Shown one piece after another: positions 1 to 40,601 of a stretch of DNA of 40,601 bases. How positions within the stretch are numbered: the first letter of the stretch is position 1; each line of letters opens with the position of its first letter. This DNA is from a virus. Location: the IMG/VR virus record IMGVR_UViG_3300011114_000214, positions 1 through 40,601 of that record. One strand, written 5' to 3'. The translations under genes and the position numbers were made by a program. Below the pieces are notes generated by a model. The model did no database searches. It was not told the DNA's origin and worked only from the letters and a program-made list of their open reading frames with translations.

Positions 1-261
1 GCCGGTCATTACCTCCCAACCTCCACCAGATCAACTCTAAGATTCCACCCGGACAACGTCCATTTGCAGTGCCAACCGTGCAACACTCATCTCCATGGTA
101 ATATCGTTCCGTATCGACAGGAGTTATTGAGGAGAATCGGTGCAGAAAGGTTGGAATTTCTGGAAGGGGTCCATCAATCAAAATATTGGTCCATCACAGA
201 GTTGAAGGAAATTAAGATTAAATATACTCAACTTGTAAAAGGATGGGATGATGAGCGATGA
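1..261 (+). CDS. ninG: NinG-type recombination protein, C-terminal part (5'-truncated by window edge)
   Basis: Frame 1 is open from base 1 to the TGA at 259-261, giving 86 residues without a start, so the N-terminal half lies outside the window. The visible part carries the hallmarks of the lambda NinG (Rap-like) family: an AGHY stretch, a later LRFHPDNVH, then QCQPCN with a CxxC pair, a GNIVPYRQELLRRIG helix and a basic, acidic-ended tail. NinG proteins are small HNH-like DNA-structure nucleases that act in phage recombination late in early transcription. An internal TTG at 64 could be mistaken for a start, but the conserved residues before it show the gene begins further upstream. It overlaps the next gene by 14 bases. 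Family assignment is by pattern recognition. Confidence 0.8.
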   Translation, partial: AGHYLPTSTRSTLRFHPDNVHLQCQPCNTHLHGNIVPYRQELLRRIGAERLEFLEGVHQSKYWSITELKEIKIKYTQLVKGWDDER

Positions 262-433
262 AGCTGATTTAGGAAACGAACAGATGGAAAAGGATCTTGA
301 TTATGCGCTGAGGGCGGCAAGGAAACCATTGAGACCTGGACGAGCCGGTGACTGCGACATTTGTGCGGAGTGGAGCGGGAGGTTAATCGAGGGAGCCTGT
401 TCATATTGCAGGGAAAAATACAAATTACCTTGA
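248..433 (+). CDS. small DksA/TraR-type C4 zinc finger protein
   Basis: 61 residues. The N-terminal half is acidic (MSDEADLGNEQMEKDLDYAL) and helical-looking; the C-terminal half has two cysteine pairs, CDIC (about residues 36-39) and CSYC (about 51-54), followed by basic residues, matching the C4 zinc finger of TraR/DksA-like phage proteins. Such proteins bind the secondary channel of RNA polymerase and alter initiation. Two adjacent ATG codons (248 and 251) can serve as start. The gene overlaps the end of ninG and precedes the late control region, a sensible position for a transcription modulator. The finger is shorter than in TraR, so a plain zinc-ribbon protein is the alternative. Confidence 0.6.
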   Translation: MMSDEADLGNEQMEKDLDYALRAARKPLRPGRAGDCDICAEWSGRLIEGACSYCREKYKLP

Positions 434-442
434 GACATTTTG

Positions 443-475
443 CGTGACAAACCAAAGGCTATCGTGACAAGTCAC
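443..475 (+). promoter_or_regulatory. paired CGTGACAA repeats with a GTGAC dyad
   Basis: CGTGACAA occurs at 443-450 and 463-470, exactly 20 bases apart (about two helix turns). The second copy is part of a perfect dyad GTGAC-AA-GTCAC at 464-475. Both copies lie just upstream of the candidate promoter at 492-519, where an activator would sit. Role as a binding site is inference. Confidence 0.35.
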
Positions 476-491
476 CCTATCCTTATCTGCC

Positions 492-519
492 TTGTGTATT
501 GTAATCATGGGTGTAGAAT
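492..519 (+). promoter_or_regulatory. candidate promoter for terminase and head genes
   Basis: TTGTGT (492-497), a 16-base spacer and TAGAAT (514-519). The -10 matches sigma70 consensus at 5 of 6 positions, the -35 only at 3 of 6, as expected for an activator-dependent promoter. The nearby paired repeats fit that reading. No transcript data support it. Confidence 0.3.
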
Positions 520-622
520 GAAACTGTATTCATGTCCGTACGGCGGGAATCGCTCATGGGAAACCGTATCGCACCTCCAGAATTGATTTGGGCAATCAAG
601 TTAATGAGCAACGCCCCCCTCT

Positions 623-865
623 TTGGGTAACAAGCCTGGTAAGTATGTAGCAGTTAACGAGTTCGGCTGGAGAATTGGCCAAGATCATCACAATGCTAAA
701 TTAAGTAATGATGACATCGACCACATACGAGATCTGAGAGAGGATCTTGGGCTGAGTTACTCAGAAATTGCCAGACGTTATTCAATATCCGTGGCGGGAG
801 TCCAAAAGATTTGCAACTACACCCGCAGATCTCAATCAGTAGACCACTTCAAAAAAGTAAAATGA
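623..865 (+). CDS. small helix-turn-helix DNA-binding protein
   Basis: 80 residues. A conserved VNEFGWRIGQDHHNAKLS stretch (about 10-28) leads into a helix-turn-helix: helix LSNDDIDHIRDLREDLG, then LSYSEIARRYSISVAGVQKI with the A-R-R-Y-S-I-S turn typical of resolvase/sigma-like HTHs. Small proteins of this type are frequent next to the small terminase in proteobacterial phages; the function is unproved and could be regulatory or packaging-related. The only in-frame start after the upstream stop (605-607) is TTG at 623 with no clear ribosome binding site. Removing one C from the C6 tract at 614-619 would fuse the frame to an ATG at 604, giving an N-terminus MSNAPSLGNKPG; this suggests an indel or an unusual start. 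Its TGA overlaps the next ATG (ATGA). Confidence 0.7.
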   Translation: MGNKPGKYVAVNEFGWRIGQDHHNAKLSNDDIDHIRDLREDLGLSYSEIARRYSISVAGVQKICNYTRRSQSVDHFKKVK

Positions 866-1365
866 GTAAAGAAACTCCAAAAGAGAAGAATCCAGTAGGT
901 AGACCATCCACCTTCACAAAAGAGATGGGTGACTTAATCTGTGAAAGGATGGAGACCGGCGAAAGCTTGCGATCCATATGTAAGGACGATGACTTTCCTC
1001 ATGTTGGACAAGTTATCAAATGGTTAGCTAGTAATGCGAACATAGAATTTCGTCTACAGTACGCACACTCTCGCCTGGTAGGATTAGAAGTGATGGCCGA
1101 TGATACGTTGAACATAGCCGATCAAGAACCTGTAAAAACTGCTGACGGGAAGATCGATAACGCTGGGGTCCAGCACCAGAGACTGCGAGTTGATACCAGG
1201 AAATGGATACTCTCCAAGCAATTGCCGAAGGTCTACGGTGACCGGACGATCCTTGCTGGTGACGAAGATGCCCCTCTTAATCCATTGACCAACAACGAAC
1301 GTGCAGCCCAGGCTGCTAAGATAATCAACGAAGCGTTAGAACGGGCAAAGATTGATCAAGATTGA
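862..1365 (+). CDS. terS: terminase small subunit
   Basis: 167 residues from the ATG at 862, which overlaps the previous stop as ATGA; the frame is open further upstream, but this start is preferred for the coupling. The sequence opens with a basic GRPSTFTKEMGDLICERM segment and a helix-turn-helix (LRSICKDDDFPHVGQVIKWL, about 31-50), continues with a helical middle, and has the characteristic VDTRKWILSKQLPKVYGDR near residues 114-132. TerS recognises the packaging site and stimulates the large subunit. It ends inside the start of terL with a 14-base overlap, the usual order. Confidence 0.85.
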   Translation: MSKETPKEKNPVGRPSTFTKEMGDLICERMETGESLRSICKDDDFPHVGQVIKWLASNANIEFRLQYAHSRLVGLEVMADDTLNIADQEPVKTADGKIDNAGVQHQRLRVDTRKWILSKQLPKVYGDRTILAGDEDAPLNPLTNNERAAQAAKIINEALERAKIDQD

Positions 1366-2899
1366 TCCAGATATTCTAAAGTTTCTCACGCCCGAAGAAC
1401 TGGCAGAACTGGACCTGTTGCTTCAATCCGACACTGTTGTATGGAGACCGCTGCCCGGCCCACAGTCCATGGCCTACCACTCAAAGGCTGACATCATTGG
1501 ATACGGTGGCGCAGCCGGTGGAGGGAAGACTGATCTAGCGGTAGGAAAATCTCTCACCAAACACCAAACAGTTGGCATCTTTAGAATGAACGGTACTGAG
1601 TTGACCGGGGTGATCGACCGTTTCACGGATCTGCTAGGCAATAGGATAGGATTCAACGGAAAGGATAATATCTGGCGCCTGACCAGACCGGATGGTCAGC
1701 GGGTCCAGGTAGAATTCTGCTCCTTCCCCAACCCGGGTGACGAGAAGAAGTATCAGGGTAGACCTCACGACTTTCTGGTATTCGATGAAGCCGCGAATAT
1801 GCGGGAGGATCAGGTCAGGTACGTCATGGGATGGCTACGGACCACCAAACCAAACCAGCCGTGCCAGGTACTGCTTACATTCAATCCTCCAACTACTGCC
1901 GGTGGCCGGTGGATAACTAGGTACTTCGCTCCGTGGCTAGATAAGACCCATCCAAATCCGGCCAAGCCTGGCGAGTTGAGATGGTATGCAACCGTGGGCG
2001 GCAAGGATCTTGAGGTGGTAAGCGGGGAACCATTCGACTTGGATGAAGAGCGCATAACTCCACAGTCCAGGACATTCGTTCCATCCAGGATAGGTGACAA
2101 CCCATACTTACTGAACACTGGATACATGGCTCAGTTGCAGTCATTACCAGAACCGCTGCGGTCACAGATGCTGAATGGTGACTTCCAAGCTGGCATTGAA
2201 GACAACCCGTGGCAAGTGATCCCAACCGAATGGATCGACCAAGCAATGAAGCGGTGGAGGAGGCCAGAGAAGTTGGCACCCATGGATTCAATCGGAGTTG
2301 ATGTAGCGAGAGCGGGGAAGGATAAAACACTGTTGGCTCGAAGGCACGGAATGTGGTTCGATGTTCCAATGGTCTATCCCGGATCTGCAACTCCTGACGG
2401 TCCAACAGTTGCCGGTCTGGTAGTCGGAGCAATGAGAGATCGATGCGTTATTCATATTGATGTAATCGGAGTCGGTGCCAGCCCATATGATTTCTTATCT
2501 GAATCGAGACTTCAAGTTATTGGTGTTAATGTGTCGGAGTCTGCCCTGGGATTGGATAAGTCCGGAAGACTGAGGTTCAAGAACCAGCGTTCAGAACTCT
2601 ACTGGAGGATGCGAGAGGCTCTAGATCCGGCAAACAATACTGGGATATGCCTACCACCCGACTCCGGTCTACTGGCTGATCTGGCTGCCCCAACATGGAA
2701 GTTGGTTGGAAGTACGGTTTATGTATCAAGCAGGGAGGAGATCATCGAGAAGATCGGTCGATCACCTGATTACGCATCAGCCTATGTACTAGCATTGATG
2801 GACACTCCGAAGCGGCACATTGTCATGGAACTGGGTAATTACAAAGGAAGAAAAGAATATGACCCTTACCAAAAAGAAGAATCAAGTATCCGTAACTAG
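1352..2899 (+). CDS. terL: terminase large subunit (packaging ATPase and nuclease)
   Basis: 515 residues. The N-terminal ATPase shows Walker A GAAGGGKT at 53-60, Walker B FLVFDEA at 141-147 and the coupling motif LLTFNPPT at about 174-181. The C-terminal RNase H-like nuclease shows a probable acidic triad: D317 in IGVDVARAG, D370 in HIDVIGVG and D473 in SPDYASA. It drives DNA into the prohead at the portal and cuts the concatemer. The only sensible start is TTG at 1352, giving ILKFLTPEELAELD, the usual TerL beginning; ATG codons come only near residue 40. The 3' end overlaps the next gene by 41 bases, and the motif TATCCGTAACTA covers its stop codon. Confidence 0.95.
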   Translation: MIKIDPDILKFLTPEELAELDLLLQSDTVVWRPLPGPQSMAYHSKADIIGYGGAAGGGKTDLAVGKSLTKHQTVGIFRMNGTELTGVIDRFTDLLGNRIGFNGKDNIWRLTRPDGQRVQVEFCSFPNPGDEKKYQGRPHDFLVFDEAANMREDQVRYVMGWLRTTKPNQPCQVLLTFNPPTTAGGRWITRYFAPWLDKTHPNPAKPGELRWYATVGGKDLEVVSGEPFDLDEERITPQSRTFVPSRIGDNPYLLNTGYMAQLQSLPEPLRSQMLNGDFQAGIEDNPWQVIPTEWIDQAMKRWRRPEKLAPMDSIGVDVARAGKDKTLLARRHGMWFDVPMVYPGSATPDGPTVAGLVVGAMRDRCVIHIDVIGVGASPYDFLSESRLQVIGVNVSESALGLDKSGRLRFKNQRSELYWRMREALDPANNTGICLPPDSGLLADLAAPTWKLVGSTVYVSSREEIIEKIGRSPDYASAYVLALMDTPKRHIVMELGNYKGRKEYDPYQKEESSIRN

Positions 2900-3350
2900 C
2901 AATAAACATGAGATTGTTGGAAACATGGTCACTCAGTTGGGTCGTGACGATAGGTTCCTGGCTCCAACGCCATCAAAGCAAGATGTAATTGCCTTGCAAG
3001 AAAAGATGCTTGAGATGCCGCAGACATTGGTGACTGTTGACCATTTCATTCATGCTGGGATGTACAGCAGAACAGCATTCATACCCGCCGGGGTATTTGG
3101 AGTCGGAGTTGAGTGGTGCCAGGACAACATAGTTATATTTGTTGGTGACATAACTGTAACGACAGATGAAGGGGTGATTAGGATGAGAGGTCATAACATT
3201 CTAAAGGCTAACAGCGGGATCAAGAGGGTTCTGCTTGCCCACCAAGACACCTACTTCACTGCGATATTCACAACAAATGCAACTGATGTATTCGATGCTG
3301 AAACCGAATTGTCGCGTGAATGCGACTTCTTACAAACAAGGATGGGGTAA
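2859..3350 (+). CDS. phage cupin-like protein of unknown role
   Basis: 163 residues from ATG 2859, chosen because a GGAAG ribosome site lies just upstream; a TTG-started form from 2820 lacks this. The N-terminus is basic (TLTKKKN). The middle (about 58-140) alternates short hydrophobic strands and glycines: HFIHAGMYSRTAFIPAGVFG, then VGDITVTTDEGVIRMRGHNI and LLAHQDTYFTAIFTT, resembling the double-stranded beta-helix (cupin) pattern of a protein often coded downstream of TerL in podoviruses. No metal-binding histidine set is certain and no enzyme activity can be claimed. It starts inside terL, so translation is probably coupled. Confidence 0.65.
   Translation: MTLTKKKNQVSVTSNKHEIVGNMVTQLGRDDRFLAPTPSKQDVIALQEKMLEMPQTLVTVDHFIHAGMYSRTAFIPAGVFGVGVEWCQDNIVIFVGDITVTTDEGVIRMRGHNILKANSGIKRVLLAHQDTYFTAIFTTNATDVFDAETELSRECDFLQTRMG
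2887..2898 (+). repeat. recurring late-gene motif, copy C (TATCCGTAACTA)
   Basis: The 12-base core occurs exactly over the last codons and stop of terL and inside the start of the next gene. Being within two overlapping reading frames its sequence is also constrained by coding, so this copy is weaker evidence than the two intergenic ones at 7231 and 26061. Confidence 0.45.
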
Positions 3351-3353
3351 ATT

Positions 3354-3695
3354 ATGGCGGGACTAGCTACAGCTATTTATGTTGCGGCAGCGGTTGGCGC
3401 GATGAGTTTAGGTTATTCAATCTATGCTGGCCAGCAGTCAGCCGCCCAACAGAAGAGGCAGCTTGCACAACAACAGCAGCAACAAGATGCTCAGATTGCG
3501 CAGCAAAAGGCGCAGATGAAGCAATCTGAAGAGGCTACCAACCAGGCAAATCAAAAGGCTCCAGATAAGATGATTCTTGATAAAGAAAAGATGGCCGCTT
3601 TGCAAGGGGTTGGTGAAACAATGCTCACCGGTCAACTTGGAATCCCGCAAGAGAAATTAAGTTTGGCCAAGAAGACCACTCTGCTAGGAAGCTAA
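3354..3695 (+). CDS. small virion-associated protein, TMLT/LLG family (copy 1)
   Basis: 113 residues. A hydrophobic glycine/alanine N-terminus (LATAIYVAAAVGAMSLGYSIY, about 3-23) could be one membrane segment. It is followed by a glutamine/lysine-rich coiled coil (about 25-70; AQQQQQQDAQIAQQKAQ) and a C-terminal motif TMLTGQLGI...KKTTLLGS. That C-terminus recurs in two further genes (4164-4376 and 4394-4609), which lack the membrane segment. Small proteins ending in a T-[VM]-LTG...LLG pattern are typical between terminase and portal in BPP-1/epsilon15-like podoviruses; their role is not known to me. The stop TAA shares one base with the next ATG. Confidence 0.7.
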   Translation: MAGLATAIYVAAAVGAMSLGYSIYAGQQSAAQQKRQLAQQQQQQDAQIAQQKAQMKQSEEATNQANQKAPDKMILDKEKMAALQGVGETMLTGQLGIPQEKLSLAKKTTLLGS

Positions 3696-4162
3696 TGCAA
3701 ACTATTGCGTTGGAAGATGCTGACGAGAAGTACGAAGAATTAAAAGAACTGTACCAAGAACATTACACAGCAACTTGCGACAGGTTAAAAGAAATTGGAG
3801 TTGATCTGCCTCCATACAATCCAAGGCTTGGAGAGTATAAGAGGGCTGCAAATGCGGGTGTAATGATCTCAATAGTTGCGAGGAATGATGATAAACCTAT
3901 CGGGTATTTTAATATTTACATCTCACTGGATATGCAGAACCAAGACCTGGTTGGTGCAGAAGCCGGTCTATTTGTATCGAAAGATTGTAGAAATGGTATC
4001 GGCAAGAAGCTGATAAAGTTTGGGCTGGATGAGATGAGATCTCGCGGAGTTAAAAGATACTACGCAAGTGCGGTAACTGATCTGAGGACAGCAAAATTGT
4101 GGGAGAGAATGGGTTTTAAGCATTACTCGCACTCGATGTTATTTAATTTCGCGGGAGAATAA
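3695..4162 (+). CDS. GNAT-family N-acetyltransferase
   Basis: 155 residues. The acetyl-CoA binding motif A is visible: an acidic strand EAGLFVSKDCRNGIGKKLIK (about 89-108) with the R/Q-x-x-G-x-G/A pattern (R99, G101, G103), followed by a helix and the motif B region with LWERMGFKHYSHSMLF (about 135-150). GNAT enzymes move an acetyl group to an amine on protein, peptide or small molecule; the substrate is not readable. Copies inside the head gene block are seen in several podovirus groups, suggesting late action on a virion or host protein. It starts on the last base of the preceding stop and lies between copies 1 and 2 of the TMLT family. Confidence 0.85.
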   Translation: MQTIALEDADEKYEELKELYQEHYTATCDRLKEIGVDLPPYNPRLGEYKRAANAGVMISIVARNDDKPIGYFNIYISLDMQNQDLVGAEAGLFVSKDCRNGIGKKLIKFGLDEMRSRGVKRYYASAVTDLRTAKLWERMGFKHYSHSMLFNFAGE

Positions 4163-4163
4163 T

Positions 4164-4376
4164 ATGTGTTTCAGCACCCCACCAATGCCGACAATGCCGG
4201 AAATACCGAAGGTAGTTGACCAGACTCAGGTCAAGCAGAATGCTGCGGCAACCAACGTAACTTCCAGGACAAAACAGGAAGCGATGGCCAGTGATCAAGG
4301 AACAATGCTTACCGCTGGAGTTGGAGTTGATCCTAATACGCTGGAACTAGGAAAGAAAACGCTTCTTGGCGGTTAA
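4164..4376 (+). CDS. small proline-rich virion-associated protein, TMLT/LLG family (copy 2)
   Basis: 70 residues, starting MCFSTPPMPTMP. It shares with its downstream neighbour a Met-Cys-x-Ser start, a proline-rich N-terminus, a V-[VI]-DQ-[ST]-QVKQNAA core and the C-terminal GTMLTAGVGVD...LGKKTLLGG. Intergenic spacing is one base from the GNAT gene. The paired copies look like a tandem duplication that has diverged. No enzyme motif is present. A structural or assembly role near the portal is inferred from position only. Confidence 0.75.
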   Translation: MCFSTPPMPTMPEIPKVVDQTQVKQNAAATNVTSRTKQEAMASDQGTMLTAGVGVDPNTLELGKKTLLGG

Positions 4377-4393
4377 CTTAAAGGAGAAATATT

Positions 4394-4609
4394 ATGTGCC
4401 ATTCACCATCACCACCACCATATGTACCACCACCACCAGTCATTGACCAGAGCCAGGTAAAGCAGAACGCGGCCGCATCTAGCCAAGCATCTGGAACTCA
4501 GCAAGCAGCAACCGGCCAAGGTGGTGGCTCAACCATGCTTACAGATGGTGGAATGGGAATTGATCCAGCAAGTCTAGCACTTGGAAGAAAATCTCTATTG
4601 GGTGGTTAA
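4394..4609 (+). CDS. small proline-rich virion-associated protein, TMLT/LLG family (copy 3)
   Basis: 71 residues, preceded by a clear AAGGAG ribosome site at about 4380. The N-terminus MCHSPSPPPYVPPPPVID is almost half proline; then DQSQVKQNAAAS, a Gly/Gln/Ser linker and the family C-terminus STMLTDGGMGID...LGRKSLLGG. It is a paralogue of 4164-4376. Cys2 is conserved in both copies but is not in a lipobox. The stop abuts the portal start directly. Confidence 0.75.
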   Translation: MCHSPSPPPYVPPPPVIDQSQVKQNAAASSQASGTQQAATGQGGGSTMLTDGGMGIDPASLALGRKSLLGG

Positions 4610-6328
4610 ATGGCGAAGATAAAGACTCAGGCACCAAGAAACTCTCCGCTTGAAATACCAAAGCGCGAAAAACTATTAACTCGCTGGGGTCAACTCAAGA
4701 GTGAACGGGCTTCTTGGTGGAGTCATTGGCAAGAAATCTCGTCCTATATCCTACCAAGGTCCGGGCGGTTCTTTGTTCAAGATCGAGACAAGGGTTGGCG
4801 CAGACATAACAATATATATGACAACACCGGCACTCGCGCTCTAAGGGTGCTGGGCGCAGGTATGATGGCAGGTGCCACCTCACCAGCCCGTCCATGGTTT
4901 AGACTCGCCACAAGCGATCCTGAGTTGAATAAATACGCTCCGGTTAAGCTTTGGTTGAACGATGTAACCAAGTTGATGCAGATCATCTTCCAGAAATCCA
5001 ACACCTACCGTGCGCTGCATCAAATGTACGAGGAACTTGGAGCATTCGGGACTTCTGCCAACATTATTCTCCCTGACTACCAGAATGTTATTCACAACTA
5101 TCCCCTGACAACAGGGGAATTTGCTATTGCAACTGACTACCAGGGCAAGGTATGTACCATGTACCGTGAATTTGAGAAGACTGTAGCTGAGTTGGTCAAG
5201 GAGTTTGGGTATGAGAACTGCTCGACCAGCGTACAGAATATGTATGATCGCGGGTCTCTAGACCAGTGGGTGACGATTATCCATGCCATCGAGCCTCGTG
5301 AAGACCGCGACAGCCGCAAGAAAGATTCAAAGAATATGCCTTATATGTCAGTCCACTTTGAAATTGGCGGCAATCCTGACCAGTACCTGCGAGAGTCTGG
5401 CTACAAAGTATTTCCGGCAGTGGTGCCTCGATGGGCAACAAGCGGCGGCGATATCTACGGTGGATCACCGGCAATGGAAGCATTGGGCGATGTAAAGCAG
5501 TTGCAGCATGAGCAACTACGCAAGGCTCAAGGGATCGATTACAAGACAAAGCCACCTCTTCAAGTTCCATCCAGCATGAAGAATCGTGATGTCGAGACTC
5601 TTCCTGGCGGGATCACATTCGTTGACCAGGTTAATGCCGGTGGAGGAATCCGCACAGCGTTCGATGTAAACCTGGACCTATCTCACCTATTGGCAGACAT
5701 ACAAGATGTCCGTGAGCGCATTCGTGGAGCGTTCTATGCTGATCTTTTCCTCATGCTTGCATCTGCAACTGATACCAGGATGACTGCTACTGAGGTTGCT
5801 GAGAGACATGAAGAGAAGTTATTGATGCTTGGACCAGTTCTTGAGCGGTTACATAACGAACTGCTAGATCCATTGGTTACGCTGACCTTTGATCGGATCG
5901 TCGAGGCCGGTATTCTCCCGCCACCACCCCCAGAATTGCGGGGAGTTGACCTCAATATCGAGTTCGTATCAATGTTGGCACAGGCTCAACGTGCAATTGG
6001 CACCAACTCTGTAGATAGATTCGTGACTAGCCTGGGGAATATTGCTCAGATCAAGCCGGATGTTCTTGACAAATTCGACTCTGACCAATGGGCTGATGTT
6101 TATTCAGAGATGTTGGGGGTCGATCCCCATCTCATAGTTCCTGGTGAGCAAGTCGCAATGATTAGACAGGGAAGGCAGCAAGCAGCAGCAGCACAACAGC
6201 AAGAAGCGCAAGCGCAACAAGCATCTCAGACCATAAAGAATCTTGCTCAGTCACCAACACAAGATCCGAATGCTTTGACAAACGTGATCGATATGTTCAG
6301 CGGTTATAACACCCCACAAGGAGGTTGA
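4610..6328 (+). CDS. portal protein (head-to-tail connector)
   Basis: 572 residues. The start MAKIKTQAPRNSPLEIPKRE, followed by RWGQLKSERASWWSHWQEIS and YILPRSGRF, matches the T7/epsilon15-type head-tail connecting protein family (PF12236-like). Later family features include GAGMMAGATSPARPWFRL (about 82-99) and GSPAMEALGDVKQLQHEQLR (about 284-303). The C-terminal 60 residues are very glutamine/alanine-rich, common in portal crowns. Portals form the dodecameric ring through which DNA enters and leaves and dock the terminase. The gene begins immediately after the preceding stop and is followed after one base by the next gene. Confidence 0.9.
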   Translation: MAKIKTQAPRNSPLEIPKREKLLTRWGQLKSERASWWSHWQEISSYILPRSGRFFVQDRDKGWRRHNNIYDNTGTRALRVLGAGMMAGATSPARPWFRLATSDPELNKYAPVKLWLNDVTKLMQIIFQKSNTYRALHQMYEELGAFGTSANIILPDYQNVIHNYPLTTGEFAIATDYQGKVCTMYREFEKTVAELVKEFGYENCSTSVQNMYDRGSLDQWVTIIHAIEPREDRDSRKKDSKNMPYMSVHFEIGGNPDQYLRESGYKVFPAVVPRWATSGGDIYGGSPAMEALGDVKQLQHEQLRKAQGIDYKTKPPLQVPSSMKNRDVETLPGGITFVDQVNAGGGIRTAFDVNLDLSHLLADIQDVRERIRGAFYADLFLMLASATDTRMTATEVAERHEEKLLMLGPVLERLHNELLDPLVTLTFDRIVEAGILPPPPPELRGVDLNIEFVSMLAQAQRAIGTNSVDRFVTSLGNIAQIKPDVLDKFDSDQWADVYSEMLGVDPHLIVPGEQVAMIRQGRQQAAAAQQQEAQAQQASQTIKNLAQSPTQDPNALTNVIDMFSGYNTPQGG

Positions 6329-6329
6329 A

Positions 6330-6677
6330 ATGGCAATGATTAATATGAAGAGCAAGCCTGAGATGGAAGAGATGCCTGGAGAAATGGAAAAAGATTGCCC
6401 AGAGTATCCATATGGCCTATGTGTCCACCTTGGTACCGATGAATTAACCAAGTTAAACATCACTACCCTGCCAGAAGTTGGCTCAACGATGATGCTTCAT
6501 GCAAGTGTATTCGTTAAGTCTACCAGCGCATACGGTACACAGGGTGGCGGCAAAGATACTTGCGTTACCTTACAGATTACGGACATGGAGATCTTGCCAG
6601 CAGAAGGTAAGTCAGATAATAATTCAATGGCCGCTATGCTTTATGGTCCACAAGTGACATCAAATGGAGGTGAATAA
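6330..6677 (+). CDS. capsid staple-like minor head protein (tentative)
   Basis: 115 residues; starts MAMINMKSKPEMEEMPGEME, followed by CPEYPYGLCVHLG and later TCVTLQITDMEILPA. This pattern (an INMK start, YPYGL, LQITDMEI end) belongs to a small protein conserved between portal and scaffold genes in many podoviruses and often labelled a capsid staple protein. I recognise the family but cannot confirm the label. A GAGG ribosome site precedes the ATG. Its TAA shares a base with the next ATG. Confidence 0.55.
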   Translation: MAMINMKSKPEMEEMPGEMEKDCPEYPYGLCVHLGTDELTKLNITTLPEVGSTMMLHASVFVKSTSAYGTQGGGKDTCVTLQITDMEILPAEGKSDNNSMAAMLYGPQVTSNGGE

Positions 6678-7213
6678 TGGCCGTATACCAAAAGACATCC
6701 GGCTCTCCGTTACTATATGACACGGTAACTAATGATGTAGTTGGAATGAAAGATCCAGATGGGAGCGAATGGTTATTCTCAAGCCCCGTTGGAACCAAAA
6801 CAAACGATGATGCAATTGCTGGGAATGTTGGAGAGTATGTGTCTTCAACGGTACTGGTCGCAAATGCTGTAAGCATGGTAACCAATGTAGGCAAGACGGT
6901 AACATCTATAACCCTGACCCCAGGGGATTGGGATGTAACAGGATTGGTTGGTAGCCGCACTGCCGCTACAACATCAATTAGCCATACATCTCAAAGCATT
7001 TCTCTAGTTGATAATACGATGGGCGGCATTGGAAATGAGACATCGCACAATAATGGGGCATATGTTCCTGGTGCATTATCATTTCTAGAAGTAACGCCAG
7101 TAGTTAGAGTATCAATAGAGACAACGACAATAGTTTACTTGGTTGCTCATGCTCTATTTACTATCGCAGCCGTAGACTGTTATGGATTGTTGAGAGCAAG
7201 GAGGGTTAGATAA
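6677..7213 (+). CDS. putative virion structural protein with beta-sandwich C-terminus
   Basis: 178 residues. The N-terminus (YQKTSGSPLLYDTVTNDVVG, then KDPDGSEWLFS) is of the kind found in phage head-fibre or decoration proteins. From about residue 57 it reads STVLVANAVSMVTNVGKTVT, followed by SITLTPGDWDVTGLV, the signature of a jelly-roll domain common at the C-termini of phage surface proteins, ending VDCYGLLRARRVR. It likely decorates the capsid or vertex. Function is inferred from fold-like pattern and position. A recurring 15-base motif (7231-7245) lies just downstream. Confidence 0.6.
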   Translation: MAVYQKTSGSPLLYDTVTNDVVGMKDPDGSEWLFSSPVGTKTNDDAIAGNVGEYVSSTVLVANAVSMVTNVGKTVTSITLTPGDWDVTGLVGSRTAATTSISHTSQSISLVDNTMGGIGNETSHNNGAYVPGALSFLEVTPVVRVSIETTTIVYLVAHALFTIAAVDCYGLLRARRVR

Positions 7214-7230
7214 TGGCTTCCAGCGGACAG

Positions 7231-7245
7231 AATTATCCGTAACTA
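7231..7245 (+). repeat. recurring late-gene motif, copy A (AATTATCCGTAACTA)
   Basis: This 15-base sequence recurs exactly at 26061-26075. Its core TATCCGTAACTA is also found at 2887-2898, and a 10-of-12 match lies at 13852-13863. All four are on the plus strand at or within 25 bases after a late-gene stop. Here it sits in the 55-base gap before the Bbp19-like gene and is followed by an A/T-rich stretch. It could be a promoter or RNA processing site. Confidence 0.55.
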
Positions 7246-7268
7246 TTTAATTAAGGTTATATTTACAA

Positions 7269-7616
7269 ATGAGCAGCTACGATCCATTAGATACACGAGA
7301 CCAGGACCGCGCAAAGTCTGATAAAGAAGTGCGCGATAGAATGGAATCTGAAAATGAGTCGATAGATATTAAATGGCTCATGGGAAACAAAAGGGGCCGC
7401 AGAATTATTTGGCGGCTTCTGGATCAGTCGGGCGTATTTCGACTATCGTTCAACAGCAACTCGATGACGATGGCTTTCAACGAGGGGCAGAGGAACTTTG
7501 GTAATCGTATGCTTGCAATGATCCACACTTTATGTCCAGAGTTATATCCAGCCATGCTAAAGGAGTCTCAAAATGCAAGAAACAACGATGACGGAATCGG
7601 CCCCAACGACCACTGA
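7269..7616 (+). CDS. Bbp19-like phage protein
   Basis: 115 residues. It matches the family of Bordetella phage BPP-1 Bbp19: acidic start YDPLDTRDQDRAK, a helix with ESIDIKWLMGNKRGRRIIWR (about 30-49), then LLDQSGVFRLSF and a C-terminal LCPELYPAMLKE. The protein is encoded directly before the scaffold in these phages and is thought to take part in head assembly; its biochemical role is unknown. The 3' end overlaps the scaffold gene by 44 bases, and the scaffold's ribosome site (AGGAG at 7561) lies within it. Confidence 0.8.
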   Translation: MSSYDPLDTRDQDRAKSDKEVRDRMESENESIDIKWLMGNKRGRRIIWRLLDQSGVFRLSFNSNSMTMAFNEGQRNFGNRMLAMIHTLCPELYPAMLKESQNARNNDDGIGPNDH

Positions 7617-8241
7617 AAGCCTATCTGTATCGCAAGGTAGCGTAAGCCAGCAACCGCAAGGAAGCCAGCAAGCGCAATCGCAGCAAGCAGCACCAGAGCA
7701 AGCCCAGCCCAACATTACAGATGGCAAGCAGGGTCAACAAAGCAGCCAACAGGCAGATGTCAGATATGGCTCTCCTGAGAACTATGAGTTTAAACCGCCA
7801 GAGGGTAGGACATACGACCCGGAAGTGATGACGGTTTACACTGAAGTGGCTAAAGAGTTGAATTTGTCTCAGGATGCCGCGCAGAAGTTATTATCGAAAC
7901 TTGGTCCACCTATCGAGGCCCGTCAGGCTCGTGAGTTGGAGCAGTTGCGTACTGGATGGACTAATGATTCTAAGGCTGACACGGAGTTCGGTGGGGAAAG
8001 GCTCACAGAAAACCTGGCAATCGCAAAGAAAAGTTTGGATCAGTTTGGTACGCCTGGCTTGCTTTCGCTGTTGAATGAATCGGGACTTGGAAATCACCCT
8101 GAGATAATCAGATTTTTCTATAGAGCCGGTAAAGCAATTGGTGAAGATAAGTTTGTCGGTGGCGGTCAAGGTGGTAAGAACTCAGCGAAGTCTAATGCTG
8201 ACTATGCCGCTTCACTTTATCCTACTCAACAACAGCATTAA
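7573..8241 (+). CDS. capsid scaffolding protein
   Basis: 222 residues. The first 65 are low-complexity Ser/Gln/Ala/Thr (QQPQGSQQAQSQQAAPEQAQ), the middle (about 66-180) is an amphipathic helical domain with ENYEFKPPEGRTYDPEVMTV and a DAAQKLLSKLG segment, and the end is Gly-rich then DYAASLYPTQQQH, a short C-terminal sequence typical of scaffold that docks to capsid. Immediate position before the major capsid protein is the standard scaffold place. Scaffold guides procapsid assembly and leaves before packaging. Start ATG 7573 has an AGGAG site eight bases upstream. No protease motif was seen. Confidence 0.8.
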   Translation: MQETTMTESAPTTTESLSVSQGSVSQQPQGSQQAQSQQAAPEQAQPNITDGKQGQQSSQQADVRYGSPENYEFKPPEGRTYDPEVMTVYTEVAKELNLSQDAAQKLLSKLGPPIEARQARELEQLRTGWTNDSKADTEFGGERLTENLAIAKKSLDQFGTPGLLSLLNESGLGNHPEIIRFFYRAGKAIGEDKFVGGGQGGKNSAKSNADYAASLYPTQQQH

Positions 8242-8256
8242 AAAGGAGATTTAAAA

Positions 8257-9276
8257 ATGGCTACACTATCAAACACAGCCCTAACCCTCGCGGATTGGGC
8301 TAAACGTACAGACCCTACCGGGAATGTACCAGTCGTTGCAGAACTGTTATCACAAAGCAACGAGATCTTGGAAGATGCAGTATTCAAGGAAGGTAACTTG
8401 CCAACGGGTGAGCGTGTTGTTATCCGTACCGGTCTGCCTACCGTCTATTGGAGAGCATTGAACCAAGGTATTCCAAACAGCAAATCAACCACAGCACAAG
8501 TGGATGAAGCTTGCGGTATTCTGGAAGCCCGTTCTGAAGTAGACAAAGACCTGGCAATGCTGAATGGCAACACCAGCCAATTCCGTCTGTCAGAAGATCA
8601 AGCGTTCTTGGAAGCAATGAACCAAACCCAAGCAACCACCTTGTTCTACGGCAATCCTGGTACAGATCCAAAGCAGTTCCTTGGCCTAGCATCACGTTAC
8701 TCAAGTCTGTCTGGCGGCAACGCACAGAACATTCTGAGTGCCGGTGGTTCTGGTTCAGACAATACCTCTGTTTACCTGGTAGTTTGGGGTGACAACACTG
8801 TTTACTGCCCGTTCCCTAAAGGTTCTAAGGCTGGTTTGGTCCATGAAGATCTGGGCGAACAGACCGTCTACAACTCAGATGGCACCCGTATGCAAGCATT
8901 GGCCACCCGTTACCAGTGGAAGAATGGCTTGGTTGTTAAGGATTGGCGTTATGTCGTTCGTATCCCTAACATCGATGTCAGCGACCTTATTGGTCAAGCT
9001 GGTACGCAAGCATCAACCGCTGCAACCGCGTTGATTAAGTTGATGGCTCGTTCACTGTATCGTATCCCTAACATGAGCATGGGTCGTGCAGCTTTCTACA
9101 TGAACCGTACTGTTCACTCTGGCCTGGCACTTGCTGCTATGGACAAGAGCCAATACGTTCTGAAGATCGAACAAGGTCTAACCCAATTTGGTCAGCCTGA
9201 TTCATGGTTGAGCTTCCTGGGAGTTCCACTGCGCCGTGTTGATTCGTTGCTTAACACCGAAGCAGTTGTATCCTAA
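8257..9276 (+). CDS. major capsid protein (BPP-1 Bbp17-like)
   Basis: 339 residues, preceded by a strong AAAAAGGAG site. The start TLSNTALTLADWAKRTDPTG, a central QATTLFYGNPGTDPKQFLGL (about 126-145) and the end WLSFLGVPLRRVDSLLNTE match the major capsid family of BPP-1/epsilon15-like podoviruses (HK97 fold). It forms the icosahedral shell. Codons here are visibly more biased (CGT, GGT, CTG, AAC, TAC) than in neighbouring genes, as expected for the most abundant protein. It is flanked by scaffold and cement genes in the BPP-1 order. Confidence 0.92.
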   Translation: MATLSNTALTLADWAKRTDPTGNVPVVAELLSQSNEILEDAVFKEGNLPTGERVVIRTGLPTVYWRALNQGIPNSKSTTAQVDEACGILEARSEVDKDLAMLNGNTSQFRLSEDQAFLEAMNQTQATTLFYGNPGTDPKQFLGLASRYSSLSGGNAQNILSAGGSGSDNTSVYLVVWGDNTVYCPFPKGSKAGLVHEDLGEQTVYNSDGTRMQALATRYQWKNGLVVKDWRYVVRIPNIDVSDLIGQAGTQASTAATALIKLMARSLYRIPNMSMGRAAFYMNRTVHSGLALAAMDKSQYVLKIEQGLTQFGQPDSWLSFLGVPLRRVDSLLNTEAVVS

Positions 9277-9300
9277 TCTAGATAACAGAGGAGAATTAAA

Positions 9301-9732
9301 ATGATCACAGATGCACTTCTACGGGTTTCAGATGCGCAAGCATTAACGACCACAGCAGTTAGTACCAACACCATTGACCTGGTAACAGCACGGGATATGG
9401 GCGAAGGTTCGGAACTATACTTCAACTTCGCTATGATCACCGCTGCGGTTGGTGGTACTAGTGTAAAATTTGAAGTTATCAGTTCAGCCGCAGCAGCATT
9501 GACCTCACCAACCGTTATTGGATCTAGTGATGCAATCGTCACTGCATCCTTGACGATTGGTACTAATGTTGCTGTACGGGTAAACCCTGCTCTTGCAAGT
9601 TTAGGGCAACGGTACCTTGGTACGCGTTACACCATCGTTGGCACATACAGTGCTGGCACGGTGACCGCTGATCTGGTTACAGACATCCAAGATGGTAAGA
9701 AATTCTACGCATCAGGATTTTCAGTAACATAA
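9301..9732 (+). CDS. Bbp16-family capsid cement protein
   Basis: 143 residues, with GAGGAG upstream. MITDALLRVSDAQALTTTAV, then STNTIDLVTARDMGEGSELYF and a C-terminus DIQDGKKFYASGFSVT match the Bbp16 cement proteins of BPP-1-like phages, small jelly-roll proteins that sit on the capsid at two-fold positions and strengthen it. The gene directly follows the major capsid gene as in that group. Composition is strand-rich with few helices, consistent with the fold. Confidence 0.85.
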   Translation: MITDALLRVSDAQALTTTAVSTNTIDLVTARDMGEGSELYFNFAMITAAVGGTSVKFEVISSAAAALTSPTVIGSSDAIVTASLTIGTNVAVRVNPALASLGQRYLGTRYTIVGTYSAGTVTADLVTDIQDGKKFYASGFSVT

Positions 9733-9749
9733 TTTAAAGGGAACTATCC

Positions 9750-9908
9750 ATGACTAAGAAATACCTTGTTCTAGTTAAGTCATATATCAACAATGCAATC
9801 CGTGAGGAAGGCGATATTGTTGAGTACGATACCAAGCCAGGTTCCAATCTTCAACTGGTAGAGGAAGATGCTAAAGAAGAGGTTGTAAAGGAAACAAAAA
9901 AGAAATAG
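9750..9908 (+). CDS. small acidic/basic-tailed head-region protein
   Basis: 52 residues: begins MTKKYLVLVKSYINNAIREE, then GDIVEYDTKPGSNLQLVE, ending in a charged tail with ETKKK. A short beta-domain followed by a charged tail, with a GSNL[QE]LVE signature, is a familiar small gene after the capsid cement gene in phages of this type. Function unknown. A GGGAA site lies upstream and the strong terminator starts 24 bases after the stop, so it is the last gene of the head operon. Confidence 0.7.
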   Translation: MTKKYLVLVKSYINNAIREEGDIVEYDTKPGSNLQLVEEDAKEEVVKETKKK

Positions 9909-9932
9909 TTGTGGTGCGTTTCTAGTGTTTAT

Positions 9933-9967
9933 AAGGGGGATTCGGGAAACCTTTTCCCCCTTTTTTT
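9933..9967 (+). terminator. rho-independent terminator after the head genes
   Basis: Stem AAGGGGGA (9933-9940) pairs with TCCCCCTT (9955-9962) around a 14-base loop; with the closing T run 9961-9967 this is a classical intrinsic terminator. It separates capsid genes from tail genes and probably limits read-through so that capsid mRNA is more abundant. Confidence 0.88.
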
Positions 9968-9980
9968 CTAAGGGGAAATT

Positions 9981-10661
9981 ATGGCATCGGAAGTTGATAT
10001 TGTTAATCTTGCTCTGGCAAACCTTGGAGATAACGCAACCGTAACGAGTTTGTACCCTCCCGAAGGATCTGCTCAGTCAGAACACGCAGCAAGGTTCTAC
10101 CCAATAGCACGAGACACTCTTCTAGAAATGCATACATGGGCATTCACTACCAGGAGAGCAACTCTTAACCTATTGAACATTACAGTTCCTCAGTGGAAGT
10201 ATGTCTACGCAGTACCAAACAGTTGGATCGGTTGTATCGCAATCCTTCCTCCAGATTCAAATTCAGATTACAGTTCAATATACTCCCCGGTTGATACGCT
10301 AGGGTATACGGCCAACAATGTTCCTTTGGTACAGGGCGGCCAATACATTCCGCAGCCATACCAGGTAGAGTCTGCTGATGATGGTTCAGATATTATCCTT
10401 ACAAATCAAGAGAATGCGATACTTAGATACTCGGTATCTGTAACTGACACCACAAAATTCACCGCCATGTTCACAATGACTTTGGCCTGGCACCTAGCAT
10501 CAATGCTTGCCGGTCCAATAATTAAAGGTGATATCGGGGCAGCAGAAGCTGAAAGATGCGCCAAAATGATGGCCATCTATTTACAGAAAGCGAAGGAATC
10601 TGATTCTATTGATCGCCAGATTAGACCCGGTCATATAGTTTCATGGGTTGCTGGACGATAA
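9981..10661 (+). CDS. tail tubular protein A-like adaptor
   Basis: 226 residues, AAGGGGAA upstream. The start MASEVDIVNLALANLGDNAT, then ARFYPIARDTLLEMHTWAFT and RRATL is the signature of T7 gp11-like tail tubular A / head-tail adaptor proteins, which form the ring below the portal. Later, TLAWHLASMLAGPIIKGDIG (about 167-186) is also typical. It is first in the tail operon, directly after the terminator, and is followed after one base by the nozzle gene. Confidence 0.85.
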   Translation: MASEVDIVNLALANLGDNATVTSLYPPEGSAQSEHAARFYPIARDTLLEMHTWAFTTRRATLNLLNITVPQWKYVYAVPNSWIGCIAILPPDSNSDYSSIYSPVDTLGYTANNVPLVQGGQYIPQPYQVESADDGSDIILTNQENAILRYSVSVTDTTKFTAMFTMTLAWHLASMLAGPIIKGDIGAAEAERCAKMMAIYLQKAKESDSIDRQIRPGHIVSWVAGR

Positions 10662-10662
10662 G

Positions 10663-13600
10663 ATGCCAAATATAAAGATATTTAAAGGGTCTTTTTCTGG
10701 TGGCGAGATGTCTCCAGATATGTTCGGCCGGATAGATGACGGGAAGTATCAGAGCGGGGTGGCCAAGTGCAGAAACTTCATAGCCAGGCCACAAGGACCG
10801 GCTGAGAATAGGGCTGGATTTGCTTTTGTAAATGAAGTTAAGAACTCAAACCTAGCAACTCGTTTAATACCGTTCACATACTCGACCTCCCAAACCATGG
10901 TGATCGAGATGGGTGCCGGATACTTCAGATTCCATACCCAAGGAGCGACTCTGCTGGCCGGGACAGGTGGGACATTTGTAAGCCCAGGAACAGTCACGCT
11001 AACAAATACAACTCCGGTCACCGTAACAATGACTATAGCGGTTCCAGCAGTTGTAACACGGGCTGCTCATGGATTCATTGACGGACAACCTATATCATTT
11101 ACTACAACCGGAGCACTGCCAACTGGGTTAATAGCGGGAACAATTTATTATGTGCTGTCTCCATTAGCCAATACTTTTAATGTCGCAACCGAACCTAGTG
11201 GCCCACCAATTACTACAAGCGGCACTCAGAGTGGAGTTCATACCGCCAATGCTGGCGGGTTAGTAAACTTTGCTGCACATGGCCTGACCGTTGATACGCC
11301 AGTTAAATTCTCAACTACTGGGTCGTTGCCATCAGGACTTGTTAGCGGCACTCAATATTATGTATCAACTATCCCGACCGCCGGAACATTTACGCTATCT
11401 TTAACAAGTGCGGGAGCCGTATTCCAGTTCACAGGGGCGCAGAGTGGTGTCCATTCGTGCAGCTTCAGAACATACGCGCCCGGAGAAATGCTGAACTCCG
11501 GAGGAATTAATTACTACGCTACAACATCATCTCTTGGATTCCAGCCGCCGAATGCAACCTATTGGTATCCATTGCCTAGCGTTTATTATGAGATCCCGAA
11601 TCCATATGCCGCTGCTGACCTATTCGATATCCACTACGTTCAGTCTGCTGACATTATTACTTTGGTTCATCCAACGTATCCTCCAAGAGAGTTGAGGAGA
11701 AATGGAGCAACCAACTGGACACTACCAACAATTAATTTTTTACCTCCTATATCCGCTCCTCTGAATCCAAAGGTAACAGGGGAGGGGTTCACAGCCCCAG
11801 GAAAGTACAACGCTTACTATGTTGTTACTGCTGTAGGATCTGACAATATAAGCCAGTCTGCTTCCAGCACAAACGCACTAGGCAGCTCATTTAATATCAC
11901 CGGCATTACGGCTGCTAGTCCAGGGGTGATCACAACAGCGGCCCACGGCCTGGCTATTAATGATCGGGTGTACATATCTGGGATCACTACTGGACCAACA
12001 TCACTGAACGACAAGTTCTATTTAGTAAACACAGTACCTTTAGCCACAACTCTGACATTAAAAACAGAGGCGGGAGTACCTGTATCAACTTATGGATTGA
12101 CAGCATGGTCTGCCGGTGGCGCTGTTAAATTAGCATTCGTCAAATCAAATCTATTCGAGACCGGGTGTACTAATTTCATAAGCTGGGATGCTGTTAGTGG
12201 CGCGACTAGGTACAGAGTATACAAATTACAGGGTGGGATATATGGTTACATTGGAGAAACTGGCGGCCTTTCAATTGTTGATGACAATATTGCTCCTGAC
12301 CTGGGGGTAACTCCACCAACGTATGAGACAGACTTTAACTCTACTGGGAATTACCCTGCCGCGGTTTCGTACTATGAGCAGAGAAGGTGTTTCGCTGGGA
12401 CCATATTGGAGCCACAGAAGATCTGGATGACCAGGTCCGGCACCGAATCAGATATGTCCTACTCTCTCCCGATTAAGGATGACGATAGGATCGCGTTTAG
12501 AGTGGCCGCTCGTGAAGCAAATACGATTAGACACATTATCCCCCTCACTCAGCTTCTGCTTCTAACATCGGCCGCAGAATGGAGGGTTACATCGGTCAAT
12601 TCAGATGCAATCACCCCATCGACAATCAGCGTTAGACCTCAGAGTTATGTCGGATCTAGCAATGTGCAGCCGGTGGTTATTAACAACACCTTGGTATACG
12701 CATCATCCAGGGGCGGCCATGTACGGGAGTGCGGATATAACTGGCAAGCGCAGGGATTCATTACCGGAGATCTGTCAATTAGAGCGGCTCACCTGTTTGA
12801 CACATACACAGTTACCGATATGTGCTACTCAAAGTCTCCGCTTCCGTTAATCTGGATGGTCAGTTCCACCGGAAAGCTTCTTGGTCTTACATATATTCCA
12901 GAACAAAGCATTGGCGCCTGGCACTGGCATGACACTGACGGAACATTCGAGAGTTGCACGGTAGTTGCTGAAGGAACGAATGATGTTCTTTATGTGATAG
13001 TCAAAAGAACTATCAACAACGTGACCAAAAGGTACATTGAGCAGCAGCAACCAAGAATATTTCCAGAGCAGAAGAATGCATACTTTGTTGATTGCGGCGG
13101 GGTATATGACGGGACAAATACTTCTGTAACCACCGTTACTGTAAGCGGCGGTACTTTGTGGGGTCCATCTGAACCTTTAACAATAACATCATCAGCAGCA
13201 ATATTTAACTACCCATCGCAAGCTGATGTCGGGGACGAGATAGTTATCTATAGCGCGGACGGAGTTACTGAGTACCATCTCTTAATTACCTCAACTTCAT
13301 CAACAACAGTTGCAACGGCAAGAATTGATAAAGTATTAGAGGTCGCTTTAAGGAACGTAGCCACCACGGATTGGTCATTCGCTAGAAATATAATCACCGG
13401 ACTCTCCCATATTGAGGGGAAGGTAGTTAATATCCTGGCAGATGGGGCGGTGCATCCACAGAGAACCGTTTCTGGTGGGTCCATAACGCTCGACAGGGCC
13501 GGATCGTACATCGTCATAGGTCTTCCTATCACCGCCGATCTTCAAACGCTACCAGCGGCCTCTCAGATGGACAGTGCATTTGGCCAAGGACGGTACAAGA

Positions 13601-13851
13601 ATATAAACAAGGCTTGGATCAGAGTGTACAAATCGTCTGGATTGTTCATAGGTCCAGATGAGAACAACTTGACTGAGTCAAAGCAAAGAACTACGGAGCC
13701 GTATGGTTCTCCACCGGCATTGAGGTCTCAGGAAATTCTAGTGATGACCACTCCAACTTGGGCAGATGGCGGCCAGGTTTATATTCGTCAGTCAGATCCT
13801 CTACCTCTGAGTATAGTTGGGCTGACTCTTGAGGTCGCTGTTGGAAGTTAG
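10663..13851 (+). CDS. tail tubular protein B / nozzle-like protein with FCCH-like inserts
   Basis: 1062 residues from ATG 10663; an in-frame TTG at 10648 lies inside the previous gene and is less likely. The N-terminus (KGSFSGGEMSPDMFGRIDDG, then NFIARPQGPAENRAGFAF) and the middle (YEQRRCFAGTILEPQKIWMT; later LLLTSAAEWRV) match podovirus nozzle proteins of the T7 gp12 type, which form the tail tip tube. Residues about 105-270 hold two tandem beta modules with AHGF/AHGL and Y[YF]V patterns like the E1-enzyme FCCH domain reported in phage nozzles, and a third near 420-490; a fibronectin-like stretch (GKYNAYYVVTAVG) precedes it. Such inserts may bind surface sugars; that is inference. A weak match to the recurring TATCCGTA motif follows its stop. 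Confidence 0.85.
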   Translation: MPNIKIFKGSFSGGEMSPDMFGRIDDGKYQSGVAKCRNFIARPQGPAENRAGFAFVNEVKNSNLATRLIPFTYSTSQTMVIEMGAGYFRFHTQGATLLAGTGGTFVSPGTVTLTNTTPVTVTMTIAVPAVVTRAAHGFIDGQPISFTTTGALPTGLIAGTIYYVLSPLANTFNVATEPSGPPITTSGTQSGVHTANAGGLVNFAAHGLTVDTPVKFSTTGSLPSGLVSGTQYYVSTIPTAGTFTLSLTSAGAVFQFTGAQSGVHSCSFRTYAPGEMLNSGGINYYATTSSLGFQPPNATYWYPLPSVYYEIPNPYAAADLFDIHYVQSADIITLVHPTYPPRELRRNGATNWTLPTINFLPPISAPLNPKVTGEGFTAPGKYNAYYVVTAVGSDNISQSASSTNALGSSFNITGITAASPGVITTAAHGLAINDRVYISGITTGPTSLNDKFYLVNTVPLATTLTLKTEAGVPVSTYGLTAWSAGGAVKLAFVKSNLFETGCTNFISWDAVSGATRYRVYKLQGGIYGYIGETGGLSIVDDNIAPDLGVTPPTYETDFNSTGNYPAAVSYYEQRRCFAGTILEPQKIWMTRSGTESDMSYSLPIKDDDRIAFRVAAREANTIRHIIPLTQLLLLTSAAEWRVTSVNSDAITPSTISVRPQSYVGSSNVQPVVINNTLVYASSRGGHVRECGYNWQAQGFITGDLSIRAAHLFDTYTVTDMCYSKSPLPLIWMVSSTGKLLGLTYIPEQSIGAWHWHDTDGTFESCTVVAEGTNDVLYVIVKRTINNVTKRYIEQQQPRIFPEQKNAYFVDCGGVYDGTNTSVTTVTVSGGTLWGPSEPLTITSSAAIFNYPSQADVGDEIVIYSADGVTEYHLLITSTSSTTVATARIDKVLEVALRNVATTDWSFARNIITGLSHIEGKVVNILADGAVHPQRTVSGGSITLDRAGSYIVIGLPITADLQTLPAASQMDSAFGQGRYKNINKAWIRVYKSSGLFIGPDENNLTESKQRTTEPYGSPPALRSQEILVMTTPTWADGGQVYIRQSDPLPLSIVGLTLEVAVGS

Positions 13852-13863
13852 TATCCGTATCAT
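13852..13863 (+). repeat. degenerate copy of the recurring motif (copy D)
   Basis: TATCCGTATCAT immediately follows the TAG of the nozzle gene and matches the TATCCGTAACTA core at the first eight positions and in part afterwards. An A/T-rich stretch (ATTGTTTATTG) follows, as at the other copies. Its membership rests on position as much as identity. Confidence 0.35.
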
Positions 13864-13903
13864 TGTTTATTGATGTTCCAATACAAGAAAAGCGAGGAAT
13901 AAA

Positions 13904-14650
13904 ATGGGAATATGGAATTCTGGCGCACCTTACATGGCTTTCTCCCCGGCTGCATTTACCACTTACACGGGGCCAACACAAGCCTCTTTCTCCGCGAGTC
14001 CATTTACCACTTACACGGGGCCAACGGGTGGCGGTGGCGGCGGCGGTGGTGGCAGCGGCATGAGTACCATGGGGCAGATGGGCGTTGGAATGGCTATCAT
14101 GGGGGCGATCCAGAGCGGCATCGGAACATTCTACGCAGCTAAGTCAGCCAAGAATCAGTTGAAGTCTCAGGCAATGACCTTTGACTACCAGAAGCAAATG
14201 TCTGCATTGAATGCCAGGGCCATGGAAGACACCGCCCAGCAGATAATGAGGGCTGGCGAACAGGATATCGGCAGACTTACTCTCAGGTCCGGGCAGGTAA
14301 AGTCTTCTGCAAGGGCCGCTCAAGCTGCTCGTGGAGGCCAGATTGGAACCGGATCTAATGCCGAAGAGTTGGCATCTCTAGAGTTGATGAAGCAGACCGA
14401 TGCTCTCACCATAAACTCAAATACTGTACGGGCTGCATGGGCCGCCAGAACTCAGGCTCAAAATTACGATGCACAGGCTGCAATGGCCGGGGTATCTGCA
14501 TTCGGAGCAAGATCGGCAGCGAGTCAAATAAGTCCGTTTAGCCAGGCCAGTACAAATCTTATGTCTTCTGGCGGGAATGTTGCTTCAGCATGGTACAACC
14601 TTGAGATGTCCAAGAGATACATGGGCGGTATGTTCATGCCACAAAACTAA
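13904..14650 (+). CDS. internal virion (ejection) protein 1, gp14-like
   Basis: 248 residues with GAGGAA upstream. The first 41 residues carry two copies of a TTYTGPT module, then a run of nine glycines (about 42-50). The rest is a small hydrophobic stretch (GQMGVGMAIMGAIQSGIGTF, about 57-76) followed by long Ala/Gln-rich helices (YAAKSAKNQLKSQAM; ARMQ-like), the layout of T7 gp14-type inner core proteins that are ejected and form a channel in the outer membrane. Position between nozzle and two larger ejection proteins supports this. A 25-base direct repeat encodes the duplicated module. Confidence 0.72.
   Translation: MGIWNSGAPYMAFSPAAFTTYTGPTQASFSASPFTTYTGPTGGGGGGGGGSGMSTMGQMGVGMAIMGAIQSGIGTFYAAKSAKNQLKSQAMTFDYQKQMSALNARAMEDTAQQIMRAGEQDIGRLTLRSGQVKSSARAAQAARGGQIGTGSNAEELASLELMKQTDALTINSNTVRAAWAARTQAQNYDAQAAMAGVSAFGARSAASQISPFSQASTNLMSSGGNVASAWYNLEMSKRYMGGMFMPQN
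13953..14025 (+). repeat. 25-bp direct repeat in the ejection protein gene
   Basis: The 25 bases at 13953-13977 recur exactly at 14001-14025, a 48-base (16-codon) period, each encoding F-TTYTGPT. The perfect identity at the DNA level suggests a recent duplication or a site held by recombination. A G/C-rich GGC/GGT run for nine glycines follows at about 14027-14056. Confidence 0.85.
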
Positions 14651-14660
14651 GGTGATATAG

Positions 14661-16361
14661 ATGCCACAAGTTCCATATGAACTAACGCAAGGACTTAATG
14701 TAGTCAATCCCGGAATCAGAGAAGGGGTTGATGTTAAGACATACCCTAACCTCCAAGCAGAACAGATGGTCGAGTCTGGAAGGCAGATGGTATCGTCAGG
14801 CACCCATCTTAAAATTATGATGGACCAGGTCATGCTTGACCGTGCAGAAACCAATGCAAAAAATCACGACAATATAATCGCTGACGAGATTAGGGTAAGA
14901 ATATCAGATCCTAAAACTGGATTCACTGCGCTATCAGGGAAGAATGCTGTTGATCAAAGCGAGTCAGCTAAAGCCGGTGTTAATAAATATGTGAAGGACT
15001 ACATATCAAGCAATGTCAAAGACCCATTAGAGGCAGGTCTAGTTTCTAGGGCAGCCAATGCTAGACTTCAACACGCATATCAAACTATGGACTCCCATAC
15101 CTTCACGCAGGGCAAGGTCTATAAAGAGGCGGTATTCGTAGCTGGTATGGCAACAAGCAATAATGATATAGCCCAAGCAACGAAAGAATATTATGATAAT
15201 CCAGCAACAAGGAACAGAGGGCCATCGGCACAGGTAGCGGCACTCACTAATTCAAGAAATGCGAATTTTGAACAACACTTCGCTGATCTTGGTATAGACA
15301 AGAATAATCCAATTTACAAGAATGCCCTCATGCAAGCAGACACTAAGCTTGCTCAAGACATTGTAGGAAATTGGGTAACCCAAGGAAAGGTTACGCTTGC
15401 CAGGGAATATCTTGCGGCGAACAAGAAGCAGATAGATCAAACAGCAATGAACCAGATGACCCAATTGGTTGATATCGCCGCACTCTCTAAAGAGTCTATG
15501 GTACTAGCTAAAACGCTACCAGGAAGCTTTGTTGACAAGCAGAGTAAATTAGACAGTATGTTAAAGAGCGAGTCTATAAGTGATAATCTGTATCGCGCAA
15601 CATCGCAACAAATAAACAAAGATGAATCTGACTTCAAACAGAGGACATCTGAGAGCCATGCGAATACAGAGGCCGCCGTGTTTCAATGGTTAGATGATAA
15701 CCCGACAAGTCCGATTAATGCATCGCCAGCATCATTGCAGCAAGCAATGTTAAACGTCCCCGGTCTACGGAAGAAGGTAAATAAGTACGATAGGGCTGGC
15801 AATCGGTTTAGCACTGATGCAGATATTTATAATGAAATAATGGCCACAAGCCCAAAAGACTTAGCCACCTATTCAGATTCCGATTTTTATAATAGATTTA
15901 GGTCAGTACTTAACAATGAAGATTGGACTGGCGCCCTCGCAAGAAGATCTTACGGTCAAGGCGGGAAACAGGTAGGGACCAATATAGTCTCATTGCAAGA
16001 CCAAATAACAATGGCGTTAAAGCGTAATAAAATATTACCGGAGAGCGGCAAAGCGGATTTGAATGAACAGCAATACGCTTATAACGTAACTGTAGAAATC
16101 CAGGAAAGAGTGAAGGCAGAGGAAAGTAGAATTAGTGCTAAAAATGGACTAAGTGAAGATGCCAACGATAAAATAATATCTGATGTTTTATTGGAGAGGG
16201 TAACAAGGCCCGGGAATTTCCCTTGGTCTTCTGACGTTAAAGTAAGTCCGCACTCACTCCCTCAAAGTGAGCGTGAAATTATTAAGCTAATGCAAAGAAA
16301 TGGAACGCCAGTGAACGATGAAACTTTAAAGAAAGCGAAAGAAAATGCGGGGATAAGGTAA
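14661..16361 (+). CDS. internal virion (ejection) protein 2, gp15-like
   Basis: 566 residues. The start VPYELTQGLNVVNPGIREGV is the typical beginning of podovirus gp15-like proteins; next comes a long charged helical region (residues 35-330, for example MDQVMLDRAETNAKNHDNII and DPKTGFTALSGKNAVDQSE). The protein is almost all helix with many Lys, Gln and Asp, consistent with an inner-core protein that leaves the head with the DNA and forms the trans-periplasmic tube with the following giant protein. The AAGG before ATG 14661 serves as ribosome site. It ends two bases before the giant gene. Confidence 0.7.
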   Translation: MPQVPYELTQGLNVVNPGIREGVDVKTYPNLQAEQMVESGRQMVSSGTHLKIMMDQVMLDRAETNAKNHDNIIADEIRVRISDPKTGFTALSGKNAVDQSESAKAGVNKYVKDYISSNVKDPLEAGLVSRAANARLQHAYQTMDSHTFTQGKVYKEAVFVAGMATSNNDIAQATKEYYDNPATRNRGPSAQVAALTNSRNANFEQHFADLGIDKNNPIYKNALMQADTKLAQDIVGNWVTQGKVTLAREYLAANKKQIDQTAMNQMTQLVDIAALSKESMVLAKTLPGSFVDKQSKLDSMLKSESISDNLYRATSQQINKDESDFKQRTSESHANTEAAVFQWLDDNPTSPINASPASLQQAMLNVPGLRKKVNKYDRAGNRFSTDADIYNEIMATSPKDLATYSDSDFYNRFRSVLNNEDWTGALARRSYGQGGKQVGTNIVSLQDQITMALKRNKILPESGKADLNEQQYAYNVTVEIQERVKAEESRISAKNGLSEDANDKIISDVLLERVTRPGNFPWSSDVKVSPHSLPQSEREIIKLMQRNGTPVNDETLKKAKENAGIR

Positions 16362-16363
16362 AT

Positions 16364-19300
16364 ATGGCAGAGCCAATGAAATTGGAAATGACTGTTCCAG
16401 GAACCAATCCAGCATCTAAATTCAACCCAAGAGGCCAGGATTACGATTACGAGAGGGCTATATCTTCCGGCATGGGTCCGGCTGCATCGGGTCCAAATGC
16501 CGGTCACTGGGGTTCTGTTGCTCCTGTTACTGCACAGGAGATGGCAACTCACGGACTCCCGGAAGGCAGTAGCATCATGCTTAAAGGTTCTCTTCATCCA
16601 ACATGGGACATGGCTGTTTCGGCAGAAAATGCTCGTGGATCTAAGATAGAAAAGCGAGGGGATAGATATTTCTCCGTACCGAAACAATCTAATAAGCAAA
16701 TATATGAATCATTGGTCTCGCTAAATTCAGAGCGAAATTCCAACCTAAGCATATCTGTAGATAATGCGGTAAAGTTTAATCCAGAGGTTGCCGCACAAGA
16801 TCAAAAGATATCTAGCGAGGTCGGCCTTTCTCCGGACATTGTTGCGATAAATAGAGAAAAGTTTCATCAAAGTTTACGGGCCGAAAGAATAAAGGAAATA
16901 GCTGATAACGGGATGAACCCGGCATTAAAGCAACTTTTCGCTGATCCGGAATTCGCCAAGATATCTCAACTTCACGCAAAAGAGTTAAGTGTTGTTGAGC
17001 AGTCAGCAAGAGCAATTAAAGCGGTGGGGTCCGGAGCCGTTGGGTCTCTTCTTGGTGGCGGTATTAAAGGTGCCGGATCAATAATAAGTGATCTGGCTTA
17101 CCTCCAAACCGGAGATAAGAATCTAAAATTAGGGTCTTCAATATATGGGATTGGAGAGAGCATTGAAGATTTCAGTAAAAAGTATTTAAGGCCAAGCGGC
17201 AATCTGAGCAAGCTTGAGCAGGTGGGGGAGGGTCTTGGACAAGCTGGTGGACAAGTTGCGCTGTGGGCGGTATCGCCACTTGCTAAAGTAACCTCGCTAT
17301 CATTGATGCTGGGGCAGGGAGCAACTGCCATGGAGGAGGCGATAAAGAATGATCCAGTTTCCAGAGCCGCTTCAGAGGTAGACAAGGCCGCCCAGAGATT
17401 AACTGGCGCGGTTATTACGGGAGCGACAAACGCTATTGCAACCAAGTTCTTTCTATCGGCGCCACAGACCCTGGCGTTATCTAATAAGTGGCTTCATCAT
17501 TCCATTACTGTCGGTCTTGGGGCTGCCGTTGAAGGCATCACAGAACTCGCTGAGAATGTTCTGCATGACATGGCCGGAGCAATGACAAGTGCGGAATCAA
17601 AAATAAAGTGGGCAGAGGCGCAGGATGCTGGGGAGATTGGAGCGTATGTTGGTGCCATAGTTCAGTCTATTGTAAATGCCGCGTTACATATCAAAGCAAA
17701 TAAACAGAAAAGCGAATTCGAGAAGCTGCAAACCGCCGGTGGTGAGCAGGGTTTAAAACAAAAGTCACCTGATGCATATAACAAATTCTCAGATTCAGTT
17801 GCCGCTCATATGGCGAATACAACTGATGGCCCCATTACTGATGTTTATATAGACAGAAACACATTCAAACAAGCGTTAACAGACAACAAAATAGACCCGG
17901 TCGCGGTTGGTAAAGCGATCCCATCTATTGGCGCACAAGTTGACTCCGTGGACGTAGGTGGGGACATTGTAATTCCAATGAATGACTGGATTGGGAAGGT
18001 AGTTGGAACAGATATTGGTGCAATGCTATCTCCTCATGCTAGGGGATCTGTAGATGCCCCATCTCTTAGCGAGGTCCAGCAAGCCACTGCAATGCAGCCA
18101 GAGATGTCAGAGCAGATACTCGCTGCTATAGCCAAGAAACAATTAAACGATGATTTCGTAAAGTCATCCCATGAATTCCAAGACATCATGTTTCGGCAAC
18201 TCAAGCAGACCGGAAGATATGCTGACCCAGTATCAAGAATTAATGCTCAGTTCGTCCGTGACTTTGTAGTCACCCAGGCCGCAAATCAGAACATGATGCC
18301 TATGGATTTCTTCAATAAGTATATGTACAAGGTGACCGCTGAAGGCCAGGCCGCGTTCAATCAAGAGGTTTGGCACGGATCTCCGCACAAATTCCCACCT
18401 ACGGAGAAGAACCCGCTGGGCGAGTTTAGCCTTGTGAATATCGGCACGGGCGAGGGCGCACAGGCTTTTGGCTATGGGTTTTATTTAGCTGAAGCAAAAG
18501 GATTGGCTAAAGGGTACGCGGATAATATTACCCTTAAAAATAACGAAGCCATCAAATATGATGGCGAAACAAATAAAGAAATAGACGGGGCTTTAAAAGC
18601 TCTATCTTATTTTTATAAAAATGCAGACAATATTGATCTATCAAACGCCAAACAGTTGGCTGAATTTGTAAACAATGCCGCCCAATTATCAGAAGACGAA
18701 GGTGATGTTGAAATAGCAAAAACTTTGAGAAGTTTGGATGTAAATAAATTACATGGGAACACTGGGAACATCTACAAGGTAGACTTACCTGATGAAATTA
18801 TAGCCAAAATGCTTGATTGGGAAAAGCCAATGAATCAGCAGCATCCTGATGTACAAAGGGCGTTTAACTATAAAGCCGCAGAAATGCCAAGTTTTACCAT
18901 TTCTGAGACAGGTAATCCAAATCCACTATATAAATATTCAGCAAGTCTGCGTTCCGACACTGGTAGTGATGTTAGATTTCCCGCTGCTCCAACACCTGAG
19001 GCAGCATTGAAAGAGGCTAAAGACTCAGTAAATAGCAGTGAATGGTTTAATGGAGTTAGTGGAGAAAAGGCATACAGAAAGCTGGCCGACAAGATAGGGG
19101 CTGCCGCCGCATCTAAAAAATTGTCGAAAGCCGGTGTCCCAGGTATCCGATACCTAGATGGGGTTAGTCGAGGCGCTGGCGAAGGTACATCTAATTTTGT
19201 CGTATTCGATCCCAAGGATTTGACCATTCTTGATCGCAACGGCGAAACTCAGAACCTTTTGAGGCAGTCATTATCAACTCGCCTTCCATCTTCAGCCAAG

Positions 19301-22300
19301 GCTACCGAAGATCCCATGAGTTCGGTATTGAACATTAATTTTGATGTGACAATGTCTGATGAGAAGACCCTCGCCAAGAATGTCAAAGTATTGCAAAGCA
19401 CAGTAAACTTTAGAAAGCTGAAGGGTGCTGGAGCGAAGGATATAAAGAAGAATGTTGAATCAATTATTGACCACATGGTCAGCAATCTTCTCTTCCTACA
19501 CGACTCTTTCCCGGCTGAGATGCGTGAGAGAGCGGAACTTTGGTATGACGGTGGAAGAAAAACGGCAGAGGAATGGGCGAATAGATATGGTATTAGCGAG
19601 ATGCAAGCGGCATCGGCAATTGCTGTTCTTTCCCCGCAAAATGGATGGTTTGCAAATGTAAGTTCAGCAGAACGAGTTGCTGACATTATCTTTGGAATGC
19701 AATCTTTTGTCTGGGATAGTGCCATGACAGAAGAAGCAAATAAAATCCCACAGGAAAAGCCAGAAGATAAAGCAAGGATGAAAATGGCTGAAGGAAAGTC
19801 TTTGGGTGAGTTGCTTAATGACCCAGAGATAGCCGCAAGATGGATTCGTGTTTTCGACCAGACATACAATAATCGTTCGTACAGAATACTAACCCCAGAG
19901 GGCGGTGTATCTGACTACGTTACGATAAAGGACGGAAGCGATGCAACCATGGCGTGGAAATCATTTGGAGCCATTGCCAAAGCAGTATCTATTCTGACAG
20001 ATGGAACCGCTAGTAATACTTATTACCAGATTGGAAAAGAACACAAGGTACGGAACTTCTACAATAACTTGTTCGATCCGAACAGCCCCCTTGGGTTTGC
20101 GACTATAGATACCCATGCGGTGGCTGCTGCGAACTTGCGCCCATTAGCGGCCCAGGATGACGAAGTTACTCAGGCCTTTGGTGGCGCCGGATCGTCCTCA
20201 TCTAGCAATACTGGATTAAATGGTACTTATCCGATTATTCACGAGGCTTATAGAAGGGCCGCTGAAGCCAGGGGAATACTTCCAAGGCAGATGCAATCAG
20301 TAACATGGGAAGCTGCCAGAGGGCTTTTTGAGGCATCTAAAAAGAGCGGGATGAAGACCGAAGCAAATGCGATATGGTCACGGTATAAGTCTGGAGAGAT
20401 AGATCAAGAACAGGCGCAGAAAGAAATATTTACCTTGGCCGGTGGAATTACTCCTCCAAGCTGGTCCAAGGTTCCATTCAATGACACAGTAGGGCGTACC
20501 TATGAGGGCGCATCACAAAAAGCAATCGATGCCATTGGTAATGTTGGCGCCAAGCCAAACCCTGTAAACGTCCTATTTGAAGTTGCTCCAGATCCCAATG
20601 ACGTAGAACTAACTGCCGCATGGAATGCTCTGTCACCTGCTGATAAGTTTAGAATTTCTCAAGATATTACAGCGGCGATTATCCCTAAAATACTTGAAGA
20701 GATCGGTAGTTCCGGCAAGGTTTCGGCAACGATTGGCGGGTACCTGGGAGCGACAAATCCATCCCTGTCTTTATCTATTGACAGAAAAGAACTGGCTGTA
20801 ACCGCAGCAAAACTTATCGGCCATGCCCTGTCTCAGGATGCGATGGTGGTTACAAGTGGGCAGCAAATAACAGGCACTTCCGCTGTTGGAGCGGTTTCTA
20901 TTGACCTCCCAGAGGGCTATGGAGAGAAAGAAATTACAGCTATGTATGACAAGCTGTGGGAACTTGAGAAGGACGGTAAAAAGCTTGTTAACGGATATAC
21001 CGCCCAAGATGGAATCATGGTTATTTTGAATCAATCAGGACTCAGCAATGAAGAATTTGCGCGTACAATAGAGTCACGACTAGGATCAGAGTTTGTGGTT
21101 CGCGGTGAAAATGTTTTTTCTGCTTTAATTGATAAGAAGGATTACGGTTATGACAGTAATAATGAACCAGGGGTGGCCGGACGGGCATCCATTGAAAAAC
21201 GGCGGCGTGATGATAGGTTTCGTGCAGAAGCGAACAGCCTCCTCAGAGAATCAATCGCCGAAATTGGCGCCAGAGGGACCGGAAACGGAAGCGGAAAGTA
21301 TTCGAGCGGAGGCCTTACGCCGCTTGAAGGTGGACCGGTTCGTGGCGAGGACACCAGCCCCGACCCCAAGCTTGTCAGAATCGCAGAGCAATACGCAGCA
21401 GACAATGGAATCGACCTCAAGCGACAAGCAGAATACGCCCAAGTAGATCCGGCCAGGGCAACTAGAATTGCCGATGCCTATGCCGAAATGAAGCATGACC
21501 CTCAAAACCCTGTGGTTGCAGAGGCGTATCAAAATATGATCAAGCAGACGAGGGCGCAATATCAAGCCCTTGTCGATGCTGGTTATGAATTCTATTTCTA
21601 CGACAATACCAACGATCCTTATGATGGTAACCCATGGAACGCGATGCGCGATCTTAGGGCCAACCAACGTATGGGGGTGTACTCAACAGAGGCTGGCTTT
21701 GGATCTGGGGATACTGCCGGTACTGTAGATCAAAACGTATCAAACAATCCCCTGCTAGAAGACACCGGGCTGGTCTGGATGTTTAACGGCAAGCCAAGGA
21801 AAGTCCTGGCAAACGATCTTTTCCGTGCTGTCCACGATGCATTCGGACATGGCCTGGAAGGGGTTGGGTTCAGAGCGGCCGGAGAAGAGAACGCATGGCA
21901 AGCCCACGTTAGATTGTTTACTGGATCAGCAGTCGCTGCACTTACTAGCGAAACTCGCGGCCAGAATAGTTGGACTAATTTTGGTCCATATGGAGAGCAT
22001 AATAGAACTGCGAAAGTAGAAGATACAATATTTGCTGATCAAAAAACCGGTCTATTGCCTGAGTTCGCATTGACAGAAGGTCGTGTTGGAGATCAGCAGA
22101 TCGCTCCAGAAGTTCGCCCAACTAACCTATTACGGCAGCCGGTACAAGGCCAGGAAGATGCCCGTGGTGGATTCGACCCAACCACTTTAACTACTATTCT
22201 TGGGACGGAAGCAGATAACTCCACCTTCCTCCATGAGACCGCTCACTTTTTCCTGTCGGTCTATGCGGATATGGCAGCGAATCCAAACGCAACAGAGCAG

Positions 22301-25300
22301 TCCAAACAAGATATGCAGACCGTCCTCGATTGGTTTGGAGTAAAAGATCTTGCTACCTGGAACCAAATGTCTCTGGACGAGCAGAGAAAATACCACGAGC
22401 AGTTCGCGTACAACTACGAGATCTACCTATTCGAGGGCAAGGCACCCAACATCAAATTGCAGACTATCTTTGATCGGTTCTCAGCATGGTTGGCCAGGGT
22501 ATACAAATCAATCCGTGATGATCTCAACGCAATCTACCGGCAAGAGCATGGCACTGACCTACCTATCCTGACCGGCGAGGTTAGACAGGTTATGGATAGA
22601 ATGCTTGCCACCTCAGAACAGATTAAGCAGACAGAGACCGTCCGTAACATGGTGCCTATATTCCAAACCCAGGAACAGTCTGGGATGGATGATAGCGAGT
22701 GGGCCGCTTATCAAGAGATGAGTCAAGAAGCCACCAACGCAGCCATTGGAGAGATGCAGACTGCAAGCCTACGTCAGATGAAGTGGTTATCTGGCGCTAG
22801 AAGCAGGGTTCTCAAGGAGATGCAGAAGGAGACCGCTGAGATTCGCAAATCTCTCAGGGATAAGATTGTCGAAGAGGTCAAAGCAGATCCAGTCTACCGT
22901 GCGATTAATTGGCTGAAGACCGGCGAGACCGTAGATCAGAACGGTAACGATATAAAAGTAGATGCCGGGTATAAGTTATCTATTGCCGCTGTTAAGGCAA
23001 TGTACCCAGAAAGCGATACAGCACTATATCAGGGTCCAGATTTAAAGATACTTGGCATGGGCAAGCAGCGGGGAATGATGTCTGAAGACGGACTTCATCC
23101 GGATCTAGTTGCTGAGATGTTCGGATTCAAGTCTGGTGATGATCTTGTTAGGGCATTGGTCTCCGCTCGTAAGTTTAACGATGAGGTCAATGTAAGAACA
23201 GACGAGAGAATGCTGGCCGAACACGCAGAACTGCAAGACCCAAAGTCTATTGAAGTCGCGGTCGAATCAGCAATACACAACGAGGCCCGTGCCAGATTCG
23301 TGTCTGTTGAGTTAAGGCACCTTGCCAAGGCAACTGCACCTGTCAGAGTAATGCTAGAAGCTGCTAGGCAAGCCGCTGTTGCGATATTAGCATCGAAGCC
23401 TATAGGTACTATCAAACCAAAGAATTATGCGATTGCAGAGGCTCGTGCGGCACAAGAGGCTATTGATGCAATTAAGAAGGGTGACACAGCCAAAGCATTA
23501 GAAGCCAAACGCAACCAGTTGCTGAATAACCAATTGGCGGCAGAAGCTATCAAGGCTAATCGGACCGTGGCCAAGTCTCTTGATCTATTCAAGAAAGTAT
23601 TCACCGCCGATTCTAGAATTGCAGATAAGCGCGACATGAATCTTGTTAGTGCAGCCAGGGCTATCCTTGCCAACTACGGGATGGGCAAGACTGAGTTACC
23701 GGCCGGGGCATACCTAGCAAAGGTGCAAGAGTACGATCCAGAGTTCTATGCAGAAATAGAGCCAATGATCACCGCCCATCTACAACAAGCCAAGCCAATT
23801 ACCGAACTGACAACGGATCAATTCACCGACTTATCTGAGCAGATCCAGGCTTTATGGCATCTATCGCGTAGAAATAAACAGATGGAGATTGACGGTAAGA
23901 TGGTCGATAGAAACCTTATCGTGGCTGAATTGGTTGATAGGGTTGGAGTTATTGATACAAAGAAAGAACGCCGTGGATATGACAAGGCTATGTCCGACTG
24001 GGATAAGCGCAAGATCATGTTGATGGGTGCCAGGGCTGCAATGCGTAGAGTCGAGTCCTGGGTTGATGCAATGGATGGCGGCAAGTTAGATGGTCCGTTC
24101 AGAAAGTACATCTGGAACCCGATCTCTGAGGCTGTTGCTGAATATAGAATAGCCAAGAATGAGTACCTCCAAAAGTATCTTGATATCGTTAAGTCGGTTG
24201 AGAAGGGCTTGGCTGCTGGATCTATAGCCGCCGGTGAAATAGGATACACATTCAAGAATAAGGCAGAACTGCTTCATGCCATCCTCCATACGGGGAATGA
24301 GTCTAACAAGAGAAAGCTTCTTCTTGGCCGGGGATGGGCTGAAGAGAACCAGGACGGGTCGTTAAATACCGCTCGCTGGGATAAGTTCATGTCTCGTATG
24401 TACGCAGAGAATAAGCTTTCCAAGGTTGACTTTGATTTCGCTCAGTCTGTCTGGGATCTGCTGGAAGAGATGAAGCCAGCGGCACAAAAAGTACATAAAG
24501 ATATGTACGGCTTCTACTTCAACGAGATCTCTGCTAACCCAGTTATAACTCCATTCGGTATATACAGGGGTGGATATGTACCTGCGGTGACCGACCCATG
24601 GATTAACACCGATGCGGCCATGCGTAACGAGCAAGAGACCGGCCAGACCGATAACTCCTATATGTTTCCGACCACCGGGCGGGGCTTTACCAAGGGTCGC
24701 GTTGAATACAACAAGCCATTAATGCTTGACCTTGGATACTTTCCATCCCACCTTGATAAGGTTCTAAGGTTCACTTACATCGAGCCAAAGATTAAGGATG
24801 TCGCAAAGATTGTAAAGACGAGCAAGACATTCTCTGCCGCTATGGATCAACTAGATCCAACAATCCGTGGCGATATGCTTGTGCCTTGGCTGCAAAGAAC
24901 TGCAATGCAGATGATAAAGACACCAATGAAGGGTGCCGGTGGAAAGTTGGCAGACAAGTTCTTCAGCGAGGTTAGAACCAGGACCGGGATGCAGATGATG
25001 GTTGGTAACGTAACCAATGCATTGCAACAGTTAACCGGTCTTTCCATTGGCGCGTTGAAGGTAAAGCCAGGCAATCTAAGAAATGCCCTGTGGTTATATA
25101 CCCGCCAGCCAACAGATACGTCAGCAATGGTTGCAGAAAAATCCAAGTACATGAATACCAGGATGAGCAATCAGCAATTTGAAATCTCAAAGACTATTGA
25201 GGAACTACTGCTGAATCCAAGCAAGTATGACAAATTAAGAAGCTTTGCTGGGAAGCATGGATACTTCATGCAGCAAGGTCTTCAGAATACCGTTGATACT

Positions 25301-26062
25301 ATTGTATGGATTGGCGCATATAACCAATCAATGACTGAAACCGGCAACGAGAGGGATGCTGTTAGAGCGGCCGATTCAGCGGTTCGACTCACGCAGGGCA
25401 GCTTCTCCCCGGAAGATGTATCTAGATTCGAGACCGGCACCGCATTCGTTCGAGCATTCACCATGTTTTACTCGTACTTCAATATGCAAGCAAACCTTTT
25501 AGGTACTGAATTCACCAAGACTGTTAAGGAATTCGGAGTTAAAAAGGGAATGGGCCAGTTGCTTTATATCTACACATTCGCATTTATGATCCCAGCAGTT
25601 CTTTCTGAAATCATAGTACAGGGTGCCGGTGGGTTCGCAGATGGTGACGATGATGAGTGGGATGAGAATGATGCCATGGCTTTATTCTTTGGATCGCAAG
25701 CCAGGACAGCCATAGCGATGATACCTATAGTCGGACCATCTATCATGGCCGGTGTTAATGCCTGGAACTCTAAGCCATATGATGACCGTATAAGTACATC
25801 TGCATCGATATCCGCACTTGAATCAACAGTTCGCGCACCGAATACTCTTTACAAGGCTATTGCTGAAGACGGTTCCTGGAAGAAGGCTATCCGCGATACG
25901 CTGACCGCACTTGGAATGATCACAGGTCTTCCTCTTGGGCAGATGGGTAAGCCTATTGGGTACGCTGCTGACATAGCGCAGGGCAAGGTAAACCCAGAGA
26001 GTGCTATGGATGTGACTCGTGGAGTTATCTCTGGAAAGGACGTAAATAGACCGAATCAATAA
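16364..26062 (+). CDS. giant polyvalent ejection protein (ART-like, DUF7178-like, metallopeptidase domains)
   Basis: 3232 residues, the largest gene here. Approximate layout: 1-110 N-terminal region with a GHW motif; 213-246, 286-333 and 364-410 glycine/alanine-rich helices that could enter membrane; 668-955 ADP-ribosyltransferase-like domain (EVWHGSPHKF with H671, GEGAQAFGYGFYLAE with Y707, then GVPGIRYLDG and GEGTSNFVVFD); 990-1330 DUF7178-like domain (WYDGGRKTAEEWANRYG, ATIDTHAVAAANLRPLA); 1400-1650 a further module; 1660-1905 conserved phage domain with H1824-D-A-F-G-H1829; about 1955-2050 zincin metallopeptidase with HETAH at 1957-1961 and a downstream acidic stretch; 2060-2950 long helices; 2950-3232 C-terminal region with hydrophobic segments about 3064-3091 and 3104-3134. 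This is the T7 gp16 position, so it is probably packaged and ejected first. Activities are family-based inferences. DNA around 18530-18960 looks more A/T-rich than its surroundings. Confidence 0.85.
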   Translation: MAEPMKLEMTVPGTNPASKFNPRGQDYDYERAISSGMGPAASGPNAGHWGSVAPVTAQEMATHGLPEGSSIMLKGSLHPTWDMAVSAENARGSKIEKRGDRYFSVPKQSNKQIYESLVSLNSERNSNLSISVDNAVKFNPEVAAQDQKISSEVGLSPDIVAINREKFHQSLRAERIKEIADNGMNPALKQLFADPEFAKISQLHAKELSVVEQSARAIKAVGSGAVGSLLGGGIKGAGSIISDLAYLQTGDKNLKLGSSIYGIGESIEDFSKKYLRPSGNLSKLEQVGEGLGQAGGQVALWAVSPLAKVTSLSLMLGQGATAMEEAIKNDPVSRAASEVDKAAQRLTGAVITGATNAIATKFFLSAPQTLALSNKWLHHSITVGLGAAVEGITELAENVLHDMAGAMTSAESKIKWAEAQDAGEIGAYVGAIVQSIVNAALHIKANKQKSEFEKLQTAGGEQGLKQKSPDAYNKFSDSVAAHMANTTDGPITDVYIDRNTFKQALTDNKIDPVAVGKAIPSIGAQVDSVDVGGDIVIPMNDWIGKVVGTDIGAMLSPHARGSVDAPSLSEVQQATAMQPEMSEQILAAIAKKQLNDDFVKSSHEFQDIMFRQLKQTGRYADPVSRINAQFVRDFVVTQAANQNMMPMDFFNKYMYKVTAEGQAAFNQEVWHGSPHKFPPTEKNPLGEFSLVNIGTGEGAQAFGYGFYLAEAKGLAKGYADNITLKNNEAIKYDGETNKEIDGALKALSYFYKNADNIDLSNAKQLAEFVNNAAQLSEDEGDVEIAKTLRSLDVNKLHGNTGNIYKVDLPDEIIAKMLDWEKPMNQQHPDVQRAFNYKAAEMPSFTISETGNPNPLYKYSASLRSDTGSDVRFPAAPTPEAALKEAKDSVNSSEWFNGVSGEKAYRKLADKIGAAAASKKLSKAGVPGIRYLDGVSRGAGEGTSNFVVFDPKDLTILDRNGETQNLLRQSLSTRLPSSAKATEDPMSSVLNINFDVTMSDEKTLAKNVKVLQSTVNFRKLKGAGAKDIKKNVESIIDHMVSNLLFLHDSFPAEMRERAELWYDGGRKTAEEWANRYGISEMQAASAIAVLSPQNGWFANVSSAERVADIIFGMQSFVWDSAMTEEANKIPQEKPEDKARMKMAEGKSLGELLNDPEIAARWIRVFDQTYNNRSYRILTPEGGVSDYVTIKDGSDATMAWKSFGAIAKAVSILTDGTASNTYYQIGKEHKVRNFYNNLFDPNSPLGFATIDTHAVAAANLRPLAAQDDEVTQAFGGAGSSSSSNTGLNGTYPIIHEAYRRAAEARGILPRQMQSVTWEAARGLFEASKKSGMKTEANAIWSRYKSGEIDQEQAQKEIFTLAGGITPPSWSKVPFNDTVGRTYEGASQKAIDAIGNVGAKPNPVNVLFEVAPDPNDVELTAAWNALSPADKFRISQDITAAIIPKILEEIGSSGKVSATIGGYLGATNPSLSLSIDRKELAVTAAKLIGHALSQDAMVVTSGQQITGTSAVGAVSIDLPEGYGEKEITAMYDKLWELEKDGKKLVNGYTAQDGIMVILNQSGLSNEEFARTIESRLGSEFVVRGENVFSALIDKKDYGYDSNNEPGVAGRASIEKRRRDDRFRAEANSLLRESIAEIGARGTGNGSGKYSSGGLTPLEGGPVRGEDTSPDPKLVRIAEQYAADNGIDLKRQAEYAQVDPARATRIADAYAEMKHDPQNPVVAEAYQNMIKQTRAQYQALVDAGYEFYFYDNTNDPYDGNPWNAMRDLRANQRMGVYSTEAGFGSGDTAGTVDQNVSNNPLLEDTGLVWMFNGKPRKVLANDLFRAVHDAFGHGLEGVGFRAAGEENAWQAHVRLFTGSAVAALTSETRGQNSWTNFGPYGEHNRTAKVEDTIFADQKTGLLPEFALTEGRVGDQQIAPEVRPTNLLRQPVQGQEDARGGFDPTTLTTILGTEADNSTFLHETAHFFLSVYADMAANPNATEQSKQDMQTVLDWFGVKDLATWNQMSLDEQRKYHEQFAYNYEIYLFEGKAPNIKLQTIFDRFSAWLARVYKSIRDDLNAIYRQEHGTDLPILTGEVRQVMDRMLATSEQIKQTETVRNMVPIFQTQEQSGMDDSEWAAYQEMSQEATNAAIGEMQTASLRQMKWLSGARSRVLKEMQKETAEIRKSLRDKIVEEVKADPVYRAINWLKTGETVDQNGNDIKVDAGYKLSIAAVKAMYPESDTALYQGPDLKILGMGKQRGMMSEDGLHPDLVAEMFGFKSGDDLVRALVSARKFNDEVNVRTDERMLAEHAELQDPKSIEVAVESAIHNEARARFVSVELRHLAKATAPVRVMLEAARQAAVAILASKPIGTIKPKNYAIAEARAAQEAIDAIKKGDTAKALEAKRNQLLNNQLAAEAIKANRTVAKSLDLFKKVFTADSRIADKRDMNLVSAARAILANYGMGKTELPAGAYLAKVQEYDPEFYAEIEPMITAHLQQAKPITELTTDQFTDLSEQIQALWHLSRRNKQMEIDGKMVDRNLIVAELVDRVGVIDTKKERRGYDKAMSDWDKRKIMLMGARAAMRRVESWVDAMDGGKLDGPFRKYIWNPISEAVAEYRIAKNEYLQKYLDIVKSVEKGLAAGSIAAGEIGYTFKNKAELLHAILHTGNESNKRKLLLGRGWAEENQDGSLNTARWDKFMSRMYAENKLSKVDFDFAQSVWDLLEEMKPAAQKVHKDMYGFYFNEISANPVITPFGIYRGGYVPAVTDPWINTDAAMRNEQETGQTDNSYMFPTTGRGFTKGRVEYNKPLMLDLGYFPSHLDKVLRFTYIEPKIKDVAKIVKTSKTFSAAMDQLDPTIRGDMLVPWLQRTAMQMIKTPMKGAGGKLADKFFSEVRTRTGMQMMVGNVTNALQQLTGLSIGALKVKPGNLRNALWLYTRQPTDTSAMVAEKSKYMNTRMSNQQFEISKTIEELLLNPSKYDKLRSFAGKHGYFMQQGLQNTVDTIVWIGAYNQSMTETGNERDAVRAADSAVRLTQGSFSPEDVSRFETGTAFVRAFTMFYSYFNMQANLLGTEFTKTVKEFGVKKGMGQLLYIYTFAFMIPAVLSEIIVQGAGGFADGDDDEWDENDAMALFFGSQARTAIAMIPIVGPSIMAGVNAWNSKPYDDRISTSASISALESTVRAPNTLYKAIAEDGSWKKAIRDTLTALGMITGLPLGQMGKPIGYAADIAQGKVNPESAMDVTRGVISGKDVNRPNQ

Positions 26063-26075
26063 TTATCCGTAACTA
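26061..26075 (+). repeat. recurring late-gene motif, copy B (AATTATCCGTAACTA)
   Basis: Exact 15-base copy of 7231-7245, starting on the stop codon of the giant gene and lying in the 54-base gap before the tail fibre gene; as at copy A an A/T-rich run follows. No hairpin or T-run typical of a terminator is present. Confidence 0.55.
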
Positions 26076-26116
26076 ATTTATTTAACTTACTATTAGAGTA
26101 TCCCATAGGAGTCCCG

Positions 26117-27625
26117 ATGACCATCTCCAGCCAGACCAGAAAAGCAGGGCCATTCGTAGGAAGTGGATCGACTGGTCCATTTGCATTCGCATTTAAAATA
26201 TTCCAACCGTCCGATATGTTGGTTGTGAAGGTAAACAATGCGACCACAGTTGAAACAACCTTAGTATTAACAACCGATTTCACCGTATCTTTGAATTTCG
26301 ACCAGAACTCAAATCCTGGTGGGAATGTAACTCTTGTTGCTCCATTGGCAGTTGGATACAACATGGTCATGTCTTCCCAGATCCCTTATTTGCAAGAAAC
26401 AGATCTGACCAACCAGGGTGGATTTTATCCAGAGGTTATTACTAATTCTCTAGACAATTTAACCATACAAACCCAGCAGCTAAAGGAAGAGGTTGACCGC
26501 TCTGCAAAGCTTCCAATTACTTCTACTGAAGATGCTGATGCCCTGGTGGCCGATATTGTGCGAATAGCTGCAAGTGCTGCGAATATTGACATTGTTGCCA
26601 ATAACATCACTTCAGTTAATACAGATGCAACTTACATCGCCAACATTAATACGGTTGCCGGTTCCATTGCCAATGTAAATACTGTTGGTACTAACATCGC
26701 ATCCGTGAATACAAACGCTACGAATATAGCTAGTATCAATACGAATGCTACTAACATAGTGGCCATTCAAAATGCCGCAGCCAATGCCGCTGCTGCCGCT
26801 GTATCTGCCGGAGCCGCCGCAACTAGCGCAACCAGTGCAAGTAACTCAGCAACGACCGCTACAACTCAAGCAACGAGCGCAACAAATTCAGCGACAAGTG
26901 CCACAGCATCGGCATCTAGCGCGACTTCAAGCGCATCAACAGCAACCGCCCAGGCATCGTCAGCAACGTCTTCTGCATCCACCGCAACTACTCAAGCTGG
27001 CCTAGCAACGACCCAAGCAAGTAATGCAGCAACATCGGCTACCAATGCCGGAACGTCAGCATCCACGGCTACCACCCAGGCTGGGATAGCAACGACCCAG
27101 GCAACCAATGCAGCGGCATCTGCGGTATCAGCGGCGGCCAGTCTTGCATCGTTCCAGAATACTTACCTTGGGGCTTTCGCATCCGACCCTACTCTAGATC
27201 CGCATGGCGGGGCGTTAACTGCCGGTGATCTGTACTTCAATACAGCATCTAACAGAGTCAGAGTCTACTCAGGAGCGACCTGGAGTTATGTAGCACTGGA
27301 TGCTACAGTTGTAGTCTCGAAGGATTCTGCTACTGGATCCGCAATACTACCGGCCGGAACTACTGGTGAGCGTACTGTAACCGGTGTAACCAACGGTATG
27401 CTGAGATACAACACGACCATTGCTGGATTTGAGGGATACGTTGCCGGTGCCTGGGGTGGTGTAGGTGGCGCACAAGCCAACGGAGCAATCTACGAGAATG
27501 CTCAGTCGGTAACATCATCGTACACCTTGACAACATCTAAAAATGGATTCTCAGTTGGGCCTATCACGTTGGGGTCTGGCGTTGTAGTTACTGTCCCAAG
27601 CGGCTCTCGCTGGTACGTTCTTTAG
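26117..27625 (+). CDS. tail fibre, T7 gp17-type N-terminus with A/S/T coiled-coil repeats
   Basis: 502 residues; AGGAG lies eight bases before the ATG. Residues 1-130 (TISSQTRKAGPFVGSGSTGP; FKIFQPSDMLVVKVN; SLDNLTIQTQQLKEEVDRSA) match the T7 tail-fibre attachment domain that docks to the tail tube. Residues about 150-215 hold an N-I-x-T/S-N-A-T repeat, and 215-345 a long Ala/Ser/Thr repeat with regular Ala and Gln (SATTATTQATSATNSATSAT), a trimeric coiled coil as in lambda Stf. The C-terminal 150 residues are strand-like, with GDLYFNTASNRVRVYSGATW, a common tail-fibre motif. No receptor-binding tip is obvious, so the smaller genes downstream may provide it. Confidence 0.85.
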   Translation: MTISSQTRKAGPFVGSGSTGPFAFAFKIFQPSDMLVVKVNNATTVETTLVLTTDFTVSLNFDQNSNPGGNVTLVAPLAVGYNMVMSSQIPYLQETDLTNQGGFYPEVITNSLDNLTIQTQQLKEEVDRSAKLPITSTEDADALVADIVRIAASAANIDIVANNITSVNTDATYIANINTVAGSIANVNTVGTNIASVNTNATNIASINTNATNIVAIQNAAANAAAAAVSAGAAATSATSASNSATTATTQATSATNSATSATASASSATSSASTATAQASSATSSASTATTQAGLATTQASNAATSATNAGTSASTATTQAGIATTQATNAAASAVSAAASLASFQNTYLGAFASDPTLDPHGGALTAGDLYFNTASNRVRVYSGATWSYVALDATVVVSKDSATGSAILPAGTTGERTVTGVTNGMLRYNTTIAGFEGYVAGAWGGVGGAQANGAIYENAQSVTSSYTLTTSKNGFSVGPITLGSGVVVTVPSGSRWYVL

Positions 27626-27636
27626 GAGATATATAA

Positions 27637-28854
27637 ATGGCTAGTTCGATAAATGCAAGCACGTCTGGCGGTGGCGGGATAATAACGACTGCTGACGCTA
27701 CAGGAAATTTAAACATACAAAGTGGCGGCTCTACGGTGGTTGCTGTGACCTCTACTGGCGCTAAAGTCTCCACTGGGAGTCTTACAGGCTCATACGGAAC
27801 AGGTGGTATTACTTCTAACTTTGCTGCTGGTGATGGCGCACTTAATGCTAATACTACGGGTGCTAGTAATGCGTCAGTAGGATACAACTCACTCAATTCC
27901 AACTTGAGTGGTGGCGAGAACTCAGCATTTGGCAGAACGGCTCTTTTTACTAATACTACTGGTGCTAGTAATACGGCGGTAGGAACTTACGCCCTTCAAT
28001 ATAATTTAAGCTCATCAAACAACACGGCAATAGGGTGGTCATCACTTCTCTACAACACAGCCTCTAACAACACTGCTGTAGGCTATCAAGCAATGTATGG
28101 CGCAAGTGGAACAAGTACGGGGGCTAATAATGCTGCAATTGGGTATAAGGCTCTTTTTGCAAATACAAGTGGACAATATAATACAGCAGTTGGTTCAAAT
28201 TCACTCTTGGCAATGACCAGTCCTAGTGCTAACACAGCCGTTGGTTACAACGCGCTCCAAACCGTCTCAACTAACGGCAGTAACACGGCAATAGGTTATC
28301 AGGCACTTAATAGTGCAACTGGTTACAATAATACAGCGATAGGCTCCCAAGCTGGAGCATCTTTAGCTGGTGGAGTAAGTAATACTCTGATTGGAGGATA
28401 CACCACGACTCCGGGGGGGGTTAACGCATCAAACTGGACAGTTTTGTCAGACGGGGATGCTAATGTTAAATTAGCAATAGATACTAATTCTGCTATATGG
28501 GCAGTAAACGGACAGCCATTCTTTAATCAGGCAGCGCCAACAGCAAAGACGGGGGCAGCAACTTTAACTGGGGCTGAACTTCTGACAGGTATCATTACTT
28601 ACAATGGCATTGCAGCATCTCTTACAATGCCTCTAGGCTCTGCATTAGATACGGCAATAACTGGAGGGAATCTTCCAGTTGGCTTTGCGTTTGAATTTGT
28701 AGTAATTAATACTGGCGCTGCTACTGCAACAATGGCTGTCAATACTAATGTTACTTTTGTTGGAGTTCTAACAGTATTAGCATTAGCTTCAGTTCGTTGG
28801 AGAGTAAGGAAAACAGCAGCATCAACATTCATTGTGTACAGAGTATCTAATTAA
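27637..28854 (+). CDS. tail-fibre/adhesin with NTAVGYxAL head repeats
   Basis: 405 residues, AGGAGATATATAA upstream. Residues about 68-245 contain about eight copies of an N-[NT]-[AT]-[AV]-G-[YTW] repeat with 14-25 residue spacing (NTAVGTYALQYN, NTAIGWSSLL, NTAVGYQAMYG, NTAVGYNALQ), the left-handed roll pattern of trimeric adhesin heads and phage fibres. The C-terminal 150 residues (GAATLTGAELLTGIITYNG... RVRKTAASTFIVYRVSN) look like a receptor-facing beta domain. A run of eight G (28413-28420) falls at codons 259-262, between the two parts. Base use is more A/T-ending than upstream, suggesting that this gene block was exchanged between phages. Confidence 0.75.
   Translation: MASSINASTSGGGGIITTADATGNLNIQSGGSTVVAVTSTGAKVSTGSLTGSYGTGGITSNFAAGDGALNANTTGASNASVGYNSLNSNLSGGENSAFGRTALFTNTTGASNTAVGTYALQYNLSSSNNTAIGWSSLLYNTASNNTAVGYQAMYGASGTSTGANNAAIGYKALFANTSGQYNTAVGSNSLLAMTSPSANTAVGYNALQTVSTNGSNTAIGYQALNSATGYNNTAIGSQAGASLAGGVSNTLIGGYTTTPGGVNASNWTVLSDGDANVKLAIDTNSAIWAVNGQPFFNQAAPTAKTGAATLTGAELLTGIITYNGIAASLTMPLGSALDTAITGGNLPVGFAFEFVVINTGAATATMAVNTNVTFVGVLTVLALASVRWRVRKTAASTFIVYRVSN
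28413..28420 (+). repeat. G8 homopolymer inside the adhesin gene
   Basis: Eight consecutive G at codons 259-262 (Pro-Gly-Gly-Val) of the 27637-28854 gene. A one-base slip would shift the frame after the head repeats and remove the C-terminal 140 residues. It is the longest G run in the window that I noticed. Confidence 0.8.
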
Positions 28855-28889
28855 AAGGGGAATAAAATGTTCAAGACACTGACCTAGTA

Positions 28890-29093
28890 ATGCACGGTCT
28901 TATTGCTCAGAACGTCAAGGCTGCACTAGACAAGGCTGGTGTAGATACATTTACAGGTTGGTCAGAGGATGAAGATGGTACGCAGAAACTTGGTATAACT
29001 GACTTGATTACATCAATGATCAATGCGATCAAGGAACTCAAGGCAATTGTAGAAATACAAGCAGAGCAAATTAAAGTGTTAAAAGGAGAATAA
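28890..29093 (+). CDS. detached S74-type (endosialidase) intramolecular chaperone fragment
   Basis: 67 residues from ATG 28890, and the frame stays open upstream to the TAA at 28863. Read through, it gives VQDTDLVMHGLIAQNVKAAL, then GVDTFTGWSEDEDGTQKLG, TDLITSMINAIKELKAIVEI. That HG[FL]IAQ...GW.EDEDG...L...LI..MI.A[IV]QEL series is the C-terminal end of the S74 endosialidase chaperone domain normally fused to tail fibres. Here it is cut off from any fibre and lacks the catalytic Ser/Lys part. A strong AAGGGGAATAAA-ATG at 28867 opens a 6-codon ORF (MFKTLT) that ends two bases before ATG 28890, so the fragment may be translated by re-initiation or is decaying. Confidence 0.6.
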   Translation: MHGLIAQNVKAALDKAGVDTFTGWSEDEDGTQKLGITDLITSMINAIKELKAIVEIQAEQIKVLKGE

Positions 29094-29094
29094 T

Positions 29095-29721
29095 ATGTCG
29101 AGTATCGTAGTCGCTGGAGACACATCTGGCACAATCACAATAGCTGCTCCGGCTGTAGCAGGGTCAGGCACACTAACTCTACCCGTAGCCACAGACACAC
29201 TAGCCGGAATAGCTGCCACTCAGACTCTAACCAACAAGACTCTGACAAGTCCTACTATTACTGGAGCTACTATAACTGTTGCCGCAACTGCTGCTCCAGC
29301 GTTTAGTGCTTATGCAAACGTTGCACAGAGCGTATCTCTCTCCACTTTTACTAAAGTTACATTTCAAGTGGAAGATTTTGATACTAACAGTAACTTTGCA
29401 AGTTCAACTTTTACTCCAACTGTTGCTGGTTATTATCAATTTAATTGTTTATTACAAGCAGGTACCGTAACTACACAAAGTAGACAGATTAACGTTTTAT
29501 ATAAAAATGGTGGCGCGTTAAGTAGAATATTTGATGTTTCTGTTACTTACGAAGCAACTTCGCGTGTAGGAGTATCTAGCACTTTGTTAGCGTATGCAAA
29601 CGGTACAACAGACTATTTTGAAATGTATGGGTTTATAGTTGGCGCTGGAGCAACAACATTTTCCAACACAGATAGTACCTTTACATCAAGATTTTCGGCA
29701 TCAATGGTAAGGAGTGCATAA
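29095..29721 (+). CDS. small fibre protein with TNKTLTSPTI motif and C1q-like C-terminus
   Basis: 208 residues with AAAAGGAG upstream. Residues 1-60 carry a short beta segment and TQTLTNKTLTSPTITGATIT, a repeat-like motif found in phage fibre shafts. The remainder, AFSAYANVAQSVSLSTFTKV, then FNCLLQAGTVTTQSRQINVL and DYFEMYGFIVG, has the C1q/TNF-like jelly-roll signature (aromatic and glycine spacing). Such trimeric domains cap fibres and bind receptors. It is probably a fibre-tip or adaptor subunit; no experimental basis. Confidence 0.7.
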   Translation: MSSIVVAGDTSGTITIAAPAVAGSGTLTLPVATDTLAGIAATQTLTNKTLTSPTITGATITVAATAAPAFSAYANVAQSVSLSTFTKVTFQVEDFDTNSNFASSTFTPTVAGYYQFNCLLQAGTVTTQSRQINVLYKNGGALSRIFDVSVTYEATSRVGVSSTLLAYANGTTDYFEMYGFIVGAGATTFSNTDSTFTSRFSASMVRSA

Positions 29722-29882
29722 TGACTATCTACGAACAAGTAATGGCTCTATATCCTGAGTTAACACAACAAGACTTTATGACAGTCATCATCCTACAAAA
29801 CGACTCAGATGGTAAAGGTGACTACATAGCTAAGTGGGAACATCCTACTCTGCCTAGACCTAACTTTGGTGACAAACAATGA
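29721..29882 (+). CDS. small XkdW-like tail-fibre-associated protein
   Basis: 53 residues: starts MTIYEQVMALYPELTQQDFM, then NDSDGKGDYIAKWEHPTLPR. The Y-x-x-[IV]-x-x-x-Y-P start and the D-G-K-G-x-Y-I-x-x-W-x-H/N-P ending resemble the XkdW family of small phage proteins located next to tail fibre genes. A fibre-assembly helper role is likely but unproved. The first ATG shares a base with the preceding stop, and the stop forms ATGA with the next start. Confidence 0.6.
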   Translation: MTIYEQVMALYPELTQQDFMTVIILQNDSDGKGDYIAKWEHPTLPRPNFGDKQ

Positions 29883-29968
29883 TAATTAAATACAGGGCTG
29901 TTTATCCACCTGCTGGTGAAATAGTTTGGGCTACACAGCCAACTGAAGTTTGGCTACAAGGAGAATAA
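29879..29968 (+). CDS. 29-residue protein, function unknown
   Basis: MIIKYRAVYPPAGEIVWATQ followed by PTEVWLQGE. The ATG overlaps the previous stop as ATGA and its last codons provide the ribosome site (AAGGAG) of the next gene. The tight coupling argues that it is translated; no family could be recognised. It may be a tail-fibre assembly helper. Confidence 0.45.
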   Translation: MIIKYRAVYPPAGEIVWATQPTEVWLQGE

Positions 29969-29969
29969 T

Positions 29970-30611
29970 ATGAGTATCGTTCTGGATGGCACAAGTGGTT
30001 TGACCTCACCTGCGGCTGTATTAACTACAACTCCACTGGCTGTAACCTCTGGCGGCACTGGTGCAGCAACTCTGGTATTACCTGCACTAAAACAGCAAAT
30101 ATTTGCTACTGCTGGTGCTTCTACCTTTACAGTACCCACTGGTGTTACTCAGTTAAAAGTCACAGTGATTGGCGGTGGTGGTGGAGGAGGTTTAAGTGGG
30201 CGTGCGACTGGCGGGGGAGCATCAGTTAAATGGATAACTGGTTTAGTACCTGCTGCAATTATAGCGACTACAGTAGGGGCTGGCGGGGCTGCTGTGAACG
30301 CTACTCCGTACATTGGAGCAACAGGTGGCTCATCATCTTTTGGTGCCTATTGTTCTGCAACAGGTGGCTTGGGAATAGGCCAGGGTGGGTTAGGTTCCGG
30401 TGGTGATCTTAATGCCGCGGGTGGAATTGGCTCCTTCGGAGCGACCTGTGGGACTGGTAACTATTCATTCGCCTCCGGGGGGTCGCTTTTTTCGGGAGGT
30501 ACGACGAACGCAACAATAGGTGTATATGGAGTGGGAGGTTCGGGTACTGGCAATATTACTGGCAATGTGGCTGGTGCTGCGGGGGTGATATTAGTTGAAT
30601 GGATAGCATAA
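29970..30611 (+). CDS. glycine-rich tail tip adhesin-like protein
   Basis: 213 residues, preceded by AAGGAG. The start SIVLDGTSGLTSPAAVLTTT, then PLAVTSGGTGAATLVLPA is typical of phage fibre tips. Residues about 55-70 form a small beta strand pair (TVPTGVTQLKVTVIGGGGGG), after which glycine patches (GGGGGGGL, GGTTNATIG, GVGGSGTGN) dominate to the end IL-VEWIA. Glycine-rich tips of this kind occur in adhesins of the gp38 type and in 'glycine-rich domain' receptor-binding proteins. Receptor and trimer state are unknown. Confidence 0.65.
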   Translation: MSIVLDGTSGLTSPAAVLTTTPLAVTSGGTGAATLVLPALKQQIFATAGASTFTVPTGVTQLKVTVIGGGGGGGLSGRATGGGASVKWITGLVPAAIIATTVGAGGAAVNATPYIGATGGSSSFGAYCSATGGLGIGQGGLGSGGDLNAAGGIGSFGATCGTGNYSFASGGSLFSGGTTNATIGVYGVGGSGTGNITGNVAGAAGVILVEWIA

Positions 30612-30621
30612 GGGGATGATA

Positions 30622-30846
30622 ATGAAAAAAGCATTGGTTAGTACAAACGAGCCATTATTCGATGGATTTAGAATTGCACAGGTAGAAGATGAAGCGAATA
30701 TATTTGAAGTACACGATTCTTTGTTCTGGATAGACTGCGCCGATGATGTAACTGCGGATAGCTTTTATTACGATCCAACTACTTTAGCTATTCTTCCAAA
30801 TCCGCTACCAAAAGAAATAGCAACTACAGGGACACAACCCTTCTAA
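30622..30846 (+). CDS. small acidic phage protein, function unknown
   Basis: 74 residues from ATG 30622; the upstream ATG at 30616 has no spacing to the AGGGG site (30611-30615), so 30622 is preferred. Sequence MKKALVSTNEPLFDGFRIAQ, then VHDSLFWIDCADDVTADSFY and YYDPTTLAILPNPLP: a small beta-type domain common in tail regions of phages and cyanophages. It probably belongs with the fibre genes. The TAA overlaps the next ATG. Confidence 0.6.
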   Translation: MKKALVSTNEPLFDGFRIAQVEDEANIFEVHDSLFWIDCADDVTADSFYYDPTTLAILPNPLPKEIATTGTQPF

Positions 30847-31154
30847 TGGTCAGGGCCGTGACACCAGCGCATATGCTTACCTATGACGGGGCGCAGTTAA
30901 ATGTATACCATGTAGACAAGGGCGAGGGACTACCTAAACATGGCCATACATTCAGTCACGCAACTCTATGCCACGCGGGTTCTGTAATGGTACGCAAAGA
31001 AGGAAAAGAGATGGTGATGGACAAAACCACTCAACCAGTAAACCTCGTTGCTAATGAGTGGCATGAATTAGAGGCATTGGAGGACGGAACTGTATTTGTT
31101 AATGTATTTGCTGTGCAAGAACCTCCGGTAGATTTTGTCGGTAAATTGGGCTAG
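30846..31154 (+). CDS. small cupin-like protein
   Basis: 102 residues. The sequence MLTYDGAQLNVYHVDKGEGL, then PKHGHTFSHATLCHAGSVMV with H33, H35 and H39-like spacing, and a Glu about 74 (EWHELEAL) resemble the two histidine motifs of a cupin (GxxxxxHxHxxxxE-like followed by a downstream motif). It could bind a metal. Position after the adhesins suggests a virion or host-interaction accessory; substrate cannot be named. A second cupin-like gene follows terL (2859-3350) but shows no close similarity. Confidence 0.6.
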   Translation: MVRAVTPAHMLTYDGAQLNVYHVDKGEGLPKHGHTFSHATLCHAGSVMVRKEGKEMVMDKTTQPVNLVANEWHELEALEDGTVFVNVFAVQEPPVDFVGKLG

Positions 31155-31161
31155 AAGAATA

Positions 31162-31323
31162 ATGACCATTAAAGACAAAGCCAAGAAGGTAGTGGGCAAG
31201 GTTGATGAGGTTATTGTTAAGACCGACTCCACCGTAGATCATGCACTTGACCTTATCAAGAACTCGAAGCGTAGTATAATAATTATTATCTTAATCGTTG
31301 GTCTTATTATTTGGATGGTATAA
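31162..31323 (+). CDS. small single-span membrane protein in lysis region
   Basis: 53 residues from ATG 31162, which follows a GAAGAATA stretch; an in-frame start at 31135 lies inside the previous gene and is less likely. Residues 1-35 are charged and amphipathic (KAKKVVGKVDEVIVKTD), followed by a C-terminal membrane segment (SIIIIILIVGLIIWMV). A tail-anchored topology could mark a membrane-acting lysis accessory or an exclusion protein. It abuts the next gene. Confidence 0.6.
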   Translation: MTIKDKAKKVVGKVDEVIVKTDSTVDHALDLIKNSKRSIIIIILIVGLIIWMV

Positions 31324-31578
31324 ATGGACGGGCAGATGATAATCAATCTGTTGGTTGGCAGCGGGCTGGGTGTACTAGGCTGGTTCGCTCGACAACTCTG
31401 GGATGCAGTGGAACGATTAAAGTCTGACGTTAAGAGTATTGAGATATGTCTGCCTTCTAACTATGTTCGTAAACAGGATATGTCAGATCTCAAACACGAC
31501 ATGGAAGCCAGGTTCGATAAATTAGAATCAATGCTGGCTAGAATTTTCGAGAAGCTTGACCAGAAGCAAGACAAGTGA
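31324..31578 (+). CDS. membrane-anchored coiled-coil lysis-region protein
   Basis: 84 residues: an N-terminal membrane segment (IINLLVGSGLGVLGWFARQLW, residues 5-25) then a coiled coil (SDVKSIEI..., LKHDMEARFDKLESMLARIF). Proteins of this shape precede holin and endolysin genes in many phages and may act as a holin partner or regulate it. Its stop overlaps the next start as GTGA, implying coupling. Confidence 0.6.
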   Translation: MDGQMIINLLVGSGLGVLGWFARQLWDAVERLKSDVKSIEICLPSNYVRKQDMSDLKHDMEARFDKLESMLARIFEKLDQKQDK

Positions 31579-31766
31579 AACGTGCTATACATTCGAAGAC
31601 TCTTTGGCTAAATGGATCTATAGTCCTTTTGCTAGGTCTTATTGAGTTGGCTGCGGCCACCTTCTCTGTGTACCTCCCTCCGATAGCGTATTCAATATTA
31701 ATATTTATCTCCGGTGCGGGTAACATGGTCCTACGATGTTATACCAATCAACAGTTGGTCAAATGA
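31575..31766 (+). CDS. holin-like two-span membrane protein
   Basis: 63 residues from GTG 31575. Sequence KRAIHSKTLWLNGSIVLLLG gives a short basic start and first span, AAATFSVYLPPIAYSILIFI the second, ending GNMVLRCYTNQQLVK. The order K-SKT-[LI]-W-[LFN]-N then two hydrophobic segments and VLR-x-x-T is a familiar class II holin-like family. Holins open the inner membrane at the time of lysis. Gene order (coiled coil, holin, endolysin, spanins) supports the call. Confidence 0.75.
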   Translation: MKRAIHSKTLWLNGSIVLLLGLIELAAATFSVYLPPIAYSILIFISGAGNMVLRCYTNQQLVK

Positions 31767-32170
31767 TAATCCTCAAAGACTACTTCAATAATAAGATTGC
31801 GGAAGTAACTCCGGCCATAAGTCTCAACGGTCTCGACCTTCTGTACAAAGTGAATCGGTTACTCGCAGACTATGTCACTAAGGGTAACGTGTTGAGAGTC
31901 AGTCCAAAGACTGGGTGCCTGATCTCCGGCAATAAGGATGGTGACGGTGGGATGAGGTTGCAGTCATCCAAAACTGGGAGTCCTAACTCTGCCCACAAAC
32001 AGGGGATGGCTGTAGATATCTACGACCCGCAGAACAAATTAGATAACTACCTGACAGACGAGATACTAACTAAGTTTGATTTGTATCGCGAGGCACCGGA
32101 GTCTACCCTGGGATGGTGTCATCTTGGAACTAGGATACCCGGATCTGGCCATCGCACGTTCAAACCGTAA
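31763..32170 (+). CDS. endolysin, peptidase M15-type
   Basis: 135 residues from ATG 31763 overlapping the holin stop (ATGA); a longer frame from 31736 would start inside the holin gene. The M15 zinc motifs are visible: SAHKQGMAVDIYD gives H78 and D85, and LGWCHLGTR gives H120, followed by SGHRTF at the end. M15 enzymes cleave peptidoglycan peptide bonds (D-Ala or L-Ala-D-Glu type). There is no signal peptide, so it needs the holin. Confidence 0.85.
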   Translation: MIILKDYFNNKIAEVTPAISLNGLDLLYKVNRLLADYVTKGNVLRVSPKTGCLISGNKDGDGGMRLQSSKTGSPNSAHKQGMAVDIYDPQNKLDNYLTDEILTKFDLYREAPESTLGWCHLGTRIPGSGHRTFKP

Positions 32171-32655
32171 TGCCATTCCTAATTCCAATCGCAGCCAAAA
32201 TATCAATTGCCCTAACGCTCGTCATTGCGTTATTTTCATCCGGCCTATACGTTGGTAACCGTTTAGGAATATCGTCGTGCCAAGAGGCTGTAATCGAGTC
32301 GCAGAGGCATGGCCTTGAGGTCAGTGCAAAACAGTCTCAAATATCAGACTCAGTCACCACAAAATATGTGGATCGTATAAAAATTGTGCAGGGTAGGACT
32401 CAGGAAATAATTAAGGAGATTAAAGTCTATGTTAAAGATGATGCCGATACTTATCTGCCTGGTGGCTTCCGGATGCTCCACGATCTCGCCATCAACTATG
32501 ACCCCGGCAGTGCCAGTGGAACTGTTGATGAGACCCCCGTTAAAACTCAAGATGTTGCCGAAACGGTTGTCAGAAATTACGGTATCTGCCAAGAAAATTC
32601 ACAAACCCTCGAAGCCCTTCAAGACTTTGTCAGACAGCAAGCCGCCGTTAGATGA
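32170..32655 (+). CDS. Rz: i-spanin (Rz-type)
   Basis: 161 residues. An N-terminal membrane segment (IAAKISIALTLVIALFSSGL, about 7-26) precedes a periplasmic coiled coil (AKQSQISDSVTTKYVDRIKI; IKEIKVYVKDDADTYLPGGF) and the family C-terminus with TPVKTQDVAETVVRNYGICQ, ending QDFVRQQAAVR. Rz subunits span the periplasm with the lipoprotein Rz1 and fuse inner and outer membranes to finish lysis. The ATG shares one base with the endolysin stop. The o-spanin is nested within it in another frame. Confidence 0.85.
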   Translation: MPFLIPIAAKISIALTLVIALFSSGLYVGNRLGISSCQEAVIESQRHGLEVSAKQSQISDSVTTKYVDRIKIVQGRTQEIIKEIKVYVKDDADTYLPGGFRMLHDLAINYDPGSASGTVDETPVKTQDVAETVVRNYGICQENSQTLEALQDFVRQQAAVR

Positions 32656-32662
32656 CGAGTAA
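32429..32662 (+). CDS. Rz1: o-spanin lipoprotein (Rz1-type), nested in the i-spanin gene
   Basis: 77 residues in frame +2 within Rz. The signal MLKMMPILICLVASGCSTIS has a lipobox with Cys16, followed by a proline-rich segment (TMTPAVPVELLMRPPLKLK), both typical of Rz1. AAGGAG (32413-32418) lies ten bases upstream. Full nesting, as in lambda, means mutations affect both proteins. A second ATG at 32438 is a possible shorter start. Confidence 0.85.
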   Translation: MLKMMPILICLVASGCSTISPSTMTPAVPVELLMRPPLKLKMLPKRLSEITVSAKKIHKPSKPFKTLSDSKPPLDDE

Positions 32663-32669
32663 TGCTCGA

Positions 32670-32703
32670 TTTATACCTGTTTTTGGATATAGATAGGTAT
32701 AAA
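32670..32703. terminator. inverted repeat between convergent lysis and hydrolase genes
   Basis: TTTATACCT (32670-32678) and AGGTATAAA (32695-32703) are perfect 9-base inverted arms around a 16-base loop, lying in the 48-base gap between the convergent genes. The stem is A/T-rich and has no T run on either side, so a bidirectional terminator is possible but not typical; a protein binding site is the alternative. Confidence 0.4.
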
Positions 32704-32710
32704 GTACCGA

Positions 32711-33088
32711 TCATTTGTAATATGCGTGTTGGCCGCAGATTGTAACCAGCTTCAACTTGCTCCAACTCTTTGGCTTCTCGATCCACGTTGCGTGGAAGTG
32801 GGTGGCCTCAAACTTCCCGTTACCGTAGATGGCCATTCTTGCTGATCGTTCTGCCTGTAGCCATTCTCTACTCTGAACATTGGGTCGATACTCAGATTTA
32901 AGAACTCCTCCATACATCTTCTCCGGCACCCACGAGAATTGTGCCGGTGCCAGGACCACCTTTGCTATATCGCCATCTGGACCAAGCCGATTTAACACTA
33001 CCTGGGCTGTCTTAACCTGACAATGCTCAGGCTCACCTCTTGATTCGTAGAATGTCACCAGGGTCAGCCACATTAGCATTTCAGCCAT
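32711..33088 (-). CDS. cell wall hydrolase, SleB-type
   Basis: 125 residues, with GAGGAA upstream on the minus strand. TFYESRGEPEHCQVKTAQVV followed by LNRLG shows the E-x-R-G-E and V-V-L-N-R motifs of the Hydrolase_2 (SleB) family; E15 in ESRGE is the probable catalytic glutamate, and ATHFHATW is the third family motif. Such enzymes cut the glycan strand (lytic transglycosylase-like). A second cell-wall enzyme coded in the opposite, early-type operon is unusual beside the M15 endolysin. It is last in the leftward operon. Confidence 0.85.
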   Translation of the reverse strand: MAEMLMWLTLVTFYESRGEPEHCQVKTAQVVLNRLGPDGDIAKVVLAPAQFSWVPEKMYGGVLKSEYRPNVQSREWLQAERSARMAIYGNGKFEATHFHATWIEKPKSWSKLKLVTICGQHAYYK

Positions 33089-33302
33089 GTTTATTCCTCG
33101 ATTCCATTAAGATTTTGTATAGCTTTCTTTCTCCGTCAATTCTTTTACCTTTTAACAAATGCTCTTGATATTTCAACGCTTGGCGCATAAATGTTAATTC
33201 CCTTCTAGCAATGAATAATTTTTCAGCAAGCACTCTTGAATCGGTTGTGGTTTCCAGAATGGCATTGACTGCTTGCTCTCTATTCTCTGTCTCATTATCC
33301 AC
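33081..33302 (-). CDS. small charged helical protein, function unknown
   Basis: 73 residues from a GTG at 33302; an excellent AAAGGAGG site lies seven bases upstream, deciding the start. The product is nearly all helix with alternating charges (NREQAVNAILETTTDSRVLA; ARRELTFMRQALKYQEHLLK), likely a coiled coil. It overlaps the SleB start by 8 bases and the end of the upstream TGT-like gene by 109 bases. No family was recognised. Confidence 0.55.
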   Translation of the reverse strand: MDNETENREQAVNAILETTTDSRVLAEKLFIARRELTFMRQALKYQEHLLKGKRIDGERKLYKILMESRNKHG

Positions 33303-33964
33303 GCCCTAGCCTCCTTTGTCGGTGGCGTATAAGTACCTTTCCACGCCGAATCTATCCCTATATTTTTTGCAATATTCGTACTATCGGCACTTGCAAACGG
33401 GAGCCTTGAAAATACATCTGGGTCAAGCATACGAAGCCCATGCAGTTTGCATATTGGGTTCCCGGACTTGTCGCATATAGAATTCATAGCTTCAGCGATT
33501 CTAACCCACCACAAAGAATTTCCAATTGCAGAGAAATTTCCACTTGAACCCAAACAAACTCTGGGCCAGTTTGTAGCCAATGACTGTAACCTTTCTATAG
33601 ACTCATGTAAGTGCCAAACAGGTGACCCAATCCATTTATTCTTTGCATCTTGCCAGGGCCACTCCTCAATAAGAGCATCATTCATCTCCTCCGTTCCATC
33701 AATAATGTCAGGAATTACAGCAAAATCAAAATTAGGAATTCTATGTAACTTCGCTACCCATTCGTAATATCTATTCCAATCGGTTACAGGCTCCCCGCTT
33801 CGCCAAGCAGAAAATGCTCCATTGTCAACCGCAAAACTTTGACAAACTTCAACGGCTACAGACAATTGGTGCGGGTCACGAAAACTTACAAAAGCATGAC
33901 CGCCGGAAATTGCTTGCGCGGCAGCCGTTGATGGATTAATTGGCAAACCGTGATAATGAATCAT
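33194..33964 (-). CDS. TGT-like (queuine tRNA-ribosyltransferase fold) phage protein
   Basis: 256 residues, starting MIHYHGLPINPSTAAAQAIS. GGHAFVSF and DNGAFSAW (resembling the DSGGF substrate-binding motif), DFAVIPDIIDGTEE, VCLGSSGNF, LHGLRMLDPDVF and SADSTN follow the order of motifs in tRNA-guanine transglycosylase-type TIM barrels and the DpdA-like phage branch. The C-terminal zinc cysteines of bacterial TGT are not visible. A base-exchange activity on tRNA or DNA is possible; the rest of a deazaguanine pathway is not in the window. GGGGAAATAA precedes the ATG. The C-terminus overlaps the next gene by 109 bases. Confidence 0.6.
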   Translation of the reverse strand: MIHYHGLPINPSTAAAQAISGGHAFVSFRDPHQLSVAVEVCQSFAVDNGAFSAWRSGEPVTDWNRYYEWVAKLHRIPNFDFAVIPDIIDGTEEMNDALIEEWPWQDAKNKWIGSPVWHLHESIERLQSLATNWPRVCLGSSGNFSAIGNSLWWVRIAEAMNSICDKSGNPICKLHGLRMLDPDVFSRLPFASADSTNIAKNIGIDSAWKGTYTPPTKEARAWIMRQRIESKQSMPFWKPQPIQECLLKNYSLLEGN

Positions 33965-34107
33965 TTATTTCCCCAACATTTCCAGCATAAATATAATGCG
34001 CGAGGAGCCACGCAATACAATAACTCTGCTTGTAATTTGCAGATGGCGCAAATCTTTTTACAATATGGATGCGTTTTAATCAAAACACCAAGCCTATTAA
34101 ATAACAT
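33961..34107 (-). CDS. small cysteine-rich (zinc ribbon-like) protein
   Basis: 48 residues if started at ATG 34107; the frame stays open to an ATG at 34188, which would add 27 Gly/His/Pro-rich residues whose DNA also encodes a better membrane protein in another frame. The body has YCKKICAICKLQAEL and YLCWKCWGNK, two CxxC pairs about 22 residues apart, suggesting a zinc ribbon. Its stop overlaps the TGT-like start as ATGA. Function unknown. Confidence 0.45.
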   Translation of the reverse strand: MLFNRLGVLIKTHPYCKKICAICKLQAELLYCVAPRALYLCWKCWGNK

Positions 34108-34202
34108 ATGATCACCATGATCACCACCACCGGGGTGATGGCCAGGAATATCATCAGCGCCTCGTGGTGCGAGAACCGGTGTTTCCATTTATTTTTAATC
34201 AT
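34080..34202 (-). CDS. 40-residue single-span membrane protein
   Basis: Product: MIKNKWKHRFSHHEALMIFL, then AITPVVVIMVIICYLIGLVF. A basic, His-rich 15-residue cytoplasmic start and one strong membrane span. Its ATG overlaps the stop of the upstream gene, and GGAGG lies nine bases upstream. The gene is shorter than common cut-offs. It lies in a different frame from the cysteine-rich gene, which it overlaps by 28 bases. Function unknown. Confidence 0.55.
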   Translation of the reverse strand: MIKNKWKHRFSHHEALMIFLAITPVVVIMVIICYLIGLVF

Positions 34203-34365
34203 TCTTCTTTACCTCCATCCATCCACAAGATTTCCCAGGACGATCATCTACAAATTTCTGAATTTCTTGTGCGGCCAGTTTTTCTGTCTCAAATGTGCCG
34301 ATAACTTTAGGACTCCCGTTCGGTAAGACTTGACCGATTGCCTCATACAAATTTTTAGCTTTCAT
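34195..34365 (-). CDS. small phage protein with basic/acidic mix, function unknown
   Basis: 56 residues from ATG 34365; GGAG lies six bases upstream, while the earlier ATG at 34377 overlaps the SSB stop and lacks a site. Sequence MKAKNLYEAIGQVLPNGSPK, then VIGTFETEKLAAQEIQKFVD. Beta-alpha character, no recognised domain. It directly follows SSB in the operon. Confidence 0.5.
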   Translation of the reverse strand: MKAKNLYEAIGQVLPNGSPKVIGTFETEKLAAQEIQKFVDDRPGKSCGWMEVKKND

Positions 34366-34376
34366 TTTATTCTCCA

Positions 34377-34793
34377 TCAGAATGGAATATCATCGATCAT
34401 GTCCTCAAACCCATGACCAGCTTCAACCTTCGCTGGAGCCTGGCGATCTCCGGCCTCCGGTGCCTTGCCCAGCATCTTCATCTCACTGGCCACGATCCCG
34501 GTGGTGTAGCGTTCGACTCCCGCCTTGTCGGTCCACTTCTTGGTTTCGAGTCTGCCTTCAATGTAGACAGAAGACCCCTTCCGTAGATAATTGGCAGCCA
34601 CTTCAGCAAGCTTTCTGTAGAAAGTTACGCGGTGCCACTCTGTATTCTCCTTGGACTCGCCGCTATTCTTATCCTTCCAGGACTCCGATGTTGCAACGGA
34701 CACCGACACAACAGAGTCTCCATTCTGCATATGGCGAACCTCCGGATCTTTACCAACATTGCCTAAAATTATTACTTTATTTACTGATGCCAT
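34377..34793 (-). CDS. ssb: single-stranded DNA-binding protein
   Basis: 138 residues from ATG 34793; AAGGAG lies just upstream and the sequence [20 protein letters not shown] is the standard SSB start (a longer form from 34832 would add 13 unrelated residues). The OB fold is followed by the conserved [18 protein letters not shown] and [15 protein letters not shown], a short linker, and the acidic tip MIDDIPF that contacts partner proteins such as the exonuclease and replication enzymes. It covers single strands in phage replication and recombination, next to ERF and YqaJ. Confidence 0.95.
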
Positions 34794-35379
34794 TTTTACT
34801 CTCCTTTTTATTTGCTCTGATTTGACGTACACAAGATGCTACGGTTCCATGGTTCATGCTCAGAAGTACAGCGATTCTATGTGGCATATATAGTTTCCCA
34901 GTGTTCGGGTCTATTTTCCCCATCATAAATTCAATCTCTGGCATTCTGCTTTTTACTGACTCGTGCCTAACGAACTCCTTCTGCGGGGTATTGCGCGGAC
35001 GTTGAATCCTTGGCGGCAGATGATTGTCAGTCCGGTACTCATCGATTATCTTGCGGCAATAATAGTACCTCAAAGTGTAGTTAATGGTGCTGAAAGATTC
35101 GGCGATCTCGATTAACGACTTACCTTTATCTATCATCTCCGACATTTCCTTGGCGTGTTTCGAGAATAGATTCTTGCGACCTCTCTTCTCATCGACACTA
35201 TCAATAAACATACTCGCTGCCTTCCCAGGGTATCTCAGCGACAGATACTTAATTTGAGCGGGGTAGTTGAATACTAGATCCAGTCTAGTGCTATCGCAGA
35301 CCAGCAATGGACTTGCTCTAGTGTACTCAACCGCCCAATGCACGGTCTTGGGGCAGTCGGAGAACATATCCTCAAACAT
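34777..35379 (-). CDS. conserved hypothetical protein with HTH-like segments
   Basis: 200 residues with a strong AAAGGAG site. The N-terminal third ([20 protein letters not shown]) is of unknown fold; the middle [20 protein letters not shown] with following [14 protein letters not shown] resembles a helix-turn-helix, and a second ([20 protein letters not shown]) lies near the end. A DNA-binding or replication-accessory role is possible. It overlaps the SSB gene by 17 bases and the upstream gene by 8. Confidence 0.5.
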
Positions 35380-35791
35380 CGGCAGTCTCCTTTCCGTGAC
35401 CTAATATTGACCGCACTACAACAGAAGGCTGAACAAGTTCACTAGTAATTGGAGAATAAATATATTTAAAATTATCAGGGAAAGATTTCCATTTTCTATG
35501 ATCACTAAGGGCCATATCTAACCTCTCCGATAATATTGATGGTTCATTAAATGGTTCCGGTTCGCAATCCTCATCCGCTCCGTCCCATTCAAACATTTTT
35601 GCAGATCCTGGCCACAACACCCCTCCATTTTTTACTGTTTTAAACAAACAACCGAATGGACTTGTAATTTCATCTATCGTCCAAAATAGTTCAACTAAAT
35701 CAGTTGCTACGAAGAATCCAACCATTTCATCCCAATCGCCCAATTTATGGTCTTTGCTGCGTTTTAATTTGACAATGTATGCACTCATCAT
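35372..35791 (-). CDS. conserved small phage protein, function unknown
   Basis: 139 residues from ATG 35791 or 35788, overlapping the exonuclease stop (ATGATGA). Acidic, with several tryptophans (WDEMVGFFVATDLVELFWTI; KMFEWDGADEDCEPEPF). No catalytic motif seen. It could be a partner of the recombination enzymes. Confidence 0.55.
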   Translation of the reverse strand: MMSAYIVKLKRSKDHKLGDWDEMVGFFVATDLVELFWTIDEITSPFGCLFKTVKNGGVLWPGSAKMFEWDGADEDCEPEPFNEPSILSERLDMALSDHRKWKSFPDNFKYIYSPITSELVQPSVVVRSILGHGKETADV

Positions 35792-36390
35792 TTCCCCCAG
35801 TTCAAAAGTTTTTGATACATCTGATCCGCTTCCCGCAAAAATGTCTCAACCTCAAGTTTTAGTGCCAGGATGTAGTCTTCGTCACGCACGACCCTATAAA
35901 CGTAAAGGCTCAGATTGTCTGGAAGATCTGGAGAGTAGGAGCAGAAGTCAAACCACTCCCTGCCTGTTACCCACAGGCACCCTTGCACTTGCGCCCGGTG
36001 ACCTGATGGATACCCTCCAGCCTGGATAGTTTCGATCTGGACATGAGGAAGTACCGACTTGATCTCGCACCCGCCTGTATAACCAATCAACCCATCCGGC
36101 GAGCAACCAGCCATGATAGATGCATGGGGTACGAAGCCAACCTCCTCAACAATGTTACCAGTGGTGGACTCATATGCCATACGAGCGAACGGCTCCTGTT
36201 CTGTTCCCCGATCCGTATGGGCGTTGGAGAATGATTCAGCCACCTTGCCGGTCAATCGTTCGGTGACGATCTTGAGCATATACTTTTTGCGAGTAATGCC
36301 TTGACCCTTGGCCAGGACATCAGCAAAACATGATGCTGTAGCACGGCCCCTCCGGGCCTCAAACCACTCATCCGATCCTTGGATATCCAT
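35788..36390 (-). CDS. YqaJ/lambda-exonuclease-type recombination nuclease
   Basis: 200 residues. Order of motifs: GSDEWFEARRGRATAS (start, with R substrate contacts), DRGTEQEPFARMAYE (helix with E64), AGCSPDGLI with D99, GCEIKS with E109 and K111, and HRAQVQGCLWVTG with Q134/Q136. D-E-x-K is the PD-(D/E)xK core of YqaJ and lambda exonuclease. It digests one strand at DNA ends to give single strands for the ERF annealase coded upstream; the SSB follows. The ATG overlaps the ERF stop by one base. Confidence 0.9.
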   Translation of the reverse strand: MDIQGSDEWFEARRGRATASCFADVLAKGQGITRKKYMLKIVTERLTGKVAESFSNAHTDRGTEQEPFARMAYESTTGNIVEEVGFVPHASIMAGCSPDGLIGYTGGCEIKSVLPHVQIETIQAGGYPSGHRAQVQGCLWVTGREWFDFCSYSPDLPDNLSLYVYRVVRDEDYILALKLEVETFLREADQMYQKLLNWGK

Positions 36391-37004
36391 TATTTCACCG
36401 CCTTGTCGATAAACTCCAAATGATCAAGAAGTACCCGCTTTAGCAGGGTCGCAGATCCCAAGTCTTTCACTTCTTGGCAAGCTTTTAAAGCTTTGTGCCA
36501 CTCTATTTTCGCGGCAGCATTCGTAAGGCAAGCTTTAATGCTGAAACTGAACCTATCAAAATCTTCTTTAGATATCAACTCCAGATCCTCCTCTTGATAC
36601 CGGCTCTCCTCATTTTCGCCGGTTTCGATTTCAAATAACTTTAAGACCGCGTATTTTTTGGCGTACGAGATAGCCTTCCCTGGAGCCTTGTCGGCGTTGT
36701 CCATTGCGTGGGCCTCAATGATTATAGTCACCTTGTCGTTCGGCTCATCTGCATTCACAAACTCAAACGAATAGGTCGCATCGTAACGAAACTGCTTTGA
36801 CCCCTCTTCCTTCGGATGAGTCTCCGACTTTATCAAGGTGGGGACACAAATAATTCCATGCTCGACCAGATGCCTACGGAGTATCCCGGTAACGGCATCG
36901 TGGCTCACGGCAGCATACGAACCACCTCCGGTGCTGACACTCCTGTCCTTTTTAATGTAGTCAATCTCCTTCCGAACCGCGTTAATTTTCTGATAAATAT
37001 TCAT
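36390..37004 (-). CDS. ERF-family single-strand annealing protein
   Basis: 204 residues, AGGAG upstream. The N-terminus IYQKINAVRKEIDYIKKDRS and GGGSYAAVSHDAVTGILRRH give the ERF substrate-binding part; the central AMDNADKAPGKAISYAKKYA followed by VLKLFEIETGE is diagnostic for ERF recombinases. It anneals complementary single strands for phage recombination and concatemer formation. It is next to the exonuclease as usual. The C-terminal 60 residues are variable. Confidence 0.92.
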   Translation of the reverse strand: MNIYQKINAVRKEIDYIKKDRSVSTGGGSYAAVSHDAVTGILRRHLVEHGIICVPTLIKSETHPKEEGSKQFRYDATYSFEFVNADEPNDKVTIIIEAHAMDNADKAPGKAISYAKKYAVLKLFEIETGENEESRYQEEDLELISKEDFDRFSFSIKACLTNAAAKIEWHKALKACQEVKDLGSATLLKRVLLDHLEFIDKAVK

Positions 37005-37177
37005 TATTTATTACTCCTGTTTTGTTGTTGATAATTTAATTCGGTAGAGTCATCGATCCACTGGTCCAGCAATTCAACGAAATGCTCCTTGCAGACCCAG
37101 CCGCCATCGTTGAGGATGATCATGGCCGCATCATTTACCTGGCTTTCGCTGGGGGCATACGATTGATATGATTTCAT
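37004..37177 (-). CDS. small phage protein, 57 residues, function unknown
   Basis: MKSYQSYAPSESQVNDAAMI, then ILNDGGWVCKEHFVELLDQW and IDDSTELNYQQQNRSNK. GGAG lies nine bases upstream and the TAA shares one base with the ERF start. It is too short for usual ORF cut-offs but has RBS, coupling and good codon use. No family is recognised. Confidence 0.6.
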   Translation of the reverse strand: MKSYQSYAPSESQVNDAAMIILNDGGWVCKEHFVELLDQWIDDSTELNYQQQNRSNK

Positions 37178-37178
37178 T

Positions 37179-37445
37179 TTAGTAATCTCCTTTGTTGATA
37201 GATGCGGCTTGACCCCGTCTAGGATCGTCTAGGATCTCGTCCAGTGCGCTATCGCCACCTTTTGAGTCATACGCACGTTGACGGATTTCCTCTTGATCTT
37301 CGGCCCTCTCAACGATTTCCCTGTAAGAATCAAGCAACGCCTCGCGTGTCTCAGGATCTGAGACGTTATTAAAACTAAGAATGCTTCTGGCAACCCCAAG
37401 CTGGTACTGGGTAACTTGCTGCTCGATGATGTCTTTTAAAATCAT
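37179..37445 (-). CDS. small acidic phage protein, function unknown
   Basis: 88 residues; GGAG upstream. Sequence MILKDIIEQQVTQYQLGVAR followed by a long acidic helix (ETREALLDSYREIVERAEDQ). Strongly acidic small proteins of this sort are common in early phage operons and can act as anti-host factors or protein partners, but nothing specific can be said. Confidence 0.55.
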   Translation of the reverse strand: MILKDIIEQQVTQYQLGVARSILSFNNVSDPETREALLDSYREIVERAEDQEEIRQRAYDSKGGDSALDEILDDPRRGQAASINKGDY

Positions 37446-37446
37446 T

Positions 37447-37584
37447 TTATACTCCGCAGTTATCGATTGATGAAACGAGTGCCAGGCCCAGAACTATCAC
37501 GGCTATCAGTAAGAATGGTATAGGATCGAACTCAGGCACCCACTTGTTATTAAGGTCACTTCCGTATTTGTCGTATTTGCTCAT
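37447..37584 (-). CDS. 45-residue single-span membrane protein
   Basis: MSKYDKYGSDLNNKWVPEFD, then PIPFLLIAVIVLGLALVSSI. GGAG lies upstream (GGAGATACAAA-ATG) and the stop is 1 base from the next start. One membrane segment (24-40), polar N-terminus. Early phage membrane proteins often serve in exclusion or anti-host functions; no specific call. Confidence 0.55.
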   Translation of the reverse strand: MSKYDKYGSDLNNKWVPEFDPIPFLLIAVIVLGLALVSSIDNCGV

Positions 37585-37601
37585 TTTGTATCTCCAGAGA
37601 A

Positions 37602-37619
37602 TCCTCCCCGAAGGGAGGA
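37602..37619 (-). promoter_or_regulatory. stable hairpin with UUCG loop in the early operon
   Basis: On the minus strand TCCTCCC-TTCG-GGGAGGA forms a seven-pair stem with the very stable cUUCGg tetraloop, between two early genes. A T-rich run follows only on the plus strand (after 37620). In the leftward transcript it may protect mRNA ends or attenuate; on the plus strand it could terminate transcripts entering the operon from the left. Confidence 0.6.
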
Positions 37620-37626
37620 GGGTTTG

Positions 37627-37833
37627 TTATTTAAGACTTAGTTGAATAGACTTCTTTGCGTATCCTAAACTTCTGACTGGCGAGTATTTAGAAGTTATTG
37701 TGTTATGTATCAAGTATTCATTCTTGCCATTTCCAGAACATCCTAAAGATCCATTTACGATTATGAATTGTGTTTTAACACCGTCTTTAAAAGACTCGAA
37801 GTATCCGTTGCGAACTCTCTTGAACTCTATCAT
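37627..37833 (-). CDS. first gene of the leftward operon, small basic protein, unknown
   Basis: 68 residues from ATG 37833, chosen because GGAG lies just upstream (a longer frame from 37938 runs through the promoter region). Sequence MIEFKRVRNGYFESFKDGVK, then NGSLGCSGNGKNEYLIHNTI. Beta-rich, basic. No domain recognised. Confidence 0.55.
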   Translation of the reverse strand: MIEFKRVRNGYFESFKDGVKTQFIIVNGSLGCSGNGKNEYLIHNTITSKYSPVRSLGYAKKSIQLSLK

Positions 37834-37871
37834 TTTGCATCTCCAGGTTAAGTTGTTTGTTGCACAGAAGA

Positions 37872-37900
37872 ATATTATCTTAGGTAAAATTAAATTGCAA
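37872..37900 (-). promoter_or_regulatory. candidate leftward early promoter
   Basis: On the minus strand TTGCAA (37900-37895), 17 bases, TAATAT (37877-37872); GATAAT with a 15-base spacer is the alternative -10. Start would be near 37865, leaving about 30 bases of leader to the ATG at 37833. TTGCAA is self-complementary and is also the -35 of the rightward promoter 30 bases away. Confidence 0.45.
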
Positions 37901-37924
37901 CACCATTGTGCATAAATAAATCGC

Positions 37925-37954
37925 TTGCAACTGTACAATTATTGTGGTTACAAT
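37925..37954 (+). promoter_or_regulatory. rightward promoter of the Cro-size regulator
   Basis: TTGCAA (37925-37930), 18 bases, TACAAT (37949-37954; 5 of 6 to consensus). Initiation is expected 6-7 bases downstream at about 37960-37961, that is on or next to the A of the regulator ATG (37960). No ribosome site precedes the ATG, so the mRNA is probably leaderless, as lambda cI from its maintenance promoter. Confidence 0.55.
37935..37954. promoter_or_regulatory. operator-like ACAAT/ATTGT/ACAAT array
   Basis: ACAAT-T-ATTGT (37935-37945) and ATTGT-GGTT-ACAAT (37941-37954) form two overlapping perfect dyads sharing the middle half-site; the last half-site overlaps the -10 of the rightward promoter. 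TTGCAAC copies at 37895 and 37925 are further repeats. Likely the autoregulatory site of the HTH protein downstream. Confidence 0.5.
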
Positions 37955-37959
37955 ACTGG

Positions 37960-38148
37960 ATGAATAAAAAAGAACTTATAGAATTGTTGGGGGGAACCGC
38001 AGAAAGGGCGGCAACAAAGCTTGGATACAGTCACAGAAACAGTGTCCAGCGTTTCCCAGATGAGTTGACTGCTAGTCAGGTCAATGTTGTTTTATTAAGA
38101 ATGAGGGCTGTCAGAATACCTATCCCTCAAAATTGGAGATTAAAATGA
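37960..38148 (+). CDS. Cro-size transcriptional regulator
   Basis: 62 residues from ATG 37960; the frame opens earlier (from 37906) but into the promoter. Sequence MNKKELIELLGGTAERAATK, then LGYSHRNSVQRFPDELTASQ, VNVVLLRMRAVRIPIPQNW. The first half reads as helix-turn-helix with AERAATKLGYSHRNSVQRFP, like Cro/YdaS-type proteins. It is divergently placed against the early operon and likely represses one or both promoters. The start has no ribosome site. Its stop overlaps the next gene's start (ATGA). Confidence 0.7.
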   Translation: MNKKELIELLGGTAERAATKLGYSHRNSVQRFPDELTASQVNVVLLRMRAVRIPIPQNWRLK

Positions 38149-38369
38149 AATCACAGAAACTTAGGTTGTTAGAATGGCTAAAGAAGCACGGCAGTGTCAC
38201 TCGTATACAGGCATATGAGAAGCTTGGAATCTTTGAACTGTCTCGCCGGTTGTCAGAGTTACAGGCTGATGGCCATATCATAGATAGATCTATGAGGGTT
38301 TATGTCAAGAACCGGTTTGGAGAAGAAATTAAGGTAGGAAAGTCTTTTCTTATTAAAGCAAAATACTGA
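38145..38369 (+). CDS. winged-helix DNA-binding protein (HTH_39-like)
   Basis: 74 residues from ATG 38145 (GGAG upstream, ATGA overlap with the regulator). Sequence KLRLLEWLKKHGSVTRIQAY, EKLGIFELSRRLSELQADGH matches the HTH_39 family of small phage proteins (LL-x-LK-x-HG-S-[IV]-T-x-x-A followed by L-x-I-x-x-L-[AS]-x-R-[IL]-S-E-L). A basic wing follows (VKNRFGEEIKVGKSF). It may regulate the downstream replication gene. Confidence 0.75.
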   Translation: MKSQKLRLLEWLKKHGSVTRIQAYEKLGIFELSRRLSELQADGHIIDRSMRVYVKNRFGEEIKVGKSFLIKAKY

Positions 38370-38375
38370 TATAAT
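38367..38375 (+). promoter_or_regulatory. extended -10 promoter of the structured leader
   Basis: TGATATAAT (38367-38375) is a perfect extended -10 (TGnTATAAT) one base after the preceding stop; a -35-like TTCTTA lies 17 bases upstream (3 of 6). Transcripts should begin about 38380-38383, exactly where the first stem-loop starts. Confidence 0.6.
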
Positions 38376-38379
38376 CACC

Positions 38380-38513
38380 CTGCCTGGATTCGCAAACTGG
38401 GCAGCCAACGGAGTACCAAATGCAAATAACTAGTATCTTTTATGATGGGACCAGGGCGAAACGCCTATGCTCCGTTGCGGCTATTGTCTGTCGGGTTGCT
38501 CCCGGCTCCCATC
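38380..38513 (+). ncRNA. structured RNA leader, candidate C4-like antisense/leader RNA
   Basis: Stem 1: CTGCCTGG (38380-38387) with CTGGGCAG (38397-38404), eight pairs with two G-U. Stem 2: CAACGGAG (38406-38413) with CTCCGTTG (38470-38477), eight perfect pairs plus two more inward, enclosing a small GGCG-AAA-CGCC hairpin (38455-38465). Stem 3: CGGG-TTGCT-CCCG (38492-38504). The segment 38444-38462 in the stem 2 loop is complementary to 38495-38513 at 15 of 19 positions, including GATGGGA with TCCCATC, which ends four bases before the AAGGA of the next gene. This self-complementarity around a ribosome site recalls phage C4 antisense RNA, but family membership is not established. Confidence 0.5.
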
Positions 38514-38528
38514 GAAAAGGATATTAAA

Positions 38529-39353
38529 ATGCATTACTATAAATTCAATATCGCTGATTACCGCAAGGACACGGTCCACCTGACCCCGATGGAGCATTAC
38601 ATCTACCGGAGTCTGATCGATTGGTACTACCTGGACGAACTTCCAATACCGAAAGAAACCCATTCGGTTACCCGCCGGTTATGCCTGGGTATTGAGTCGG
38701 TTCCGCAGTTACAGAATGTTCTCAACGATTTCTTTAAATTGACCGATTCCGGTTATGAACATAAAAGAATTGTTCTCGAAATTGCTGAGTACCATAGCAT
38801 TTCTGAAATAAATAAGGTCAATGGTAAGAAGGGTGGGCGGCCTCCAAAGCCAATAGCAGCAGTAGAGAAAACCCATCCGGTTAATTCCGCTAACCGAAAT
38901 GAAAGCGAACGTAACCCTAACCAAGAACCATTAACCATAAACCAAGAACCATTAACCAATAATAAAATACATACGCATCTATCGATGCTTCTCAATGTTG
39001 GAGTTGAAAAACAAATAGCAAAAGACTGGCTGTCGATAAGGAAGATCAAAAGACTTCCCCTTACAGAAACCGCATTTGATTCTATTTCCAAAAAGATTCT
39101 GGGTGCCGGGCTGACAATGAACGCCGGTATAAAGATTTGTGTTGAGCAGGGGTGGGCTGGTTTTAGTGCGGACTGGCTGAGTTCTGTCCCAGAGCTGAAG
39201 GTGAGCGGTCCGTTTGTTCACTGGTTTGATACGGAAGAAGCAACGTATGAAAGGGCAAGAAAGGAAGGAGTGTCAACTGAAGGTGTCGATCTTGGAACAT
39301 TGCGAGTGAGGGTGAATGATGTTATACAATCAAAAAAGCAACAACGAGCTTGA
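38529..39353 (+). CDS. DUF1376 (YdaU-type) replication protein
   Basis: 274 residues from ATG 38529, with AAGGA eight bases upstream; the frame is open from 38442, but those 29 codons lie in the structured leader. The N-terminus MHYYKFNIADYRKDTVHLTP, then EHYIYRSLIDWYYLDELPIP is diagnostic of DUF1376, the winged-helix domain of phage replication initiators. A KKGGRPPK linker and two NQEPLT repeats (about 131-146) lead to a C-terminal domain (WLSIRKIKRLPLTETAFDSI, AGIKICVEQGWAGFSADWL). It probably binds the origin, perhaps the repeats in its own gene, and loads the helicase. No helicase gene is in the window. Confidence 0.85.
   Translation: MHYYKFNIADYRKDTVHLTPMEHYIYRSLIDWYYLDELPIPKETHSVTRRLCLGIESVPQLQNVLNDFFKLTDSGYEHKRIVLEIAEYHSISEINKVNGKKGGRPPKPIAAVEKTHPVNSANRNESERNPNQEPLTINQEPLTNNKIHTHLSMLLNVGVEKQIAKDWLSIRKIKRLPLTETAFDSISKKILGAGLTMNAGIKICVEQGWAGFSADWLSSVPELKVSGPFVHWFDTEEATYERARKEGVSTEGVDLGTLRVRVNDVIQSKKQQRA
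38919..38958 (+). repeat. tandem 19-bp repeats inside the replication gene (candidate origin)
   Basis: AACCAAGAACCATTAACCA occurs at 38919-38937 and 38940-38958 (21-base period), in a strand-asymmetric A/C-rich stretch with related AACC steps just before, followed by the A/T-rich AATAATAAAATACATAC. This recalls iterons within lambda O. The repeats encode NQEPLT-type linkers. Confidence 0.5.
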
Positions 39354-39579
39354 GAAGGCTCGTGATTTTGTCAGATGCCAGATTGGGTCTTGCCATGGAA
39401 GCGCAATACTGACAGCAAGCAAATTGAATGTTTGCCGGGAGCATTACGACAACTTCCATACAAGCGAGGCGTTGAAGTGGAACCTTAAAATTGGTCTTGA
39501 TACTGTGGATAAGCGCAAGGATTTCGTGTCTACAAATATCAGGCAAACAATTAAATCAATCAAAACAACTGGAGTCTAA
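39316..39579 (+). CDS. small phage protein with cysteine/histidine motif
   Basis: 87 residues. A ribosome site (GAGGGTGA) precedes ATG 39316 (39319 possible). The N-terminal region holds RCQIGSCHGSA and VCREHYDNF, a C-x4-C then C-x2-H arrangement that could bind zinc, followed by basic helices. It overlaps the replication gene end by 38 bases. A familiar position for small early phage proteins, no function known. Confidence 0.6.
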   Translation: MMLYNQKSNNELEKARDFVRCQIGSCHGSAILTASKLNVCREHYDNFHTSEALKWNLKIGLDTVDKRKDFVSTNIRQTIKSIKTTGV

Positions 39580-39580
39580 A

Positions 39581-39778
39581 ATGAAATCTGGAAAATTCGC
39601 ATGGGAAACAAAGCATGAGATAGCGTTTCTTAACAAGATTGGTACCTGGGGGGCTACCCCTAATCGTTTGGCCAAATCGAAGCCTGAGTTGGTTCAGCAG
39701 TATTTGGATGCAATGTTCACCCGTAAAAACTGGGGTGATGTAGATAAAAAAAGGTTGAGGATCACTGTTTCAACATGA
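39581..39778 (+). CDS. small conserved phage protein, function unknown
   Basis: 65 residues from ATG 39581 with TGGAG upstream; a longer frame from 39491 overlaps the previous gene. MKSGKFAWETKHEIAFLNKI, then LVQQYLDAMFTRKNWGDVDK is a familiar small early phage protein pattern (F-x-W-E-T/R-x-E-I near the start; Y-L-x-x-x-x-x-R-K-x-W-x-x-V-D at the end). No activity known. Confidence 0.6.
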   Translation: MKSGKFAWETKHEIAFLNKIGTWGATPNRLAKSKPELVQQYLDAMFTRKNWGDVDKKRLRITVST

Positions 39779-39794
39779 TCGCCGGTCGAACAAG

Positions 39795-40019
39795 TTGATC
39801 CACTGGCATGGTCGCAAGTTTGAAATCGTGTCGGAGTCGGTTATAACGGTTCATCCTGACCCATTGCCAAAAAAGAAGGGGGAGAGATCAAGAGTCTACC
39901 CTCCTTCCTTCCAGTACATAGCAGTCAAGACAAAAGAGGTGAAAGATGAAAGACGAAATAAGCCCGTTCAAAGCACTAGATTACCTTCGAGACCACGCGG
40001 AGGAGTATGGACGGTGTAA
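39795..40019 (+). CDS. doubtful small basic ORF
   Basis: 74 residues from TTG 39795 with no good ribosome site. IHWHGRKFEIVSESVITVHP and FQYIAVKTKEVKDE look like protein, but the last 24 residues overlap the start of a better gene at 39946 and look out of frame. Either a real gene with a long overlap or a remnant. Confidence 0.35.
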   Translation: MIHWHGRKFEIVSESVITVHPDPLPKKKGERSRVYPPSFQYIAVKTKEVKDERRNKPVQSTRLPSRPRGGVWTV

Positions 40020-40278
40020 AGCGAATGTGATTTATCTCCAAGAGTTCCGCAAATCCAAGAAAAGTCTGCTTATGAATCAGTCGGATCTGAAGACTGAAAG
40101 CGCGAAGGAGGCTTTCGCTTACGCCCACGAGGAATACCAAGATCACCTGGCCGCGATCCGGGTTGCCATCGAGGAATACGAGTCTATGAGGTGGATGATG
40201 ATTGCAGCCCAGGCTAAGATTGATGTCTGGAGATCCTTGGAATCAAGCGCGAGAATGCTCGACAAGGCAGCAACGTGA
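39946..40278 (+). CDS. conserved early phage protein, helical
   Basis: 110 residues; GAGGTG upstream of ATG 39946. Sequence FKALDYLRDHAEEYGRCKAN, YLQEFRKSKKSLLMNQ, AYAHEEYQDHLAAIRVAIEE, MIAAQAKIDVWRSLESSARM. It is a commonly seen small protein beside recombination/replication genes in proteobacterial phages; all helix, no known activity. GTGA overlap with the next gene shows coupling. Confidence 0.7.
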   Translation: MKDEISPFKALDYLRDHAEEYGRCKANVIYLQEFRKSKKSLLMNQSDLKTESAKEAFAYAHEEYQDHLAAIRVAIEEYESMRWMMIAAQAKIDVWRSLESSARMLDKAAT

Positions 40279-40601
40279 CCAGTCATATTATTTCATTCTC
40301 TGGCGGGATGGGTTCTTTTGCGGAAGCAGAGGCTTGTGTTGCCAAGTATGGCAAGGAGAATGTAATTACTTTATTTGCCGATACCTTGATAGAGGACAAA
40401 GACTTGTACCGCTTTATGAAGCAGTGCAGCGCATTCTTAGGTTGCCAGCACATTACTATTGCAGAAGGGAGAACCCCGTTCCAGGTATTTGAGGATGTGA
40501 AGTTCATGGGGAATTCTAGGATAGACCCATGTAGCAGAATCTTAAAGAGAGACTATCTAGACAAGTTCATTACAAGGCATTGGAACTTTGATGAGGTTGA
40601 G
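40275..40601 (+). CDS. PP-loop ATPase-like protein (adenine nucleotide alpha hydrolase type), 3'-truncated
   Basis: 109 codons open to the window edge, from GTG 40275 overlapping the preceding stop (GTGA). FSGGMGSFAEAE is a PP-loop variant (SGGxGS, compare SGGKDS), followed by ITLFADTLIEDKDLYRFMKQ and RTPFQVFEDVKFMGNSRIDP then CSRILKRDYL. This fits phage proteins related to PAPS reductase/QueC/DndC-type adenylating enzymes; the C-terminal part that would tell them apart lies outside. Confidence 0.7.
   Translation, partial: MTSHIISFSGGMGSFAEAEACVAKYGKENVITLFADTLIEDKDLYRFMKQCSAFLGCQHITIAEGRTPFQVFEDVKFMGNSRIDPCSRILKRDYLDKFITRHWNFDEVE

Follow-up and report, generated by a model that had tools for sequence, protein, structure and literature searches.

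The window, i.e. the whole 40,601-base stretch of a virus record that was analysed here, codes for terminase, head-tail adaptor, major head, tail and virion structural proteins, and includes a recombination block composed of SSB, a RecE-like exonuclease and an Erf-like annealing protein. Its rightward operon displays, in this order, a small protein, a winged-helix protein, an RNA leader and a DUF1376 / primosomal replication protein, the presumed target of the leader (Table 1). Elsewhere in the window were recorded a queuine tRNA-ribosyltransferase-like gene on the minus strand (33197-33964; phrog_887, 1.9e-72), a PAPS-reductase-like protein on the plus strand that is truncated by the window end (40275-40601; phrog_424, 5e-14) and, downstream of the tail genes, one open frame of 3,232 codons, also on the plus strand (16364-26059).

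Table 1. Positions in the window of the leader elements and of the operon genes around them.
Feature	Position	Strand	Remarks
Unassigned small protein	37960		rightward operon
Winged-helix protein	38145-38369		rightward operon; PF14090
Extended -10 promoter element, TGATATAAT	38367-38375	+	sole perfect match in the window
H0, 5' hairpin	38380-38404	+	predicted fold; 5 pairs in 15/15 annotated homologues; loop covaries with loop B
SD1 region of the small ORF, 'b'-type target, CAACGGAG	38406-38413	+	pairs with 38470-38477; own-versus-foreign P<=8e-5
Small leader ORF, 35 codons	38420-38527	+	1 nt between its stop and the DUF1376 start codon
Stem P1, 5' strand	38431-38450	+	pairs with 38507-38526; covarying pairs in the upper stem
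Arm A of the junction	38454-38489	+	loop holds anti-SD1 CTCCGTTG (38470-38477), complementary to CAACGGAG (38406-38413)
Arm B of the junction	38490-38506	+	pairs 2-5, counted from the loop, conserved in 15/15; loop covaries with the H0 loop
Stem P1, 3' strand, containing SD2	38507-38526	+	fold and covariation
DUF1376 / primosomal replication protein, putative controlled gene	38529-39353	+	PF07120, 9e-20; phrog_6451, 2e-35

Architecture of the leader

An earlier note on this DNA, made from the sequence alone, had drawn attention to a perfect extended -10 element at the head of the leader, and this element was indeed the only one in the window. Since 2.0 such matches were expected by chance, it could be a chance match. 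The predicted transcript would start at about 38380-38382. No consensus -35 was found at this leader promoter; in most homologues, a -10-like hexamer, read by eye, occurred a few nucleotides upstream of the hairpin. A consensus scan of region 38300-38620 recovered neither a terminator nor an antisense promoter.

The leader RNA was predicted to fold with a minimum free energy of -53 kcal/mol (z -2.9). Its first element is hairpin H0, whose loop (38388-38396) displays a GCAA core (38392-38395) that provides an 'a'-type target. SD1 (CGGAG, 38409-38413) follows and precedes the ATG of a small ORF at 38420. This ORF harbours a three-way-junction RNA (38431-38526) composed of a closing stem, P1, and two arms, A and B. 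Stem P1 comprises 19 pairs, extends down to 38431 x 38526 and sequesters SD2 (AAGGA, 38517-38521), the ribosome site of the DUF1376 gene. Arm A is clear in four homologues (L112, L002, L004 and L012) and weaker in the window itself. The loop of arm B (38496-38500) exposes a TTGC core (38496-38499) complementary to the GCAA of the H0 loop, which amounts to a contact of 4 bp in the window. As the helix between SD1 and loop A crosses stem P1, either both coexist as a pseudoknot or they are mutually exclusive; a complex formed in cis must therefore be a pseudoknot.

Homologous leaders and covariation

A DUF1376 search together with three DNA patterns gathered 21 distinct leaders, referred to as class A. 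The model built from them found one sense-strand copy per record, along with weak opposite-strand matches that are due to the long stem, and it had no matches to the other types of leader described below (class B and the int-alpA-like class C). The covariation that the earlier note had proposed to look for upstream of DUF1376 genes was present in this set. The same stem P1 and arm B folded in all 21 leaders. Compensated pairs were observed in the upper part of stem P1 (A-U:9/G-C:9; G-C:10/A-U:8), and the portion holding SD2 was near-invariant across the class. The stem-loop that had been noticed at 38380-38404 was likewise predicted by the fold as H0, and its five counted, loop-proximal pairs were kept in every annotated homologue with up to five pair types per position.

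Both tertiary contacts were tested by permutation, the loop of each leader being compared with its own target and with those of the other leaders. Between the H0 loop and loop B, where every haplotype displayed four to seven Watson-Crick pairs, the own sum reached 53 against a permutation mean of 29.9 (P ~2e-5). Between SD1 and loop A, the own sum was 65 against 45.8 expected (P 8e-5), or 96 against 61.9 once G-U pairs were included (P 4e-5). Eight non-cognate controls were run, of which seven gave P >=0.057 and one 0.014 (G-U counted). Because the haplotypes are related, these P values serve as a guide and not as proof.

The argument for both antisense contacts, as far as sequence comparison can make it, is instead that two-sided changes recur. 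The cores of the H0 loop and loop B changed together as GCAA/TTGC, ACAA/TTGT, GTAA/TTAC, ACGA/TCGT and GATAAA/TTTATC, and further as TAGTAAC/GTTACTA, AATGAA/TTCATT, GATAA/TTATC and TTGAC/GTCAA. Upstream of the coding sequence, leaders L002 and L030 differed only in H0 and arm B, and differences between L106 and L107 fell mainly in the same two elements. The loops fall into distinct groups among near-identical leaders. Covariation thus lends support to stem P1, H0, arm B and the predicted contacts of SD1 with loop A and of the H0 loop with loop B.

These data also modified some of the pairings that had been put forward. The stem between 38406-38413 and 38470-38477 was exact, with eight Watson-Crick pairs, and covaried. 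The longer pairing of 38444-38462 with 38495-38513 did reach the 15 of 19 positions claimed for it, but was conserved only where it coincides with stem P1: seven of the 15 counted pairs (38444-38450 x 38507-38513) belong to this stem and were paired in 93% of homologue cells, against 47% for the remaining 12 positions. As a unit, this 19-nt pairing was rejected for want of conservation outside stem P1. The antisense segment and its target thus had to be reassigned, as the antisense loops sit downstream and aim upstream at SD1 and the H0 loop, and the ribosome site of DUF1376 itself is held in stem P1. SD1, the 35-codon ORF, stem P1 over SD2 and the contact 38392-38395 x 38496-38499 had no counterpart in the earlier note.

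The small ORF was present in all 21 class A leaders, with 31 to 38 codons and a purine-rich SD upstream, and its stop invariably lay between -4 and +11 nt from the next start. Shuffles of the interior reproduced such an ORF and stop placement in 6-28% of cases, depending on the leader. The encoded peptide was not conserved overall (the frame used through the 5' arm is a different one in the L083 group) and matched neither Pfam nor PHROG; a functional leader peptide was rejected on these grounds. The pattern fits selection for ribosomes that traverse stem P1 and halt beside the next start, and not for the peptide.

The first gene after the leader was variable and included several kinds of DUF1376 gene, a 61-codon ORF, a GIY-YIG-like ORF and HNH-like ORFs (identified by eye). 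A replication-like gene, also recognised by eye, came next after the first ORF in L005, L025, L112 and L291. Inspection by eye further indicated that some ORFs inserted between leader and replication gene resemble homing endonucleases (GIY-YIG-like in L005, HNH-like in L291, uncertain in L112).

Relation to C4 and other leader RNAs

The suggestion that this is a C4-like internal antisense leader placed on a replication gene was strengthened by the comparison with phage P1, since the order of parts matches that of immI and both contacts covary. The search of Rfam that had been proposed as a check returned nothing: neither the window nor, more narrowly, the leader matched any family, C4 and c4-a1b1 included. 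C4 (RF01695) was absent from the leader even at E<10, whereas the phage P1 C4 scored 68.8 bits; c4-a1b1 (RF03163) stayed below the model cut-off in the leader, against 51 bits in phage P1; and int-alpA (RF02996) was below its cut-off in the window. A new C4-like variant, set apart from Rfam C4, is the best reading of the leader.

Phage P1 immI (L303) displays successively a promoter, the c4-a1b1 hairpin with a1 in its loop, b1, the C4 junction, a2, b2, icd and ant1. As a control, the C4 of this phage was found to carry b', complementary to b1, followed by a', complementary to a1. In C4, b' covers a ribosome site, specificity comes from a', and RNase P excises the RNA (PMC5320573). A 66-codon ORF (L303:268-468) starts at b1, spans C4 and ends two bases ahead of the icd start (471); this ORF is missing from the feature table of the record.

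The class A leader shares with this region the order of its elements: after the promoter come 'a', located in a hairpin loop, then 'b' and a junction with b' followed by a'. Here too, the junction is embedded in a small ORF that ends beside the start of the next gene. It is a three-way junction closed by a long stem P1 (arm A being weak in the window), and its two antisense segments match 'b', a ribosome site, and 'a', a hairpin loop. Differences are nevertheless numerous. Class A leaders lack the UUCG arm and carry anti-SD1 in the loop of the first arm; their a' lies in the hairpin loop of the second arm, and not in a single strand after it as in C4. Stem P1 itself hides the ribosome site of the next gene, and a search beside this downstream site found no a2 or b2. 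The distance from 'b' to the junction is 18 nt, as against 66 nt in phage P1. Lastly, a replication gene, in some cases with an ORF inserted ahead of it, takes the place of the icd-ant antirepressor as the target.

Other known systems displayed partial similarities. In isrK-orf45-anrP of Gifsy-1, a 5' RNA pairs with a short, coupled ORF that is conserved at the nucleotide and not the amino-acid level, and whose stop codon overlaps the next start (PMC4825925); the stop of the small leader ORF is likewise located at the next start. IsrK, however, ends at a terminator and acts in trans to activate an antirepressor (PMC4825925), whereas the present leader has no terminator and stands on a replication gene. 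The isrK family model gave no match in the window, nor did it in the control genomes. The CI immunity RNA of P4 limits the replication genes of this phage by antisense pairing with leader sequence, and so is also an antisense RNA within the leader of replication genes; yet it works by ending transcription prematurely and has targets on either side (PMC4825925), whereas the targets here are ribosome sites.

The int-alpA RNA (RF02996) resembles the leader in occurring before DUF1376, in related viruses, and in forming a three-way junction with a loop complementary to the downstream ribosome-site region. It differs in sequence, its antisense segment lies 5' of its target and the class A model did not match it. 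In the plasmid replicons repY-repZ (IncI-alpha), repB-repA (IncB) and tap-repA1 (IncFII), a leader ORF is coupled to the replication protein, IncI-alpha and IncB leaders forming a loop-based pseudoknot, and a separate antisense RNA is produced from the opposite strand. In this last respect the leader is different, as the consensus scan found no opposite-strand promoter in it.

Mode of action and other junction RNAs

We favour, with a probability of roughly 0.7, a C4-like antisense leader in which a double lock, combined with translational coupling, keeps the replication operon silent. In the mechanism that we infer from the observed structure, covariation and placement of ORF stops, the 3' half of the leader would fold as the three-way junction, so that stem P1 conceals SD2; loop A would pair back onto SD1 of the short ORF and loop B would kiss hairpin H0, which would add affinity and specificity. 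With SD1 free, the short ORF would be translated and stem P1 melted, and ribosomes would halt beside the DUF1376 start, the replication protein then being made through translational coupling. With the junction RNA on SD1, both the short ORF and DUF1376 would remain silent. The isrK-orf45-anrP system provides a precedent for coupling via a small ORF of which nucleotides and not amino acids are conserved (PMC4825925). Since SD1 could be loaded before the junction is transcribed, and since the junction may bind the leader of another transcript, synthesis of the replication protein might be damped as leader RNA builds up. Such action of the junction RNA in trans is plausible.

The strongest competing explanation, which we hold at somewhat less than even odds, is a compact leader acting purely in cis, in which the loop contacts stabilise a tertiary fold hiding both ribosome sites. 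Opening would depend on the speed of translation, on temperature or on a host factor, and no second RNA would be involved. Every contact can indeed form within one molecule, stem P1 alone is very stable, no second target was found in the 60 nt downstream, and neither a terminator nor an antisense promoter was detected at 38300-38620. On the other hand, both loops change together with little else, which is more typical of trans-recognition specificity, and the class B leaders, which occupy the same position, have a terminal T run by which a junction RNA could be set free.

Another rival, a strict C4 analogue, would have the released junction act in trans as an immunity or copy-control RNA, silencing incoming or sister leaders, with loops that define immunity groups. 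The order of parts shared with a1-b1-C4 of phage P1, the processing of C4 and its loop-defined specificity in trans (PMC5320573) and the distinct loop groups found among near-identical leaders all speak for it. Still, there is no second target downstream, and no integrase was found in 20 class A records, window included, although most of these are fragments; we regard this version as somewhat doubtful. Because of the missing integrase, lysogenic immunity is not established and was downgraded as the default reading; feedback on replication or competition among co-infecting viruses would fit as well.

Activation of the IsrK type appears improbable. A separate short RNA made from H0 would compete with the contacts of the H0 loop with loop B and of SD1 with loop A and so switch the operon on, a design for which isrK-orf45-anrP, with its upstream ORF coupled to the target, is a model (PMC4825925); yet the consensus scan revealed no terminator after H0 in the window, hence no obvious short RNA from this hairpin. 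Attenuation through a leader peptide responsive to a residue or metabolite, or feedback exerted by replication protein bound to the leader, would account for a short ORF upstream of a sequestered ribosome site but is hardly credible given the unconserved peptide, the use of another frame through the 5' arm in one group and the occurrence of the same leader before several unrelated first genes.

The known role of C4, in P1-like phages, is antirepressor control. The class A leader, in the reading favoured here, would place its two-contact logic, unrecognised by C4 models, on a replication operon and fuse it to the ribosome site of the target. RNAs of this kind may go unnoticed, being buried in a small ORF and matched by no model. 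In the literature searched, none was described upstream of DUF1376 genes. Eight regions from cultured phages, seven of them with a DUF1376 relative, contained no leader of the class A type; a neighbouring gene adjoins or overlaps the start of the DUF1376 relative in six of these seven and ends 54 nt ahead of it in the seventh. Among the matches listed, a loose-pattern scan of genome contigs gave no structured match, and a scan keyed on the start of the small ORF gave mostly chance matches and no new group.

At least three junction types unrelated in sequence (classes A, B and C) occurred at the same position before DUF1376 genes, so that related virus replication genes are found behind several different antisense-type junction RNAs. 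It is conceivable, if on balance unlikely, that trans-acting junction RNAs set a whole family of virus replication operons, with the two loops defining compatibility groups. If so, related viruses would sense each other's leader RNA and curb replication in a co-infected cell without lysogeny; as the pairing code is legible from sequence, the compatibility groups would be predictable.

Class B (L006, L009, L016 and L018) displays an unrelated three-way junction before DUF1376 with a T run after stem P1; the example at L006:2900-3000 had no Rfam match. Segments of this class match the loop of an upstream hairpin (TTGGAAG/CTTCCAA, TTGGTAG/CTACCAA and TGGTGG/CCACCA) and an upstream site (TTAGTA/TACTAA and CTAGTAA/TTACTAG). 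Class C, also before DUF1376, is int-alpA-like, L057 scoring above the RF02996 cut-off and L032 only weakly. In L032 (202-277) and some 20 haplotypes, the P3 loop matched the downstream ribosome-site region, with a sum of 101 against 85.5 by permutation (P 1e-4). The P2 loops of class C were often palindromic (TCATGA, TAGCTA, TAATTA and GATC), which could allow loop-loop dimers.
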